Part shown: positions 1-64,000 of the stretch, one piece after another
Numbering within the stretch: the stretch's first letter is position 1
Layout of the letters: the number at the start of each line of letters is the position of its first letter
Assembly: GCA_012838315.1 (NCBI GenBank)
Contig: DUPM01000003.1
Span: 62,001 to 126,000, forward strand
Direction: 5' to 3'
DNA from: Clostridiaceae bacterium
GTDB lineage: Bacteria > Bacillota > Clostridia > Saccharofermentanales > Saccharofermentanaceae
DNA length: 64,000 nucleotides
Translations under genes and position numbers: made by a program
The notes under the pieces: model-generated
Databases searched by the model: none
Seen by the model: only the letters and a program-made list of their open reading frames with translations
What the model was told of the DNA's origin: nothing

Positions 1-1
1 G

Positions 2-340
2 AAGAGTAAGTCTAGGCCTGATGGTAAGAAAGTATTCTTGCCAAAGCTTAAAAAGACGGATGACGAATTGGCCGTAATTCGCGATGTGATTAGTCGACGC
101 GTATATTATATGTCGATAATTGATACTTTCGTCATTGAGGGAAAAGAGTACATTGTAATGCACAACTATGCTCCGGATGACGGAAGCCATGCCGGGCCGG
201 AATTAGTTATCATGAGGACTTCATTTACCGATAATGGAGAGCAACTTTTTTATTCGATACGCGATAAGTCCGAGTTAGATGCTGCTTTTGTGATATTTAT
301 GAGGAGATTTTATTCCGCAGATGCGAGAAAGAAAGCATAA
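2..340 (+). CDS. DUF1292-like protein, 5' end outside the window
   Basis: The reading frame is open from base 2 to the stop at 338-340, so the gene probably begins upstream of the window. About 112 residues are visible. A TTG at 38 is the first possible internal start, but it has no convincing ribosome binding site, and the residues before it (Lys/Ser/Arg-rich) look like natural coding sequence. The visible part has the pattern of the DUF1292 (YrzB-like) family: a short beta-rich core around IIDTFVIEGKEYIVMH followed by an acidic stretch and a strand with LVIMRTSF. The biochemical role of the family is not established. The 3' end overlaps the next gene by 20 bases, suggesting co-transcription. 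The family call is moderate, from pattern only. Confidence 0.55.
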   Translation, partial: KSKSRPDGKKVFLPKLKKTDDELAVIRDVISRRVYYMSIIDTFVIEGKEYIVMHNYAPDDGSHAGPELVIMRTSFTDNGEQLFYSIRDKSELDAAFVIFMRRFYSADARKKA

Positions 341-1184
341 TTCAGTTCAGAGATCTTCTGCTTCGGATATTATATCCGCATTTACAGTGCCGCTCTTCGG
401 AGCGGCACTCTATTACTCTATACAATTTTTAGTAATTGGCGCATTCGCAATATTTTCGGGACAAAATGTGACCCGTTACAGTGGCAGCATTTCGCTTGTG
501 TACGGCTTTATCCTGGTACTCATATTAGGACTTGCGGTATATTTAACGAACAAGAAGCACCCTCAGCGGATTCCCTTTAAAAAAATATTGAAGCTTGATT
601 TCGGCATAGGGACGTTTTTTGCATTGGGATTAATTGGCGTTTCGACACTTTACTATAATTTTATACAGTTTGTCGCTCAGTATGTTCCGAAAGTATCCGA
701 GGCAGTCGAGGATTATGTTGAGATGGTTTCGATGCAAGGAGAATTATCTTTTCGCGAGACGATCTTGTTTAGCGTTGCGACGGTGGTATTGATTCCTGTC
801 GTGGAGGAGTTTCTTTTTCGCGGGTTAATCCAAGGTGCTTATATGAAAGTCGTTCGGCCTATTCCGGCGATTATTTTATCTTCCCTTGTTTTCGGTATGA
901 TTCATGTTCAGCCAATACAAGTTGGATACGCTTTCTTATGCGGATTGGCAATCGGAAGTATTTATTACTTGTCAGGTAATATATTAGTTGCGATCTTCGT
1001 GCATCTTGTTTTTAATTTCTTCGGATCAGCGGTTGTTTCGTTTTGGGGTGATCGGGTTATACTTATGTCTTGGCTCGAAAAAATTGAACTGATGTCAATC
1101 GGCATAGTGGCAGTTTCTCTTGTATACTATTACCGTAAGAAGAAATCAATTGTAAACGGAGCACAAAATGAGGCGGAATCGTAA
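321..1184 (+). CDS. CPBP-family intramembrane metalloprotease
   Basis: This is a 287-residue polytopic membrane protein of the CPBP (CAAX protease and bacteriocin-processing, Abi) family. It has about seven or eight hydrophobic segments. The family motifs are visible: an EExxxR box in VVEEFLFRGLIQ (residues about 159-170), a histidine in FGMIHVQP (about 195), and a second histidine in the last helix pair (FVHLVFNFF). These residues form the intramembrane glutamate/histidine active site in this family. Substrates are unknown. The start at 321 lies inside the preceding gene, with a GAGGAG about 14 bases upstream. The 3' end overlaps the next gene by 17 bases, so the protease is translationally linked to the large surface protein that follows. 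Confidence 0.85.
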   Translation: MRERKHNSVQRSSASDIISAFTVPLFGAALYYSIQFLVIGAFAIFSGQNVTRYSGSISLVYGFILVLILGLAVYLTNKKHPQRIPFKKILKLDFGIGTFFALGLIGVSTLYYNFIQFVAQYVPKVSEAVEDYVEMVSMQGELSFRETILFSVATVVLIPVVEEFLFRGLIQGAYMKVVRPIPAIILSSLVFGMIHVQPIQVGYAFLCGLAIGSIYYLSGNILVAIFVHLVFNFFGSAVVSFWGDRVILMSWLEKIELMSIGIVAVSLVYYYRKKKSIVNGAQNEAES

Positions 1185-4100
1185 CGACAGATTTCATAAG
1201 CGCCCATTTGTCGTGGCGGTAATCGTTCTGGCCACTTTTCTGTTGGTCGGAATTGCCTTCATAACGTATATGGGCGTTTTCAGTCGCCATGCTGGTTTTG
1301 AGCGTATTCGCGTCAGTGACGTTTCGTCGGGCGGAGTAGTGCACGGCATGGGCCTTAATCTGATTGATATCCCGACCGGCAATTATATAAAGAACGCTTC
1401 TTTTGAAAATGTTGCTTCTGATCAAGTCTTTGTGGTTCATGAGGGTGAAGACAATTATGCATATCTGTTGATGGACTCTTCGCAGACCGGACGTTATGAG
1501 GATGGCGATTTGGTCGGCGGAACGGTAAGAGTGATGGCGCTTGATGAGAACGGGCAGTATTTTCAGAAAATGGAGTCCGTTGTCGAGGCATTTAAAGTGA
1601 ATCAAATCGGTGTCTGGAGAGAGCTGCTTTCAATAGATCCTCTGGAAATAGACAACATTATGTCGGTGAAGTCATCATCCTCTGTATCGGTTGCGTTTTC
1701 CTCACAGGGGAAAATATTAGCGGGCATTGGTTCTGCTGAAACAATTATTATTGATTTGAATACTGGTTCCGAGCTCTTGGCGACGTCTGGTGTCGAGTCT
1801 CGCTTCAGCAGTGTTTATAGCGGCGGGGTTATTGCCACTTCCTCGGACGGGAAGACGTTCAATAGTTTTTTTCCGGATGTTCCCTTTGAAGAAAGGCTCA
1901 ACACTGTAACTTCAATCGGTCGCGTCGTTGTCGCTTCAGGCGAGAAGGGTGTATTGGCCGTTTTAAGTGATGGCAAAGTCAGTCGATTACCGAACCTCAG
2001 TGGAAATGACATTCGCACCTCTGCATCCGACGGCACAGTCATGATTTTGGCGGGCGATAAGGGGGATTTGTTTACATCGTCGAACGGACAACTTTTCCGT
2101 CCGATAAGTGATGTCGAGAAGCCTAATAATTCAAGCAATCCGGATTGGGCTTGTGCCGCCTACGGTGCTGACCGTTTTGTATTAGTGGCCGATAATGGAT
2201 TGGTATGGGTCGGAAATCACACAGGTGATGGCTCTCAGTTCATTTTTTCTGAAATCTTTTCTTCTCAGCCCATAATTGAAGAACAAATCCCCAAAGAAGT
2301 TGTAGTGGATCAGTCTGGAGAAATTATGCTGTTGACCGGTTCCGGACAAATATATGTACTCGACTCCGATAATGCGGTGTGGAAGGAAGCGTCGGTACTT
2401 ACCGGAGGCAAAGCAGAATGCTTTTCTTCTGTGCCTGGGGGGAAAGTATTGATATATTCAGACAATCAGATTTTTTCCGCCTCGTTGCTCTTAAAAATAC
2501 AGTTTTCTGATGCGTTGTCAGATACTGAACTCAAGAGCGGTGATATGTGTTACATCAGTGGTTCAATCCCGATGTTCGGAGAAGATACTACTGAAGGCGC
2601 GATTGGCGGCTGGGAGTTTTTTGGTTCGAATACTTCTGCGATGGCGGTCGTTGACGCGCCGTCTGTTGGTGGACATACATCATTAAAATTGATGGGCGCT
2701 ACGACAGAGGATGCCAATAACCCTCGGATTCTATCGCAAGTTATTTCGCAGGATTCAGATGATGTATTTCTAAGCGGTGCTTTCTATCGAGCAGATGTGT
2801 GGCTAAGGCAAGAGGGTGTTGAAAACGGGCAGGTAATGATGTGGTTGTCCGGTGCATTTGAGTCAGTTGGCACAACATTCACAGATGTTGGTAGCGGATG
2901 GCGAAAATATTCTTTTCGATTTGTTATCCCCTCCGAAATGAATGCTATATCCACCGAGCCGGTTCGTTTTAATATCGGATTTAATGGGGCGGGGGTCGTG
3001 TATGTTGATCGCGTATATCTTGGGCGAGATACTTATGACGGCAATTCGATTCCTTCAGAGTATACCGATCGTATCAAGGCGACTTCTCCGACGTATATTC
3101 GCATGTCACAAATAATTATTGGCGCTCGTGACAGCTCGATTGAACGTTTTTTATTGCCGATTGGGAATGAATCGTCTCAACTAAATGGCGATGTCTGGCA
3201 GAGTAATGGGTGTGAGTCTTTAGAGTCCGCATTAATCCTTGCAAGAGAGTCCGGTGCCTATCCTTGGTTTGTTATCGACTCATATGCTGATCAGGCAGAC
3301 ATAGATATGGTGATGTCCTATTTATGTGGAAGCTTGACGGATCCCGTTGGTAAAATTAGAGTGGATAACGGTACAGCGGTTGCTTGGAGCAGTCAATTTG
3401 ATCGCATTGTTTTTGAAGTTGCGGACGATTCAGGAGTATTTACTTCAGATCTGCAACGACGTGCATATGTGGACTATGTGATTGGTCAATTTAAAGCATC
3501 TGTTTACTACATGGAAATCAAAGATAAAGTCATCTTTTTAGACGGAATGGATTATGATGGCGGCGTTATGACATCAATGGCAGACTATCATACGTCCACG
3601 ATGATTGTAGATAACCGTCTGTCAACGGATTTGCGTTCGAGTTATGTAGCGCGCGAAAAGGCCCTCGGAGAATCCTATGTTGATTACTATGACAGTATAC
3701 CCAGAATAACCTCGCGACCATATGAAATGGGAGGCGAGTGGGTCGGCTCATCGATGCTTCGATATCGAGTTCAATCGAACGCCGGCGAAATCGAATATCG
3801 AGAATATCTTCAATTGACGGCGGCTGAATTTTCGAATTTCCTGCTTTGGGATCTTGGACAGTATACTTCTTGTATCGTAGCAGACATAGATGCGAGCATG
3901 AATCCGATTGATTTAAGCACGGATAATCTTTTTGAGGATGGGTTCGACACAGATTCAATTATCTCGGTGATGCATGATAATTCGCAACTTCGATTGCGAG
4001 TACTCGAGGCTATTATGCCTCATGCAAAAGGCTCTGTCGGAGAAGTGACTATCAGTCCATCACTTAAAGATGTTGCCGTTTTGGAGGAGTCCGCGGAAAA

Positions 4101-4368
4101 CATTCCATCGTTTGAAAGTAAGAAGGACGGCTTAAATGCCTATGCATTTATCAATGAAAATGGGATTACTATCATCGTGACAAATATTTCGGATCGGCCA
4201 CGATCGGTGACATACATTCCGGATTTCGCATATTCTTCGGTGCATGTCGAAAAATACGGCGAAGATGGTCAACTGCTGGCTTCTTATCAGCCCGGGAAGC
4301 GCAATACGGGATTAACTTTGCCCCCGGGACAAATAATTGTTATCCAATTCAAAGGAAGCGATAGATAG
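1168..4368 (+). CDS. large membrane-anchored extracellular protein, glycosidase-like architecture, function unknown
   Basis: The protein has 1066 residues. An Arg/Lys-rich cytosolic N-terminus and one hydrophobic segment (about residues 13-35) indicate a type II membrane anchor or uncleaved signal. The rest is polar and should lie outside the cell. Residues about 150-440 contain repeated short strands with patterns such as VVASGEKGVLAVLSDG and ILAGDKGDLFTSSNG, resembling a YCF48/BNR-type beta-propeller. Residues about 455-635 resemble a CBM4/9-like jelly roll (GGWEFFGS, GWRKYSFRF). Residues about 670-960 could be a TIM barrel, and the last 80 resemble the beta-sandwich that closes many glycoside hydrolases. 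I see no recognisable catalytic pair, so hydrolase activity is only an inference. It starts inside the CPBP protease gene. Confidence 0.6.
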   Translation: MRRNRNDRFHKRPFVVAVIVLATFLLVGIAFITYMGVFSRHAGFERIRVSDVSSGGVVHGMGLNLIDIPTGNYIKNASFENVASDQVFVVHEGEDNYAYLLMDSSQTGRYEDGDLVGGTVRVMALDENGQYFQKMESVVEAFKVNQIGVWRELLSIDPLEIDNIMSVKSSSSVSVAFSSQGKILAGIGSAETIIIDLNTGSELLATSGVESRFSSVYSGGVIATSSDGKTFNSFFPDVPFEERLNTVTSIGRVVVASGEKGVLAVLSDGKVSRLPNLSGNDIRTSASDGTVMILAGDKGDLFTSSNGQLFRPISDVEKPNNSSNPDWACAAYGADRFVLVADNGLVWVGNHTGDGSQFIFSEIFSSQPIIEEQIPKEVVVDQSGEIMLLTGSGQIYVLDSDNAVWKEASVLTGGKAECFSSVPGGKVLIYSDNQIFSASLLLKIQFSDALSDTELKSGDMCYISGSIPMFGEDTTEGAIGGWEFFGSNTSAMAVVDAPSVGGHTSLKLMGATTEDANNPRILSQVISQDSDDVFLSGAFYRADVWLRQEGVENGQVMMWLSGAFESVGTTFTDVGSGWRKYSFRFVIPSEMNAISTEPVRFNIGFNGAGVVYVDRVYLGRDTYDGNSIPSEYTDRIKATSPTYIRMSQIIIGARDSSIERFLLPIGNESSQLNGDVWQSNGCESLESALILARESGAYPWFVIDSYADQADIDMVMSYLCGSLTDPVGKIRVDNGTAVAWSSQFDRIVFEVADDSGVFTSDLQRRAYVDYVIGQFKASVYYMEIKDKVIFLDGMDYDGGVMTSMADYHTSTMIVDNRLSTDLRSSYVAREKALGESYVDYYDSIPRITSRPYEMGGEWVGSSMLRYRVQSNAGEIEYREYLQLTAAEFSNFLLWDLGQYTSCIVADIDASMNPIDLSTDNLFEDGFDTDSIISVMHDNSQLRLRVLEAIMPHAKGSVGEVTISPSLKDVAVLEESAENIPSFESKKDGLNAYAFINENGITIIVTNISDRPRSVTYIPDFAYSSVHVEKYGEDGQLLASYQPGKRNTGLTLPPGQIIVIQFKGSDR

Positions 4369-4434
4369 AAAATATGCATTAAGACGGCGGTAAAACATCG
4401 TTGAAACTATTTGTCGACCATTCAAAAAATCAAC

Positions 4435-4463
4435 TGGACAGGTCAACATTTATTCAGTATAAT
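4435..4463 (+). promoter_or_regulatory. sigma-A type promoter of tRNA-Val
   Basis: TGGACA (4435-4440) and TATAAT (4458-4463) are separated by exactly 17 bases and lie just upstream of the tRNA. The -10 box is perfect and the -35 box matches five of six positions. Confidence 0.75.
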
Positions 4464-4475
4464 TACATAGCGTTT

Positions 4476-4552
4476 GGGTGGTTAGCTCAGCTGGTTAGAG
4501 TACTTGCTTGACATGCAAGGGGTCGATGGTTCGAGTCCATTACTACCCACCA
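4476..4552 (+). tRNA. tRNA-Val (anticodon GAC)
   Basis: A complete cloverleaf can be drawn. The acceptor arms GGGTGGT (4476-4482) and ACTACCC (4542-4548) pair with one G-T wobble. The D arm contains TAGCTCAGCTGGTTAGAG. The anticodon stem CTTGC/GCAAG encloses the loop TTGACAT, giving the anticodon GAC (valine, GUC codons). The T arm contains GGTTCGAGTCC. The 3' CCA (4550-4552) is genome-encoded. It is a single-gene transcription unit with its own promoter and terminator. Confidence 0.95.
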
Positions 4553-4585
4553 GACCTTCGGGATTTTCTCGGAGGTCGTTTTTTT
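4553..4585 (+). terminator. Rho-independent terminator of tRNA-Val
   Basis: The arms 4553-4560 and 4570-4577 form an 8-bp stem (one wobble) with a 9-base loop, followed by a run of seven T (4579-4585). It starts directly after the encoded CCA. Confidence 0.85.
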
Positions 4586-4813
4586 GTTTATTTTTGCGCA
4601 TTATTTCCGATTGATTTTATGTTGCGCAACTGGAATAGAAATGCGCATATTCAATATTATTGAATAGATTGGTTAATTTCGAAAATGCAGTTGAATCCAC
4701 TTGAGCGAACAAATAGTTTGATCAAAGCATACCGCCGGTCTTTGTGATATAATTAATTTGATTTGAATTTGTTTATTACCAATCGTGCTTTTTTTGAATA
4801 AGGAGGTGTACCC
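4586..4813. promoter_or_regulatory. intergenic region with extended -10 promoter before the zinc-ribbon gene
   Basis: No gene is visible here. An extended -10 element (TG-A-TATAAT, 4745-4753 on the plus strand) lies about 60 bases upstream of the next start. No good -35 box is present at the usual distance, which is acceptable for an extended -10 promoter. The rest is AT-rich without clear structure. Confidence 0.5.
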
Positions 4814-5596
4814 ATGAATTGTCCTAATTGTCAGGCAGGAATTCCAGATGGCGCTCTGTTTTGTTCTGAGTGCGGCACAGACTTAAAGCAATTTGCGCAA
4901 TCTGAAGAGGTGGTTTCTGAAGAGAAGGCTGCTGAAGTTGAAACGAATGAGACGCAAGTTGTTGAAGAAGTGACAGAGCCGATTTCGGCTGAGCCCGAAG
5001 TTATTTCCGGAGATGAGGTCGAAGTTTTTTCGGACTATGATGATATCGATGACGATGCTCCGGTTACCGCAAAAAGTGCATTTGTTTCTGTAGAGTCGCC
5101 TTCTGTTTCTCCGGCGTCTTCGTCACAAATAGAGAGCGTAAGTGAACCCGTTTCGGAAACGGTTGTTGCAGCTCCGGTTGTCGCTACAACCGCCGCATCT
5201 TCTTCTGTAGGAGCGATGTCGGTTCCGGCAAGTGCCCCTGTTACGCCTCAGAAGTCAAAGAAGGAGCTGATGAAGGAAGAAATCGCAAAGCTCCCTAAAG
5301 CGTATCGACCGCTATCTACGTTACGTGTCATCGGATATTACATCTTGGTCTCAATACCTGTAATCGGTGCTTTGTTCGTACTTATTTCGGCCTTTGCTGC
5401 CAAGAACAGAAACACCAAGAGTTTGTCTAGAGCGATTTTGGTATTCTTTTTGATTGGTCTTGTATTGTCGCTAATATGTTTCGGTGTGATGCTTCTGATG
5501 TTTGGAACAGATGTTTTTGATTTGCCTACTGACTTAGCCGGCGCGGACAGCGTTGAAGAAATGCTACATATTGTGAACGATTTCGTTGAATCGTAG
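4814..5596 (+). CDS. zinc-ribbon membrane protein with acidic linker
   Basis: The 260-residue protein begins with a zinc-ribbon module of the kind found at the N-terminus of many Firmicute membrane proteins: CPNC (residues 3-6) and CSEC (about 20-23). It is followed by a long Glu/Ser/Pro/Ala-rich, probably disordered segment (about 30-150). Two hydrophobic segments (about 177-197 and 210-232) form a membrane hairpin, and the tail is acidic. The start is supported by AAGGAGG seven to eight bases upstream. The gene is flanked by its own extended -10 promoter and a strong terminator, so it is probably monocistronic. The function is unknown. The zinc ribbon could serve metal sensing or protein contact, which is inference only. 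Confidence 0.7.
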   Translation: MNCPNCQAGIPDGALFCSECGTDLKQFAQSEEVVSEEKAAEVETNETQVVEEVTEPISAEPEVISGDEVEVFSDYDDIDDDAPVTAKSAFVSVESPSVSPASSSQIESVSEPVSETVVAAPVVATTAASSSVGAMSVPASAPVTPQKSKKELMKEEIAKLPKAYRPLSTLRVIGYYILVSIPVIGALFVLISAFAAKNRNTKSLSRAILVFFLIGLVLSLICFGVMLLMFGTDVFDLPTDLAGADSVEEMLHIVNDFVES

Positions 5597-5608
5597 TAAT
5601 GTTTTAGA

Positions 5609-5626
5609 TTGGCAAGAGAATTGCCA
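5609..5626 (+). promoter_or_regulatory. inverted repeat upstream of the YhbD-like regulator, possible operator
   Basis: TGGCAA (5610-5615) and TTGCCA (5621-5626) form a perfect dyad with a 5-base spacer. The sequence also offers TTGGCA or TTGCCA as weak -35 candidates. It lies between two genes, the second of which encodes a MerR-like DNA-binding protein, so autoregulation is possible but not shown. Confidence 0.35.
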
Positions 5627-5666
5627 TCATATCGACCATGCGCTGTAACATACATCTACTACAATG

Positions 5667-5704
5667 AAGCTGTTGGTTTGTCTAAACAAGCCACAGCTTT
5701 TTTT
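5667..5704 (+). terminator. strong intrinsic terminator after the zinc-ribbon gene (or leader attenuator of the next gene)
   Basis: AAGCTGT-T-GGTTTGT (5667-5681) pairs with ACAAGCCACAGCTT (ending 5699). This gives two 7-bp helices separated by a single bulged T and a 4-base loop, followed by seven T (5698-5704). The hairpin covers an upstream ATG (5664) in frame with the next gene, which argues against that start. Confidence 0.8.
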
Positions 5705-5717
5705 GTGGGGTGCAGAT

Positions 5718-6347
5718 ATGCTCGAAGAAGAACTGATTTCGAAAAAAGACCTGTTACGTGCCGCAAGAATTTCTTACGGAACATTGTATCGCTGGAAACG
5801 AATGAATTTGATTCCGGAGTCGTGGTTTATCCATAAAGCGACTACCACCGGTCAAGCTACGTTTTTCCCGAAAGAGCGAGTGTTGGCACGCGTCAAAAAA
5901 ATACAGGAACTCAAAAAAGACCTGTCTGCGGATCAATTGCGTGAAATATTTTCGCCAAATGTAAAGAGCTTTAAAATTCCGCTTCACGATTTTGCTTCGC
6001 TTCAAATGGTTTCCAAATTGACGCTTACCGCATTTGTATCGGTATACCCCGATAAGAAGGAACTGGAGTTTAATGATGTTTTTGCTATGTATGTAGTTGA
6101 TCATCTTATGCGACTTTCCGGTATATATTTGGAGGATGCAAAGCAAGTTGTACGCATGCTGAGCAGATATTTGAAACTCGAGAATTCAAAGGATTTTCAA
6201 CTCATCTTGATGAAAAAGATGGGAGTCCCAATTACCGTTATGGTAAAAGGGGAGGATGACATTTTGCTTGAGGAGAGCACGGAAGTGGTTGCCTGTGCAA
6301 ATTTATCGGAGTTTGAAGAAGCGTTGAAAAATCAGCTAATTGCATAA
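5718..6347 (+). CDS. YhbD-like (DUF4004) MerR-type DNA-binding protein
   Basis: The protein has 209 residues. The N-terminus (ISKKDLLRAARISYGTLYRW, then KRMNLIPESWF) is a winged-helix of MerR type as found in the Bacillus YhbD/DUF4004 family, followed by a coiled segment (ARVKKIQELKKDLS) and a C-terminal domain of about 120 residues without recognisable ligand motif. An in-frame ATG at 5664 would add 18 residues, but it sits inside the preceding terminator hairpin. The ATG at 5718 has GGGGTG at suitable spacing and gives the family's normal N-terminus. It is followed after 30 bases by an ArsR-type regulator, so the two may be co-transcribed. The regulated genes are unknown. Confidence 0.75.
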   Translation: MLEEELISKKDLLRAARISYGTLYRWKRMNLIPESWFIHKATTTGQATFFPKERVLARVKKIQELKKDLSADQLREIFSPNVKSFKIPLHDFASLQMVSKLTLTAFVSVYPDKKELEFNDVFAMYVVDHLMRLSGIYLEDAKQVVRMLSRYLKLENSKDFQLILMKKMGVPITVMVKGEDDILLEESTEVVACANLSEFEEALKNQLIA

Positions 6348-6377
6348 TTTACTGGTTTTCATAAGAAAGGATCGATT

Positions 6378-6896
6378 ATGCCGGATAAAACAGACAAGCA
6401 AACAGGTGTTTCGAGTGTGCAGAACTGGATTCATATTCTTTCGGATCCAACACGTATAAAGATTATCAAGACGCTTTCCGGTGATCGTTCTCTATGTGCG
6501 AAGGAAATTCAATCAAATTTTGATCTGTCTCAACCGACACTTTCGCACCACATGAATGCGATGGTTGATGCTCGATTGGTTATCGCTACCAAAGTCGGTC
6601 GAAATGTCTATTACAAGCTCTCGAAAAGTGGGATCAGGAGCATTATCCTGTTTTTCGAATCATTACTTGATGAGTCCGCAGAGACGAAGGCAAGGGGTGA
6701 AGCTCTTTCAAACAAGGAAATGTCAACCCGTTTGTCAGGCACAAAAAAAACACCGATGTTGCCTAAGCCGAAATCGATTATTTCAAGCCCGGAGTTGCCG
6801 GATGGCAATATTATTAAAGATCAGAAAAACAAGAAGAAAAACAAAGTGAAATTCAAGGAAGAGAAGAAAAGTAAAAAGAAGAAAAAGAAGAAGTAA
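6378..6896 (+). CDS. ArsR-family winged-helix regulator with polylysine tail
   Basis: Residues about 12-100 form an ArsR/SmtB winged helix: SDPTRIKIIKTLS, then a recognition helix in FDLSQPTLSHHMNAM and a wing with GRNVYYKLS. The typical metal-binding cysteine pair of the ArsR alpha-3 helix is absent (only one Cys, in RSLCAKEIQ), so it is probably not a classical arsenic sensor. From residue about 110 onward the protein is a low-complexity tail, ending in a run that is almost entirely Lys with some Glu and Asn. Such a tail is not part of the family and could bind nucleic acid or anionic polymers non-specifically. AAAGGA eight bases before the ATG supports the start. Confidence 0.8.
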   Translation: MPDKTDKQTGVSSVQNWIHILSDPTRIKIIKTLSGDRSLCAKEIQSNFDLSQPTLSHHMNAMVDARLVIATKVGRNVYYKLSKSGIRSIILFFESLLDESAETKARGEALSNKEMSTRLSGTKKTPMLPKPKSIISSPELPDGNIIKDQKNKKKNKVKFKEEKKSKKKKKKK

Positions 6897-6945
6897 CGAT
6901 ACTCATTGATTGGTCGCAGGCTTCTTTTAGAACCCCGATTTTGAT

Positions 6946-6994
6946 TTGACAAAAAAATCAGTAAACATTATTATAATGGAAGCATTACAATAAT
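6946..6994 (+). promoter_or_regulatory. promoter and palindromic PerR/Fur-type operator of the oxidative-stress operon
   Basis: TTGACA (6946-6951) and TATTAT (6969-6974) are spaced by 17 bases; TATAAT at 6972 is an alternative -10. An inverted repeat, ATTATTATAATG (6967-6978) and CATTACAATAAT (6983-6994), has one mismatch in 12 and a 4-base centre. It covers the -10 region and the probable start point. Its AT-rich ATTATAAT core resembles known PerR boxes. Autorepression by the adjacent Fur-family gene is the natural reading. Confidence 0.75.
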
Positions 6995-7008
6995 GAAGGT
7001 GGGTTCAA

Positions 7009-7416
7009 ATGCCAAAATCCGTGAATACAATCATTGAGAGATTTAACGAGAAAAATATCAGGCTGACGCCGCAGAGAATCTGTGTGTATCAGTTTTTGCT
7101 GGAAAACCGAATTCATCCTACGGTTGATACCGTTTATACACATCTGAAGAAAAGCAATCCTTCTTTATCAAAAACAACCATCTACAACACGATTGACGCA
7201 CTATCGTCCGCTGGTCTGATTCGTACAATCATTGCGAACGAGGGTGAAGCAAGACTAGATGCATATACTGATTTTCACGGTCACTTTTTTTGCGAGAAAT
7301 GCGGTTTGGTGACGGATTTTTGTCTTGATGGTTGTTCCTTCCCGGATCAAATTGACGGATTCGAAATGAAGACGATTGAAGTTCGTGCAACAGGGACCTG
7401 TCCAAATTGCAGATAA
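7009..7416 (+). CDS. perR: Fur-family regulator, probably PerR
   Basis: The 135-residue protein has the Fur fold: an N-terminal winged helix (RLTPQRICVYQFLLE, then SLSKTTIYNTIDALSSAGLI) and a C-terminal dimerisation/metal domain. Metal-site residues are visible in RLDAYTDFHGHF (the Asp and two His of the regulatory site), and two CxxC pairs (CEKC, CPNC) form the structural zinc site. PerR is favoured over Fur or Zur because the gene leads directly into rubrerythrin and desulfoferrodoxin genes and its promoter carries a PerR-like palindrome. PerR senses peroxide by iron-catalysed histidine oxidation and then leaves DNA. GAAGGTGGG supports the start. Confidence 0.8.
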   Translation: MPKSVNTIIERFNEKNIRLTPQRICVYQFLLENRIHPTVDTVYTHLKKSNPSLSKTTIYNTIDALSSAGLIRTIIANEGEARLDAYTDFHGHFFCEKCGLVTDFCLDGCSFPDQIDGFEMKTIEVRATGTCPNCR

Positions 7417-7471
7417 TTACGGTGCATTAAGCCGATTGGCTTTGCAAATATATATTTTTAAGGAGATACAC

Positions 7472-8011
7472 ATGGAAATCAAAGGATCAAAAACAGAAAA
7501 AAATCTTCTGGAAGCTTTTGCTGGCGAGTCAATGGCGACCAACAAATACAGCTATTATGCCTCAAAGGCTAAAAAAGAGGGTTATGTTCAGATTTCGAAC
7601 ATTTTTACCGAGACCAGTGGCAATGAAAGAGAGCATGCTAAACTGTGGTTTAAGGCTTTGCACGATAATGATGTGCCGAATACCATGACTAATCTTTTAG
7701 ATGCAGCCGAAGGTGAACAGTACGAATGGACAGAGATGTATAAAAATTTTGCAGAAGATGCCAGAGCAGAAGGTTTTGCATCGATTGCGGCTCTATTTGA
7801 GGGCGTCGCAAAAATTGAGAAAGAGCATGAGGCGCGTTATCGCACTTTGGCTCAACGTTTGGAGGCCGGCGAGGTTTTTGAGCGTGACGGTGTTGTTGTA
7901 TGGAAGTGCAGCAATTGCGGTCATCTTCACATTGCAAAGGCAGCACCCAAGATGTGCCCGGTTTGTGCACATCCTCAGGCGCACTTTGAAATACAGTCCA
8001 CGAACTATTAA
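7472..8011 (+). CDS. rbr: rubrerythrin
   Basis: The protein has 179 residues, the usual length. The N-terminal ferritin-like four-helix domain carries the diiron ligands (for example ESMATNKY, EREHAKLW and IEKEHEARY). The C-terminal rubredoxin-like domain has the Cys pairs CSNCG and CPVC that bind one iron. Rubrerythrin reduces hydrogen peroxide to water with electrons from rubredoxin or NADH-linked reductases and protects anaerobes from oxygen. AAGGAGA seven bases before the ATG at 7472 decides the start; an upstream in-frame ATG at 7376 lies inside perR. The gene follows perR after 55 bases without a terminator and precedes desulfoferrodoxin, so all three likely form one PerR-controlled unit. 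Confidence 0.93.
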   Translation: MEIKGSKTEKNLLEAFAGESMATNKYSYYASKAKKEGYVQISNIFTETSGNEREHAKLWFKALHDNDVPNTMTNLLDAAEGEQYEWTEMYKNFAEDARAEGFASIAALFEGVAKIEKEHEARYRTLAQRLEAGEVFERDGVVVWKCSNCGHLHIAKAAPKMCPVCAHPQAHFEIQSTNY

Positions 8012-8049
8012 TTCTGTAACCGCTGAAGCATTTATTGAAGGAGGCTAAC

Positions 8050-8430
8050 ATGGCTAAGGAACTAAAAATTTACAGATGTGCATTGTGTGGAAACATTGTT
8101 GTTTTACTTCACGAAGGACCTGGTGAGTTGGTTTGTTGCGAGCAACCCATGAAGCTTCTCGTAGCCGGCGAGAACGATACTGCTGCTAAGGAAAAGCACG
8201 TTCCGGTGGTTTCTGTTGACGGCAACCGAGTTACGGTTAATGTTGGCAGTGTCGACCACCCGATGGTAGATGAACATTATATTGAGTTTGTCATTCTTGT
8301 TTCCGGAGCAAAGTGCTATGTCGAATACTTGAATCCCGGACAAGCGCCCAAGGCGACGTTCATGGTTGAAGACACAAGCAACATAGAAGTGTTTGAGTAC
8401 TGCAATCTTCACGGTCTTTGGAAGGCGTAA
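8050..8430 (+). CDS. dfx: desulfoferrodoxin (superoxide reductase, two-iron type)
   Basis: The protein has 126 residues. The N-terminal desulforedoxin domain has CALCG (Cys about 10 and 13) and a CC pair (about 29-30) that bind the structural Fe(Cys)4 centre. The C-terminal superoxide reductase domain shows KHVPVV, HPMVDEHYI and CNLHG, which supply the His4-Cys ligands of the catalytic iron. It reduces superoxide to peroxide, which rubrerythrin then removes, so the gene order matches the chemistry. GAAGGAGG seven bases before the ATG at 8050 fixes the start; a TTG 15 bases upstream is less likely. A strong hairpin terminator follows. Confidence 0.93.
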   Translation: MAKELKIYRCALCGNIVVLLHEGPGELVCCEQPMKLLVAGENDTAAKEKHVPVVSVDGNRVTVNVGSVDHPMVDEHYIEFVILVSGAKCYVEYLNPGQAPKATFMVEDTSNIEVFEYCNLHGLWKA

Positions 8431-8466
8431 TTTCTCGGATTTATTCAAACACAAGATACATACAAT

Positions 8467-8498
8467 AAGGCGCCGGCATGAGTCGGCGCCTTTGTTTG
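8467..8498 (+). terminator. terminator of the perR-rbr-dfx operon
   Basis: AAGGCGCCG (8467-8475) and CGGCGCCTT (8484-8492) form a perfect 9-bp GC-rich stem with an 8-base loop, followed by TTTGTTTG on the plus strand. The convergent ilvC gene ends at 8519. On the minus strand the hairpin has a weaker T tract. Confidence 0.8.
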
Positions 8499-8518
8499 CA
8501 TTAAGTAGAAAGAAAAAA

Positions 8519-9517
8519 TTATTCGTTCGGTGTATTCCAGCTCATTAATGCTCGGAGCTCTTTGCCAACTTTCTCAATTGGATGCTCAGTCTCAAGTCTG
8601 CGACGTGCATTAAAGTTCATACGACCGCATTGATTCTCAAGAATCCAATTTTTGGCGAAAGTGCCGTCTTGAATCTCGCGAAGGACCTTTTTCATTTCTT
8701 TTTTGGTCTCGTCGGTAATGATGCGTTTGCCAATACAATAATCACCGTATTCTGCGGTATCAGAGATGGAGTAACGCATACGAGACAATCCGCCCTGATA
8801 GACCATGTCAACAATAAGCTTCATCTCGTGCATGCATTCGTAATAGGCGTTTTCAGGATCATAACCTGCCTCGCAAAGTACTTCGAACCCAACTTTCATC
8901 AGCTCAGAAACACCACCGCAGAGAACGGCTTGCTCGCCAAACAGGTCTGTTTCGGTCTCTTCTCGGAAAGTGGTCTCAAGAAGTCCTGCGCGGCCGCCAC
9001 CGATGCCATGACCATAAGCAAATGATATATCACGACAGTTGCCGGTATAGTCTTGATAAACGGCATACAAACAAGGTACGCCACGCCCGATGGTGTATTC
9101 AGCGCGGACGGTATGGCCCGGGCCCTTAGGGGCAATCAGGAACACGTCAACATTTGTCGGCGGAACAATTCTCTGAAAGTGAATGTTGAATCCGTGCGCG
9201 AAGGCCAATGCTTTGCCTTCTGTTAAGTTGGGAAGAATGTCTTTCTCGTACATTGCAGGCTGATGTTCGTCGTTAATCAAAATCATGATAACGTCAGCCA
9301 CCTTGGTAGCTTCAGCGGTAGTCATGACTTTGAGCCCGGCTGCTTCTGCTTTTGCCCAAGACTTTGATCCATCGTAAAGCGCAACGATGACGTTGTATCC
9401 ACTTTCCTTGAGATTGAGAGCGTGAGCGTGACCTTGGCTTCCGTAACCAACTATGGCGACGGTCTTGTTGTCAAGCGCGTGTGTTTGGCACTCGGCATCT
9501 TTGTAGATTTTTTTCAT
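8519..9517 (-). CDS. ilvC: ketol-acid reductoisomerase
   Basis: The 332-residue protein is a class I (short) KARI. It converts acetolactate to dihydroxyisovalerate, and acetohydroxybutyrate to dihydroxymethylvalerate, in valine, leucine and isoleucine synthesis. The Rossmann motif is [13 protein letters not shown] (residues about 24-36). The cofactor loop has YDGSKSW, with the Lys/Ser pattern expected for NADPH, although the first basic residue of the usual loop is replaced by Tyr-Asp. IAPKGPGH and [12 protein letters not shown] carry the catalytic Lys and Mg ligands. GAGGAGG precedes the ATG at the right distance. It lies 31 bases after ilvH and is probably co-transcribed with it. No ilvB or ilvD is nearby. 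Confidence 0.95.
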
Positions 9518-9548
9518 GATAGAGCCTCCTCGTAAATTAAAATATGAA

Positions 9549-10055
9549 TCAGTTGTCCGTGTCGGTAAGTGAAAGGACTCGATCGCCGCGTTCTACGGCA
9601 ATTGTTCCTGTTCTAACCATTTCAAGTATTCCGAAAGGTGCTATTAATTCTTTCAATGCTTCGATCTTATTGCTATCTCCGGATATCTCAATGGTTGCGG
9701 TAGAAGTGGATACGTCAACGATATGTCCCCTGAAGATGTCAGCAATCTGCAAAACGGATGTTCGCGTCTGATCATCACAGGTGACTTTAATGAATGCGAG
9801 TTCTCTGGATATGTGGGCATCGCGCTCTAAACGCTTTACCTTGAGAACTATCGGCAACTTGTGCAACTGTTTGAGCACTTGATCTATCTCGTCTTCATCG
9901 GCAATTACAGAAACTGTAATTCGAGAAATCTTCGCATTGTCTGTTGTACCGACAGCCAGGCTGTCAATATTAAAGCCGCGGCGCGCAAAAAGATTGGCGA
10001 CGCGTGCTAAGACGCCGGAGTGATTCTCTACGAGAATGGAAAGATTATGCTTCAT
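9549..10055 (-). CDS. ilvH: acetolactate synthase small (regulatory) subunit
   Basis: The 168-residue protein starts with an ACT domain ([23 protein letters not shown], residues about 4-26), where the valine effector binds, and has the second ferredoxin-like domain typical of IlvN/IlvH. The subunit activates the catalytic IlvB subunit and confers valine feedback inhibition. Its length is standard for the long IlvH form. GGAGGTG seven bases before the ATG supports the start. It is unusual that the catalytic gene ilvB, normally immediately upstream, is absent. The upstream neighbour is mscL with its terminator, so ilvH is the first gene of an ilvH-ilvC unit. Confidence 0.93.
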
Positions 10056-10087
10056 TGTGGCACCTCCGTTTATCGTACGTTATCACG

Positions 10088-10093
10088 ATTATA
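10088..10093 (-). promoter_or_regulatory. -10 box for ilvH-ilvC
   Basis: On the minus strand a perfect TATAAT lies about 33 bases before the ilvH start, between the mscL terminator and the gene. No good -35 box is visible at 17 bases. Confidence 0.4.
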
Positions 10094-10106
10094 GCCTTAT
10101 AACAAG

Positions 10107-10126
10107 AAAAGGGGAGAACCCCTTTT
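10107..10126 (-). terminator. terminator of mscL
   Basis: AAAAGGGG and CCCCTTTT form a perfect 8-bp stem with a 4-base loop. On the minus strand the stem runs into TTTTCTTGTT. It separates mscL from ilvH. Confidence 0.7.
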
Positions 10127-10176
10127 CCTTTGGTCCAAAATCGACAAGAAAAAGAAACGAAACATTGGACTTCGAC

Positions 10177-10608
10177 TTATTTGTTCTTAAGAAGATCGCG
10201 AATTTCAGTCAACAACACGACATCATCTGTCGGAGCAGGTGCGGGTGCCTCAGCCTCTTTCTTCTTCGAAAGAGCAGCGGCCTTGTCTTTTGCCCTGTTG
10301 ATGAAACGAACAACGATGAAAATGACAAACGCAATGATAAGGAATTGGATGATTGCGTTAATTAGGATACCGTGACCTATTGCAATCTCGGGTGTAACCA
10401 CTTCTCCTGCACCATCTAATACTGCCTGCTGTAAAACGACCTTCATATCTGCAAAATCAACGCCTGCAGTAAGTATGCCGATGACCGGCATAATTAGGTT
10501 GTCTACGATAGCTGTGATAATTTTACCGAATGCAGCACCGATAACGACAGCAACAGCCAAATCTATAACATTACCCTTCATTACGAACGCTTTAAATTCC
10601 TTGAACAT
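10177..10608 (-). CDS. mscL: large-conductance mechanosensitive channel
   Basis: The 143-residue protein matches MscL throughout. It has an N-terminal amphipathic helix (FKEFKAFVMKGNVIDLAV), TM1 with the small-residue pore pattern (AVVIGAAFGKIITA), a periplasmic/extracellular loop, TM2 (about residues 80-103) and the cytoplasmic C-terminal helix after an Ala/Pro linker (EIRDLLKN). It forms a pentameric pore that opens under membrane tension and releases solutes during hypo-osmotic shock. AAGGGGG before the ATG supports the start. It appears to be monocistronic, with a terminator downstream. Confidence 0.95.
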   Translation of the reverse strand: MFKEFKAFVMKGNVIDLAVAVVIGAAFGKIITAIVDNLIMPVIGILTAGVDFADMKVVLQQAVLDGAGEVVTPEIAIGHGILINAIIQFLIIAFVIFIVVRFINRAKDKAAALSKKKEAEAPAPAPTDDVVLLTEIRDLLKNK

Positions 10609-10723
10609 AATACAACCCCCTTATTTGTGTTACTTAGACATGTTTATCTTATATCTTTGACGCAGAAAAGAAAAGCGGTTTGCACAGGTTTGGCAAGAAA
10701 TGCTGTGGAGATAGAACAAAGAA

Positions 10724-10745
10724 GGCATCTTCAGAAGAAGATGCC
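10724..10745 (-). terminator. probable terminator of the small P-loop gene
   Basis: GGCATCTTC (10724-10732) and GAAGATGCC (10737-10745) form a perfect 9-bp stem with loop AGAA. On the minus strand it is followed by TTCTTTGTT. It is about 85 bases beyond the stop of the P-loop gene, so read-through of the gap must be assumed. The rest of 10609-10829 shows no gene. Confidence 0.5.
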
Positions 10746-10829
10746 CTCGTAGAAATCTAATGAAAGTGATTGTTCACTTCTAAAAGAAGGCGTATTAAAC
10801 AATAAGCCGCCTGATAAAAAATGACAAAA

Positions 10830-11240
10830 TCATGTGAATCTGCGGATGCTTTCGTCAAGAGACTCGACAGAACTACTGCAAATGATGGTGACCTGAATGC
10901 TCTTGTCCTTGAGGAATGTATCTAGTTGATCAAGGAATGCTGCAAAATCGCTCATCTCCTCAGATTGCGCAACCTTGAAAATACTGTCGACGTAAATATG
11001 TGTTAAATCAAAATCTTTGGCATAAATGCCACTAATAAAACTAAGCAGCTGGTCAAAGCTGCTACACGGATACTCGTTCATATCTACGAGTCTAACTTGA
11101 TACTTCAGAAGGCGGTCAAGGCGGTTTCCTCTCTCGATGCATACAATGTTGTTGTTCTCCGTGATGGCTTGTGCGTTGATGTCATCGACAAGTTGAGCAG
11201 TCTTACCGGTCCCTTTTTCACCTGCAATTACTCTTATCAT
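10830..11240 (-). CDS. small P-loop ATPase-like protein of unknown function
   Basis: The protein has 136 residues with a clear Walker A motif (AGEKGTGKT) at residues about 6-13 and a possible Walker B strand (LTHIYVDSIFK). A third strand is VTIICSSS. It is too short for a complete AAA+ or RecA domain and looks like a minimal P-loop fold. Similar small Clostridial proteins exist near housekeeping genes but have no defined role that I know of. The RBS GGGAG directly abuts the first ATG (11249), leaving no spacing, while the second ATG at 11240 has a 9-base gap, so I chose the second. A weak promoter (TTCAAA, 17 bases, TAGAAT; plus coordinates 11291-11319) precedes it. Confidence 0.6.
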   Translation of the reverse strand: MIRVIAGEKGTGKTAQLVDDINAQAITENNNIVCIERGNRLDRLLKYQVRLVDMNEYPCSSFDQLLSFISGIYAKDFDLTHIYVDSIFKVAQSEEMSDFAAFLDQLDTFLKDKSIQVTIICSSSVESLDESIRRFT

Positions 11241-11554
11241 TGGCAACATCTCCCTTATGTGTATTTCCCAAAAACTTTGGGATTAAATTTATTCTAACCT
11301 ATAATCTGGATAATTTGAATAGTAAAAACGCATCTCTTTACAAACTGTTTGTGACATTTGTATAAATCTGCGTATAAATAAAAAAAACAATCGGCTTTTC
11401 CACAAAATCGTATATTATATCTATATAAAGACAAAGTCATGAGTATTGCACAGACCACATATTCGTGCTAAAATTCCACTGTAGTATTGGATTTTTTGAG
11501 AGAGTGGGTTGTGCCCGCTCTTTCTTTTGTAAAAGGCAAAAGGAGAGACGCAAA
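11241..11554 (+). promoter_or_regulatory. divergent intergenic region and rimP operon leader
   Basis: No gene is visible. For the plus strand, TTGTGA (11349-11354) and TATAAA (11373-11378) with an 18-base spacer are a plausible promoter, and a second AT-rich -10-like region lies at 11410-11416. This gives a leader of about 150 bases before rimP. On the minus strand a leader hairpin CCCAAA/TTTGGG (11267-11281) precedes the P-loop gene. Confidence 0.4.
11501..11528 (+). terminator. leader hairpin with T tract before rimP (possible attenuator)
   Basis: AGAGTGGG (11501-11508) and CCCGCTCT (11514-11521) form an 8-bp stem (one G-T pair) with a 5-base loop, followed by TTCTTTT. It ends 26 bases before the rimP start codon, downstream of the likely promoter. 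It could therefore work as an attenuator for the rimP-nusA-infB operon rather than as a terminator of an upstream gene, which is transcribed away from it. Confidence 0.55.
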
Positions 11555-12016
11555 TTGGCCAACCGATCGAAGATTGCTCAATTAGCCTTTGATCTTGCCG
11601 AACCGGTGGTTTCCGGGCTTGGCTATGACTTGGTGGATGCAGAGTATAAGAAAGAAGGCCCATCATACTTTTTGCGAATATATATTTACAAAAAGGGCGG
11701 CATTGGCATTGAGGATTGCGAGCGTATTAGTAAGACTCTAGATCCGATTTTCGATCATTCTCTTCCGACAACTCCGGATTTTTTCGAGGTGTCTTCTCCG
11801 GGATTGGATCGGCCGCTCACCACTGAGGCAGATTTTGCCAGATATGAAGGAGAAGAGGTCGAGATAGAGTTAACGACTCCTGCAGATGGCCTAGCGAAGA
11901 TGGAAGGAACTATATTGCGCGTAGAACAAGGCGACGTATACTTTTCTTATAAAGGTAAAGACATACGTATCGCTATTGATGAAATCGCTACTGCAAAAAG
12001 ATGTATTCGTTTTTAA
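11555..12016 (+). CDS. rimP: ribosome maturation factor RimP
   Basis: The 153-residue protein has the two RimP domains: an alpha/beta N-domain (EPVVSGLGYDLVDAEYKKEG) with the family motif FEVSSPGLDRPL at residues about 83-94, and a C-terminal SH3-like barrel. It assists maturation of the 30S subunit. The start is a TTG at 11555 with AAAGGAGA eight bases upstream; an in-frame ATG at 11465 would add 30 residues that overlap the leader hairpin and do not match the family. It is the first gene of the rimP-nusA-rnpM-L7Ae-infB-rbfA operon. Confidence 0.92.
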   Translation: MANRSKIAQLAFDLAEPVVSGLGYDLVDAEYKKEGPSYFLRIYIYKKGGIGIEDCERISKTLDPIFDHSLPTTPDFFEVSSPGLDRPLTTEADFARYEGEEVEIELTTPADGLAKMEGTILRVEQGDVYFSYKGKDIRIAIDEIATAKRCIRF

Positions 12017-12069
12017 AGTAATTATTTTTATGTTCAATAAACAATAACTGATCGAGAGGAGATCTTAAC

Positions 12070-13266
12070 ATGAATGAAGAGCTGATCGGCGCGATTAAGC
12101 TTCTGGCCAAAGAAAGAGGTATCGATGAGGAGGTACTCTTCATAGCGATTGAAGAGGCCATCGTTGCCGCTTTCAAGAGAGAATTTTCAGATGCCAGACA
12201 AAACGATAACGTCTATGCTGAAATCGATCGCGAGACAGGTGAGATGGAGGTTTTCGAAGAACGTGAAGTCTGTGCTGTTGTTGATAACCCCAAGACTCAG
12301 ATTTCGCTTGAAGAGGCAAAGATGATTGATAGTGAGCTTGAAGAGGGAGATACCATCGGCTTAACTATTCCGGTCGAGTCTCTCGGCAGACTTGCTGCAA
12401 TCGCGGCCAAGAGCGCAATCAATCAAAAATTAAGAAGTGCTGAGCATATTCGCATACAAGAAGAGTTCTCTGATCGCATCGGTGAGTTGGCTTCGGGAAT
12501 CATTCAGAGAAAAGACAGCAAGTTCGTATTTGTTGATATCGGAAGAGCTGAGGCAACGCTTACCCGCCAAGAGCAGGTAAAAGATGAAAAATACAATTTC
12601 AATCAGCACATGAAGTTCTTGATCCTCAAGGTTGAAGAACATAATGGCCGTCCGGTGGTGTATGTTTCTAGAAGTCATCCGAATTTGGTTCGTAAACTTT
12701 TTGAGCAAGAAGTGCCGGAAATTGCCAATGGCATTGTCGAAATCGTCTCCGTAGCTCGAGAGGCAGGCTCCAGAAGCAAAATCGCTGTAATGAGCCGTGA
12801 TGAGGATGTGGATCCTCTAGGTGCATGTGTCGGACAAAGAGGTTCGCGAGTTCAAGCCATCATGGATGAACTCGGACAAGAAAAGATCGATGTCATCGAA
12901 TGGGACGAGGATCCTGCCATATTTATCAGCAACGCTCTGTTGCCTGCGAGAGTCATTCGCGTCGACACCGAGATAAACACAAAGGAAGACGGATCAAGAG
13001 ATTTGGCGGCCAAAGTAGTAGTCCCGGATCATCAGTATTCGTTGGCTATTGGCCGTGCCGGTCAGAATGTACGTCTTGCGGCCCGATTAACGGGTTGGAA
13101 GATTGACATCAAGAGTGAATCTCAATACCAAGAAATTCTTCAGAATGAATTCATTTCGAATTTTACAGTTGCTGAGGATGATGTTGAATTGGTCGCAGAG
13201 AATGATATTGAATTGGTCGCTGAGGATGATATTGAACCGATCACGGAAGATAAATCTGTTGACTGA
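12070..13266 (+). CDS. nusA: transcription termination/antitermination factor NusA
   Basis: The 398-residue protein has the NusA N-terminal RNA polymerase-binding domain (residues 1-130), an S1 domain (about 135-200, SGIIQRKDSKFVFVDIG) and two KH domains (VSVAREAGSRSKIAV, GACVGQRGSRVQAI, and VPDHQYSLAIGRAGQNVRLA). NusA promotes pausing and intrinsic termination. As usual for Firmicutes, the extra C-terminal acidic domains of the E. coli protein are missing. Instead the protein ends in a short acidic tail of four 8-residue repeats. GAGAGGAGA upstream supports the start. Confidence 0.95.
   Translation: MNEELIGAIKLLAKERGIDEEVLFIAIEEAIVAAFKREFSDARQNDNVYAEIDRETGEMEVFEEREVCAVVDNPKTQISLEEAKMIDSELEEGDTIGLTIPVESLGRLAAIAAKSAINQKLRSAEHIRIQEEFSDRIGELASGIIQRKDSKFVFVDIGRAEATLTRQEQVKDEKYNFNQHMKFLILKVEEHNGRPVVYVSRSHPNLVRKLFEQEVPEIANGIVEIVSVAREAGSRSKIAVMSRDEDVDPLGACVGQRGSRVQAIMDELGQEKIDVIEWDEDPAIFISNALLPARVIRVDTEINTKEDGSRDLAAKVVVPDHQYSLAIGRAGQNVRLAARLTGWKIDIKSESQYQEILQNEFISNFTVAEDDVELVAENDIELVAEDDIEPITEDKSVD
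13168..13263 (+). repeat. 24-bp tandem repeat coding the acidic tail of NusA
   Basis: Four consecutive 8-residue units, approximately VAEDDIEL, make up residues 367-398. The first three are nearly identical in DNA; the fourth has diverged. Each unit is 24 bases, so copy-number change would keep the frame. Confidence 0.85.
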
Positions 13267-13335
13267 TTTATCGTGACATCTGCAAAGCAGTCTGCAATCA
13301 ACTAGGTGACTGCCTTGTACAAAGGAGTGGTTAAC

Positions 13336-13605
13336 TTGAAAAAAGTTCCTCAGAGGATGTGCGTGGCTTGTAAGACTCGCAAAGACAAGAGCGAATTGCT
13401 CCGAGTGGTCCTGATGCCGGATGGACGCACCGAAATTGATCCGTCCGGAAAAATGCCAGGCAGGGGAGCATATGTTTGCAAAGACGATAAATGTATCGCT
13501 CAAGCGCTCAAGGCCAATCAGTTGCAGAGAGGCTTGAAGACACAGGTAGATGCGGACACAATGGATCGCTTGAAGTCTATTGAGATTACAGAAGAACAGA
13601 GGTAA
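13336..13605 (+). CDS. rnpM: RNase P modulator RnpM (YlxR family)
   Basis: The 89-residue protein is a YlxR-family member (DUF448). Its signature is CVACKTRKDKSELLRVV near the N-terminus and GRGAYVCKDDKC in the middle. YlxR/RnpM binds RNase P RNA and modulates tRNA processing in Bacillus. The start is a TTG at 13336 preceded by AAAGGAGTGG; an ATG 30 bases upstream lies before this ribosome binding site. The place between nusA and the L7Ae-like gene is the conserved Firmicute order. Confidence 0.88.
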   Translation: MKKVPQRMCVACKTRKDKSELLRVVLMPDGRTEIDPSGKMPGRGAYVCKDDKCIAQALKANQLQRGLKTQVDADTMDRLKSIEITEEQR

Positions 13606-13617
13606 CGGCGAAAAGAC

Positions 13618-13986
13618 ATGACTGCGAAACACAATAAAGAGCGACCTGTAGAGGCCGAGATGACGCCGAAGCGAGTTCTGTCTTTTATAGGCTTAGCGGC
13701 AAAGGCCGGAAAGATAGTTGCGGGATTCGATGGCGTTTCGATGTCGATTGGACAGAAGACGGTAAAACTTGTTATTATTGCCAGGGATACGTCGCCGGGA
13801 ACGGCCAAGAAAATTGAATCTCTTTGTAACAACGAGCACGTTCCGGTATACCGTTTTTTTGAAAAAGACGCCATTGGCGATGCACTGGGTAAAAGCCCTA
13901 AAGCCATCGTTGCTGTTACAGACGATAATTTTAGCAAAGAAATAGCGAATAAATTGGATCGGTTAATCCGAACCATGGCAGAGTAA
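13618..13986 (+). CDS. rplGA: L7Ae-family ribosomal protein (YlxQ / RplGA)
   Basis: The 122-residue protein belongs to the L7Ae/L30e/S12e/Gadd45 family. The segment LSFIGLAAKAGKIVAGFDGV (residues about 21-40) is the kink-turn RNA-binding helix-strand region, and the core ends with ISRD-like and KAIVAVTDDNFS segments. YlxQ-type proteins bind kink-turn RNA in vitro; the cellular target is not settled. The first 15 residues are an extra charged extension, so an alternative start at the second ATG (13660) is possible. It lies between rnpM and infB as in most Firmicutes. Confidence 0.85.
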   Translation: MTAKHNKERPVEAEMTPKRVLSFIGLAAKAGKIVAGFDGVSMSIGQKTVKLVIIARDTSPGTAKKIESLCNNEHVPVYRFFEKDAIGDALGKSPKAIVAVTDDNFSKEIANKLDRLIRTMAE

Positions 13987-14024
13987 ATTGAAATTAAAAG
14001 TGTACACAATTTGAGGAGGCATAC

Positions 14025-17003
14025 ATGACAGAAAAAAAGGATTCGACCGATCGTAAAAATGATAAAACCGAGCCGGTAACACATTCCGACATGGATATCA
14101 CCGGACCGGAAATCATTGTAAGCGGTATTTCCGGTACCAAGACGTTGCGTGTCGGTCGCGTAAACAAGAAATCGCGTGCCGCAAAGCAAGAGACGGAAGT
14201 AAAAAGCAAGGCTGATGAGACGACATCAATCGAGAAGATTGAGACGGATACGGCCTCTGTTGCTAAGCCTTCTGTCGAGAAGGCCGTTGAGAAGCCGGCT
14301 GATAAACCTGCGTCACAGGTGTCTGCCTCCGCACAAGTGACTCAAGCAGAAGTTCTTCCCAAAACGGACAATCATTCTGAAGTTTCTACGCTGACCCAGG
14401 AAATAAAGATGGACAGTGAGCCGAAACCGAAGCCGGTGACGCCTCAAGCATCAGCGAAGGCGCCGGAGAATAGAACAGTCACACCGAATAGCCGTGCGAA
14501 CACGGTTCGCACAGATCGTTCGACTTATGTACCCGGTTCGGATAATCGTCCGAGACAGGGTTATTCTGATCGCGGACCTTCGTCTTCCGGTCCTCAGGGC
14601 GGCGGACCACGTCCGGGCGGCAATTCATACGGTCCGGGCGGACCGCGACCGGGCGGCAATTCATACGGTCCGGGCGGACCACGCCCGGGCGGCAATTCAT
14701 ACGGCCAGGGCGGACCACGTCCGGGCGGCAATTCATACGGCCAGGGCGGACCACGACCGGGCGGTAATTCATACGGCCAGGGCGGACCACGTCCGGGCGG
14801 TAATTCATATGGTCAAGGCGGACCTCGCCCCGGCGGCGCTTCTTTTGCTCCGGGTGGTCAACGTGGCCCCGGTCAAAGGCCGGTTTCGGATCGTCCGGGT
14901 CAGGGGCGTTCTCCTTTCTCGAGACCTGCCCCAAAGGACGAGGATGATGCTATTACGCTCGAAAAGAGCAAAGATAAGGCAAATTTTGCAGCAAGAGATG
15001 CAATTGACAAGAGCCGTAAAGACGTTAATAAAGATTTCAAGAAAGATACGGTCAGACCGACAAGTACTCAAGGTGACAAGCGCGTCGGTAATCAACGCGC
15101 GGTCACGTCCGCTTTTGTTGGACGAGACGCTACAGATATTTTATCCGACGATACCGTTTTAGATGCCTCCTACCCGGCAGCGCATAAGGGGCGTCGTTCG
15201 GGGCAGAGGAGACGCGGCAATAATAGCCACGCCCAAGTGCAGCCCAAGGCAGTTCTGACACACGTTCAGTTGCCTGAGAGCATTACTGTTAAAGATTTTT
15301 CGGAAGGCATACAGAAACGTTCTTCAGAGGTTATCAAAAAACTAATGAAGCTCGGTATGCTCGCAACCCTTAATCAAGAAATTGACTTTGACACGGCCAC
15401 TCTGATTGCTGACGAGTTTGGCATCACAACAGAAAAACTGTTAGTGGTGACTGAGGAGGATATCCTCTTCGACGATACGGCAGATACGGACGAGAACCTA
15501 AAGCCGCGTCCGCCGGTTGTTGTTGTCATGGGACACGTCGATCACGGAAAGACATCTCTTTTGGATCGTATTCGCTCTGCTTCCGTAGTCAAAGGCGAAG
15601 CGGGCGGTATCACTCAGCAAATTGGAGCGTATACAGTTCGTCTCAATGATAAGCGCATGACGTTCTTAGATACGCCAGGCCACGAAGCGTTTACAACGAT
15701 GCGTGCCAGAGGTGCACAGGTTACCGATATCGCAATTTTGGTTGTCGCTGCAGATGACGGTGTCATGCCTCAGACTATTGAGGCCATTAATCATGCTCGT
15801 GCCGCCAATACGGAGATCGTCGTCGCAATCAACAAGATTGATCGTCCGGGCGCAAACGTTGAAAAAGTTAAGCAAGAGTTGTCGGTTCATGGCATTCTGC
15901 CTGAAGATTGGGGCGGCTCAACGGTTATGGTTCCGGTTTCGGCACATACCGGAGAAGGTATTGAAGACCTCCTCGAAATGGTTCTTCTTACTGCTGACGT
16001 CATGGATTTGAAGGCCGATCCCGATAAGCAAGCGAAGGGGACGGTTATTGAGGCTAGACTGGACAAGAACCGCGGACCGGTCGCTACTGTTTTGGTTCAA
16101 CGCGGTACGCTCAGAAGTGGCGATACTGTCGTCACAGGTTCTACAGTTGGACGTGTTCGCGCTATGGCGGATGATAAGGGTGCAGAGGTAAAGAAGGCCG
16201 GGCCATCCATGCCTGTTGAAATTTTGGGCTTGTCGGACGTACCGGAAGCAGGAGAAATTTTCTACGCGGTTACGGATGAAAAAGTTGCTCGTCAATTGGC
16301 TGATAAGCGCCGTATGAAACAGCGTGAGGATCAGTTAAGAAAGTCGTCGCGTATGTCGCTAGAGACGCTGTCTCAGTCATTGACAGCCGGCGAGGTTCAT
16401 GATCTGAACTTGATTGTTAAGGCGGACGTTCAAGGCTCGGTTGAGGCCGTCATTCAGTCTCTCGAAAAACTTTCTAACGAGGAAGTTCGAGTTAAGGTCG
16501 TTCATGGTGCTGTCGGTGCGATTACCGAAGCTGATGTCACACTTGCTGATGTAACCAATGCGATAATTATCGGTTTTAATGTTCGTCCTTCAACGATGAT
16601 CGTCGAAATGGCCAAGGAGGCCGCTGTTGACATTAAGCTTTATCGCGTTATTTATAATGCAATCGAAGATATTGAGGCAGCAATGAAGGGACTTCTGAAA
16701 CCGAAATTCGAGGAAGCCATTCTCGGACATATTGAGATTCGACAAATTTTCAAAGTCTCGAGTGTTGGTACCATTGGCGGCGCCTATGTTCTTGACGGTA
16801 AGGTTCTTCGTTCCTCAGAGGTTCGCGTGGTTCGTGCCGGCATTGTTGTCCACGAAGGTAAGCTTGCGTCGCTGAAACGATTTAAGGACGATGTGAAGGA
16901 AGTAAACGCCGGATATGAGTGTGGTATATCCATCGAAGGTTACAACGATATAAGAGAAGGTGACGTAATTGAAGCCTTCGAAATGCGCGAAATTAAGCGC
17001 TGA
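14025..17003 (+). CDS. infB: translation initiation factor IF-2
   Basis: The protein has 992 residues. Residues 1-410 are a long, low-complexity N-terminal region with Glu/Lys/Thr-rich and Gly/Pro/Arg-rich parts. The conserved core follows: an IF2-N helix ([20 protein letters not shown], about 423-442), the GTPase domain with [13 protein letters not shown] (about 500-512), DTPGHEAF and NKIDRP, then domains II, III and C2. IF-2 places initiator tRNA on the 30S subunit. GAGGAGG precedes the start. The N-terminal region is longer than usual and includes a perfect-phase tandem repeat. Confidence 0.96.
14601..14852 (+). repeat. 36-bp tandem repeat (7 copies) inside infB
   Basis: Seven in-frame copies of a 12-residue unit, [12 protein letters not shown] or [12 protein letters not shown], occupy residues 193-276. 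The last copy is diverged (ASFAP). DNA copies differ mainly at third positions. The repeat creates long open frames on the other strand and in another frame, which are shadows. Confidence 0.92.
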
Positions 17004-17051
17004 CATAATACTTGTTGCGCAATTTTTCGTGAATGATTCGGGAGGTTGGAT

Positions 17052-17414
17052 ATGCGAAGAGACAGAGCAGCTCGAGTCGGTGATGAAATGCAAAAAATGA
17101 TTGCCGATATATTGAGAAACGACATTAAAGATCCTAGAATTCCTGTGATGACATCGGTCGTAGAAGTGAAAATGTCTGCGGATTTATCACATGCGACTGT
17201 CTACTTATCAGTTATGACTGATGAAAAAGGCAAGAAAGATTTTACGGATGCGATAAACAAGGCATCCGGCTTCATTCGTCGAGAGGCTAGCCAGAGAATT
17301 AATCTCAGAGTAGCTCCTGAACTTCATTTCGTTATTGATGATTCAATCGAAAGAGGCATGCGCCTCATGAAACTCATTGATGATACGATAAGGGAGGATC
17401 AGTCGCGTGAGTGA
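17052..17414 (+). CDS. rbfA: ribosome-binding factor A
   Basis: The 120-residue protein is a single KH-type domain typical of RbfA: the N-terminal helix RAARVGDEMQKMIADIL, the DPRIPVMTSVVEV strand, and the C-terminal LHFVIDDSIERGMRLMKLID motif. It binds the 30S subunit during late maturation and helps cold adaptation. The ATG at 17052 has GGGAGG six bases upstream; a TTG six bases earlier would leave no spacing. It overlaps nrnA by 8 bases, so translation is probably coupled. Confidence 0.93.
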   Translation: MRRDRAARVGDEMQKMIADILRNDIKDPRIPVMTSVVEVKMSADLSHATVYLSVMTDEKGKKDFTDAINKASGFIRREASQRINLRVAPELHFVIDDSIERGMRLMKLIDDTIREDQSRE

Positions 17415-18423
17415 AGTTGCCAATGCAATTGTAGAAGTTCTCTTGTCATCAGATTTATCAGGTAAGACTATTTTTGTATATCCTCATGCTCGTTTGGATG
17501 GTGATTGCATTGGATCTGCGCTATCTTTGGTCGCTGTGCTGAGAAAAGCAGGTAGGTGTTCTTGCGTTATGTTGGAAGAACCCATTCCTGAGCGTTTGTC
17601 ATTTATGGACATTCCTGAAGATATTTATAGAATCTATTCTCCGGAGAACCATGATAATTTGGCTTCGGAGCAATGCATTGCGGTTGCGGTTGATTGTTCT
17701 GAAGCCGGAAGGATGGGTTCAGCCGGAGCACTTTATGAAGTGGCTTCAGTTAAAGTGGTCATTGATCATCACGTGTCCAGCGGCGAGGCGGTTGGCACAA
17801 GATTAGTGGTTCCCAAAGCCGCTGCGACTGCCGAACTAATATTACAGGTCATTAGAATTATTGAAGCGCGCGTTAATAAGTCTCTTCTCGATGAGCAGAT
17901 TGCAAATTTTCTTATGGTTGGGATTCAATCGGATACCGGACGTTTTTCGTATCAGAATACAACACCGGATACACTTCGTGCAGCTGCGGATCTTTTGGAA
18001 GCCGGCGCGAATTTATACCTCAATGCCTATCATCTTTTTGACTTGACGAGCGTGGAAAGAATGCGTTTGATTGCGAAAGCGCTTTCAGGAGCGAGAATGT
18101 TTTATGATGGCAAAATGGCGATGACAGCGGTGACGCAGGAGATGATTCGCGATACAAATGCGTCTGATTATTCTGCGGACGGTTTAGTATCTAGTCTGAG
18201 AGACATTGAGGGTGTTGTCGTTTCATTCGTAGTTAGAGAGTCTAAAGACGGAGAAGTACGCGTAAATATCAGAAGCAGAGAGCCTTTTGATTCGGCCGCA
18301 TTTGCAGAGTTTTTTGGCGGCGGTGGACATCATAGGGCAGCGGGTTTTACAGTAAGAGATTCTTCAGTGAATGAGGTATGTAAGTCTATTATTCATCAAG
18401 CAGTATCCTTTTTTTCGGAGTAG
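17407..18423 (+). CDS. nrnA: DHH-family nanoRNase / pAp phosphatase
   Basis: The 338-residue protein has the DHH/DHHA1 architecture of NrnA. Motifs are LDGDCIGSALS (motif I, about residues 30-40), VAVDCSEAGRMG (II), VIDHHVSSG (III, the DHH), and the DHHA1 signature GGGGHHRAAGF near the C-terminus. It degrades short RNA oligonucleotides and dephosphorylates 3'-phosphoadenosine 5'-phosphate using Mn ions. It starts with GTG inside the end of rbfA, with GGGAGG upstream. The order rbfA-nrnA-truB-ribF is conserved in Firmicutes. Confidence 0.93.
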   Translation: MSEVANAIVEVLLSSDLSGKTIFVYPHARLDGDCIGSALSLVAVLRKAGRCSCVMLEEPIPERLSFMDIPEDIYRIYSPENHDNLASEQCIAVAVDCSEAGRMGSAGALYEVASVKVVIDHHVSSGEAVGTRLVVPKAAATAELILQVIRIIEARVNKSLLDEQIANFLMVGIQSDTGRFSYQNTTPDTLRAAADLLEAGANLYLNAYHLFDLTSVERMRLIAKALSGARMFYDGKMAMTAVTQEMIRDTNASDYSADGLVSSLRDIEGVVVSFVVRESKDGEVRVNIRSREPFDSAAFAEFFGGGGHHRAAGFTVRDSSVNEVCKSIIHQAVSFFSE

Positions 18424-18429
18424 CCGCTG

Positions 18430-19401
18430 ATGGTTGAGAACCAATTACTTAGTGGACTTATTTTGGCAGACAAACCGGAAGGAATCACGTCCTTTCGTAT
18501 GGATAGTCTGGTCAGGCGCTTTTCAGGTGTCAAAAAAGTGGGCCATGTCGGCACTCTGGATCCCTTTGCGACGGGTTTGTTGCCCATCTGTGTCGGCAGT
18601 TCAACACGCTTGATTCGATATATGGATGATTACGATAAAACATATGAATGTAAGACAGTATTTGGCGCATTTTCGGATACGCAGGATCGGACCGGCACCT
18701 TTTACGGTGGCAGAACGCCGACAGACGACGAGATGGTTGTGATGCAGGATAATAATTTTTCGGCTATTCGATCCTTTTTCGATGACTTGGTTGGCGATCG
18801 TCTTCAACAACCGCCACAGTATTCTGCGATAAAGATTTCCGGACGACCTGCATATTCATACGCTCGAAAGGGCCTTGAGGTGGATATTAAGCCGCGAAGG
18901 ATCTCAATATTTTCAACAGAAGTTTTATCCATTGAAGTTCAGCCAATCTTTTCTGTCGTTTTTCGTGTTCGCTGCTCGAAGGGAACGTACATCCGCTCTA
19001 TTTGCCAGGAGTTGGGCGAGTTTACAGGCTATGGTGCCTATGCTTCTTCACTCAGGCGAACGACATGCGGTGCTCTTCGAATTGAAGATGCTGTGACACT
19101 GGATAAATTGGAAGAGCTTTCCAGACAAGATCAATTTTCGAAGGCGTTTCTCAGCGATCTTTTGTGTGTTGAACATTTACCTCAAATTGAGGTCGGTGTC
19201 GATGAGACCAATGCAATTCGGCAAGGGAAAAAACTTCCGCTGCAGCTCTTTGAGGAGCGATTAATATCCGCGTGGCCTAGTTATGACGAATCGACTCGAT
19301 ATCGAGCGATGTCTGAAGGGAAATTGGTCGCAGTCGTTTATCCGAGGGTATCGGAAGAAGAGAGTATACTCAAAATTGAAAGGATGCTTTACACACAGTG
19401 A
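18430..19401 (+). CDS. truB: tRNA pseudouridine(55) synthase
   Basis: The 323-residue TruB makes pseudouridine 55 in the T loop of tRNAs. The catalytic motif is HVGTLDPFATGLLPICVG (residues about 39-56), with the nucleophilic Asp in LDPFATG. The substrate motif YDKTYECK and the RCSKGTYIRSI motif are also present. The C-terminal 60 residues form a diverged PUA-like region. It begins six bases after nrnA and overlaps ribF by four bases (GTGA). Confidence 0.94.
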   Translation: MVENQLLSGLILADKPEGITSFRMDSLVRRFSGVKKVGHVGTLDPFATGLLPICVGSSTRLIRYMDDYDKTYECKTVFGAFSDTQDRTGTFYGGRTPTDDEMVVMQDNNFSAIRSFFDDLVGDRLQQPPQYSAIKISGRPAYSYARKGLEVDIKPRRISIFSTEVLSIEVQPIFSVVFRVRCSKGTYIRSICQELGEFTGYGAYASSLRRTTCGALRIEDAVTLDKLEELSRQDQFSKAFLSDLLCVEHLPQIEVGVDETNAIRQGKKLPLQLFEERLISAWPSYDESTRYRAMSEGKLVAVVYPRVSEEESILKIERMLYTQ

Positions 19402-20360
19402 CTCGATATATTTTTGATGATAAGCACTTTGTTGGCGGATCGGTACCTTTGGGGTTTGAGCGCACTAAGAATCGGATTATTGCTCTGGGTTATTTTGATG
19501 GTGTGCATTTGGGACATCGCAAAATCATGGAGATTTTACTGCGTGAAGGACAAGAGTCTGACTTGTGTCCGGCGGCGCAGACCTTTTCGTCGATTCCGAT
19601 TTCAAAGCGTAAGACAAATGCGCTTCAGGGACTCATCTCAACAACGGATGAGCGCTGTAGCGCCATTGAAGAGATGGGTGTGTCCGAAATAATGATATTT
19701 CCATTTTCGGAGCGCTTTTCAGAAATTAGTGCAATCGATTATTTGAACTTAATTGTTATGGATTTACTGGGCGCTAAGGCTGTCGTGGTCGGACACGATT
19801 ATCGATTCGGGTCGGGCGGCGTTGGTGATGTTGCCATGTTAAGATCTTGGGGCGAGAAGAACCACGTTCGTGTCATTTCTGTAGACCCGGTTCTATACCA
19901 AGATCGCGTTATTTCAAGTTCATGGATCAGAGAAGCGCTGGACATTGGCGATGTGAAGACAGTTGCTATTTTGATGGGCCGTCCAATCGCTTATTCCGGA
20001 ATTGTAGTGAGAGGCAAGCAATTGGGAAGAACCTTGGGATTCCCTACAGCGAACATTATTCCTTCTGCGGTACGATTACTGCCGCAAATGGGAGTCTATG
20101 TATCTGAATTAAGCTTCGAAAACGAGCGCTTCCCGGCGGTGACGAATATTGGCGTTCGCCCGACTGTTGACGGTCAGAATACACATGCAACCATTGAGAC
20201 TGTTATACTAAATGCGAATTTGGATCTGTACGGTCAAGAAATATCGGTTTTTTTGCTTGAAAAACTGCGCGATGAAATTCTTTTTTCGGACATAGAGCAT
20301 TTGAAGAAACAGGTCATGGCAGACTTGAAGGTGGCATCGGATTATCATGGCATCAAGTGA
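19398..20360 (+). CDS. ribF: bifunctional riboflavin kinase / FMN adenylyltransferase
   Basis: The 320-residue RibF makes FMN and then FAD. The N-terminal adenylyltransferase domain has the nucleotidyl-transferase motif LGYFDGVHLGHRKI (about residues 31-44) and the ISSSWIREAL motif. The C-terminal flavokinase domain has GRTLGFPTANI (about 213-223) and the NIGVRPTVDG motif. The start is GTG at 19398, overlapping the truB stop (GTGA), which indicates translational coupling. It is the last gene of the operon that starts at rimP. Confidence 0.94.
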   Translation: MTRYIFDDKHFVGGSVPLGFERTKNRIIALGYFDGVHLGHRKIMEILLREGQESDLCPAAQTFSSIPISKRKTNALQGLISTTDERCSAIEEMGVSEIMIFPFSERFSEISAIDYLNLIVMDLLGAKAVVVGHDYRFGSGGVGDVAMLRSWGEKNHVRVISVDPVLYQDRVISSSWIREALDIGDVKTVAILMGRPIAYSGIVVRGKQLGRTLGFPTANIIPSAVRLLPQMGVYVSELSFENERFPAVTNIGVRPTVDGQNTHATIETVILNANLDLYGQEISVFLLEKLRDEILFSDIEHLKKQVMADLKVASDYHGIK

Positions 20361-20439
20361 TTCCATTCTCAATCGCTTGGTTGATGTGTTATGATAAGCA
20401 AAAATTCGTATTGAATAAATGATTATTGGAGTTATGAAT

Positions 20440-21381
20440 ATGATTGCATCGCTAAATACAATAACTGAGGTCGATTTTCCGGGACTTGGCATAGAAGGGA
20501 TTCGAGTTAATAGTATTGCTTTTGAAATCGGACCGTTTACTGTGTATTGGTACGGCATCATTATTGCTATTGGTCTTTGCGCTTGTGCGATTATGGCAAT
20601 GAAGCAAGCAAAGAGGTATTCCTTTTCATCGGACCATGTGATTGATTATGTTATATTCTGTTTCCCGGCAGCGCTCGTCGGTGCGCGGTTGTACTATGTT
20701 TTTTCGGAGTGGTCTTACTATAAAGAAGATCCCATAAGAATCGTTCGCGTTCATGACGGCGGGTTGGCTGTTATCGGTGGTGTTCTTGCAGCGATTTTGG
20801 TCGGATATATTGTCACAAAAGTCAAAAAGCTTCCGATTAACTATGTTTTTGATTATCTGATTGCCTACATTCCATTGGGACAGGCCGTAGGTCGATGGGG
20901 CAATTTTTTCAATCAAGAGGCATTTGGTACAAATACGAAATTGCCTTGGGGCATGATTAGTGAGAAAACATCTGATTATTTAGCTTATTATCATCCTGAA
21001 CTTGATCCTAATCTTCCGGTTCATCCTACATTTTTGTATGAGTCGATAGCAAATTTTACAATTTTGGGTTTGCTTCTTGTTATCAGAAAAAAATCAAAAA
21101 TCGCGTTTTCGGTCACCTCGGCATACCTCGTTTTGTATGGAATTGCAAGGTTTTTTATTGAGTCGTTGCGGACAGATTCCCTTTATATTGGAGACACGGG
21201 TCTACGGACTTCACAAGTGGCGTCGGTCCTCATGGTAATTACTGGAATTGCGCTTATATGTTTTTCGAAATTCAAGGGTTGGAAGAGTGCGGTTTATTTT
21301 GCCAGACAGGCAGAAGCCTCCGTTTCAAACACTTCCAATCCAACTACTTCCGAAGAAGATTTTTCGGAGCCACAAGGTTGA
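20440..21381 (+). CDS. lgt: prolipoprotein diacylglyceryl transferase
   Basis: Lgt (313 residues) transfers diacylglycerol to the cysteine of lipoprotein precursors. It has about seven transmembrane segments. Signature motifs are YWYGIIIAIG near the first membrane segment, HDGGLAVIGG (with the essential His, about residue 105), and the Lgt signature GRWGNFFNQEAFG (about 151-163). HPTFLYESI follows. Of the ATGs at 20419, 20434 and 20440, only the last has its GGAG at normal spacing (8 bases). The rodA gene follows after 13 bases, so both probably share a transcript. Confidence 0.93.
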   Translation: MIASLNTITEVDFPGLGIEGIRVNSIAFEIGPFTVYWYGIIIAIGLCACAIMAMKQAKRYSFSSDHVIDYVIFCFPAALVGARLYYVFSEWSYYKEDPIRIVRVHDGGLAVIGGVLAAILVGYIVTKVKKLPINYVFDYLIAYIPLGQAVGRWGNFFNQEAFGTNTKLPWGMISEKTSDYLAYYHPELDPNLPVHPTFLYESIANFTILGLLLVIRKKSKIAFSVTSAYLVLYGIARFFIESLRTDSLYIGDTGLRTSQVASVLMVITGIALICFSKFKGWKSAVYFARQAEASVSNTSNPTTSEEDFSEPQG

Positions 21382-21394
21382 GAGAGGATTAAGC

Positions 21395-22525
21395 ATGGCA
21401 TCAGGCAAGTCCGGAATCGTTCAACTACGAAATAATTATTTTCGTTCAGTGGATTATTTTCTCCTTATACCGGTCGTTGTACTGACGATTATTGGTGTTT
21501 TTGTGCTCGACCGCGTTCTTTCGGAGGGATATGACGGATATCCTCAAGTCTTGTATCGGCAGGCCATCGCAGGGTTCCTAGGCATGTCTATGGCCTTATT
21601 CATTTGCTTGATTCACACACATTTTCTAAAAATAATCGGATGGATCACCTACGCTGTTTCAACGATGCTATTAATTCTGGTTTTGATTGACGGATTTTCG
21701 ATGATGGAAATATGGGGTGCGGATGCGTGGCTTAATCTACCTGTTCTAGGTACTTTTCAGCCGTCTGAGCTTTCAAAAATCGGACTGGTAGTCGTCACTT
21801 CATATCTGCTCGAAGCCATCAAGGACAAGGAAATCCCATATTTTAGAGGCATTGCGGCCCTGATCGCTGTTTATGCTCTCCCTGTAGCGTTGATCATGAA
21901 GCAACCAGACTTTGGAACGACGATGGTCATTTTGTTTTCTTTGGCGTGTATGATTTTTGTCTGGGGTATCAAATATCGATATCTGTTCTTAAGTATTTCG
22001 GGGGCAGTCGTCGTCCTTTTACCTTTGATGTGGCAGTTTTTTCTTGAACCCTACCAAAAAACGAGAATCTTGTCGTTTATTTTTGCCGGGTCAGATCCTC
22101 ATGGAGAGTACAATCTGATTCAGTCCAAGACCGCAATTGCGTCCGGCGGGTTGATCGGGAATCATACCGGCACAGTGGTCACAGTTCCGGTGAAGCAGTC
22201 GGACTTCATATATTCAGCCGTTTCCGAGCACATGGGTTTTATCGGAACGACGGCGGTTGTATTTCTGGCGTTTTTCTTTTTGGCGCGTTGTTTATATGTT
22301 GGTTCAAAGACGCGTCAAAAGTCATATTCATACATCGTTGTGGGTCTTTCCGGCAGTTTTGCATTTCATTTCATCGAAAACATCGGGATGGGAGTCGGTT
22401 TATTACCAATTACGGGAATCCCTCTACCGTTTATCAGCTTGGGAGGGACGTCCTTAATGGTCAGTTATATATCGTTTGGGATTATTTTGAATATTGCGAT
22501 GGAACGAAAATCTCCTCGGTTGTGA
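21395..22525 (+). CDS. rodA: SEDS-family peptidoglycan polymerase, RodA type
   Basis: The 376-residue protein has about ten membrane segments and the SEDS motifs: KQPDFGTTMVI, the extracellular-loop region with QSKTAIASGGLIGNHTG, DFIYSAVSEHMGF, and GLLPITGIPLPFISLGGTS near the end. SEDS proteins polymerise glycan strands from lipid II together with a class B PBP. The GLLPITGIPLPFIS motif and the location outside the dcw cluster favour RodA (elongation) over FtsW, which is encoded separately here. GAGAGGA before the ATG at 21395 decides the start. A strong terminator follows. Confidence 0.85.
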   Translation: MASGKSGIVQLRNNYFRSVDYFLLIPVVVLTIIGVFVLDRVLSEGYDGYPQVLYRQAIAGFLGMSMALFICLIHTHFLKIIGWITYAVSTMLLILVLIDGFSMMEIWGADAWLNLPVLGTFQPSELSKIGLVVVTSYLLEAIKDKEIPYFRGIAALIAVYALPVALIMKQPDFGTTMVILFSLACMIFVWGIKYRYLFLSISGAVVVLLPLMWQFFLEPYQKTRILSFIFAGSDPHGEYNLIQSKTAIASGGLIGNHTGTVVTVPVKQSDFIYSAVSEHMGFIGTTAVVFLAFFFLARCLYVGSKTRQKSYSYIVVGLSGSFAFHFIENIGMGVGLLPITGIPLPFISLGGTSLMVSYISFGIILNIAMERKSPRL

Positions 22526-22603
22526 TTCCACGGGATAGCTATGTCTTTTTATATAGAAGTGTCAATACTACATAACGATTATTTGAAATAAGAAGGAAGT
22601 GGG

Positions 22604-22636
22604 TGACCGTCTCGAATTTCGAGGCGGTTATTTTAT
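22604..22636 (+). terminator. terminator of lgt-rodA
   Basis: A 12-bp stem (22604-22615 with 22619-22630, two wobble pairs) with a 3-base loop is followed by TTTTATTG. It separates the lgt-rodA unit from the dcw cluster. Confidence 0.85.
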
Positions 22637-22740
22637 TGTGCGCGATTCATGGTGTCATTCAGTATGGCTCTTCTGCTGAGAGGGATTTCTCGAAAAAGGT
22701 TTCACTTGTGTTTCAATTGGCAAGAATTGTTGTGAAGTGC

Positions 22741-22852
22741 TTGAATTGTCAGTTTTCAACGTGTAGAATACAAGCAAGTGGTGAAAAGTGGAGAGTTTTA
22801 TATCCAACGTGGTGAAGTGTGGGGAAAACTCTGGGGATAATGGGGATAACTT
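22741..22852 (+). promoter_or_regulatory. dcw promoter and MraZ-type operator repeats
   Basis: TTGAAT (22741-22746) and TAGAAT (22764-22769) are 17 bases apart. Downstream, AAGTGG occurs at 22776-22781 and again at 22786-22791, exactly one helical turn (10 bases) apart; degenerate copies (AACGTGG at 22806, AAGTGTGG at 22815) and GGGGATAA elements follow. MraZ represses its own operon by binding short direct repeats spaced by about one turn, so these are probably MraZ boxes. No other gene lies in 22526-22852. Confidence 0.65.
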
Positions 22853-23287
22853 ATGGCTCGTTTCACGAACAAAGTTGACGTCAAGGGAAGAATATTTCTT
22901 CCATCAAAACTAAGAGACACACTGGGACGCAGTGTGCATGTGACGTTGAGTTTGGATTCGGGCTACTTGTGTGTATATACCGATGAGCGTTTTAAAAAAA
23001 TTCGCGAGCAGTTTGAATTACTGAATAGCATGGACCCCCATGTTCGCCGAGTAATGAGAATGATTGTCGGTGAAGCCCTTCAATGTGACACCGATTCGCA
23101 GGGGCGGATTTCTGTATCGTCAGAGCTCTGGGAACACATCGGAGTCGAGCCCGGGGAAGAAATTTGCATCGTGAATATCGGAGATAAACTCGATATTTGT
23201 TCAAAGGAATTCTACGAGAAAGAGAAAGAGGCCATAAGTGCTGTCATGCAACTCGACCTCACACAATATAATGTCACAGGATTATGA
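22853..23287 (+). CDS. mraZ: MraZ transcriptional regulator
   Basis: The 144-residue protein has two SpoVT/AbrB-like MraZ domains: VDVKGRIFLPSKLRD in the first half and DSQGRISVSSELWEHIGV in the second. MraZ forms ring oligomers and binds the repeats in front of the dcw cluster. The ATG at 22853 has only a weak Shine-Dalgarno sequence (GGGGATAA). It is the first gene of the dcw cluster and overlaps rsmH by 17 bases. Confidence 0.93.
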   Translation: MARFTNKVDVKGRIFLPSKLRDTLGRSVHVTLSLDSGYLCVYTDERFKKIREQFELLNSMDPHVRRVMRMIVGEALQCDTDSQGRISVSSELWEHIGVEPGEEICIVNIGDKLDICSKEFYEKEKEAISAVMQLDLTQYNVTGL

Positions 23288-24248
23288 TTTTTCGCATCTC
23301 TCCGTACTGTTTGCGGAGTGCATGGAGGCATTGTCAATCAAGCCCGACGGCGTATATGTGGATTGCACCGCGGGTGGCGGTGGACATAGCGTCGGAATAC
23401 TAAAGCAACTTGGGAAAAATGGTATTTTGATTTCTCTCGACAAGGATCCGACCGCCCTAGATGTGTGTGAAAGAAAGAAGAAGACGGAGAATTTTGTTGG
23501 AACATGGCAGATTATACGTTCCGATTTTTCCGAAATAAGAAACGTCCTTGAACAACTGAACATTGATAAAGTAGATGGCGTATTGGCGGACTTAGGCGTG
23601 TCTTCTCACCAACTCGATACGGATGAACGTGGTTTTTCATATATGACAGAGGGGCCTCTGGATATGCGAATGGATTACGAGCAGCGTGTCAGTGCAAGAG
23701 AAATCGTCAATGAGTATAGTGCTGACGAACTCGCAAAGATTATTCGTAATTACGGCGAAGAGCGTTACGCGGGTCGAATCGCATCAGCAATCATTCGCGA
23801 ACGCGAAAAGGAGCCGATTACGACGACGACGAGGCTCGCGGAGATTGTCAGCAGAGCCATGCCGGCCGCAGCGAAAAAAGAAAAACAGCACCCGGCAAGA
23901 AGGACCTTTCAGGCGATTCGAATTGAGGTGAACAGGGAGTTAACTGCAGTTGAAAAACTATTGGAGGATGTTCCTGAAATTTTGTCTCCGGGAGGAAGAT
24001 TTGTTGTGATATCCTTCCACTCCCTCGAGGATCGATTGGTTAAGGACGCATTTAAATTGTTGAGACAGCCATGTACATGCCCCAGATCATTTCCGGTTTG
24101 TATATGTGGAAAAAAGCCGATGGGAAGCATCATAACGACCAGACCGATTATTGCTTCGCAAGAAGAACTGAAAATGAACAAGAGATCTAAAAGTGCCAAA
24201 CTCAGAGTTTTCGAAAGGAACGACGAAGAATGGAAGCCGTTGCATTAA
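23271..24248 (+). CDS. rsmH: 16S rRNA (cytosine1402-N4)-methyltransferase
   Basis: RsmH/MraW (325 residues) methylates N4 of C1402 in the decoding centre. The SAM site is DCTAGGGGHSVGIL (residues about 31-44), and further motifs are DGVLADLGVSSHQLD, GFSYMTEGPLDMRMD, HPARRTFQAIRIEVN and VVISFHSLEDRLVK. I placed the start at the ATG at 23271 (MSQDYDFSHLSV), which gives the normal N-terminus; an upstream in-frame start would add 11 residues overlapping mraZ further. Confidence 0.94.
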   Translation: MSQDYDFSHLSVLFAECMEALSIKPDGVYVDCTAGGGGHSVGILKQLGKNGILISLDKDPTALDVCERKKKTENFVGTWQIIRSDFSEIRNVLEQLNIDKVDGVLADLGVSSHQLDTDERGFSYMTEGPLDMRMDYEQRVSAREIVNEYSADELAKIIRNYGEERYAGRIASAIIREREKEPITTTTRLAEIVSRAMPAAAKKEKQHPARRTFQAIRIEVNRELTAVEKLLEDVPEILSPGGRFVVISFHSLEDRLVKDAFKLLRQPCTCPRSFPVCICGKKPMGSIITTRPIIASQEELKMNKRSKSAKLRVFERNDEEWKPLH

Positions 24249-24850
24249 AAGATTGGGATGAAATTGAATACGCTTATTACGGTGCAGGCAACACAGTAAT
24301 TCGAAAACAAGCAGAAAGTTATGTTTCAACTTCTGCTTCGGGAGGCATGTGGGTTGATATCAAACGTGAGCAACGCAGGAAAGCGGCCGAGGCGGCTCGC
24401 TTGGAAAAAGAGCGCTGCAGAGCATTGCTTCTCGAACATCGTCAAAAAGAGCGCACAATTTCTTTGAAGCGTGCTCGTGAAGCGTTTGTCGTTATACTTG
24501 GTATTTTTATAGCAACCATGATGTTCGCGTCAGTATTGTATATGCAAGCTCAAATTACGACACTGAATTACCAAAATAATTCGGCGCAACGTCGTATCGA
24601 GAAGATTAATCAGGAAACCGCACAGCTTAAGGAAGCGATGATAGCGGCGGCGGATTTGGATCAAATTCGGGTAGAAGCAACAGAGCGCCTCGGCATGCAA
24701 GATGCGGGGGCATATCAAACGGTATCCCTGAAATTGCCGGGAAATGATAAACTGGTATCCGGAAAAGCATATAACAAAGCATACGCATCGTCTGTTGATG
24801 TTGAACAAGCCAAGGAGGATTTGGCAAACTACTATATGCAACTTTCCTGA
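24230..24850 (+). CDS. ftsL: FtsL-like division protein with basic N-terminal extension
   Basis: The 206-residue bitopic protein has a charged cytoplasmic part (about 1-82, with an Arg/Lys/Glu-rich helix at 45-80), one membrane segment (about 84-107, VVILGIFIATMMFASVLYM), and an extracytoplasmic coiled coil (about 108-145) ending in the region ADLDQIRVEATERLGM, typical of FtsL/DivIC. It likely forms the FtsQ-FtsL-FtsB complex that activates FtsW-FtsI. Its position between rsmH and ftsI supports the name. The cytoplasmic part is about twice the usual length. AAAGGA precedes the start, which overlaps rsmH by 19 bases. Confidence 0.82.
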   Translation: MEAVALKDWDEIEYAYYGAGNTVIRKQAESYVSTSASGGMWVDIKREQRRKAAEAARLEKERCRALLLEHRQKERTISLKRAREAFVVILGIFIATMMFASVLYMQAQITTLNYQNNSAQRRIEKINQETAQLKEAMIAAADLDQIRVEATERLGMQDAGAYQTVSLKLPGNDKLVSGKAYNKAYASSVDVEQAKEDLANYYMQLS

Positions 24851-24862
24851 AAGGGCTGACAG

Positions 24863-27397
24863 ATGAATAATCACGACACGCGATCCGGTAGAGATTACGG
24901 AAGCAAGGTCATTTCTCTTGAGAATAAGCGACCGACTAAGACGATACCTTCAGGTACGTCTTTATCTATTAATGGACTTTTGGTTGTCGGATTCTTGTTA
25001 ATCGCAGGAACAATTTTTGCTGGATTTTTGGTGTACAAACTATACGATATACAGATAAACCACCATGAAGAGTATGCGTTAATGGGCTCGTCCATGCACT
25101 GGAATCGTGTTAAGGATGTACCTTTGCGTGGCGATATTCTTGATTCGAAAGGCAATGTTCTGGCGGGGACAACATACGAGTACACCGTTGGAGTGACGCC
25201 TAAAGATGTTCGATCACTAAAAGATAAGGCAATGACTACCGAGATGATTGCGCAGGAGCTCTCTTCGATTTTTTCGCTCGAGTACGCCGATGTGTTGGAA
25301 AATCTCAACAAAAAAGACTCGATGTATGTTCTAATTGCTAAGAAACGCCCGAGAAGTGAAATCGATGTCCTGAAAACTTACATCGAGACGTTTCAAATCG
25401 GAGGTATTCGCATTGATTCCGTTCCGAAAAGATATTACGTTCATGATGGCTTTGCAGCTCAGGTCATCGGATTCGCTGATCAAAGCGACAATACATTGAT
25501 CGGCCAGTATGGTATCGAAGCATACTATAACGACATATTGACCGGAACTGAGGGATATACATACGCTGAAACCGACAGAAATCAAGGGACACTTCCATAT
25601 TCACCTCCGACGACTATTGATAAACAAGACGGTCTGAATGTCGTTCTTAACATAGACCCCACCATTCAGTCGATTGCCGACGAAGCATGTCGTGAAGCCT
25701 TTGAGGCCTTTCAGCCGAAGGAAGGCGTTGGCGTTATCGTTATGAATCCCTATACCGGTTCCGTCTATGCGATGGTGTCTCTTCCGGATTACAACTTAAA
25801 TAATCCGCGAGGCATTCCCTATGCGATGACTGAAGAAAACTGGTCATTGATGAGTGACGAAGAGAAGACCTCCCATTTGATGTCCTCGGTATGGAGAAAC
25901 AGGACGATATCAGATACGTACGAGCCGGGTTCGACCTTCAAAGTGCTAACGACGGCCATGGCACTTGAGGAAGGACTAACCTACGAGGAGGAAATGTTCA
26001 GCGATGAGCCGATTGAAGTTTCGAGTTTGCACACCATTTCCTGTTGGCGACAAAAGCATGGCGGCAACCATGGCACAGAGACATTGAAGCAAGCGTTTGA
26101 AAATTCGTGTAACCCAGTATTTGTTCAGCTTGCAATGCGTGTAGGTATTAACAAATATTATCAGTACGTTCGGAATTTTGGATTTTACGATGTTACCGGT
26201 ATTGATTTGCCGGCGGAGGGAAAGGGATTGTTCCACAGTGAGCCGACGAGTGTTGATTTGGCAACGCTGTCGTTTGGTGAGTCATCTACGGTTACCCCAA
26301 TACAATTGGCGAATGTCTTCTGTGCGTTGGTAAATGGCGGAACGCTGATGAAGCCTCAGGTGGTTAAGGCATTGACCGATCGCAACGGTGATATTATTCA
26401 CGAATATGCGCCTGTGGCAATGAAGACCGTGTTTTCGGAAAACACAGCAAATCGTGTGAAAGAGATGATGAAATCGGTTGTTGCGGAGGGAACCGGATCG
26501 GCGGGCTATGTCGAGGGTTATACCGTCGCCGGAAAAACAAGTACATCAACCATTGAACTCGGTGAAGATGCCGGTATGCACGTATTATCATTCGGTTGTT
26601 ATGCGCCTTTTGATAACCCTCAGATTGTGGTTTTGGTGGTTATCAACAAGCCACTGGATAAAGAACTTGGTTCGAGCGCTGCTGCGCGGGTTGCGGCTCA
26701 AATAATTTCACCGACGCTGGAATACCTAGGTGTGCCTCGAGAGTTAACAGAAGATGATTACAAAAAAATGACTATTAAGTATGCTATTCCGGAATTAAAC
26801 GGAAAGACTGTTGCCGAGGCGAAGCGAATACTATATGCGAATCAGTTCGAAGTTATTTTGGGTGAAGAAGGTATGACGGATAGCAGCATTGTTTTGTCGG
26901 TATATCCAGATCCTTCTATCTCAATACTTTATCGAAAAGGGACCGTTGTGTTATATTCATCTGAGGTCGTCGATCAAACGATGATGAAGCATGTTTCTGT
27001 GCCGGATTTTGTTGGTAAAAATCTTACAGACTGCATATCAATTGCGCAGTTTTCCGGCGTAAACATTGAAATTGTCGGGAATCCCCAAGGTGTTGTTGTT
27101 TCACAAGATCCTCAGTATGGTTTTGTGGATGCGTCGATACAAGCAGAGGGTGAAGAAAATGATGAGGGCCAACCGAATGACGCCGACATCAATGAAACGG
27201 AAGCGCAAATTGATGAGGAAGAAGGATTGTCAGTGACCCCGGTACCCATTTCTCCTGGCAGCGAAAGCACAGCACTAGGCGAAGAGAGTCAGGAAGGTCA
27301 ATCTACTGACCCGACTCCGGAGCCAACAATTGGAGCGAGTGAAAAGACGAGAATTAGAGTCCCGTGCGGAGCCGTAATTACACTAACGATGGAGTAA
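24863..27397 (+). CDS. ftsI: class B penicillin-binding protein (FtsI/SpoVD type) with PASTA domain
   Basis: The 844-residue peptidoglycan transpeptidase has one membrane anchor (about 32-58), a PBP dimerisation domain (about 75-240), and a transpeptidase domain. Catalytic motifs are STFK (Ser357, Lys360), SCN (Ser415) and KTS (558-560). A PASTA region follows (about 650-755, with VPDFVGKNLTDC). An acidic linker of about 60 residues rich in Glu/Asp/Pro leads to a short final strand RIRVPCGAVITL, as if an interrupted PASTA domain were completed after an insertion. It cross-links septal peptidoglycan with FtsW as partner. SpoVD is an alternative name, since both types occupy this locus. Confidence 0.9.
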   Translation: MNNHDTRSGRDYGSKVISLENKRPTKTIPSGTSLSINGLLVVGFLLIAGTIFAGFLVYKLYDIQINHHEEYALMGSSMHWNRVKDVPLRGDILDSKGNVLAGTTYEYTVGVTPKDVRSLKDKAMTTEMIAQELSSIFSLEYADVLENLNKKDSMYVLIAKKRPRSEIDVLKTYIETFQIGGIRIDSVPKRYYVHDGFAAQVIGFADQSDNTLIGQYGIEAYYNDILTGTEGYTYAETDRNQGTLPYSPPTTIDKQDGLNVVLNIDPTIQSIADEACREAFEAFQPKEGVGVIVMNPYTGSVYAMVSLPDYNLNNPRGIPYAMTEENWSLMSDEEKTSHLMSSVWRNRTISDTYEPGSTFKVLTTAMALEEGLTYEEEMFSDEPIEVSSLHTISCWRQKHGGNHGTETLKQAFENSCNPVFVQLAMRVGINKYYQYVRNFGFYDVTGIDLPAEGKGLFHSEPTSVDLATLSFGESSTVTPIQLANVFCALVNGGTLMKPQVVKALTDRNGDIIHEYAPVAMKTVFSENTANRVKEMMKSVVAEGTGSAGYVEGYTVAGKTSTSTIELGEDAGMHVLSFGCYAPFDNPQIVVLVVINKPLDKELGSSAAARVAAQIISPTLEYLGVPRELTEDDYKKMTIKYAIPELNGKTVAEAKRILYANQFEVILGEEGMTDSSIVLSVYPDPSISILYRKGTVVLYSSEVVDQTMMKHVSVPDFVGKNLTDCISIAQFSGVNIEIVGNPQGVVVSQDPQYGFVDASIQAEGEENDEGQPNDADINETEAQIDEEEGLSVTPVPISPGSESTALGEESQEGQSTDPTPEPTIGASEKTRIRVPCGAVITLTME

Positions 27398-27401
27398 TAA
27401 T

Positions 27402-28922
27402 ATGACAAAAAGACTGAAGGACATCTTATCAGACATGAGCTGCAGAATCATTGGCGATGCCGAAAAAGTAGCGGTATCTTCCATTGTATACGATTCTCGC
27501 GAGGTGAAAGCAGGGACCTTTTTCGTTTGCATCAGAGGCGCAACAAGGGATGCACACCACTATATTCCGGAAGTTATAAAGAGCGGAGCGAAGGCGATCC
27601 TTATTCAAGGTGATCAGGATGTGTTTGAAGAATCCTCAATCATCGCTTTTTCCGTGACCAATGATGTCGTTTTTGTCATTTGCGACAACACGAGATTAGC
27701 TTTGGCCAAAATTAGCGAAGCCTATTATGACTATCCTGCGAGATCTTTACAGTTGTTGGGCGTGACCGGTACGAAGGGAAAAACGACCACCACATTTATG
27801 CTTCATGAGATTCTATCGGTATCTGACCCCAAAGTTGGATTAGTCGGAACCGTTTTTGATATTATTGACGGAGAGAGAATCAAAGCCAGTCGAACGACGC
27901 CGGAAGCTAATGACCTCCAGAGTTTTTTCAGACAAATGGCAGACTCAGGAGCTCGATCATGCGTCATTGAGGTTTCCTCTTTAGGCTTGGTATACGAGCG
28001 TGTTGCGGATTGTCGTTTTTTTGCGGGTGCATTTACGAATTTATTCCATGACCATATCAGCAGTATTGAGCACAAAGACATGGATGATTACTTGAATGCG
28101 AAGCTTCGGTTGTTTGATCGAAGTGAGCATGCGGTGATAAATATGGATACGGAAGTATCCAATTCAGTGATTGATCGAGCATCTGCGTCAAGTCGAGTGT
28201 GGACTTACGGATTAAAGGAAGGTGCAGATTGTATCGCTTCGGATATCCGATCAAAGAGAAAGCGTGGGGTATCCGGGACACAATTTCACATCAAATCTCC
28301 TTGGTATGAAGGCGAAGTTTTCTTGTCACTTCCGGGTCAATTTAATATATACAATGCATTGTGTGCAATCAGTATGGCTGGTCTGATGGGGGTCCCCTTC
28401 GAACAGGTAAAACAAGGATTACTCAACGTCAGCGTTCCGGGACGTATGCAGGCTGTTCCTAATGATTTGGATCTATCGATATATGTCGATTATGCGCATA
28501 ATGCCGGAAGTTTGGAGACGGTCCTCAAGATGTTGAGAGAATATGCAAAGGGGCGTGTTATAGCGGTTTTCGGCTGTGGTGGTAATCGCTCGAAAACAAG
28601 GCGATCGGAGATGGGAGAGGTATCAGGGCGATATAGCGATATGACGGTTGTTACTTCGGACAACCCGCGTGATGAGACCCCTGAATCGATCATCAGGGAT
28701 ATCCTTGAAGGAATTAATACGACAGAAGGTCAATATATAGTTGAGGAAGATAGAACGCGTGCGATACGCGCGGCAATTCGCATGGCCGGGCCGGATGACG
28801 TTGTGCTGATAGCAGGAAAAGGCCATGAGGATTACCAAATTTTCGGGAACACAACGATTCATTTCGATGATGTGGAAGTTGCAAGGGCCGAGTTATTGGA
28901 ATTGGAAAGAGACAGGAAGTAG
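27402..28922 (+). CDS. murE: UDP-N-acetylmuramoyl-L-alanyl-D-glutamate:meso-diaminopimelate ligase
   Basis: The 506-residue Mur ligase has the ATP-binding motif GVTGTKGKTTTTFM (about 119-132), the central motif EVSSLGL, HNAGSLE in the C-terminal domain, and the amino-acid specificity loop DNPRDETP (about 427-434). DNPR is the signature for meso-diaminopimelate as substrate, so the cell wall is predicted to be of DAP type. It starts four bases after the ftsI stop and is followed after two bases by murF. Confidence 0.94.
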   Translation: MTKRLKDILSDMSCRIIGDAEKVAVSSIVYDSREVKAGTFFVCIRGATRDAHHYIPEVIKSGAKAILIQGDQDVFEESSIIAFSVTNDVVFVICDNTRLALAKISEAYYDYPARSLQLLGVTGTKGKTTTTFMLHEILSVSDPKVGLVGTVFDIIDGERIKASRTTPEANDLQSFFRQMADSGARSCVIEVSSLGLVYERVADCRFFAGAFTNLFHDHISSIEHKDMDDYLNAKLRLFDRSEHAVINMDTEVSNSVIDRASASSRVWTYGLKEGADCIASDIRSKRKRGVSGTQFHIKSPWYEGEVFLSLPGQFNIYNALCAISMAGLMGVPFEQVKQGLLNVSVPGRMQAVPNDLDLSIYVDYAHNAGSLETVLKMLREYAKGRVIAVFGCGGNRSKTRRSEMGEVSGRYSDMTVVTSDNPRDETPESIIRDILEGINTTEGQYIVEEDRTRAIRAAIRMAGPDDVVLIAGKGHEDYQIFGNTTIHFDDVEVARAELLELERDRK

Positions 28923-28924
28923 AG

Positions 28925-30409
28925 ATGCCGAAGTTTACATATGAGGAAATTTGCAAAGCAACGGGCGGCAGAATTGTTAATTTTGATGGTTCAGCAACAG
29001 AATTATCTGTCTGTTGTGTTGAGAGTATAAGTACGGATACTCGCACAATCGAAAAGGGCGCGCTTTTTATCGCTCTAAAGGGAGAGCGATTTAACGGGCA
29101 CCGTTTTTGTCAGGCGGCTGCCGATAAGGGTGCAACCTTGTTTTTGGTTTCAGAGCATTTGAGTATGCCAGCAAGCATACCGTTTATTCTTGTTGCGGAC
29201 ACCACGGTCGCTTTAGGTGATATAGCGAGATTCTATCGGCGCAGATTAGGGTGTAAGGTCATCGGAGTCACAGGAAGTGTGGGAAAAACATCGACTCGGC
29301 GGATGATTGAATCGGTATTTGAAAAGAGCATGAAGACCTATGCGACTGTAGCCAACAATAATAATGAAATCGGTCTGCCTCTAACCATTCTATCTGCGCC
29401 TGAAGACGTTGAACTGATTATCTTGGAAATGGGCATGCGACTTAAAGGTGAAATATCCTATTTGACGCACATCGCACTGCCGGATATCGCTGTAATTAGT
29501 CATGTTGGCGTCGCGCATATTGAGCGCTTAGGGAGTAAAAAAGCAATTCTGGAAGCGAAACTTGAAATATGCGAGGGGTTAATTAACGAAAAGATGCTCG
29601 TGATTAACGGTGATGACACAATGCTGACCGAATACCTCTTTCAATTTAGACATAGATCTTGGAGTCAACTTGGCGTCGCGGTGACGAATGCTTCTGAAGA
29701 AAATGAGATTTTAGCGGCACTGTCAGCAAATGAAAGCGTGAAGTTGTGCTCCGTAAATTATCTCGAAGACGGCACGGATTTTACAGTGGATTATCGCTCT
29801 TCAAAAGACAATCAAAGCCTGCGTTGCAGGCTCAATGTTGTCGGGCAGCACCAAGTCAAAAATGCGCTTCTAGCCATACTTTGCGCGATGCACCTTCAGA
29901 TACCGGCAGCATCGATTATCGACGGACTGGCGCGTTTATCCGTACTCGACGGACGGGGTAAACTCATTAAAATGGATCAATATTCCATATACGATGATGC
30001 TTATAATGCCGGGCCGGAGTCCATGACGGCATCATTTGAGAGTCTAAAGCAATGGGCTCCCAATGCGAGGCGTGTGGCAGCGATTGGCGGAATGCTGGAA
30101 CTGGGTGATTATGCCGAGGCCTTTCATTATGAATCCGGAGTCGCCGCAGCAAAATCGGGGTTGTCACTGATTGTGGTTTGCGGGCCGAATAAAAATGCGT
30201 TTTTGAACGGTGTTCTTAGCGTATCAGAAGATATAGAAGTTATTTTGTGCGAAGACAAAATGGACGTATTGAATGTATTGGCCGATTCGTTGAAGCCCGG
30301 TGATGCGCTGCTCATAAAGGCATCTCACTCTTTCGGTTTTGATACGTTGGCCAAAGAGTTGGTAGATAAATTGAACGAGAAGAATGCCGAGTCGGAGGCG
30401 GGCGAATGA
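28925..30409 (+). CDS. murF: UDP-N-acetylmuramoyl-tripeptide:D-alanyl-D-alanine ligase
   Basis: The 494-residue MurF has the ATP site GVTGSVGKTSTRRM (about 115-128), NNNNEIGLPLT and LEMGMRLKGEISYLT, and the C-terminal motif DDAYNAGPESMTASFE. It completes the UDP-MurNAc-pentapeptide. In most Firmicutes mraY and murD follow murF; here ftsW follows directly, overlapping the stop codon by four bases (ATGA). Confidence 0.94.
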   Translation: MPKFTYEEICKATGGRIVNFDGSATELSVCCVESISTDTRTIEKGALFIALKGERFNGHRFCQAAADKGATLFLVSEHLSMPASIPFILVADTTVALGDIARFYRRRLGCKVIGVTGSVGKTSTRRMIESVFEKSMKTYATVANNNNEIGLPLTILSAPEDVELIILEMGMRLKGEISYLTHIALPDIAVISHVGVAHIERLGSKKAILEAKLEICEGLINEKMLVINGDDTMLTEYLFQFRHRSWSQLGVAVTNASEENEILAALSANESVKLCSVNYLEDGTDFTVDYRSSKDNQSLRCRLNVVGQHQVKNALLAILCAMHLQIPAASIIDGLARLSVLDGRGKLIKMDQYSIYDDAYNAGPESMTASFESLKQWAPNARRVAAIGGMLELGDYAEAFHYESGVAAAKSGLSLIVVCGPNKNAFLNGVLSVSEDIEVILCEDKMDVLNVLADSLKPGDALLIKASHSFGFDTLAKELVDKLNEKNAESEAGE

Positions 30410-31734
30410 GAAGTATCGATAATCACGTTGACACTTCGTCTTTTGATTCGAGGAGAATTGAGTTCGAGTCGCCTTATCGATTAAATATACCCATGTTGTT
30501 GTTGACTATCGTTTTGGTATGCTATGGCATGATTATGCTGTTTTCTGCGAGCATTTCCGTTGGTTATAATACAATGCAAAATCCTCTCTATTTTGTTGTG
30601 TTTCAAGGCCAGATGACATTTGTCGGTGTTGTGCTTATTGCTATTCTGCTATTTATTCCAATTAGGACCTTCAACCGAATATCGCTGGTCATCGTTGCGA
30701 TGGCCGTTTCGATTGCGCTGCTGGTGTATACATGGCAATTTGGAATGGCTCTGCATGGTGCACGTCGTTGGATAGAAATCGGCACAAGGTCATTTCAGAC
30801 TTCTGAAGTTGTTAAAGTGGCGTTGGTCTTTTCAATAGCGGGTTATCGTTCATTTGTTATTCGGATGAGGCAAGCCGGTAAACTTCTGACGCGAAACCCG
30901 AAATGGCAAGACATTTTTGACAGTTTTATCGACATTGTGTTGCCGATTTCCATTATTGCAATTTGTCTGTTACTTGTACTGATGCAGCCACATGTATCGA
31001 GCTTTGTTATACTGTCAGCCATTACGCTGATTTGCTTTCTTGTTTCGGGAATAAAGCTTAAATCATGGTTCTACGGCGGTAGCATTGTCTTGATTACTTT
31101 TATTGTATTAGGTTCGGCATTCTATCTTGTGTCAAGTGAATCTCAGAAGGACAAAATTGAGAAGAACTTTGCGCACGTGTTTGTGAGATTGAATATTTTC
31201 GAAACGATGACAGGCGATGAAGATGACAGCACTGAGGCGGATTACGAGGAAGAAACAGCTACGGACGACAGCGCGCTATACCAAAACAAACAATCGACGA
31301 TAGCGATTGGTTCAGGTGGGTTGCGCGGCGTGGGCTTTGGAAACAGCCGACAAAAATACATGTATTTACCCGAGGCTCATAATGATTTTGTTTATTCGAT
31401 TGCTTGTGAGGAACTTGGGCTTATCGGCGGTGTCTCTATCATTCTTTTGTTTTGGGCATTTTTTGTTGGAGGCATGGCGATTGCTTGGCGGACAAAGGAT
31501 GTTTATTCAAGAATATTAGCTGTCGGATACACATCTCTGATTACAATTCAGGCTTTTCTGAATATTGCCGTCGCTATCGGTGCAATCCCACCGACAGGTG
31601 TCACTTTGCCCTTTTTTAGCGCAGGCGGTTCAGCGAATGTATTTTTCTTAATAGCTGTCGGGATGATACTTTCTGTGTCTCGTTCCGGTGTTAAGCGAAA
31701 AAAGACAATCATTATGAGTGAGGTTAAGAGATGA
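30406..31734 (+). CDS. ftsW: SEDS-family septal peptidoglycan polymerase FtsW
   Basis: The 442-residue SEDS protein has about ten membrane segments. Motifs are GARRWIEIGTRSFQTSEV (about 120-137), LMQPHVSSFVIL, GSGGLRGVGFGNSRQKYMYL, AHNDFVYSIACEELG and PTGVTLPFFSAGGS. These include the FtsW-type PEAHNDF region. Residues about 270-288 are a strongly acidic insert in the large extracellular loop that most FtsW proteins lack. With FtsI it forms the septal synthase. It overlaps both neighbours by four bases. Confidence 0.92.
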   Translation: MRSIDNHVDTSSFDSRRIEFESPYRLNIPMLLLTIVLVCYGMIMLFSASISVGYNTMQNPLYFVVFQGQMTFVGVVLIAILLFIPIRTFNRISLVIVAMAVSIALLVYTWQFGMALHGARRWIEIGTRSFQTSEVVKVALVFSIAGYRSFVIRMRQAGKLLTRNPKWQDIFDSFIDIVLPISIIAICLLLVLMQPHVSSFVILSAITLICFLVSGIKLKSWFYGGSIVLITFIVLGSAFYLVSSESQKDKIEKNFAHVFVRLNIFETMTGDEDDSTEADYEEETATDDSALYQNKQSTIAIGSGGLRGVGFGNSRQKYMYLPEAHNDFVYSIACEELGLIGGVSIILLFWAFFVGGMAIAWRTKDVYSRILAVGYTSLITIQAFLNIAVAIGAIPPTGVTLPFFSAGGSANVFFLIAVGMILSVSRSGVKRKKTIIMSEVKR

Positions 31735-32828
31735 GTATTACTGCACTGATCGCCGGTGGCGGTACGAGCGGACACATCAATCCGGCGATCGCAATTGCCG
31801 ACCGAATTCGTGTCGAATGGCCAGATGCAAAGATTGCATTTTGTGGCACGGAGCGCGGGCTTGAGAGCACATTGGTGCCGCGCAACGGCTATACATTTCA
31901 CCCAATACGCGCAAGCGGATTTCCGTCAAAACCATCGAAGCAATTGATTCGGGCCGTCGGTGATTTTTGTGCAGGACGTAAAACGTGCCTGTCGCTAATT
32001 GATCAATATCAGCCGGACATCGTCATCGGGACGGGTGGATATGTATGTGGGCCGTTGGTTTCGGCGGCGAAAAAGAAAAAAATTCCTGTCGTATTGCACG
32101 AGCAGAATGCATTTGCAGGTCGCGCAAATCGGACGCTGTCTAAGGGTGTTAGCGCAGTCTGTACCGGTTTTCCGAACATGGAAGCCACTTTTCCTGCGGC
32201 AAATGAAGTTGTATTTACCGGAAATCCGATTCGATCTGCATTTCACGATTCTGACCGCACAGAGTCACGCAATATAGTCGGCATTGATAACGAATATCTG
32301 GTACTTTGCATGGGCGGAAGTCTTGGGTCTCAAACGCTCAATGAAGCGATGGTAAAATTATCAAAGTTGTTGTGCTCTGAAGATTCGGTCAAACTTGTGC
32401 TGTCTTCAGGAAAGCAGCAACATAAAGCGCTCAGCGAGAAATATCAAATTGAAGAATTGAATATGACGGTTATGGAGTATATTGACGATACTAAAACTTA
32501 TATGGATGCTGCTGATTTAATTATTTGCCGAGCAGGTGCGGTCACTTGTGCGGAAGTTGCGGCACTCGGAGTTCCGGCGGTATTTGTCCCATACCCACAT
32601 GCGGCCGGTGATCATCAGACATATAATGCTCGGGTATTTGTGGAAAATCATGCAGGATACATGATAGCTGATGCAGATTTATCGGCAGACAAGATACTTG
32701 AAATCATTCAAAAACTGCGAAATGAGCCTGAACAGGCGAACAAACTTCGAGATGCTTCAAAAGCCCTCTACGTCGCTGACGCTGTAGATAGAATTTTGGA
32801 TGTAATCAAGAAAGTGGTCAATCAGTGA
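31731..32828 (+). CDS. murG: lipid II-forming N-acetylglucosaminyltransferase MurG
   Basis: The 365-residue GT28 glycosyltransferase has the N-terminal glycine-rich loop IAGGGTSGHINPAIAIA (about 7-23), GTGGYVCGP, and HEQNAFAGRANR, plus the second-domain motif LCMGGSLGSQTLNEAM and the donor-binding region ICRAGAVTCAEVAALG. It adds GlcNAc to lipid I at the inner membrane face. It overlaps ftsW and ftsQ by four bases each. Confidence 0.95.
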   Translation: MSITALIAGGGTSGHINPAIAIADRIRVEWPDAKIAFCGTERGLESTLVPRNGYTFHPIRASGFPSKPSKQLIRAVGDFCAGRKTCLSLIDQYQPDIVIGTGGYVCGPLVSAAKKKKIPVVLHEQNAFAGRANRTLSKGVSAVCTGFPNMEATFPAANEVVFTGNPIRSAFHDSDRTESRNIVGIDNEYLVLCMGGSLGSQTLNEAMVKLSKLLCSEDSVKLVLSSGKQQHKALSEKYQIEELNMTVMEYIDDTKTYMDAADLIICRAGAVTCAEVAALGVPAVFVPYPHAAGDHQTYNARVFVENHAGYMIADADLSADKILEIIQKLRNEPEQANKLRDASKALYVADAVDRILDVIKKVVNQ

Positions 32829-33694
32829 AAGAGTCAGAAAACGAGAGAAGGATACCGAAAGTTCTGGTTTCGGATCCAAAGAAGCGATTAGGACGAGGGG
32901 TGTTCAGCAATAGAGCACTGATACTTATGTTGCTCATTTTTATACTTCTAGTTGGCGTTTTTCTTGTTTTGATATTACCTTCGTTTTATGTGAAAGAGAT
33001 TGTGATTACAGGCACGAAGGAGGTGTCGAATGAACAACTGATTTCTGCGATGGGTCTCGAAATGGACGATCATCTATTTTCGAATATCAGTGGAGGTTTT
33101 ATTCAAGTCATCGGATTAAGATACGGTGAAATTGAAGATAAGCTCAGTGCAAAATTTCCGTATATTGAGTCTGTTGAAGTGCGGTTTGCGTTACCATCTA
33201 AGGTAACGGTTGAGGTTACCGAGAGGCAAAAAATAGCATATATCGATTTGCCGGATGGCTATGCAGTTGTTGACAGAAAAGGTACGGTTGTTGAAATGGA
33301 GCCGATGACCGATCATCCTGATGTGCCCTTGATGCTCGGGTTGCCGGTGAACAGCGCGCGTCTCGGCGAGAAAATTGTTATGGATAATCAAGATGGATTC
33401 GATTTATGTATTGTGGTATTCGGAGCCGTAATCGATGCTGACCAATCGAATGTCGCTGATAAAGATTTTCAATTAATGAAGTGTGTTCGTTCTGTTCGGT
33501 ACGTTGATAGTAAAACAATTTTTCTGACGGTTGACTTACCTGAATCAGCGCGGTCGATTGCCGTGAAAATTGGAGGTTTGAAAAATCTTAAAGATGACAT
33601 GAATTGGTTGAGGCATGCTCTGTCGACAAATGCGTTTGACGACATGCAAGGCACGCTTTTAGACATGGCAGGGACACAGTACTCACTGAGGTAA
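32825..33694 (+). CDS. ftsQ: division protein FtsQ/DivIB
   Basis: The 289-residue bitopic protein has a basic cytoplasmic segment, one membrane helix (about 31-53), a POTRA domain beginning at FYVKEIVITGTKEVS (about 57-71), and the FtsQ beta domain with SVEVRFALPSKVTVEVTER and YAVVDRKGTVVE. It links FtsL/FtsB and the septal synthase. The start is GTG at 32825, overlapping the murG stop. Its place between murG and sbp is conserved in Clostridia. Confidence 0.88.
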   Translation: MKESENERRIPKVLVSDPKKRLGRGVFSNRALILMLLIFILLVGVFLVLILPSFYVKEIVITGTKEVSNEQLISAMGLEMDDHLFSNISGGFIQVIGLRYGEIEDKLSAKFPYIESVEVRFALPSKVTVEVTERQKIAYIDLPDGYAVVDRKGTVVEMEPMTDHPDVPLMLGLPVNSARLGEKIVMDNQDGFDLCIVVFGAVIDADQSNVADKDFQLMKCVRSVRYVDSKTIFLTVDLPESARSIAVKIGGLKNLKDDMNWLRHALSTNAFDDMQGTLLDMAGTQYSLR

Positions 33695-33709
33695 TAGGAG
33701 GATACAAAA

Positions 33710-34111
33710 ATGTTGCCGTTGCTCGGACTGATTATCGGACTAATCATAGGTTTTTTTGTTAACGTTGATATTCCACAAGTTTATGCGCCATACATTGCAA
33801 TTCTTGTGCTATCGATGCTGTGTTCTCTGACTGGTGCCGCGAAGGCAAGTTTGAAGGGGAATTTCGACACGAGGTCCTTTCTGGCAGGGTTAACAATGAA
33901 CAGTATTTTTGCCCTGGTTTTGACATCAATCGGAGAGCAACTCAAGATTCCGCTCAGCTATGCCGCAATGTTTGCGTTTGGGTATCAGATGTACTGTCAC
34001 TTGGTCGTCATTCGTAAATTGTTACTGGATTATTACGATAACAAGAGGCTTGAAAAGGCGCAGAAAGAAGGTGGTAAGGATGCCGTTTCTGAAGATGACG
34101 ATATTTTGTAA
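33710..34111 (+). CDS. sbp: small basic protein (Sbp, DUF1290)
   Basis: The 133-residue membrane protein has three to four hydrophobic segments. It matches the Sbp family found upstream of ftsZ in many Firmicutes and Actinobacteria: an N-terminal LLGLIIGLIIGF with IPQVYAPYIAI, then ARASLKGNFD-like and MNSIFA segments. The function is unknown, though the location suggests a role in division. AGGAGG precedes the ATG. The C-terminal tail is charged. Confidence 0.85.
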   Translation: MLPLLGLIIGLIIGFFVNVDIPQVYAPYIAILVLSMLCSLTGAAKASLKGNFDTRSFLAGLTMNSIFALVLTSIGEQLKIPLSYAAMFAFGYQMYCHLVVIRKLLLDYYDNKRLEKAQKEGGKDAVSEDDDIL

Positions 34112-34139
34112 CACAAACGAAACATTAGGTCAAATTCTA

Positions 34140-34168
34140 TTGCTTGACCACTACATTTAGTGTAGAAT
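34140..34168 (+). promoter_or_regulatory. possible ftsZ promoter
   Basis: TTGCTT (34140-34145) and TAGAAT (34163-34168) are 17 bases apart. The -35 match is weak. A short dyad (CTACA/TGTAG) overlaps the -10 box. It lies in the only sizeable gap (133 bases) inside the second half of the dcw cluster. Confidence 0.35.
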
Positions 34169-34244
34169 CGAGAAGAATACTACAAAACAAGAGTTTTTGA
34201 ATACCAGTCTTAACCCAAATGAATTTATACGGAGGACTCCTTTC

Positions 34245-35759
34245 ATGTCAGATTACAGACTCGGATTTTCGCTCGAAGAGGAACCTTTTGCAGCCATTAA
34301 GGTTGTTGGTGTCGGAGGCGGCGGATGCAATGCTGTTGACCGAATGATTGACAGTGCCGTTCAGGGCATAGACTTTATTTCAATTAATACAGATCATCAG
34401 GCATTGGCTCGTTCCAAGGCACAGACTCGCATTCAGATTGGCGAGAAGATTACTCGCGGCTTGGGTTGCGGTGCGGACCCATCGGTTGGGGAAAAGGCGG
34501 CTGATGAGTCTAAAGACGAAATCGCCCAAGCGATTCGAGGGACGGACATGCTCTTCATTACAGCCGGAATGGGTGGCGGCACCGGTACCGGAGCCGCTCC
34601 CGTAGTCGCTCAGATTGCAAGAGAATTAGGAATTCTGACCGTTGCCGTCGTGACGCGTCCGTTCCGTTTTGAGGGACCTCGCCGTATGCAGAATGCGGAA
34701 AGAGGTATTCGTGAAATTGAGAAGTACGTTGATTCTCTTATAATCGTGGCCAACGATAAATTGCTTGAAATTACAGATGAAGATACATCCATTGACGAGG
34801 CCTTTAACATGGCAGATCAGGTTCTTAAGTTTGGTGTTGCCGGTATTTCCGATCTTGTTGCTATCCCGGGACTCATTAATCTTGACTTGGCGGATGTTCG
34901 TCGTGTTATGACGGATGCGGGTATATGCCATATGGGAATCGGACGCGCTTCCGGTGAGAATAGATCGTCAGTTGCTGTGAAACAGGCCATCAGCAGCCCG
35001 CTTTTAGATACGACTATTGAAGGGGCTCGAGGTGTTATTCTCAACTTCACAGGTGGACGTAGCATGAAGTTGCACGAGATTGATGAAGCGGCTTCTGTAG
35101 TTCGTGATGCCGTGTCGAGTGATGCCGATATTATTGTCGGCGCGGTCATTGATCCGACTCTTGAAGACGAGATTATGATTACTGTCATCGCTTCTGGTTT
35201 TGATAATGATGAGATCGTTTCGGGATTCAGACCGACAACATCCACGATATCCAGAAATACACCACCGGTCACGGTTCGTGAGCCGGCGCGTTCAAGCGGC
35301 GGATCTTTATTTGATCGCGCAACAGCGCCCGCACCGGCAGTTGCGCCGAAGTCCAAGAGATCCGAGGTGCCGCAATTCCTCTTTGGCGATCCGCCGGAAG
35401 AGAATGATGATACGAAGGTCGCGCCCGCTCCTTCAGCGGGTTATCCTCCGATTGAGCCGTATCGTTCTGCTCCGCCTTCGAATTTTGCTCCCGGACACGG
35501 TCAGGCACCGGCGCCTCAACAGGCACCAAGCCAGGCAGCTCCTCAGCAAAAACCGCAGTATGCGCCATACCCGCAGCAAGGACAAGTGCATCCTAATGCA
35601 CAGCGCCCGACCGGACGTCCTCAGCCAAATGTTGCGCCTTCGAAGCCAACCCGACCGGTTGCGCCTCAAGCGGAACAGGCGCCTTCGCCGCGTGCTCCTG
35701 AGAAGAAAAATCGAGTTTTGCCTTGGTTTCTGACCGACAACGATAATGCGGAAGAGTAA
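34245..35759 (+). CDS. ftsZ: cell division GTPase FtsZ, with long Pro/Gln-rich linker
   Basis: The 504-residue tubulin homologue forms the Z ring. The nucleotide site is GVGGGGCNAV (about 19-28), and the tubulin signature is GMGGGTGTGAAP (about 106-117). The T7 loop has DLADVRRVM. The GTPase core ends near residue 325. A linker of about 170 residues rich in Pro, Gln and Ala follows, which is much longer than in Bacillus. Two short hydrophobic motifs resemble the C-terminal conserved peptide: EVPQFLFGD (374-382) and RVLPWFLTD (490-498). The ATG at 34245 with ACGGAGGA upstream fixes the start; an earlier ATG at 34197 lacks one. Confidence 0.95.
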   Translation: MSDYRLGFSLEEEPFAAIKVVGVGGGGCNAVDRMIDSAVQGIDFISINTDHQALARSKAQTRIQIGEKITRGLGCGADPSVGEKAADESKDEIAQAIRGTDMLFITAGMGGGTGTGAAPVVAQIARELGILTVAVVTRPFRFEGPRRMQNAERGIREIEKYVDSLIIVANDKLLEITDEDTSIDEAFNMADQVLKFGVAGISDLVAIPGLINLDLADVRRVMTDAGICHMGIGRASGENRSSVAVKQAISSPLLDTTIEGARGVILNFTGGRSMKLHEIDEAASVVRDAVSSDADIIVGAVIDPTLEDEIMITVIASGFDNDEIVSGFRPTTSTISRNTPPVTVREPARSSGGSLFDRATAPAPAVAPKSKRSEVPQFLFGDPPEENDDTKVAPAPSAGYPPIEPYRSAPPSNFAPGHGQAPAPQQAPSQAAPQQKPQYAPYPQQGQVHPNAQRPTGRPQPNVAPSKPTRPVAPQAEQAPSPRAPEKKNRVLPWFLTDNDNAEE

Positions 35760-35762
35760 GAT

Positions 35763-36218
35763 ATGAAGTGCCCTTTTTGTGGACATGACGAAGATCGAGT
35801 GATTGATTCAAGGCCTGCCGAAGAAGGTGCGGCGATTCGAAGAAGAAGAGAGTGCATCGGCTGTAGCGGCCGTTATACTACTTATGAAAAAATCGAGTCG
35901 CTACCGCTTCTTGTTATCAAAAAAGATGGGACGAGAGAGCCGTTTTCGAGAGATAAAATCCTCAACGGACTTTTGAAGGCATGTGAAAAGCGACCCGTAT
36001 CGAACGATCAACTTTACGAGATATTAACTTACGTCGAGGCTCGCATACAAAGCGCACCAAACAGAGAAATTTCCTCCGGAGACATCGGGGAACTTGTAAT
36101 GTTGCGTCTTAAAGATGTTGACGAAGTGGCCTACGTTCGTTTTGCGTCAGTCTATCGCCAATTTAAAGATGTGCATTCTTTTATGGAAGAGCTCACGCAA
36201 ATGCTGAGCAAGAAGTGA
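35763..36218 (+). CDS. nrdR: transcriptional repressor NrdR
   Basis: The 151-residue NrdR has the N-terminal zinc ribbon (CPFCG at 3-7 and CIGC at about 31-34) and the ATP-cone ([23 protein letters not shown]). It senses dATP/ATP and represses ribonucleotide reductase genes. It starts three bases after the ftsZ stop and is probably read from the same transcript. No ribonucleotide reductase gene is in this window. Confidence 0.94.
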
Positions 36219-36228
36219 GGTATTTGAA

Positions 36229-36945
36229 ATGAAAAAAGTACTAGTCGTCGATGATGACCCGAATATTGTTGAGGTTTTGAGACTCTATTTTGATAAAGAC
36301 GGATTTGCCGTTATCAGTTGCTTGTCCGGAGACCGGGCGGTCGATACATTTATGGCCGCGAAACCGGATCTTGTCGTATTAGATTTGATGTTGCCGGGCA
36401 AGGACGGATATGATATTTGTCGCGAAATCAGAAAGACATCGGATGTTCCGATTATTATGCTGACGGCAAGGACGGATACCCTTGATAAAGTGGTTGGGCT
36501 TGAACTTGGTGCAGACGATTATGTGCAGAAGCCGTTTGAGCCTAAAGAACTTCTTGCTCGAGTTAAAGCAGTTTTGCGTCGTGTCGAAAAGAAAGATGAC
36601 GTTCCTGCGGCTGTTCCCGAACAACCGGAAAATGCTGAAGTTGTTCAATATAAAGGCTTGACGGTCGATAAAGCAAGATATGTGGTATTAGTTGATGAAA
36701 AAGAGACAGAGATGCCGCCAAAGGAGCTTGAACTCTTATTTTTCTTGGCTTCGCATCCGAACAGAGTATTTACTCGTGAGCAATTGCTTGAAAATGTATG
36801 GGGATATGATTTTTACGGAGAGTCTCGCACAGTTGATGTACACGTCAAACGCATCCGCGAGAAAATTGAGAGTCCTGACAGGGACGTCAATTGGCAAATC
36901 AAGACGGTTTGGGGTGTCGGCTATAAGTTTGAAGCCAGCAATTGA
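36229..36945 (+). CDS. OmpR/PhoB-family response regulator
   Basis: The 238-residue regulator has a receiver domain (VLVVDDDPNIVEVL at 4-17, phosphorylatable Asp52 in VVLDLMLPGKDG, Thr in MLTAR, Lys in VQKPFEP) and a C-terminal winged helix (PPKELELLFFLASHPNRVF, then SRTVDVHVKRIREKIE). A linker of about 15 residues rich in Ala, Pro and Glu joins them. It pairs with the downstream histidine kinase. Targets are unknown. Its place after nrdR may only reflect operon extension. Confidence 0.92.
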   Translation: MKKVLVVDDDPNIVEVLRLYFDKDGFAVISCLSGDRAVDTFMAAKPDLVVLDLMLPGKDGYDICREIRKTSDVPIIMLTARTDTLDKVVGLELGADDYVQKPFEPKELLARVKAVLRRVEKKDDVPAAVPEQPENAEVVQYKGLTVDKARYVVLVDEKETEMPPKELELLFFLASHPNRVFTREQLLENVWGYDFYGESRTVDVHVKRIREKIESPDRDVNWQIKTVWGVGYKFEASN

Positions 36946-36968
36946 TGTTGGCGGCGAGCGTGTCATAA

Positions 36969-38513
36969 ATGGCTGAGAAAAGCAACAGTTCGGTATATTT
37001 TCGCACAGTGTTGTCGCTGGCCTTAGTTACGGTACTTGTATTTTCTGTCCTTTCGTTTGTTTATTTCCAGCGCGTTTCGGCCTCAATTATTAATACTGAG
37101 AAAAAGAACGTCATGCTCACGGTTCGTAATATGGCAAGCGGTCTCGACAGGATTCGCGTTGAAGAAAATGTAGATATCGGCGGTGTCGATTTATCCTTCA
37201 ACGAACATAATTTTATCGAGGCAAACGCGATGTCTCAAAACTGTGTGGTTTGGCTTGTTGACACGAACGGTCGAATTGAGTATTCAACGGCATTGCCTAA
37301 AGAAGTGCTTTCGAAACTTGAACAGCGGGGATCATTTTTTCACATCCCCGATGACATCTTGTTGAAGATCATCTCCTCCGGAGAAGATAAAGGATACGTG
37401 GCGACCGGGAGTGGTTTTTTTTCTGATCCCGAGTCAGTTTGGGTGACGGCTGCCATTAAGCTTAACCTCTACGGTCAATTCTTAATCATCCACGAACCAA
37501 TTGATGTTGACAATCAAGCATTTCAGATGCTGTCGAGTGCTCTGGCGATGCCTCTTGCCATTTCTTTTGTCTTGGCACTGCTCCTTTTTATGTTGATGAC
37601 AAGATCGATTGTTCGTCCGATTCGTTTGCTCTCGGATGTTGCCGGAAGCGTCGCTCGTGGGGATTTGACACGAAGAATTGATATCAACGAAGCACCGGGG
37701 GACTCGCCCTTCAAGGTATTGATTTCAGACGAAATCACAAATATGGTACATACCGTTAATAACATGATTGAGCAATTGGAGCGTCAAGCATCGGATCGCC
37801 GCGTTTTTATTTCAAGTATTGCTCATGATTTGAGAACTCCACTGACTTCAATAAACGGTTTTTTGACGGCAATCATGGATGGAACCATTCCTCCGGATCG
37901 CTGTAATCACTATATGCAAATTATCAAAACTGAGGTGGAGCGCATTCAGAACCTGACGAATATGATGAGTGAGGCCACTTCTTTTGGACAATCGGGTCAG
38001 ACCCGTTACGAAGTATTTGATATCAATGAACTAATAAGAGAGACACTAACAGCCCTCGAAAAGCAGCTATATGACAAAAATCTTGGTGTTCAAGTTGATT
38101 TGTTTGAAGACGAAAAAGGTCGGCTGTTGGCCTCAGCAGAAAGACAAGCGATTATGCGCGTCGTCTATAATCTATTGGCCAATGCCATCAAATTTACGCC
38201 AAAAGACGGGAATATATCGATTAGTACTTATTACGAATCAAAAACAAATCTCATCACTGTTTCTGTCGAAGACTCCGGAGAAGGCGTGCCGGAATCGCAT
38301 AGAACGAGAATCTTTGACAGTTTTTACAAAATCGATAAATCGCGAACGGAATCGGGTTCGGGGCTCGGGCTTTATATATGCAAAGAAATACTGCATGCGC
38401 ATAATCAGGATATTTATGTTCAAACAGGAAAAGAATGGGGGGGGGCTGCTTTTGTCTTTACAATAAGCGGTGCCGGCAAGAGGGAGCAAAATGCTGTCAA
38501 AGACAAAAACTAG
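36969..38513 (+). CDS. sensor histidine kinase
   Basis: The 514-residue kinase has two membrane segments (about 12-33 and 185-207) enclosing a sensor domain of about 150 residues, then a HAMP domain (RSIVRPIRLLSDVAGSVARG), a HisKA helix with the phospho-accepting His286 (SSIAHDLRTPLTS), and a HATPase domain with NLLANAIKFTP, DSGEGVPE and SGSGLGLYI. The sensor domain resembles a PAS/Cache-like fold, but I cannot name the ligand. A run of nine G (38437-38445) lies near the 3' end, at the codons for Trp-Gly-Gly-Ala of the last HATPase strand. The gene runs 23 bases into the start of nth. Confidence 0.9.
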   Translation: MAEKSNSSVYFRTVLSLALVTVLVFSVLSFVYFQRVSASIINTEKKNVMLTVRNMASGLDRIRVEENVDIGGVDLSFNEHNFIEANAMSQNCVVWLVDTNGRIEYSTALPKEVLSKLEQRGSFFHIPDDILLKIISSGEDKGYVATGSGFFSDPESVWVTAAIKLNLYGQFLIIHEPIDVDNQAFQMLSSALAMPLAISFVLALLLFMLMTRSIVRPIRLLSDVAGSVARGDLTRRIDINEAPGDSPFKVLISDEITNMVHTVNNMIEQLERQASDRRVFISSIAHDLRTPLTSINGFLTAIMDGTIPPDRCNHYMQIIKTEVERIQNLTNMMSEATSFGQSGQTRYEVFDINELIRETLTALEKQLYDKNLGVQVDLFEDEKGRLLASAERQAIMRVVYNLLANAIKFTPKDGNISISTYYESKTNLITVSVEDSGEGVPESHRTRIFDSFYKIDKSRTESGSGLGLYICKEILHAHNQDIYVQTGKEWGGAAFVFTISGAGKREQNAVKDKN

Positions 38514-39138
38514 CAAAATTCTTTCGACTCTTGAAGACATGTATCCGCTTGCCGAGTGTTCGTTGGATTTTGATGACAATCATTTTCATTTTTTGGTACG
38601 TGCGATTTTATCGGCGCAGTGTACGGATAAACGTGTCAATGAGGTCACTCGAACTCTTTTCGACAAGTATTCGACCATCGCCGCTTTTGCCGAGGCAGAG
38701 CAAGAGCAACTGGCTCAGGACATAAAGACTTGTGGCCTTTATAATGCAAAATCGAGAAATATCATCAATACTTCATCGATACTCGTGGAAAAATATAATG
38801 GGGAAGTTCCGGTGGAGTCAGAAGATCTTGAGTCGCTGCCCGGTGTCGGACGGAAGGTGGCCAATCTGATTCGCGGCGAGCTTTTTTCAATTCCTGCTGT
38901 CGTTGTCGATACACATTGTATGAGAGTTGCTAAACGGCTGGGATTTACCGATAGTAATCAGCCGCTTCGTGTTGAGAAGGATCTCGCGTCTTGCATACCT
39001 AAAGACAAATGGATTACACTGGGACATAGATTTGTTGCGCACGGTCGCGCTTTATGCACGGCTCGTTCGCCAAAATGTAATTCTTGTGCACTGATTGAGG
39101 TATGCAGACATGGGCGTAGCCAGGAAAGAAAGCGATAA
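38491..39138 (+). CDS. nth: endonuclease III
   Basis: The 215-residue DNA glycosylase/AP lyase removes oxidised pyrimidines. It has the helix-hairpin-helix LPGVGRKVAN (about 115-124), the catalytic Asp in VVVDTHCMRVAKRLG, and the Fe-S cluster pattern C-X6-C-X2-C-X5-C at the C-terminus. GAGGGAG before the ATG at 38491 fixes the start; an earlier ATG at 38470 lies deeper in the kinase gene. It overlaps recG by 29 bases, which makes a repair gene pair. Confidence 0.94.
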   Translation: MLSKTKTSKILSTLEDMYPLAECSLDFDDNHFHFLVRAILSAQCTDKRVNEVTRTLFDKYSTIAAFAEAEQEQLAQDIKTCGLYNAKSRNIINTSSILVEKYNGEVPVESEDLESLPGVGRKVANLIRGELFSIPAVVVDTHCMRVAKRLGFTDSNQPLRVEKDLASCIPKDKWITLGHRFVAHGRALCTARSPKCNSCALIEVCRHGRSQERKR

Positions 39139-41215
39139 TTCGAGAGACTGGAGCTTGCTATGGCAACCGGTTCGAAAGTATTGCAAAGTAACGCCCCATC
39201 GTATTGGGCTGTTGGAACGTCTAAATATTAATACCGTATATGATCTTGTTAATCATATGCCAACCAGATACGAAAACTGGGCGGATATCAAGGCAATCTC
39301 TTCGCTTGAGAATGGCTTGGATCAGGCGATTAAAGCCGAAGTGATTCGGGTGCCGTCACTGCGCAGAAAAGGCAAATTTTCGACTCTTAGCACCATGCTA
39401 TCTGATGGAACGGATATTATCAAGGCGATATGGTTTAACCAACCCTACTACAAAGATAAGTTGCGTAAAGGCGACCGTTTTTTTTTATACGGTAGAGTGA
39501 AAAGACAGAACGGTTTTTTTGAAATTGTAAACCCAGCCTTTCGGCCGGCTGATTCTATTGATGAATTATCGCTCCTGCCAGTTTATCCATTGACTAAAGG
39601 TCTGACACAAGCAGCGATTCGAGGATATGTAAAGGAGTGCTTACCACAAATCTATTCAAGTCTTCCTGATATTCTGCCTGATGACATTGTACGTGAGGAG
39701 CGTTTGGTCGATTTGGCTGAGGCTTATGCTTCGATTCATTTTCCAAAAGACGAGAATGCTTTGGCAGCAGCTCGAGATCGATTGGCGTATGAAGAATTAT
39801 TCCTTGTATTGGCAGAGTTCTCTTTGATGAAGCGGAAAAAGGCCGGAAGAAATAGCGCGTATCCGATTCGAATGGATCGAGAGAAAGCGATGATTTTTAA
39901 AAGAAAAGTCGATTCACTTCCTTACAAACTGACTGTGGACCAAAAGAGGACAATTAATGAAATCGTCTCGGACATGGCGAACAAGCGGCCGATGAGCCGA
40001 CTGGTCCAAGGCGATGTGGGTTCAGGGAAGACAATTGTTGCGGCACTTTCCATGTATGCGGTTGCTTTAGCCGGCATGCAAAGCATCATGATGGTTCCGA
40101 CGTCCGTGTTAGCAGAACAACATTTTCGCAACTTGAAATCTATGTTTTCAGACGACGATTTCTCAGTTGATTTGATGCTCGGAAGCACTTCTGCTTCCGA
40201 AAAAAAGGCGATTCGAGAGCGCTTATCGTCCGGCAGAACACGGATACTAATAGGAACACAAGCGGTTTTGTCGGAACAAAACGAATTCAAGATGCCTGCG
40301 CTTCTTGTGACGGATGAGCAACATCGTTTTGGTGTGCGGCAGCGAACACTATTGTTGCAGAGAAGCGGGAGAGATATACATACTTTGGTGATGTCTGCCA
40401 CACCAATTCCGCGCACACTGGCGTTAATTGTGTATGCGGACCTCGATTTATCCAACATCACTACGGCGCCTGCCGGGCGCCCAAAAATTGAGACATACCT
40501 GGCCGGTCAGTCCGATGAGGATCGCGTTTATGACATCGTCTCGCGGCAATTAGTAGAGGGACGACAGGTCTATTATGTTTGCCCATCGATTGAGTCTGAT
40601 GAAGAGAGCGACAAAGTGTCCGCTGTGGAGCTCTATGAGACTCTATCTAAGGGGCGTTTTTCTGGTTATCGTGTCGGTCTGTTACACGGTGCGCTCAAGC
40701 CGGACGACAAGGAGCGCGTCATGCATGATTTTTTATCCCGAAAAGTCGATCTGCTTATTTGTACGACGGTTGTCGAAGTTGGTGTAGATAATCCGAATGC
40801 TTCATTAATTGTCATTGAAAATGCGGAGTGTTATGGATTGGCGACGCTTCATCAATTGAGAGGTCGTGTGGGTCGAGGGTCGTATCGTTCGGTGTGTATT
40901 CTTAAAAGCGCTGCAGAATCGGATAAAATCATGGAGCGCTTGCGCTTTGTGTGTTCGAATTCCGACGGATTTGTATTAGCACAAAAGGATCTTGAAACTC
41001 GAGGTCCCGGAGACTTTTTCGGCACGAGACAACATGGTTTGCCGGCGCTTCGTTTTTCTGATTATCATACGGATATGCCCAAAATGCAGCGTATTTCCAA
41101 GCAAGTTGAAGCGTATATTGATCTTATCTCAGAGTCAGGCGCGGGGTCAACCGATGACTTGGCAGCACTCTTCGAACTGAAATACGGTGCGTTTCGAGGG
41201 CGATCGTCTCTTTGA
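39110..41215 (+). CDS. recG: ATP-dependent DNA helicase RecG
   Basis: The 701-residue RecG has an N-terminal wedge (OB) domain (YENWADIKAISSL, FSTLSTMLSDGTDIIKAIWFNQPYY) and superfamily 2 helicase motifs: Walker A QGDVGSGKT (about 300-308), Walker B TDEQHRFG, SATPIPRTL, and motif VI QLRGRVGRG. It unwinds stalled forks and branched DNA. The ATG at 39110 has GAGG nine bases upstream; a TTG 15 bases earlier is less likely. Its start lies inside the end of nth. Confidence 0.95.
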   Translation: MGVARKESDNSRDWSLLWQPVRKYCKVTPHRIGLLERLNINTVYDLVNHMPTRYENWADIKAISSLENGLDQAIKAEVIRVPSLRRKGKFSTLSTMLSDGTDIIKAIWFNQPYYKDKLRKGDRFFLYGRVKRQNGFFEIVNPAFRPADSIDELSLLPVYPLTKGLTQAAIRGYVKECLPQIYSSLPDILPDDIVREERLVDLAEAYASIHFPKDENALAAARDRLAYEELFLVLAEFSLMKRKKAGRNSAYPIRMDREKAMIFKRKVDSLPYKLTVDQKRTINEIVSDMANKRPMSRLVQGDVGSGKTIVAALSMYAVALAGMQSIMMVPTSVLAEQHFRNLKSMFSDDDFSVDLMLGSTSASEKKAIRERLSSGRTRILIGTQAVLSEQNEFKMPALLVTDEQHRFGVRQRTLLLQRSGRDIHTLVMSATPIPRTLALIVYADLDLSNITTAPAGRPKIETYLAGQSDEDRVYDIVSRQLVEGRQVYYVCPSIESDEESDKVSAVELYETLSKGRFSGYRVGLLHGALKPDDKERVMHDFLSRKVDLLICTTVVEVGVDNPNASLIVIENAECYGLATLHQLRGRVGRGSYRSVCILKSAAESDKIMERLRFVCSNSDGFVLAQKDLETRGPGDFFGTRQHGLPALRFSDYHTDMPKMQRISKQVEAYIDLISESGAGSTDDLAALFELKYGAFRGRSSL

Positions 41216-41248
41216 TTATTATTGCGACAAGAACACTCGGAGGACGAC

Positions 41249-41809
41249 ATGCCAAGAATTATTGCAGGTGAAAATAGGGGAATGGTCTTAAGTGCACCCA
41301 AAGGAGATCGCACGCGTCCGACTACGGACAAGGTGAAAGAGTCTTTATTTTCGATTATTCAGATGCGTGTGCCGAACGCCTCGTTTTTAGACTTGTTTGC
41401 CGGAAGCGGGCAAATGGGTCTGGAAGCCTTGAGTAGAGGTGCGCTAAAGGCAGTTTTTGTCGAAAAAAATCGCGAGAGCATCACGGCAATAAAAAATAAT
41501 ATTGCAAAAGCGCGACGGGTTGACGTATCAGAAATTGTAGTCGGAGATATTGGATCTGCACTACGTCGAATCGGGGAAAACGGAGAAACGTTCGACGTCA
41601 TTTTTATGGATCCACCCTATCAAGAAGCGAAGAAAATGTTGGCTGTCGTTGCGGAACAGTTGAGTCGATATAACATTCTCGCCAAAGACGGCGTGTTGAT
41701 TGTAGAGCACGCATCAGACGATCTGTTTGATGAAACTGTAATCAATTTGACATTGAGCAGACGTTGTAAGTACGGAAGTACAATGCTAACATTTTATCAG
41801 ATATTATGA
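41249..41809 (+). CDS. rsmD: 16S rRNA (guanine966-N2)-methyltransferase
   Basis: The 186-residue RsmD has the N-terminal RIIAGENRG, the TRPTTDKVKESLF motif, the SAM-binding FLDLFAGSGQMGLEALSRG and the catalytic DPPY (IFMDPPYQEA). It methylates G966 of 16S rRNA. GGAGGA before the ATG at 41249 decides the start. The recG-rsmD-coaD order is common in Firmicutes. Confidence 0.94.
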   Translation: MPRIIAGENRGMVLSAPKGDRTRPTTDKVKESLFSIIQMRVPNASFLDLFAGSGQMGLEALSRGALKAVFVEKNRESITAIKNNIAKARRVDVSEIVVGDIGSALRRIGENGETFDVIFMDPPYQEAKKMLAVVAEQLSRYNILAKDGVLIVEHASDDLFDETVINLTLSRRCKYGSTMLTFYQIL

Positions 41810-41830
41810 AGTTGGGGGTATTGGGCTGTT

Positions 41831-42325
41831 TTGAAGACGTTTGTTTTTCCGGGAAGCTTTGATCCGTTTTCTCTGGGTCATCTTGACATTGCGAAGCGAG
41901 CGACGAAACTTTGTGATCGGTTGGTTGTTGCGGTAATGAACAACAGCGTCAAGCATCCTACTTTTACTTCGCAGGAACGCAAGATGATGGCTGAAAAATG
42001 CCTTGAGGGTACACCAGGGATTGAAGTGATTACGCACGATTCGCTTTTAGTTGACTTGTTTGTTAAGGTCGATGCGGCTGCGGTCGTCAGAGGACTTAGA
42101 AGCGAATCAGATTTTCGGAATGAAGCGGAAATGGCAGCTGCCAATAAACTTCTATTGCCGGAATACGATGTTATTCTTTTGCCGTGTAGTGCTGATCTTG
42201 CTTTTACGAGTTCAACAATTATAAAGGAAGTCGCGTTTTACGGCGGTAATATTTCTCGTATGGTTTCGCCGAGTATCGTTGATTTTGTTGCAACAACAAT
42301 CTCGGAAAGGATCAAGAGGGATTAA
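41831..42325 (+). CDS. coaD: phosphopantetheine adenylyltransferase
   Basis: The 164-residue CoaD catalyses the penultimate step of coenzyme A synthesis. It has the nucleotidyl-transferase motif FPGSFDPFSLGHLDIAKRA (about 5-23), VVRGLRSESDF and TSSTIIKEVAFYGG. The start is a TTG at 41831, since no ATG precedes the conserved FVFPGSFDP, with a GGGGGT-like site upstream. Its stop codon overlaps the next possible ATG. Confidence 0.94.
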   Translation: MKTFVFPGSFDPFSLGHLDIAKRATKLCDRLVVAVMNNSVKHPTFTSQERKMMAEKCLEGTPGIEVITHDSLLVDLFVKVDAAAVVRGLRSESDFRNEAEMAAANKLLLPEYDVILLPCSADLAFTSSTIIKEVAFYGGNISRMVSPSIVDFVATTISERIKRD

Positions 42326-42339
42326 TGGAGGGGAATAGT

Positions 42340-42813
42340 ATGCCAGATATGCCACGTCAGTATCGATCCGGTGAAGGAGATATTATCGATTTGCTGGATC
42401 AGCTTCAGTCGACCGTTTCGGAGGCGAAGGGGTTGCCATTTTCCGACAATTGTATTGTTGATAGACAAGATGTATTGTACTGGATTAACCAAATCCGAGA
42501 CGCGCTTCCGGAGGAAGTTCGTCAGGCTCGATGGATTGTGGAGCAGAATCGTCAAGTGGTAGCAAGCGCAAGACAGAAGGCTGAGAGCATACTTCGAGAG
42601 TCTGAACAGCAATCCGCTATGATGATTGATGAACACGAAATTACTATGCAGGCACGTGCTGTAGCGGATAAAATGATTGAGGAAGCGAATCAGACGGCCT
42701 GGGAAATGCGTGTTGCATCAACAGAATACGCAAGACAACGTCTCTCTGATATAGAGAATAATCTTACGGAAATGCTCGTCAAGGTTCAGAAAAACAAAAA
42801 GGAGCTCAAGTAG
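42340..42813 (+). CDS. coiled-coil protein downstream of coaD, function unknown
   Basis: The 157-residue protein is soluble and mostly helical. An N-terminal part (about 10-65) with DIIDLLDQLQSTVSEAKG and DVLYWINQIRDALPEE is followed by a long coiled coil rich in Gln, Glu, Ala and Arg (about 65-155). Similar proteins follow coaD in many Clostridia and are often named ATPase subunit-like, but there is no ATP motif. The resemblance to DivIVA/V-type ATPase stalk coils is only compositional. GGAGGGG before the ATG at 42340 decides the start over 42325. The stop codon lies in a terminator hairpin. Confidence 0.7.
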   Translation: MPDMPRQYRSGEGDIIDLLDQLQSTVSEAKGLPFSDNCIVDRQDVLYWINQIRDALPEEVRQARWIVEQNRQVVASARQKAESILRESEQQSAMMIDEHEITMQARAVADKMIEEANQTAWEMRVASTEYARQRLSDIENNLTEMLVKVQKNKKELK

Positions 42814-42822
42814 CTCCTTTTT
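42796..42822 (+). terminator. terminator overlapping the stop of the coiled-coil gene
   Basis: AAAAAGGAGCT (42796-42806) pairs with AGCTCCTTTTT (42812-42822), a perfect 11-bp stem with a 5-base loop, ending in five T. The 5' arm encodes the last codons, and the stop codon is in the loop. It separates the coaD region from the ATPase/TOPRIM genes, whose RBS starts only 8 bases later, so some read-through is likely. Confidence 0.8.
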
Positions 42823-42842
42823 CTCCATAGGAGGTGAGAATA

Positions 42843-44051
42843 TTGCTTCTTGGCATCAAGATTAATAACTACTCAATATTTCTGGAAGACAAAATCGGCG
42901 CTTTGATAGAGGATTTTCAGTCGGGTCTGGTCAAGGATTCGGCATCACTATCTTCGGGCGCACCTATCGCATTCCCTTTATCCGGCATTAATGCATTGAT
43001 TGGTCGCAATCAGACCGGTAAAAGTCTATTTCTTGATATATTGTCGTTTATTTCCGATTCGACGGTCAAAGGTTGTGCAGAAGCCTCCGTGATTCGTGGT
43101 CGAAAGGGCTTTACGCATCTTGTTGCGAACGTCGATAAACCCATCGACTTTGAAATGTGTTTTGAGATTAATGCAAAAGATACGCCATACAATATGACAA
43201 CCGCGCTTTTGAGTTACCATTTCTCTCTTACGGCAGATGCGCATGGGCGACCATCATACAACCATGAACAAGTTGATGTATATTCCGGTGAAGATTTCTC
43301 TTTGTTACGAACCGTATTGGGTGTTCGGAACGGTAAGGGTATCGTTCGTTTTCGCAATGAAGAAAGCGAAGCAGAAATTTCGGACTCGAGATTTTCGGCT
43401 TTGCGCACTTACGGCAGTATGCCTCAGTGTCCACTACTCAGTCGCATCTTTTATGAGATTTCTCGATGGTACTTTTGCAAATTCTCTTCGCCGAGCAACG
43501 GTAATGGTACACGGACGGCAGTTGCTCCGGGTGGACACAAACATCTCGACAGTTATGGCACGAACGTTCAAAACGTGCTTGATTACATCCGTATAGAAAG
43601 ACCGGATCATTTTGAGCGCTTAACCGAAAGAATTTATGGTAAAATTCCGAGTGTCGGTAAGTTGAAGGACAAACTTCCGGAAAGCTTCAGACAGAGTCCG
43701 AACAAGCTTTTCTTATACTTGCTCTTACTGGAAGATCTTAAGCCGAGGCCATTGATTTGTATAGAGACACCGGATATGGGGCTGTACCACGATATGGTTG
43801 ACGTTTTATCCGCAGAATTGCGCGCATTTTCGATTCGTCATCCGGAGTGTCAGGTTATTTTTACGACGCACAACCCTTATATACTGGAATCCATCGCGCC
43901 CGAAGAGGTATGGATATTTAAAAGAGATACAGAGAACCTTGAAGGTGCTGTAGAAGTCACACCTGCCGCTTCTGATCCGGCTGTCGTAGAAATGTATGAG
44001 CAGGGGGTTGGGATGGGTGCGATTTGGTATGCCGGGCATTTTGATGATTGA
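42843..44051 (+). CDS. AAA_21/OLD-like ABC-type ATPase, degenerate
   Basis: The 402-residue protein is a single ABC/SMC-type ATPase as found with DUF4276 proteins. Walker A is LIGRNQTGKS (about 53-62). The Walker B strand is PLICIETPDMGL (about 302-313), and a switch His follows in FTTHNPYILE (about 340-349). In the usual family the region reads IEEPE with the second Glu catalytic; here that position is Thr. The signature normally near LSDGT appears as SPNKLFLYLLLL. Both changes suggest weak or altered ATP hydrolysis. No TOPRIM domain is fused. The best start is TTG at 42843, six bases after GGAGGTG; a GTG at 42834 overlaps that site. The next gene follows after 32 bases. Confidence 0.75.
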   Translation: MLLGIKINNYSIFLEDKIGALIEDFQSGLVKDSASLSSGAPIAFPLSGINALIGRNQTGKSLFLDILSFISDSTVKGCAEASVIRGRKGFTHLVANVDKPIDFEMCFEINAKDTPYNMTTALLSYHFSLTADAHGRPSYNHEQVDVYSGEDFSLLRTVLGVRNGKGIVRFRNEESEAEISDSRFSALRTYGSMPQCPLLSRIFYEISRWYFCKFSSPSNGNGTRTAVAPGGHKHLDSYGTNVQNVLDYIRIERPDHFERLTERIYGKIPSVGKLKDKLPESFRQSPNKLFLYLLLLEDLKPRPLICIETPDMGLYHDMVDVLSAELRAFSIRHPECQVIFTTHNPYILESIAPEEVWIFKRDTENLEGAVEVTPAASDPAVVEMYEQGVGMGAIWYAGHFDD

Positions 44052-44083
44052 CAACGATTCAAGACAATATATCGAAGGTGTGT

Positions 44084-44755
44084 ATGAGAATAGAAGTATT
44101 GACCGAGGACCGGTCGGGGGGATTGGTGCTTGACCATATTCTTCCGAAAATGATCCGAAAATATAACACAGTTGCCGATGTATTTATTCGGCCGCACCGC
44201 GGATTGGGTGAGTGGCCCGACAACGACAGTGCCGGACCGAGTCCTTTTGCGTCGGGGCTTCTTGAATTATTGCCTGCTAAAATGCGCGCGTATGAGCATG
44301 TTTATGCCGGCACGGCGACAATTGTTCTTGTCGTTATGGATTCGGACAGTCATTCGCCGGCGCAGATTTTTAACCGACTGCGCAGTACGTGCCAAAAAAA
44401 TGCTCCAAATCTAACATATGTCATTGGAGTGTGCGTAGAAGAAATGGAGTCTTGGCTGCTCGCGGACAGGGCGGCAGTTCTTGCTGCGTACCCGGATGCG
44501 GATGTGGTGACACTTGATAAATACGAGCAGGATAGTATTTGTGGGACATGGGAGACGCTCTGTCGCGTTATATTGAAAGAACGTGCAGATCGTACCATTC
44601 GAATCGGTTATCCGGCGGTAGGACAACTCAAAAGCGAGTGGGCCGAAAGGATAGCTCAATACATGGATCCTGAATTGAACAAGTCGCCAAGTTTTGAACG
44701 TTTTTCTCATGCGGTGGATTATGCAGTTCGCGAAATACTGGGATTCCACCAATGA
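44084..44755 (+). CDS. DUF4276-like TOPRIM protein, partner of the ATPase
   Basis: The 223-residue protein shows the TOPRIM layout of the DUF4276 family: an N-terminal strand with a conserved Glu (IEVLTEDRSG, residues 3-12), a middle DxD strand (IVLVVMDSDSHSP, about 90), and the motif GVCVEEMESWLLAD (about 124-137). TOPRIM domains bind metal for DNA or RNA cleavage, ligation or synthesis. In two-gene ATPase/TOPRIM systems the ATPase senses a trigger and releases the nuclease. The ATG at 44084 with GAAGGTG upstream is the best start; an upstream TTG at 44048 is possible. Its stop overlaps the hemW start by four bases (ATGA), so the gene is translationally tied to a housekeeping gene. Confidence 0.7.
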   Translation: MRIEVLTEDRSGGLVLDHILPKMIRKYNTVADVFIRPHRGLGEWPDNDSAGPSPFASGLLELLPAKMRAYEHVYAGTATIVLVVMDSDSHSPAQIFNRLRSTCQKNAPNLTYVIGVCVEEMESWLLADRAAVLAAYPDADVVTLDKYEQDSICGTWETLCRVILKERADRTIRIGYPAVGQLKSEWAERIAQYMDPELNKSPSFERFSHAVDYAVREILGFHQ

Positions 44756-45906
44756 GTTGTGTAACGTCGGCCTACATCCATATTCCGTTTTGTGCAAGCA
44801 AATGCCTTTACTGTGATTTCACTTCTTTTGCGGGGAAAGAAGCGGATATTGATAAATATGTCGACGCACTCATTGCTGAAATGCAAATGTTCGTTAGTTT
44901 CCGAGCAACTGATTCTTCGGATGTGTTGCAGCCACTTCGGACACTCTATATCGGTGGTGGAACTCCATCATTACTTTCGGGAAGACAGATTTTCCGAATT
45001 GTTGATGCTGCACGTCAACTCTTTTGTTTTGATTCTGACCCCGAAATTTCGGTAGAAATAAACCCGAACACAGTGGACAACAATTTTCTGCGCTCGTTCA
45101 TTGCCGCCGGCGGCAACAGAGTATCGCTTGGCGTCCAATCTCTCAATGACGCACTTCTTGTCTGTATGGGCAGAGCACATTCTGCTTCAGAGGCTATAGA
45201 TGCGATCAATTTAATCCAAAAAGCAGGCATTACGAACATCTCTTGTGATTTGATTATCGGTCTTCCCAATCAAAAAATAGAACAAGTTATTTCTGACACG
45301 GATACGTTGATTCGAAAAGGAATCAAACATATTTCGATTTACTCTCTATCTATAGAAGAAGGAACGGTTTTTGAACAAAAATATGCAGACTTGATCGAGC
45401 GATTGATGCCGCAGGCATATGAAAGAGAAATGTATCATGCCGTTCGCAGACATTTGTTATCTGAGGGCTATGAACATTATGAAATCAGCAATTTTGCGCT
45501 TCCCGGATATGAGAGCCGTCACAACAGCATGTATTGGAGCGCTTCGGAGTATTACGGCTTTGGCTTGGCGGCGCATTCCTATTTTCATTCGGAGCGAATT
45601 GGTCATGTTGAAGATTTGAACACATATATTGCGCGCGCATATGACGATTTAGATGCTATAGTGTCCGAGCGCGTCGTCATTGACGAGGAAGAAAAAATGA
45701 AAGAATTTTTTCTGCTTGGACTTCGAATGATTGAGGGCGTGAGTGTTAATGATTATAAAGATCGCTTCGGGGATTTACCGATTCATCTTCATCGTCTGCT
45801 TGAGAAGCATGTTTCTGAGGGCTTGCTTGAGCACCAATCTGATCGCTATTATCTCACCGAAACCGGCCTGGATTTTGCCAATCTCGTTTTCAGAGATTTT
45901 GTTTGA
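44752..45906 (+). CDS. hemW: heme chaperone HemW (radical SAM family)
   Basis: The 384-residue protein has the radical SAM cluster motif CASKCLYC (about 14-21, with the preceding YIHIPFC), GGGTPSLL, and EINPNTV. It resembles oxygen-independent coproporphyrinogen oxidase. The short N-terminus starting directly before YIHIPFC, and the location before hrcA, favour HemW, which inserts heme into proteins, over true HemN. HemW is the usual upstream neighbour of hrcA in Firmicutes. The stop codon lies inside the -35 box of the hrcA promoter. Confidence 0.88.
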   Translation: MSCVTSAYIHIPFCASKCLYCDFTSFAGKEADIDKYVDALIAEMQMFVSFRATDSSDVLQPLRTLYIGGGTPSLLSGRQIFRIVDAARQLFCFDSDPEISVEINPNTVDNNFLRSFIAAGGNRVSLGVQSLNDALLVCMGRAHSASEAIDAINLIQKAGITNISCDLIIGLPNQKIEQVISDTDTLIRKGIKHISIYSLSIEEGTVFEQKYADLIERLMPQAYEREMYHAVRRHLLSEGYEHYEISNFALPGYESRHNSMYWSASEYYGFGLAAHSYFHSERIGHVEDLNTYIARAYDDLDAIVSERVVIDEEEKMKEFFLLGLRMIEGVSVNDYKDRFGDLPIHLHRLLEKHVSEGLLEHQSDRYYLTETGLDFANLVFRDFV

Positions 45907-45931
45907 CATTCTCTGACTATGATGGTAAAGT
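45903..45931 (+). promoter_or_regulatory. promoter of the hrcA heat-shock operon
   Basis: TTGACA (45903-45908) and TAAAGT (45926-45931) are 17 bases apart. The -35 box overlaps the hemW stop codon. The CIRCE operator starts five bases after the -10 box. Confidence 0.75.
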
Positions 45932-45935
45932 CAAT

Positions 45936-45962
45936 TTAGCACTCGAAGACCTTGAGTGCTAA
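45936..45962 (+). promoter_or_regulatory. CIRCE operator
   Basis: TTAGCACTC, 9 bases, GAGTGCTAA is a perfect copy of the CIRCE consensus. HrcA binds this element and represses the operon under non-stress conditions. It overlaps the expected transcription start. Confidence 0.97.
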
Positions 45963-45985
45963 GTTGGATATAAGGAGATGATGGC

Positions 45986-47050
45986 ATGACGCTGGAAGGA
46001 AGAAAAAAGAACATTCTTCAAGCGATTATTGATGACTATATCGAGACGGCCGAACCGGTTGCTTCGAAGTCTTTGTTGTCTCGCCATCAATTCAACCTAA
46101 GTTCCGCTACACTTCGCAACGAGATGTCCGATTTGGAACAGATGGGATACCTAGAGCAGCCCCATACGTCTGCCGGTCGAGTGCCATCAGATAAGGGCTA
46201 TAGGGAGTATGTTGATTCTCTGATGAGAATTGATCATCTGTCAGACGTTCAAGAAGAAGAGATAAGACAACGAATTAATTCGAGTTTCAGCGAACTCGCG
46301 CAGTTACTCAAGAATGCTTCAAGTACACTTTCTGAACAAACCGGCTATATTTCTGTAGCATTGACACCTCGGCTTAGAAGTAGTTATCTTAAGCAATTAA
46401 AGATGATGATGATTGAGCCCGGCAAAGTATTGGTCGTTGTCGTTTTGTCTGCCGGTGTCGTCAAAGACAAGCTCGTTCGTATTCCCGACTTTCTCACGGC
46501 AGAGCAACTGTTTGAAGTTTCAAATGCGATTGAGCTGGGTCTTTGTGGATTATCTCTGGAAGATATCACATTGGTTACGATTACCTCAGCGGTTAAGGAC
46601 ACGCCTATTCCGGATGCCATACTTAACCAGGTTCTTTTCGAAGCCTACACAGCGATTAAGCAAGCGGATCATCTGGAGCTTTATATGGATGGCTCGCACC
46701 GATTATTATCTTTGCCGGAATTCAGAGACGTAGACCGTGCGAAAAATGTTTTTGATACGTTATCAAGAGATGGAATTGTCGCGGGCTATTTGGATAATCT
46801 GTCCGGTCGGAAAGCACCCGACGGTACGTATATGATTCGTATCGGTCAGGAGATTGCTCTTCAGGGGATGTCGGACTGTAGTTTTGTCACAACCACCTAT
46901 AATGTGGATGATAAGATTGTCGGAAATATTGGTGTTATCGGTCCCAAGCGAATGGATTATTCCAAGGTCGTCTCTCAGATGAATTTTGTACGAGTTCTTA
47001 TTGATAAACACCTTAAAAATGATAATAACAGAACGGAGGATATTGGCTAA
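45986..47050 (+). CDS. hrcA: heat-inducible transcription repressor HrcA
   Basis: The 354-residue repressor has the N-terminal winged helix (ILQAIIDDYIETAEPVASKS, then SSATLRNEMSDLEQMGYLEQ and HTSAGRVPSDKGYREYVD) and a C-terminal GAF-like dimerisation domain ending in GPKRMDYSKVVSQMNFV. It binds CIRCE and is kept active by GroEL; misfolded protein relieves repression. AAGGAG before the ATG supports the start. It is immediately followed by grpE. Confidence 0.95.
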   Translation: MTLEGRKKNILQAIIDDYIETAEPVASKSLLSRHQFNLSSATLRNEMSDLEQMGYLEQPHTSAGRVPSDKGYREYVDSLMRIDHLSDVQEEEIRQRINSSFSELAQLLKNASSTLSEQTGYISVALTPRLRSSYLKQLKMMMIEPGKVLVVVVLSAGVVKDKLVRIPDFLTAEQLFEVSNAIELGLCGLSLEDITLVTITSAVKDTPIPDAILNQVLFEAYTAIKQADHLELYMDGSHRLLSLPEFRDVDRAKNVFDTLSRDGIVAGYLDNLSGRKAPDGTYMIRIGQEIALQGMSDCSFVTTTYNVDDKIVGNIGVIGPKRMDYSKVVSQMNFVRVLIDKHLKNDNNRTEDIG

Positions 47051-47605
47051 ATGGCTAAATCTAAAAACAACAAGGCGGCGCGCGAAGAAGAAATCGAAAA
47101 GGATCGAGAGGAGGTTCAACTTGAGACTCCGCTTGATGAGGTAGAGGAGCAAATCGATACCGTATCTGCTGAAGAGTTCAAGTCACTTACGGATCAACAT
47201 CTCAGATTGCTTGCTGAATATGACAATTATCGTAAACGTACGAATAAGGAAAAAGAGTCTCTGTATGCGGAGGCCTTGGCGGAGATAGCCAAAGAATTTT
47301 TGCCTGTTGTAGACAATATTGAACGCGCAATTTACCATTCACAAAACATATCGGATACGACGGCTTCAAAGGTAGCCGAAGGTATAGATATGATTTATCG
47401 ACAGGTGCAAGACGTTTTTGATAAGCTGGGTATCGAGCCCATAGATTGTGATGAAGGATCTGCTTTTGATCCGGAGTTGCACGAGGCGGTTATGCACGTA
47501 GAGGATGAAGAATTTGGAGAGCAGTGCATTGTACAGGTTTTTCAAAAAGGATATAAAGCGAAGGACAAAATTATTCGTCATACCGTTGTGAAGGTAGCAA
47601 ACTAA
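47051..47605 (+). CDS. grpE: nucleotide exchange factor GrpE
   Basis: The 184-residue GrpE has an acidic, charged N-terminus, a long helix pair (SLTDQHLRLLAEYDNYRKR), and the C-terminal beta domain with ELHEAVMHVEDEE and GYKAKDKIIRHTVVKV. It releases ADP from DnaK. The start codon follows the hrcA stop without a gap (TAA ATG), and GGAGG of the RBS lies in the end of hrcA. Confidence 0.94.
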   Translation: MAKSKNNKAAREEEIEKDREEVQLETPLDEVEEQIDTVSAEEFKSLTDQHLRLLAEYDNYRKRTNKEKESLYAEALAEIAKEFLPVVDNIERAIYHSQNISDTTASKVAEGIDMIYRQVQDVFDKLGIEPIDCDEGSAFDPELHEAVMHVEDEEFGEQCIVQVFQKGYKAKDKIIRHTVVKVAN

Positions 47606-47623
47606 ATTATGAGGAGAAATTTT

Positions 47624-48229
47624 ATGACACGTGAAAGCATCCAATCCAGTTTGGTCCCGACCGTCATTGAATCGACAAACCGTGGTGAAAGAGCCTACGA
47701 TATTTTTTCGAGATTGCTCAAGGAGAGAATTATTATTCTGTCTGAGGAAGTCAATCATGTGACAGCAAGTTTAATTACTGCGCAGTTTCTTTTTCTCGAA
47801 GCAGAAGACCCGGATAAGGATATTCAGTTTTACATCAACAGCCCCGGTGGTTCGGTTTCAGATGGCATGATGATTTACGATACGATGCAACATATCAAGC
47901 CGGATGTTCAGACCATTGGAATGGGTATGGCAGCTTCAATGGGTTCGTTTCTTTTGGCAGCCGGTGCAAAGGGCAAGAGATTCATTCTGCCGAATGCTGA
48001 GGTAATGATTCATCAGCCATCGAGCGGCACGCAAGGGCAGGCCAGCGATATTGAGATTGCGGCAAAGCACATTATTAAGATGAGAGAAAAACTCAACCGA
48101 TTGATGTCAGACATGACCGGACAGAAGATTGAAGTCATCGAAAAGGACATGGATAGAGACAATTGGATGACGGCTGAAGAGGCCATGAAGTATGGCATCG
48201 TCGACCACATCATGACGAAGAAAAACTAA
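47624..48229 (+). CDS. clpP: ATP-dependent Clp protease proteolytic subunit
   Basis: The 201-residue ClpP has the Ser-His-Asp triad at Ser105 (GMAASMGS), His130 (VMIHQPSSG) and probably Asp179 (MDRDNWM). Other motifs are the N-terminal [12 protein letters not shown] and [15 protein letters not shown]. It forms the 14-mer degradation chamber used with ClpX or ClpC. GAGGAGA before the ATG at 47624 fixes the start. It sits between grpE and dnaK, where no gene normally occurs, so it should be induced by heat together with the DnaK system. It is intact, and its codon use looks like its neighbours. Confidence 0.95.
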
Positions 48230-48254
48230 TTAATTTCAAATGGAGGATAAATTT

Positions 48255-50090
48255 ATGGCAAAAGTAATTGGAATTGACCTTGGAACGACAAACTCTTGCG
48301 TTGCGGTTATGGAGGGCGGCGAGGCCGTCGTTATTCCGAATCCGGAAGGCAACAGAACGACACCATCTGTCGTTGCATTTTCTAAAACCGGAGAGCGCTT
48401 GGTTGGCCAGGTCGCGAAGCGTCAGGCTGTAACCAACCCGGATCGTACTGTTCAATCCATCAAAAGAGAGATGGGAACGAACTTTAAGGTTAGCATTGAT
48501 GACAAGCAGTATTCGCCACAGGAGATATCTGCAATGATTTTGACGAAGCTTAAGCAAGATGCCGAAGCTTATCTGGGTCAGCCCGTTGAACAGGTGGTCA
48601 TTACTGTACCGGCATATTTTTCGGATGCTCAGCGTCAGGCGACCAAGGATGCGGGCAAGATTGCCGGTCTTGAGGTACTGCGTATTATCAATGAGCCGAC
48701 TGCAGCTTCGTTGGCATACGGTCTGGATAAAGAGAGCGACCAGAAAATTCTTGTTTTCGACTTGGGCGGCGGTACGTTTGACGTGTCTATTCTTGAAATC
48801 GGCGACGGTGTTTTTGAAGTTCTCGCCACTGCCGGTAACAACAGATTGGGTGGTGACGATTTTGACAACCGCATCGTAGACTACCTTGTAGATTCATTTA
48901 AAAAGGAGCAGAGCGTTGATCTTCGTGGGGATAAGATGGCTATGCAACGTCTTCGTGAGGCAGCGGAGAAAGCCAAAATCGAGCTTTCCGGAGTGACTTC
49001 GACCAATATTAATCTCGCCTACATCACTGCAGACGCGACCGGACCAAAACACATGGATATGAATTTGACTCGCGCGAAGTTTGACGAGTTGACGGGGGAT
49101 CTTGTTGAGAAGACGATGGAACCTCTGAAGCGCGCCATGAGTGATTCCGGTGTTGCCCCGAGCGATATTCACAAGATTTTGTTGGTCGGTGGATCAACGC
49201 GTATTCCTGCGGTCCAAGATGCGGTTAAAAAATATTTTGGTAAAGAGCCATTCAAAGGAATCAACCCAGACGAGTGCGTTGCTGTCGGAGCTGCGATTCA
49301 AGCTGCAGTATTGACCGGTGAAGTAAAAGGCTTGCTGTTATTAGATGTTACGCCGCTCTCTTTGGGAATTGAGACACAAGGTGGCGTATTCACCAAAATG
49401 ATTGAAAGAAATACGACGATTCCCTCCAAGAAGAGTCAAGTTTTCTCAACTGCCGCTGATGGGCAGACGCAAGTTGACGTTCACGTTCTCCAAGGTGAGC
49501 GTGAGATGGCTACGTACAATAAGACACTTGGAAACTTTATTCTCGACGGCATTGCACCTGCTCCCAGAGGCGTGCCTCAGATTGAGGTTACTTTCGACAT
49601 TGATGCAAATGGTATTGTTCACGTTACGGCTAAGGATATGGGTACCGGTCGTGAGCAAAAGATTACAATTACTGCTTCTACAAACATGACGGAAGATGAG
49701 ATTCAAAAGGCGGTTAAGGATGCGGAACTTCATGCTGCTGAGGATTCAAAGCGCAAGGAAGAAATTGAAATAAAAAATCATGCAGAGTCCTCGGTCTATC
49801 AGACTGAGAAGACGCTGACGGATCTCGCAGATAAAATTGAAGCCGCAGATCGTGCCCCGGTCGACGAAGCACTTGAGCGTCTTAAGGCAGCGATTGCGGC
49901 CGATAACTACGACGATATGAAGAAAGAGACCGAAGCCGTACAACAGGCATTTTACAAAATCAGTGAAAAAATTTATTCGCAAGGTAACCCACAGGGTGGC
50001 GAAGGCCAACCGAGTCCTGAGGACTTCACCGGATACCAGGATCAGAATCCGGATTCAGAGGGATTTAAGAACGCCGGCGGCGATTTCTGA
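48255..50090 (+). CDS. dnaK: molecular chaperone DnaK (Hsp70)
   Basis: The 611-residue Hsp70 has [19 protein letters not shown] at the N-terminus, [17 protein letters not shown], the hinge [12 protein letters not shown], and [13 protein letters not shown] in the ATPase domain, and the substrate domain from [17 protein letters not shown]. The C-terminal lid is present, with a Gly/Pro/Gln-rich end. GGAGGA seven bases before the ATG at 48255 fixes the start; an ATG 15 bases upstream is part of the RBS region. Confidence 0.97.
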
Positions 50091-50112
50091 TGACTTTAAT
50101 CCAATCATCTCG

Positions 50113-50149
50113 GCATAAATGCGGATTTCTTCCGCATTTATGCTGTTTT
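50113..50149 (+). terminator. hairpin between dnaK and dnaJ (partial terminator or stabiliser)
   Basis: GCATAAATGCGGA (50113-50125) and TCCGCATTTATGC (50131-50143) form a perfect 13-bp stem with a 5-base loop, followed by TGTTTTGG. The T tract is short and interrupted, so it may reduce rather than stop transcription into dnaJ, or act as an mRNA processing or stability element. Confidence 0.6.
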
Positions 50150-50181
50150 GGTTTCAAAATTTAATCGAGGAGGGCACGTCT

Positions 50182-51321
50182 TTGGCAGAGCAGAAGCGTG
50201 ACTATTATGAAGTCCTTGGCGTTGGGAAAAGCGCGACGGACGACGATTTAAAAAAGGCTTATCGTAAACTTGCCAAGAAATATCATCCGGATCTTAATCC
50301 GAATGACAAGGCAGCCGAAGCGAAGTTTAAGGAGGCTAACGAGGCCTATGCCGTATTGTCAGACAGCGAAAAGCGTCGACAATATGATCAATTCGGACAT
50401 GCGGGCATGGACGGACAGGGCTTCTCCGGATTCGGTGGATTCAATGCGGCCGACATCGACTTGGGCGATCTTTTCGGATCCTTTTTCGGAGGTGCTTTTG
50501 GCGGCGGCGGACGTCGCAGAAGTGGACCCGTTAAAGGGGCTAATCTCAAGTACGGCATGACGTTGGACTTTATGGAAGCGGCATTTGGCGTCGAAAAGAC
50601 TATAAGTTTTAGCAAGGAAGATGTTTGTGATGTATGTAGCGGAGCGGGTACTGCGGCAGGTTCTTCTCCAGAGACTTGTCCGACCTGTAAAGGAGCGGGA
50701 AGAATCCAACAACAGACGCAGACACTATTTGGAATAACCATGGTGACTAAAGATTGTCCGGCGTGCGGTGGAAGGGGGACGATTATTCGTAACCCTTGTG
50801 CATCGTGTGGCGGACGCGGTCGCAAGGTCAAAAAGAAAGAACTGAGAGTCAAGGTTCCCGCAGGTGTGGACACCGGCGACATGCTTCCAATTCAGGGAGA
50901 AGGAGAACCCGGTCAGCGTGGTGGTCCATACGGTGATCTTTACATTCAGATCAAGGTGCGACCGCATTCGGTCTTTGAGCGTAAAGGCGTTACTACGTAT
51001 TGCGATGTGCCGATTACATTTGCACAGGCGGCGTTGGGCGCCGATATTGACTTGCCTACGATTGACGGTAATGTTAACACGCACATCAAAGAAGGAACAC
51101 AGCCGTTTGACACCATTACTTTGCGCGGAAAAGGTATTCCGATGAAGAATCGTCCCGGATCGCGTGGAGATCATATTTGTCGTTTCGTTCTCGAAGTGCC
51201 GTTGAATTTGAATGAAGATCAGAAAAGCATTTTGCGGCAATTTGAATCCACGCTCAGTGAGAAAAACTACCAAAAGAGCAGCAGTTTTTTCAAAAAAGTG
51301 AAGGATATATTTGGTATTTGA
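50182..51321 (+). CDS. dnaJ: co-chaperone DnaJ
   Basis: The 379-residue type I DnaJ has the J domain (residues 5-70, with KKYHPDLNP), a Gly/Phe-rich region (about 75-115), four zinc-finger motifs ([32 protein letters not shown]), and the C-terminal substrate domains. It stimulates DnaK ATP hydrolysis. The start is a TTG at 50182 with GAGGAGG upstream; an earlier in-frame ATG at 50119 lies inside the hairpin before the gene and adds unrelated residues. Confidence 0.96.
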
Positions 51322-51322
51322 T

Positions 51323-52351
51323 ATGCAATGGGAAGAGTACACGATTATTACGGCGCATGATGCGTCCGAAGTCATTTGCGAGCTGTTAGCGCAATGGGGT
51401 GCTGTGGGATTGGCTGTAACTGACAAAGAGGATATCCGACTCATTCTTGAAGATCCTAATTCATTGTCTTATGCAGATGAGGGTTTCCTTGATTCGCAGG
51501 ACGATGAGGTGACGGTTCGTGCTTATTTTCCCATACATAACGATGTGGTCCTCATACGCAACGCTGAGGAAGATTTTGATTTAAGTTTTGACAGTCGGCT
51601 TTATGACTACAATAGCGGAGTTTCTTTGAATCCAGATTCTTTAATGAATAGGATGTTGAAGCGCTTTTCGAAGATTTCGGAGTTCTTGCCCGTTGGAGCA
51701 TTGTCTATCTCTCATACTACCGTTCACCAGGAAGATTGGGAAAATAATTGGAAGAAAGACTATAAAAGATTCAACTTATCGGAGCGTATTGCCGTTTGCC
51801 CGACATGGGAGAAAAGTGATTCTTCTGACGCATCGGATATGATAGAGATTTATTTGGATCCGGGGTCAGCGTTTGGGACAGGAACGCACGAGACGACGAT
51901 GATGTGCGCTCGTTTGCTGGATCGCTTGATCACTCGTGATGATCAGGTCTTGGATCTTGGGTGCGGATCGGGAATTCTTTCAATTGTCGCTTCAAAGCTT
52001 GGCGCTTCTTATGTTGAGGCGATCGATATTGATTCTCAGGCCGTCGCGGTCGCTGAGCAAAATATTCATGATAACGGTGTACAAGTATTTTGTCATTCAG
52101 GCGAGCTAAAAGATGCATCCCAAAACGCCTATTCCCTTATCGTTGCGAATATTATCGCTGATGTTCTGGTCGATCTGTCGACACAGATTGGAAGTTATCT
52201 CAAAGAGAATGGAAGAATTATTGTCAGTGGTATTATCGCGAGCAAAAGGCAAGCGGTTGTGAATGCCTTTATTGCCAACGACTTTGATATTTTTGACGAG
52301 ACAGATCTCAATGACTGGCATGCTATTGTTTTTGTTCGAAAAACGACTTAA
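51323..52351 (+). CDS. prmA: ribosomal protein L11 methyltransferase
   Basis: The 342-residue PrmA has an N-terminal substrate-recognition domain and a C-terminal SAM domain with LDPGSAFGTGTHETT (about 171-185), VLDLGCGSGILSIVASKLGA (about 206-225), and the NIIADVL catalytic region. It trimethylates L11. The ATG at 51323 follows the dnaJ stop by one base (TGATATG), and there is no strong ribosome binding site nearby, so translational coupling is likely. The 3' end overlaps the convergent mutY gene by 29 bases. Confidence 0.92.
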   Translation: MQWEEYTIITAHDASEVICELLAQWGAVGLAVTDKEDIRLILEDPNSLSYADEGFLDSQDDEVTVRAYFPIHNDVVLIRNAEEDFDLSFDSRLYDYNSGVSLNPDSLMNRMLKRFSKISEFLPVGALSISHTTVHQEDWENNWKKDYKRFNLSERIAVCPTWEKSDSSDASDMIEIYLDPGSAFGTGTHETTMMCARLLDRLITRDDQVLDLGCGSGILSIVASKLGASYVEAIDIDSQAVAVAEQNIHDNGVQVFCHSGELKDASQNAYSLIVANIIADVLVDLSTQIGSYLKENGRIIVSGIIASKRQAVVNAFIANDFDIFDETDLNDWHAIVFVRKTT

Positions 52352-53471
52352 GCATAAAGTTTTTGTAAGTTTTTAGTGCCGTGGGGAAAGCTAGCCCTGC
52401 GGCCTGTTCTATATCACAGAAAAACGAAGTATCGCTCAAGATGTTCAAGCGCGATTCGCTTTCGTCCATAGATTGTGTTTCACGGAACAAAAGTGGTGAA
52501 GACGTAATATCCGTCGGATGCAAATGAATAAGGAGTGCCTTCATTTCCCAGACCAAGTGAGAGAACTTAAACGAATCGTTTTCAAGTGTTTCAACCGATG
52601 CAATTTGACTCTCGTGGATTCCGAATTCATTGGAAACAAGCGATATTGCACATTTGGAATCAAAGTGCCCGGTGACTGAAGGGAATTCATAGAGCCCGCC
52701 GAGAAGACCTTGCTCCGGTCTGCGACGTAGCAAGATGTGATTGTCTCGGACCATCAGAATTATGGTGCGATCTTCGATGCGGATTTTTGTCGGCGCTTTT
52801 TTTAATGGGAAATCAGTCTCTTTGCCGAGCAAATGTGCATTGCACAGTTCAGAAAAAGGACAAATCTCGCATGAGGGAGATTTTGGCGAGCAAATTGTGG
52901 CACCAATGTCCATCATCGCTTCGTTAAAATCACCCGGGCGATCTATAGGGATCATCTTGTCGAGTTTTGATTTGACGGTTCGGTATGCATCAGAAGCGCC
53001 TGGGACGATGAGTAATGCGAAGAGGCGTGAGACGACTCGAATCAGATTGCCGTCAATCGCAGGCTCAGGTTGATTATACGCCATTGAAAGAATCGCACCG
53101 GCGATGTATGGTCCGATGCCCGGTGCTTCGAGAAGCGCTATCCTGTCACATGGAATCTTTCCGGTATGGTGTTGAACGAAGAACTCGGCACCTCGTTTTA
53201 GATTTTTCGCTCGAGAATAGTAGCCGAGTCCTGCCCAATGGGATAAAACCTCATCAAGACTTGAGTTGCTCAAGGCCTGAACATCCGGAAAAATATGTAT
53301 GAATTTCTCATAATATGGAATGACCGTATTCGCTTGAGTTTGCTGAAGCATAACTTCGGAAATCCATGTGGAGTAGGGGGTCCGAAGACGACGCCAAGGT
53401 AAATCTCTTGCGTGTTGGTCATACCAGTCCAGCAATAATCGTGAAAAGATATCGTTATCAGCGTTTTCCAT
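52323..53471 (-). CDS. mutY: adenine DNA glycosylase MutY
   Basis: The 382-residue MutY removes adenine opposite 8-oxoguanine. It has an N-terminal glycosylase domain with PWRRLRTPYSTWISEVMLQQTQ (shown in part: TWISEVMLQQTQ), the HhH motif LEAPGIGPYIAGAILS, the catalytic Asp in AIDGNLIRVVSRL, and the Fe-S motif CPKSPSCEICPFSELC. The C-terminal NUDIX-like domain (about 240-375) recognises 8-oxoG, with LLGGLYEFPSV. AAGGAT before the ATG at 53471 decides the start; the longer frame to 53522 lacks an RBS. Confidence 0.94.
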   Translation of the reverse strand: MENADNDIFSRLLLDWYDQHARDLPWRRLRTPYSTWISEVMLQQTQANTVIPYYEKFIHIFPDVQALSNSSLDEVLSHWAGLGYYSRAKNLKRGAEFFVQHHTGKIPCDRIALLEAPGIGPYIAGAILSMAYNQPEPAIDGNLIRVVSRLFALLIVPGASDAYRTVKSKLDKMIPIDRPGDFNEAMMDIGATICSPKSPSCEICPFSELCNAHLLGKETDFPLKKAPTKIRIEDRTIILMVRDNHILLRRRPEQGLLGGLYEFPSVTGHFDSKCAISLVSNEFGIHESQIASVETLENDSFKFSHLVWEMKALLIHLHPTDITSSPLLFRETQSMDESESRLNILSDTSFFCDIEQAAGLAFPTALKTYKNFMLKSFFEQKQ

Positions 53472-53592
53472 ATGATTGATCCTTATGCAGTATACGGTAC
53501 TCTCTTCTTGGCAGTATATCATATGGCATTACCTGTTTTTGTGCCTTCACCGATTAGTTTTATCCGACTAGTGTTTGAAAATATCGATTGTA

Positions 53593-53621
53593 TTGACTTT
53601 CGATAGATCCTATTGCATACT
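53593..53621 (+). promoter_or_regulatory. promoter of the T-box/trpB unit
   Basis: TTGACT (53593-53598) and CATACT (53616-53621) are 17 bases apart. The -35 matches five of six positions and the -10 four of six. It lies just upstream of the T-box leader. Confidence 0.6.
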
Positions 53622-53639
53622 TTATTTTATCTATATGTA

Positions 53640-53900
53640 CAAACCAAAGATTGGGAATAGTAGTATCAGATAAGCCTGTCATAGAGAGTTGCGAACGGTG
53701 GAAGCGTAACACGGTCTTATGATATGAATGGGCCTGAGAGGGCAGAGGCGAACAGTTATTATTAGCCTCTGACGGGGACTTCACCCGTTATCAGGGAAGC
53801 ACACAATTTGTGTGGCCAGAGTGGGTCGTTTGTTCGACCAATTTGGGTGGTACCGCAGGTGCGTTTAGCTCTTGTCCCTTTTGTGGGACAGGAGTTTTTT
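53640..53900 (+). promoter_or_regulatory. T-box riboswitch, tryptophan-specific (UGG specifier)
   Basis: The leader has the expected T-box elements in order. Stem I distal features are AGAGAG (53683 onward) and a GTTGCG/CGTAAC hairpin. The specifier loop is GAATGGG with the codon TGG at 53729-53731 followed by a purine, then CCTGAGAGGGCAG. Stem II (CAGAGGC/GCCTCTG) and short stem III hairpins follow. The antiterminator T-box GGGTGGTACCGC lies at 53845-53856, then the terminator. Uncharged tRNA-Trp would pair with UGG and the T-box bulge and allow read-through into trpB. Confidence 0.93.
53869..53900 (+). terminator. T-box terminator
   Basis: CTCTTGTCCC (53869-53878) and GGGACAGGAG (53885-53894) form a 10-bp stem (one G-T pair) with a 6-base loop, then six T. 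It is the default (charged tRNA) structure of the T-box. Confidence 0.92.
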
Positions 53901-53955
53901 ATTGTTACTAATTTGGTTTGTGAGCAACCGATGCTCACGTGAAAGGAGAATGAGA

Positions 53956-55338
53956 ATGTCACGTAAAGTACCGAAAAGAGTATTCTTAACCGAGGATCAG
54001 ATGCCGACGCAGTGGTATAACGTTCGCGCGGATATGAAGGAACAGCATGATCCGTACTTGCATCCGGGCACGATGCAACCGGTTGTTCTTGACGATCTGT
54101 TGCCTATTTTTTGCACGGAGTTAGCAAAGCAAGAAGCAGATATTGTGACGCGCTATGTCGATATTCCCGAGGAAGTCCAAAATTTCTACAAGATTTTCCG
54201 TCCGTCGCCATTGATTCGAGCTTACGAGCTCGAAAAGGCTTTGGATACACCTGCAAAGATTTACTATAAATTCGAAGGCAACAATACTTCCGGCAGTCAT
54301 AAACTCAATTCTGCAGCGGCTCAAGTTTACTACGCGAAAGAGCAAGGGCTCGCCGGATTGACTACCGAAACCGGTGCCGGTCAGTGGGGAACTGCGTTGG
54401 CGATGGCCTGTGCATATTATGACGTTCCGTTGTCTGTGTTCATGGTTAAGGTCAGTTCTGAGCAAAAGCCATATCGTAAAGCGGTCATTGAGACATTTGG
54501 TGCAGAGCTCATTGCTTCTCCATCTGACACGACCAATATCGGACGCAAGATTTTGGCTGAGCACCCGGGTACCGGTGGAAGCTTAGGCTGTGCCATTTCT
54601 GAAGCGATTGAACGTGCGGTATCAACCCCCGGTTATCGATATGTATTGGGATCTGTGCTTAATCAAGTGCTCTTGCATCAATCAATTATTGGCGAAGAGG
54701 CCAAAATGCAGATGGAGATGATTGACGAGTATCCGGATATTGTTATCGGATGCGCGGGTGGTGGATCGAATCTCGGCGGTATCATGGCTCCCTTCATGAG
54801 AGATCGACTGGAAGGAAAGAAGAGTCCTTATTTCATAGCAGTTGAACCGGCCTCGTGCCCATCGCTGACACGCGGAAAGTATGCATACGATTTCTGCGAC
54901 ACAGGTCATGTTACACCGCTTGCGAAGATGTACACGCTTGGCTCTGGCTTCATGCCGTCTCCGAACCATGCCGGTGGACTTCGTTATCATGGTATGTCTC
55001 CGATTTTGTCGAAGCTTTATCATGATGGTTATCTTGATAAGGCCGTTGCCGTTGAGCAGACCAAAGTATTTGAAGCCGCAGCGATATTCGCGAAGAATGA
55101 GACCATTTTGCCTGCGCCGGAATCATCCCACGCTATTCGTACGACAATCGATGAAGCACTTAAGTGCAAAGAGACCGGTGAAGCGAAGACGATTCTCTTT
55201 AATTTGACGGGAACCGGCTATTTTGACATGCAAGCATACATGGCTTATAAGTCCGGTAAAATGAACGATTACGTTCCGACGGATGCGGATCTGGAACAAG
55301 GCTTTGCGACATTGCCGACAATACCTGGCATTCAATAA
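53956..55338 (+). CDS. trpB: tryptophan synthase beta chain, TrpB2 type
   Basis: The 460-residue PLP enzyme makes tryptophan from indole and serine. The PLP lysine is Lys116 in NNTSGSHKLNSA, and the motifs TETGAGQWG and CAGGGSNLGG are present. Its length (against about 400 for TrpB1), the N-terminal extension with PTQWYNVRADM, and the KPYRKAV and HAGGLRYHGM segments mark the TrpB2 group, which usually works without TrpA. No trpA or other trp gene is near. AAAGGAG eight bases before the ATG at 53956 fixes the start. It is controlled by the Trp T-box and closed by a terminator. Confidence 0.93.
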   Translation: MSRKVPKRVFLTEDQMPTQWYNVRADMKEQHDPYLHPGTMQPVVLDDLLPIFCTELAKQEADIVTRYVDIPEEVQNFYKIFRPSPLIRAYELEKALDTPAKIYYKFEGNNTSGSHKLNSAAAQVYYAKEQGLAGLTTETGAGQWGTALAMACAYYDVPLSVFMVKVSSEQKPYRKAVIETFGAELIASPSDTTNIGRKILAEHPGTGGSLGCAISEAIERAVSTPGYRYVLGSVLNQVLLHQSIIGEEAKMQMEMIDEYPDIVIGCAGGGSNLGGIMAPFMRDRLEGKKSPYFIAVEPASCPSLTRGKYAYDFCDTGHVTPLAKMYTLGSGFMPSPNHAGGLRYHGMSPILSKLYHDGYLDKAVAVEQTKVFEAAAIFAKNETILPAPESSHAIRTTIDEALKCKETGEAKTILFNLTGTGYFDMQAYMAYKSGKMNDYVPTDADLEQGFATLPTIPGIQ

Positions 55339-55384
55339 TACTCAGAGTCCTCAGAATAATCGAGACCAATTTCCAACAAACAAA

Positions 55385-55416
55385 AACGTCCCGAAGTGAT
55401 TTCGGGACGTTTTGTA
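55385..55416 (+). terminator. bidirectional terminator between trpB and the AIM24-like gene
   Basis: ACGTCCCGAA (55386-55395) and TTCGGGACGT (55401-55410) form a perfect 10-bp stem with a 5-base loop. TTTTG follows on the plus strand, and a TTTTTG tract follows on the minus strand, so it can serve both convergent genes. Confidence 0.85.
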
Positions 55417-55441
55417 TTCTGAGGAAGTCCAATTGATAAAA

Positions 55442-56119
55442 TTAGGATCTGTTCGGGAAAAAGGGTGCCAGAGACTTGGCAACGCTGCTGATCGGCATGG
55501 TTTGAATCCATACTCGACCGGGGCCGGTGACCTTCGTCAGGAAGAAGCCTTCACCACCGAGCAGTTTGTTCTTAAGTCCTTTGACAGTCTGGATATCCAT
55601 CGTGACCGATGCATCCATCATCGCCAGATAGCCGTTATCGATCAACATCGTTTGTCCAGCGGCCAACTGGTAATCGACAATGGACCCGTCAATCTCGATG
55701 AAAGCGAGGCCTTGTCCGGAAAGTTTTTGCATAATAAATCCTTCACCGCCGAAAAAACCGGCTCCGACCTTCTTCTGGAAGTGAATGGATAGTTCAACTC
55801 CGGACTGAGAAGCCAGGAACGCAGACTTCTGAGCCACCATACTCGCATTGGGCTCGATATTGACCGGAAGAATTTGCCCGGGAAAACTGGATGCAAATGC
55901 TATCATACCCTGTCCGCCTTCGGCAGTGTACTTGTTAAGGAAAAGCGATTCTCCGGAAAACATGCGTCCCAGAGACTTGCCAAGACCGCCGCTGACGGTT
56001 TCCATAACCATGTTTGGCGTCATCCAGGACATTGAACCACCCTCAGTGATTAAACTCTCACCGGGTTCGATTTCACAGATGACGACGGGAAGAGGTGTGC
56101 CTTTGATCTCGTACTTCAT
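55442..56119 (-). CDS. AIM24/TIGR00266-family protein
   Basis: The 225-residue protein is all-beta, with internal repeats around GGEGFIMQKLSGQGLAFI and GGEGFFLTKVTGPGRVW, and the N-terminal segment GGSMSWMTPNMVMET. These match the AIM24 (TIGR00266, YgiC/YpuA-like beta-barrel) family. The bacterial function is unknown; the fold resembles tryptophan RNA-binding TRAP-like barrels. ATGGAGG before the ATG at 56119 fixes the start. It is a single-gene unit on the minus strand. Confidence 0.85.
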   Translation of the reverse strand: MKYEIKGTPLPVVICEIEPGESLITEGGSMSWMTPNMVMETVSGGLGKSLGRMFSGESLFLNKYTAEGGQGMIAFASSFPGQILPVNIEPNASMVAQKSAFLASQSGVELSIHFQKKVGAGFFGGEGFIMQKLSGQGLAFIEIDGSIVDYQLAAGQTMLIDNGYLAMMDASVTMDIQTVKGLKNKLLGGEGFFLTKVTGPGRVWIQTMPISSVAKSLAPFFPNRS

Positions 56120-56154
56120 AAATAGTGCCTCCATTTCAGACCTCAGATATTTTT

Positions 56155-56183
56155 AGTATAATTGCATCAACAAATTTAGACAA
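56155..56183 (-). promoter_or_regulatory. promoter of the AIM24-like gene
   Basis: On the minus strand TTGTCT (plus 56178-56183) and TATACT (plus 56155-56160) are 17 bases apart, 36 bases upstream of the start. A plus-strand TATAAT at 56206-56211 is the best -10 candidate for rsmE but has no -35 at the right distance. Confidence 0.5.
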
Positions 56184-56250
56184 TCCCTTTTTCTCGCGTA
56201 TATCGTATAATCATTGATGAATTAGTAATATTGCCTTCAGGAGACGAATA

Positions 56251-57063
56251 ATGACGCGCATTTTCATTTTCGAAAAAATAGATGCAGGGCAAGACGAAAT
56301 ACGGCTCGGCAAAGAGCAGCAGAAATATCTAAAGAACGTACTTCGATTGGTCCAAGGTGATGTGATTATCGTCTGCGACACGAACATGACGGACTTCATT
56401 TGCTCAATCAATAGTTTTGCCTCGGACGAGGTGAGTCTGAAGATAGTTGAGCGCCATAAAAATGATTCTGAACCTTCTTATCGCGTCGTGCTTTTTCAGA
56501 GTATTTCGAAGGGGGAACGAATGGATTATACCATTCAGAAATCCGTTGAGCTTGGGGTGGATACCATCGTCCCCGTCGAATCTGCTCGCACAATCGTAAA
56601 GGTAAAGGACAAAGACGGTTCGGGAAAAATCGATCGCTGGTCAAAGATTGCTTTGGAAGCTTGCAGACAGAGTGGACGAGGTAAGGTTGTGGAAGTCAAG
56701 ACGGTAGAACGTTTTCAAAACGCTCTGGAAATGGCAATTTCGACAACTGATCTAGTCATCATCCCTTGGGAGAAAGAGGCAAATCGTTCATTGGGACAAG
56801 TGATTGACTCATATCTCGCCGACTTCTACGAAAAACGTGCGATATCGGTTTGCGAAAATAGCGAACTTTCAGGGGATGTGAAAATTCCCAATCCATCTAT
56901 CTCAATCTTTATCGGGCCGGAAGGCGGATATGAAGATGAGGAGGTTGAGATTGCCATTCAATCCGGAGCTATTCCCGTGACGCTTGGGAAAAGAATTCTT
57001 CGAACGGAGACCGCAGGACCGTCTGTATTGGCGATGTTGCTCTATCGGTTTGAACTGAACTGA
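56251..57063 (+). CDS. rsmE: 16S rRNA (uracil1498-N3)-methyltransferase
   Basis: The 270-residue SPOUT-family RsmE has an N-terminal PUA-like domain (LGKEQQKYLKNVLRL) and the knotted C-terminal domain: QKSVELGVDTIVPVES, ALEACRQSGRGKVVEV, FIGPEGGYEDEEVEIA and LGKRILRTETAGPSVLAMLL. It methylates U1498 of 16S rRNA. CAGGAG before the ATG supports the start. In most Firmicutes it directly follows prmA; here mutY, trpB and the AIM24-like gene lie between them. Confidence 0.94.
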   Translation: MTRIFIFEKIDAGQDEIRLGKEQQKYLKNVLRLVQGDVIIVCDTNMTDFICSINSFASDEVSLKIVERHKNDSEPSYRVVLFQSISKGERMDYTIQKSVELGVDTIVPVESARTIVKVKDKDGSGKIDRWSKIALEACRQSGRGKVVEVKTVERFQNALEMAISTTDLVIIPWEKEANRSLGQVIDSYLADFYEKRAISVCENSELSGDVKIPNPSISIFIGPEGGYEDEEVEIAIQSGAIPVTLGKRILRTETAGPSVLAMLLYRFELN

Positions 57064-57120
57064 TGTATAATATTTTGTTGCAGGGTTTTTGCTTGCGAAT
57101 ACAATCAGGAGTTTATATTC

Positions 57121-58401
57121 ATGAAATTATGCCTTCCAAAGGGAACCAAAGACATATTACCGGATCAGATTCATCTCTGGCAAAAAGCGGAGCGCGTGTT
57201 TGCGGAAGTGTGCGAGCAGTATGGCTTTTCGGAGATTCGCATTCCTACATTCGAACATACTGATGTTTTTGAGCGTGGTGTAGGCAATGCTACAGACGTA
57301 GTTCGCAAGGAAATGTACACCTTTGAGGACAAGGGCGGACGGAGTATCACGTTGCGACCTGAAGGTACTGCCGGTGTGGTCCGAAGCTTTATTGAAAACG
57401 GTATGGGGTCTCTTCCGAGTCCGGTAAAGCTTTTTTACAACATCACTGCTTTTCGTTATGAGAAAATGCAAAAAGGTCGATATAGAGAGTTTCACCAGTT
57501 TGGTGTAGAGGCCTTTGGTTCTTCAGGACCGGAGATTGACGCGGAGATTATAAGTCTTCTTTGTACGTTTTTTGAGAGAGTGGGAATTGCTCAGACTCGA
57601 CTTTGCATTAACAGTATCGGTTGCCCTGCTTGTCGACCGACTTATCATGTGGCTTTGAAGGACTATTTTGCCGATAAGGTGTCCGACATGTGCGAGGATT
57701 GTAAGGCACGATACGATATTAATCCGCAACGTATGATTGATTGCAAGGAAGAACGTTGTAAGCCTTTTGTTGCAAATGCACCACGCCAGATAGAATATCT
57801 GTGTTCGGATTGTCGTACGCATTTGAGCGGGTTGGAGAAGTGTTTGTCATCTTTAGATATCAAGTATAAGATTGATCCGTCGATTGTTCGCGGATTGGAT
57901 TATTACACGCGGACAGTCTTTGAATTTGTTTCTGATCACGTTGGCACTCAAGGGACGATTTGTGGCGGTGGTCGATATGATCGTTTGGTGGAGACCATGG
58001 GAGGCCCCTCGGTACCGGGAATTGGTTTTGCGATGGGTGTCGAGCGATTTTTAATGGAAGCGGCTTCGCAAGGTGTCTCATTAGCGGAGCGTGTACCGGT
58101 GAATCTTTGTCTGGTTCATATGTCCGAATCGGCATATGATCAAGTTTTTCGTCTTGCACATCGATTGCGTCGTGCGGGCATCGCTTGCGAGGTGGATTTG
58201 ATGGGGCGAAGTTTTCGCGCACAGATGAAGTATGCGAATAAGCTGGGAATACCTTACATGATGGTCATCGGTGATGATGAAATTGCATCCGGAATGGCCA
58301 AAATCAAGCGCATGATTGATGGCATCGAGGTCGAAGTCAGACTGGATGATCTGCCGGAACAGGCAAGTATATTTATGAATGAATCCACGAAGGAGAACTA
58401 A
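57121..58401 (+). CDS. hisS: histidyl-tRNA synthetase
   Basis: The 426-residue class II synthetase has KGTKDILPDQIHLWQ at the N-terminus, motif 1 with RIPTFEHTDVFERGVG, TLRPEGTAGVVRSF (about 80-93), motif 2 FRYEKMQKGRYREFHQFGVE, the His-A motif VRGLDYYTRTVFEF, and motif 3 PGIGFAMGVERF. The C-terminal anticodon-binding domain is present. An insertion with six Cys in CxxC-like pairs (about residues 163-245, CPACR, CEDCKARYD, CSDC) could bind zinc. CAGGAG precedes the start. Confidence 0.96.
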   Translation: MKLCLPKGTKDILPDQIHLWQKAERVFAEVCEQYGFSEIRIPTFEHTDVFERGVGNATDVVRKEMYTFEDKGGRSITLRPEGTAGVVRSFIENGMGSLPSPVKLFYNITAFRYEKMQKGRYREFHQFGVEAFGSSGPEIDAEIISLLCTFFERVGIAQTRLCINSIGCPACRPTYHVALKDYFADKVSDMCEDCKARYDINPQRMIDCKEERCKPFVANAPRQIEYLCSDCRTHLSGLEKCLSSLDIKYKIDPSIVRGLDYYTRTVFEFVSDHVGTQGTICGGGRYDRLVETMGGPSVPGIGFAMGVERFLMEAASQGVSLAERVPVNLCLVHMSESAYDQVFRLAHRLRRAGIACEVDLMGRSFRAQMKYANKLGIPYMMVIGDDEIASGMAKIKRMIDGIEVEVRLDDLPEQASIFMNESTKEN

Positions 58402-58406
58402 TTATT

Positions 58407-60191
58407 ATGGCAGAGCATATTGTTGGGCTTAAGCGAACGGACTATTGCGCAGAATTAGGTGAAGCGGACATCGGCAGGACCTGTACAGTCATGGGATGGT
58501 GTCATAAATCGAGAGATTTAGGCGGATTGACGTTCATTACTCTTCGCGATCGCACCGGTGAGATACAGCTAGTTGTCTCTCCGGAGAGCAATGAGGATGT
58601 CAGAAGTAAGGCGTCTCGAGTGAGGAGCGAGTTTGTATTGGCTTGCAAGGGACTAATATCTAGAAGAAGCGCTCCGAATGCTAACATGAAGACGGGACAA
58701 ATCGAAGTAATTGTAGAAGAACTTCGTATTCTGTCTGAAGCTCAGACACCGCCTTTCTATATTGAAGAGGGCGTAGAGGCCAATGAGGCATTGAGATTGA
58801 AGTACCGCTATCTTGACTTGCGAAGACCGGATATGCAACGTAACATGATGCTTCGTCACCGCATTGCCAAATGCGCCAGAGATTTTTTCGACAATCAAGG
58901 TTTTGTTGAAATCGAGACCCCGATGCTCGGTAAAAGTACGCCGGAGGGCGCACGAGATTATTTGGTACCCAGCCGCGTCAAAAACGGGTCGTTTTTTGCA
59001 CTCCCGCAATCTCCGCAACTTTACAAGCAACTACTCATGGTCTCGGGATATGATCGTTACATGCAAATAACAAAGTGCTTTAGAGATGAGGACTTACGAG
59101 CGGATCGCCAGCCGGAGTTTACACAGATTGACCTTGAAATGAGCTTTGTGGATAGTGATGATGTGATGACAGTGACTGAGGGTTTCCTCGCCGAGGTCTT
59201 CGACAAGATTATGGGGCAACCGATTCAACTCCCGATTCCGAGACTGACCTATCAGGAAGCCATGGATCGTTATGGGTCAGATAAACCGGATATTCGGTTC
59301 GGCCTAGAGCTTAACAATATCAGCGATGTTGTATCTGACATCTCGTTCCCGCCTTTTGAGGCAACACTTTCTTCCGGTGGCAGCGTTCGTGCGATTTGTG
59401 TACCGGGAGGCGCCTCCCTCTCAAGAAGAGAGGTGGACGCTTTAGCTGAGGTCGCCAAGACTTATCGTGCAGGTGGATTGGCTTGGTTGGTAGCGTCTGA
59501 TGCACCTAGGGGCTCATTCCTTAAGTTCTTAGAGCCGGAACAGATTATTCGCCTTAAAAACGCAATGCATGCCGGACAGGATGATTTAATCTTAATTGTT
59601 TCCGGTGATAATCAGACAGTATTTGACGCGCTCGGTGCGGTTCGCTGCGCTGTAGCAGAGAAGATGAATCTCATCTCTGAGTCCGTCTTTGCACCGCTCT
59701 GGGTGACCGAATTTCCTCTTCTTGAGTATGATAACGAAGAAGACCGCTTTGTCGCAAAGCATCACCCTTTCACCAGCCCGATGCCGGAAGATATGCCATT
59801 GCTCGAGACCGACACTGCGGCCGTGAGATCTAATGCGTATGATATAGTTCTTAACGGCACCGAGCTTGGCGGAGGAAGCATTCGTATTCACGATCAAGCG
59901 TTACAAGAGAAGATTTTTATGTTGCTCGGCTTTACCAAAGAACAAGCCAACGCGCAGTTTGGCTTTTTGCTGGATGCTTTCAAATACGGCGTCCCACCGC
60001 ATGGGGGTCTAGCATTTGGGCTGGATCGTATGGTCATGCTTTTGGCTCGTACAAAAAGTATTCGTGATGTCATTGCTTTTCCGAAAGTTCAGAATTCGTC
60101 GTGTTTGATGACCGAGGCACCTGCACCGGTCGCTGATAAGCAATTGGATGAGTTGGGTATAGCAGTAAAGGAGTTATTGGATGAAGTCTAG
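58407..60191 (+). CDS. aspS: aspartyl-tRNA synthetase (bacterial type)
   Basis: The 594-residue class IIb synthetase has the N-terminal OB anticodon domain (GWCHKSRDLGGLTFITLRD), motif 1, motif 2 (FRDEDLRADRQPEFTQIDLE), the bacterial GAD insertion domain (about 290-405), and motif 3 (GLAFGLDRMVMLL). Whether it also charges tRNA-Asn cannot be decided here, because no gatCAB or asnS is in the window. It follows hisS by five bases, and GAAGGAG precedes the start. Confidence 0.96.
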   Translation: MAEHIVGLKRTDYCAELGEADIGRTCTVMGWCHKSRDLGGLTFITLRDRTGEIQLVVSPESNEDVRSKASRVRSEFVLACKGLISRRSAPNANMKTGQIEVIVEELRILSEAQTPPFYIEEGVEANEALRLKYRYLDLRRPDMQRNMMLRHRIAKCARDFFDNQGFVEIETPMLGKSTPEGARDYLVPSRVKNGSFFALPQSPQLYKQLLMVSGYDRYMQITKCFRDEDLRADRQPEFTQIDLEMSFVDSDDVMTVTEGFLAEVFDKIMGQPIQLPIPRLTYQEAMDRYGSDKPDIRFGLELNNISDVVSDISFPPFEATLSSGGSVRAICVPGGASLSRREVDALAEVAKTYRAGGLAWLVASDAPRGSFLKFLEPEQIIRLKNAMHAGQDDLILIVSGDNQTVFDALGAVRCAVAEKMNLISESVFAPLWVTEFPLLEYDNEEDRFVAKHHPFTSPMPEDMPLLETDTAAVRSNAYDIVLNGTELGGGSIRIHDQALQEKIFMLLGFTKEQANAQFGFLLDAFKYGVPPHGGLAFGLDRMVMLLARTKSIRDVIAFPKVQNSSCLMTEAPAPVADKQLDELGIAVKELLDEV

Positions 60192-61137
60192 TAATAAAGA
60201 TAATTTAAATGACTCGATTGTCTCTTCTCAGAAGCCCTCTGCATCAAGTCCTGTTGAGACAGATTGCGACAAGACGTTGGAGAATGCTGAACCGGATGTG
60301 ATAACGACCGCGCAAACGCAACAAGCTGCCAAGCATCGTATTATGTATGACAGAGATCATTCAAGTACCGGAAAGGTGATTTCTGTTGAAGAAGAGGACA
60401 CTTTCGAAATCCAAGACTATACACCTGATGAGCCGATAGAATCAATGTCAGATTATACTATCGAAGGGTCAGTTCTAGCAGATGAGCGCATTGATGATAA
60501 CATCCCTTACGAATCGGTATCCGCATCAGTAAAGCGAGTCGGGTATATTGAGAAAGATAAGGATAGCAACACACGCGAAAAGACCGGCTTCCTTTACTCA
60601 GTGTTGGACACGGTTCGATTTATTGCTTTGGGTCTTATCATTGGAATATTGCTGATTGTTTTTGTTATTCAACGCAATGACGTTTACGGTAATTCAATGC
60701 AACCGACGCTAAATGACGGCGATGCGGTTTTCGTTGAAATGATATCTAAGTATACGTCTTCTTTCGAGCGAGGAGATATCGTAACTATTAATGCCGAAGG
60801 TATTCCGGGATTTTTTAGTGAGGAGAAGATGATTATCAAGAGAGTCATTGGGGCTCCCGGGGATACGATTCTGATTTCCGAAGGCAAGGTGTACCTGAAC
60901 GGCCAGCTTTTAGATGAACCGTATCTTCTTGAGGGTACCGAGACAACGGTACGCAACGAAGGGATTCAAAGCGGATATGACAATATCACGTTGGGTGAAA
61001 ACGAATTTTATTGTATGGGTGATTATCGTGGTGTGAGCAATGACAGCAGGCGATTGGGGCCAATTCATATGGATAGAATAAAGGCCAAGGTATTAGTTAA
61101 AGTGTTCCCGTTTAGTGACTTCAAATTTCTGCCGTGA
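60181..61137 (+). CDS. lepB: signal peptidase I with long cytoplasmic N-terminus
   Basis: The 318-residue membrane protease cleaves secretory signal peptides. The catalytic Ser172 lies in YGNSMQPTLNDGD and Lys220 in KMIIKRVIGAPGD. Further motifs are YCMGDYRGVSNDSRRLG. One membrane helix (about 145-166) follows a polar, acidic N-terminal region of about 140 residues, rich in Ser, Asp and Glu, that Bacillus enzymes lack. The start overlaps the aspS end by 11 bases and has AAAGGAG seven bases upstream. Confidence 0.93.
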   Translation: MKSSNKDNLNDSIVSSQKPSASSPVETDCDKTLENAEPDVITTAQTQQAAKHRIMYDRDHSSTGKVISVEEEDTFEIQDYTPDEPIESMSDYTIEGSVLADERIDDNIPYESVSASVKRVGYIEKDKDSNTREKTGFLYSVLDTVRFIALGLIIGILLIVFVIQRNDVYGNSMQPTLNDGDAVFVEMISKYTSSFERGDIVTINAEGIPGFFSEEKMIIKRVIGAPGDTILISEGKVYLNGQLLDEPYLLEGTETTVRNEGIQSGYDNITLGENEFYCMGDYRGVSNDSRRLGPIHMDRIKAKVLVKVFPFSDFKFLP

Positions 61138-61187
61138 CACCATCCCGATAACTTTAAATCAAGATGAGAGTAGGATGATAAGAGACA

Positions 61188-62993
61188 ATGGATAGACAAA
61201 AATTAATACGCAATTTCAGTATCATTGCCCACATCGATCATGGAAAATCCACTCTGGCCGATCGGTTGATCGAGAATACCGGTGTGCTGACGTCTCGAGA
61301 AATGCAGAGTCAGATATTGGACAATATGGACATTGAGCGCGAGCGCGGCATCACGATTAAGGCGCAAGCGACTCGGATGATGTATAAGGCAAAAGACGGA
61401 GAGACGTACCTTTTGAACCTGATTGATACACCCGGCCATGTGGACTTTAATTACGAAGTATCGCGAAGCCTCCGCGCATGTGACGGAGCAGTTTTGGTGG
61501 TTGATGCTGCCCAAGGCATCGAGGCACAGACTCTGGCAAACGTTTTTCTGGCTCTGGATGCAGATCTAGAGATTCTGCCGGTGATAAACAAAATTGATTT
61601 ACCCTCGGCACAGCCCGAAGAGGTTCGGAAAGAAATAGAAGATGTCATTGGATTAGAAGCATCATACGCACCGCTGATTTCAGCTAAAAGCAATATAGGT
61701 ATAGAGGATGTGCTCGAAAAAATAGTTAAGTATTTACCGCCGCCTCAGGGCGATAATAATAAGCCGCTAAGTGCGCTTATTTTTGACTCCAAGTACGACA
61801 CATATAAGGGCGTTATCGTTAATGTTCGCATTTTTGATGGCCAGGTGGCACTTGGAGACAAGATTCGAATGATGCATACCGGCAAAGAATTTATTGTCAC
61901 AGAGTTGGGCTACTTCCATCCGGGTATTTTTGTGCCCACAGAAAAACTCTTGGCGGGTGAAGTCGGATATATTTGTGCCTCTATTAAGAATGTTCGAGAT
62001 ACGGCTCCCGGCGACACTGTGACACTCGCTGATCATCCTGCTGAAGCGGCTCTCCCAGGTTATAAGAAGATTCAACAAATGGTTTTTTGTGGACTTTACC
62101 CCATTGACGGCGGTAAATATCCAGATCTACGAGACGCGCTCGAAAAACTACGCCTCAACGATGCTGCACTGTCTTTTGAAGCAGAAACTTCCGCCGCCTT
62201 AGGCTTTGGATTTCGTTGTGGATTTTTAGGGCTTTTGCATTATGAAGTTGTCCAAGAGCGTCTGGAGCGTGAATTCAACCTGGAACTCATCTCAACGGCA
62301 CCGTCCGTTGTGTACAATCTTTTCAACATTCGTGGCGAAAAGGTTCGAATGGATAACCCGACCAATATGCCCGACCCTTCGGAAATTGACTATATTGAGG
62401 AACCGATTGTTCAGGCAACAATTATGACGCCGAAAGAATATGTTGGCAATATTATGGATCTTTGTCAGGAACGACGCGGCGAATACATTAACATGGAGTA
62501 TTTAGATGAACTTCGCGTGATGTTGCATTATCGCATGCCGCTTAATGAGATTATTTACGACTTTTTTGATGCGCTCAAGTCTAGAACCAGAGGTTACGGG
62601 TCTCTTGATTACGAGATGGACGGTTATCAAAAGTCCGATCTCGTCAAACTTGATATTTTGCTCAAGGGCGAAGTGGTCGATGCATTGTCATTTATCGTTC
62701 ACCGTGATAAAGCATACGAGCGTGGGCGCAGAATGGCTGAAAAATTGAAGGATAATATTCCCAGACAGCAGTTTGAGATTCCGGTACAGGCGTGTATCGG
62801 AGGTAAAGTCATCGCGCGCGAAACCATACGAGCTTATCGAAAAGACGTTTTGGCGAAGTGTTATGGCGGTGACATTACGCGCAAGAAAAAGCTCCTAGAG
62901 AAGCAAAAAGAGGGCAAGAAGAAGATGCGCCAAGTCGGTAGCGTCGAGGTGCCCCAAGAAGCATTCATGAGTGTGTTGCGACTTGACGAGTAA
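61188..62993 (+). CDS. lepA: elongation factor 4 (LepA)
   Basis: The 601-residue translational GTPase has the G1 motif [14 protein letters not shown] (about 13-26), IDTPGHVDF, and NKIDLPSA, then domains III-V and the LepA-specific C-terminal domain ([19 protein letters not shown]). It binds ribosomes and promotes back-translocation or initiation under stress. Only a weak ribosome binding site precedes the ATG. It is the last gene of the rsmE-hisS-aspS-lepB-lepA group. Confidence 0.96.
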
Positions 62994-63003
62994 ATCAAAT
63001 TGA

Positions 63004-63588
63004 TTATTTTATCTTTTTCATACCCGAATTCAATCCGTGCGCCTCTGTCGAAGATTCGGCAGCGGCGTATATTTTTGCAATCTCATTTTTCGATATAAAC
63101 TTATCGATTAATCGGGCGATGATATAAATGCCGAAAATATCAACAATTAGCCTTGTCGTAGCAAATTTCCAACCGAGAGAGGCATATTCAAACATAAGTA
63201 GCGGAATTTTTGTCGTTGACCAAGCGCCCAAGAAAATCAGAACATTCGAAAAACGGGCGCCTTTTTTCATGAAGATGGCTGCAACGGGGAAAGCACCGTA
63301 AAGAGGGCCTGCAGCCATCGAGCCCAGAAGAAAGGATAACACTATACCCTTGATTCCGGAGTTATCGCCCATGAACTTTGTCATAATCTCTCTGGGCACC
63401 CAAACATCCAGTAAACCTAAGAGGATGAAAACCGGGGGAATAATGAATAACATTTGAATTAATTGTGCCAAGGTATTATCAATTGTTTTTCGCCCGATAT
63501 CCGGCACGAATACAGTAAAAATGCCTAAGACAATAGCGATACCGATTACAAAGCGGTATCGCTTCAGTACGTGTATTAAATTATTCAT
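63004..63588 (-). CDS. half-size membrane permease, second gene of a split pair
   Basis: The 194-residue protein has about five membrane segments. LGSMAAGPLYGAFPVAAIFM and the following LGAWSTTKIP resemble the repeated Gly/Pro motif of the DUF318/ArsP-type permease family, of which this looks like one half. The Lys/Glu-rich C-terminus is cytoplasmic. The ATG at 63588 has GGGTGGTG upstream and overlaps the stop of the preceding gene (ATGA). The substrate is unknown; family members are linked to export of metal or organoarsenical compounds, but no such evidence is visible here. Confidence 0.65.
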   Translation of the reverse strand: MNNLIHVLKRYRFVIGIAIVLGIFTVFVPDIGRKTIDNTLAQLIQMLFIIPPVFILLGLLDVWVPREIMTKFMGDNSGIKGIVLSFLLGSMAAGPLYGAFPVAAIFMKKGARFSNVLIFLGAWSTTKIPLLMFEYASLGWKFATTRLIVDIFGIYIIARLIDKFISKNEIAKIYAAAESSTEAHGLNSGMKKIK

Positions 63589-63992
63589 AAAAGCACCACC
63601 CATCCAATAATAATGGCGACAATAAAGGAAAAGATAATGGCAAGAGAGTTCCTAAGTATCGAAGCTTTCTTGCCGAAATACTTAAATTCAATCGGCAAGG
63701 TGACAATACCAACCATCATCAAACTGGATATGAAACCGCCCATTTGCATGTATCCTGCTCCGTTTTGCAGTAGGAGTGCTGCAGTGGGAAAAGCAACAAA
63801 TCCGGGAATCAACGATATTGATCCGATTAAGATAGACGCTGACAGACCCAAAAAACCGGATTCATCGCCAATCAGGGCCGAAATCTGGGTGGGCGATAAC
63901 AAAGCAAGCATGAAGCCGACAAGCGGCAATACAAAAAGAAATTGTGGAAGGATGTTCTCGAAGGCTCGCCAAGCTTTAAGTAGCGCCTTCAA
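63585..63992 (-). CDS. half-size membrane permease, first gene of the pair (5' end uncertain)
   Basis: At least 135 residues with about four membrane segments are visible. The motif LIGSISLIPGFVAFPTAALLL has the same Gly-Pro-Phe-Pro pattern as the neighbour, which suggests two related halves that assemble as a heterodimer. The only visible start is a TTG at 63992, eight bases from the window end, and the frame stays open beyond it. The gene may therefore begin outside the window. It overlaps the next gene by four bases. Confidence 0.6.
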   Translation of the reverse strand: MKALLKAWRAFENILPQFLFVLPLVGFMLALLSPTQISALIGDESGFLGLSASILIGSISLIPGFVAFPTAALLLQNGAGYMQMGGFISSLMMVGIVTLPIEFKYFGKKASILRNSLAIIFSFIVAIIIGWVVLL

Positions 63993-64000
63993 GGTTTTTT

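Follow-up and report, generated by a model that had tools for sequence, protein, structure and literature searches.

A HEC-01-like gene pair beside hemW with a degenerate ABC ATPase and an intact predicted TOPRIM site points to domestication of a candidate defense module

A pair of adjacent genes that match the candidate defense system HEC-01 is inherited vertically beside hemW in an order of Clostridia, and its evolution points to a mobile defense module that turned into a permanent cellular function. It is this evolution, and not the existence of the pair, that is new. The genes lie in a window of 64,000 nucleotides (the whole stretch of DNA that was analyzed) on contig DUPM01000003.1 of a Clostridiaceae bacterium assigned to the Saccharofermentanaceae in the order Saccharofermentanales, and they encode an OLD-type ABC ATPase followed by a TOPRIM-like protein. 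Our working interpretation, which we hold to be just on the probable side, is that of a domesticated HEC-01 pair whose ABC subunit, being hydrolysis-dead, would gate an active TOPRIM nuclease in a cellular role. The domestication of the pair is well supported; its mechanism and substrate are what we infer on top of it.

The first gene (42843 to 44051; both genes and all their motifs are on the forward strand) encodes an OLD-type ABC ATPase-like protein of 402 aa that resembles HEC-01A, and the second (44084 to 44755) a TOPRIM-like predicted nuclease of 223 aa that resembles HEC-01B and DUF4276. Both open reading frames are real, and a first-pass annotation made from the letters of the window had the order of an ABC-type ATPase gene and a TOPRIM-type gene, their reading frames, coordinates and motifs right. 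Translation of the ATPase starts from a TTG at 42843 preceded by the ribosome-binding site AGGAGGTG (42829 to 42836), and genome G001 has the identical ribosome-binding site and TTG start. For the second gene we chose the ATG at 44084 over an upstream TTG at 44048 because most homologues begin at residue 13 of the query. In Pfam, the ATPase matches AAA_21 (4e-16) and AAA_15 (6e-9), and the TOPRIM protein reaches 24.7 bits against DUF4276, under the curated gathering cut-off of 30.2, so that the earlier label "DUF4276-like" is a fair one for a sub-threshold match. The TOPRIM stop codon overlaps the start of hemW in an ATGA (44752 to 44755), as had been noticed before. This gene (44752 to 45906, forward strand; TIGR00539, 6e-89) is the constant downstream neighbor, with a gap of no more than 50 nt in 65 of 68 loci of the window's family.

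On both sides the pair is embedded in a run of housekeeping genes in the order nth, recG, rsmD, coaD, a 162-aa gene, the pair, hemW, hrcA, grpE, clpP and dnaK, and NCBIfam confirms all those that are named. The base use of the pair is native (GC of 0.45 and 0.49 versus 0.43 to 0.48 in the neighbors), and no defense island surrounds it, both as originally read. The 162-aa gene (42325 to 42810), which separates coaD from the pair, matches no Pfam or NCBIfam family; it is 97.5% identical across two members of the window's genus (dN 0.013) and is found in most loci of the window's family with upstream data. At its end sits a bidirectional terminator-like hairpin of 11 bp (42796 to 42822; -17.3 kcal/mol, z -3.2) whose loop region contains the stop codon of this preceding gene. 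In the window's genus the hairpin divides the coaD unit from the pair; it is present in G001 and absent in genus g5, and a conserved terminator ahead of the pair can be dismissed as it was seen only in the window's genus. Further downstream, clpP lies between grpE and dnaK (47051 to 50090) in the window's family, an arrangement that was not seen in families f2, f3 and f4.

PADLOC models place the pair in a known candidate system, with the ATPase matching HEC-01A (1.5e-60) and the TOPRIM protein HEC-01B (1.9e-60), and the window pair shares both genes, their order and their adjacency with HEC-01. It differs in its chromosomal core site before hemW, in its vertical inheritance and in an ATPase that has neither catalytic glutamate nor signature. 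HEC stands for "Hma-embedded candidate", and these candidates reportedly come from Payne et al. 2021. Several of them, including HEC-06, displayed antiviral activity (PMC12988326), and our literature search returned no report testing the antiviral activity of HEC-01 itself and no mention of DUF4276. The pair is an already catalogued candidate system, and the first-pass annotation was therefore mistaken in proposing an undescribed one. Its idea of a distinct PARIS-like pair fared no better, since the PADLOC AriA models match the ATPase weakly (3e-13) and the AriB models do not match the second gene, on which ground we reject PARIS membership. What the two systems do share is the general OLD/PARIS-like pairing that had been recognized from the start, i.e., an OLD-ABC ATPase and a TOPRIM protein encoded by separate genes with the ATPase first, though the window pair has no phage context. 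Gabija is likewise excluded: GajA joins OLD-ABC and TOPRIM in one fused protein and is accompanied by the GajB helicase, neither of which was found at the window pair, where two separate genes have the 162-aa gene and hemW as neighbors. No established non-defense family took in both proteins.

The AF2 model of the ATPase (pLDDT 86) has OLD, GajA and retron Eco8 as its best structural matches, with OLD nuclease 6p74 as the best match in the PDB (E 1.4e-10), and thus appears to adopt an OLD-ABC fold that holds Walker A and the switch histidine. In NCBIfam its best match is a weak one to MAD3 (45 bits versus a cut-off of 420), a faint likeness to the proteins of MADS3. The model of the TOPRIM protein (pLDDT 90) shows a TOPRIM-like order of elements with a glutamate after strand 1 and a DxD motif after strand 3; it had no match at E <= 0.001 in a fold search of the PDB, and a sequence search of the PDB gave no relevant match. 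Among viral models in BFVD, the best named match of similar size was an RloB-like phage protein, and this likeness is weak (E 0.025). Nuclease activity of the TOPRIM protein is accordingly a prediction from residues and topology.

The pair is anything but a chance arrangement because about 138 genomes have the two genes side by side. Across the order, the TOPRIM gene is present in 138 and the ATPase gene in 139 of 188 genomes, adjacent wherever the contig permits and nearly always in single copy. By counts made by hand from the order-wide TOPRIM search, 108 of 115 genomes of the window's family carry the pair, all seven without it are less than 90% complete, and every genome of at least 90% completeness has it (66/66). 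The search profile is sensitive enough to find the five closest mobile relatives at E 1e-49 or better, and there was no match at E <= 1e-10 in 378 genomes that belong to the class but not to the order; a sample of the phylum gave four weak, sporadic cases. As the survey that had been suggested for relatives bore out, the two genes stay together as a conserved unit next to hemW, which adjoins the TOPRIM gene in 97 of 98 loci from four families (inverted in one) and was not found in the last locus. Upstream genes are also constant in the window's family where they are covered and recognizable; most loci of the other families have an SPFH/NfeD pair or an M28-type peptidase upstream, as read from the sequences rather than by family search. 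In genomes of the order that do not have the pair, genes of these same upstream types stand immediately ahead of hemW, and hrcA mostly comes next. The single-contig genome G028 of family f4 has neither the pair nor a recognizable hemW.

With mobile relatives as the root, families f1, f2 and f4 as well as the sampled genera form groups in the tree of the pair, and a tree of hemW and hrcA recovers the same groups with the pair-less genera nested inside; family f3 does not form one group in either tree. Because the site is constant, the two trees agree and pair-less genera keep the same neighbors, we conclude that the pair descends vertically, with losses. On the hemW and hrcA tree, its presence and absence require at least four gains or losses, and it has been lost in several genera (g7, g10, g15, g16, g18 and g19), i.e., outside the window's family, where it is therefore dispensable. 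Recent horizontal acquisition is excluded by the constant site, the agreement of the trees and the native base composition.

The variable location that marks mobile or island-borne defense genes is found among more distant copies of the pair, in contrast to the fixed hemW site of the window pair. In mobile pairs the TOPRIM protein is about 32 to 35% identical to that of the window, and the mobile relatives match the HEC-01 models at 1e-83 to 1e-199. On a conjugative Pseudomonas plasmid, one pair has type IV secretion genes on one side and mobF on the other, two viral contigs and one fecal phage-labelled contig carry others, and a more distant pair on a Persicobacter plasmid sits beside genes that read as type I restriction. 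A Rahnella plasmid carries an intact HEC-01 pair, too (L098:6718-8660), in a region that is prophage-like and between antitermination and lysis genes.

It is in the ATPase that the window's family departs from these copies. The first-pass annotation was correct about Walker A (GRNQTGKS, 43002 to 43025; GRNxxGK[ST] in 70/70 sequences of the family) and the switch histidine (H343, 43869 to 43871; kept in 70/70), but it took Walker B as normal, when in fact the Walker B region ICIETPD (43755 to 43775, with the terminal E-T-P-D at 43764 to 43775) has Thr309 (43767 to 43769) at the position of the catalytic glutamate. The ABC signature is degenerate, too, reading FRQSPNK (43686 to 43706) where mobile relatives have MSDGTLK. 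The window's ATPase thus has neither the signature nor the glutamate after Walker B that characterize a hydrolytic ABC ATPase. Throughout its family, the glutamate position is occupied by T, S or A (70/70) and none of the commonest patterns listed still shows the signature, with Walker A and the switch histidine retained, whereas mobile or sporadic ATPases keep both the SDGT signature and the glutamate in 11 of 11 cases. Elsewhere in the order, f4 has N or A in place of the glutamate, f2 is mixed and f3, whose two fully canonical members are basal branches, mostly keeps it, and on the hemW and hrcA tree the loss of the glutamate amounts to at least six changes. Since signature and catalytic glutamate are lost and Walker A and switch histidine kept, the ABC subunit of the window's family should, going by these residues, bind nucleotide without hydrolyzing it. 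The TOPRIM protein has the glutamate after strand 1, the DxD after strand 3 and further acids of a TOPRIM site, and its residues E8, D9, D86, D88, E119, E120, E122 and K183 are identical in 99 of 99 sequences of the order. Between two members of the window's genus, the ATPase has a dN of 0.090 and the TOPRIM gene one of 0.119, versus 0.118 for recG, 0.112 for nth and 0.193 for hemW; dS between these two genomes is saturated, which makes dN/dS ratios rough.

How such a pair may work can be drawn from better-known systems. GajA has no ATPase activity, and its nuclease is inhibited, with involvement of the switch histidine, when the ABC domain binds ATP or nucleotide (PMC8136825), a hydrolysis-negative ABC gate that resembles what the window ATPase would provide. 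In PARIS, the ABC protein keeps the TOPRIM effector inactive, and the active site of AriB resembles RNase M5 (PMC12409363). Gating by a hydrolysis-dead ABC subunit is favored because the window's ATPase keeps the GajA-type sensing residues without those for hydrolysis and because the ABC protein of PARIS restrains its effector. We therefore envisage that an OLD-ABC/TOPRIM pair of the mobile-element type entered the ancestor of the order beside hemW and was passed on vertically as a core gene pair from then on. The ABC subunit of the window's family has lost signature and catalytic glutamate and would bind nucleotide without hydrolysis, and its TOPRIM partner retains what is predicted to be a complete two-metal acidic site. 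The two proteins would form a complex in which the nuclease stays inactive as long as nucleotide is bound and is released once nucleotide levels drop or a ligand binds, as reported for the hydrolysis-negative GajA. The freed nuclease might then act on cellular nucleic acid in a constitutive role in stress or maintenance, the least certain part of the scheme; RNA as its substrate, in analogy to AriB or RNase M5, is a guess. We put forward only tentatively, as something that falls short of probable, the fuller version in which a single exaptation in the order's ancestor turned the candidate defense pair into a housekeeping nucleic-acid enzyme, with a hydrolysis-dead, nucleotide-binding ABC protein regulating an active TOPRIM nuclease. 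Decay of its motifs might also have left the ATPase as a mere scaffold that does not sense nucleotide.

The vertical retention of the pair, its fixed site and its housekeeping-like rate of change make us favor a cellular over an antiviral role, which the first-pass annotation had already allowed for as its alternative and to which distribution, site and trees now lend weight. Long vertical retention could also preserve an antiviral role, however, and the most serious rival, although unlikely in our view, is a resident guardian that is still antiviral, in which an abortive TOPRIM toxin is held by an ABC antitoxin or sensor and inherited at a fixed site. Membership in a candidate defense family with copies in a prophage-like region, on a conjugative plasmid and on viral contigs, the same pairing in PARIS and the intact TOPRIM site speak for it, and losses of the whole unit in several genera would suit a dispensable immune gene. 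Yet the pair of the window's family occupies one site in all near-complete genomes and follows the tree of housekeeping genes, its amino acids change no faster than those of recG or nth, and the repeated loss of hydrolysis residues is not seen in mobile copies.

Mere addiction, in which a cell that loses the ABC antitoxin ahead of the TOPRIM toxin dies and the host gains nothing, is improbable. AriA is indeed named "antitoxin" in PDB entries, the genes overlap or lie close together, and the ATPase may need binding alone and not hydrolysis. Addiction modules normally decay through mutations that inactivate the toxin, though, and here the TOPRIM residues are intact throughout the order and the pair has disappeared cleanly on at least several occasions. 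That the pair replaces a missing housekeeping enzyme is the least credible reading: although RNase M5, a TOPRIM enzyme, is above cut-off in 0 of 39 relatives and the AriB site resembles it, a stand-in for M5 is weak since pair-less members of the order lack M5 as well and it is patchy in the class (above cut-off in 8 of 60 genomes), and a stand-in for the ABC and TOPRIM proteins RecF and RecR is rejected because both are present (39/39 and 37/39 relatives). Separately, the lack of RNase M5 in the relatives searched would bear on 5S rRNA maturation in this order.

Defense systems are usually patchy and mobile. Here, a candidate defense pair belongs to the fixed core of a bacterial family and combines parallel loss of hydrolysis residues with an untouched nuclease site. 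Programs that call defense systems will probably score this vertically inherited core pair as defense in the genomes of the family. At the same time, the domestication of an OLD-ABC/TOPRIM pair and the role of a non-hydrolyzing OLD-ABC protein become directly testable.
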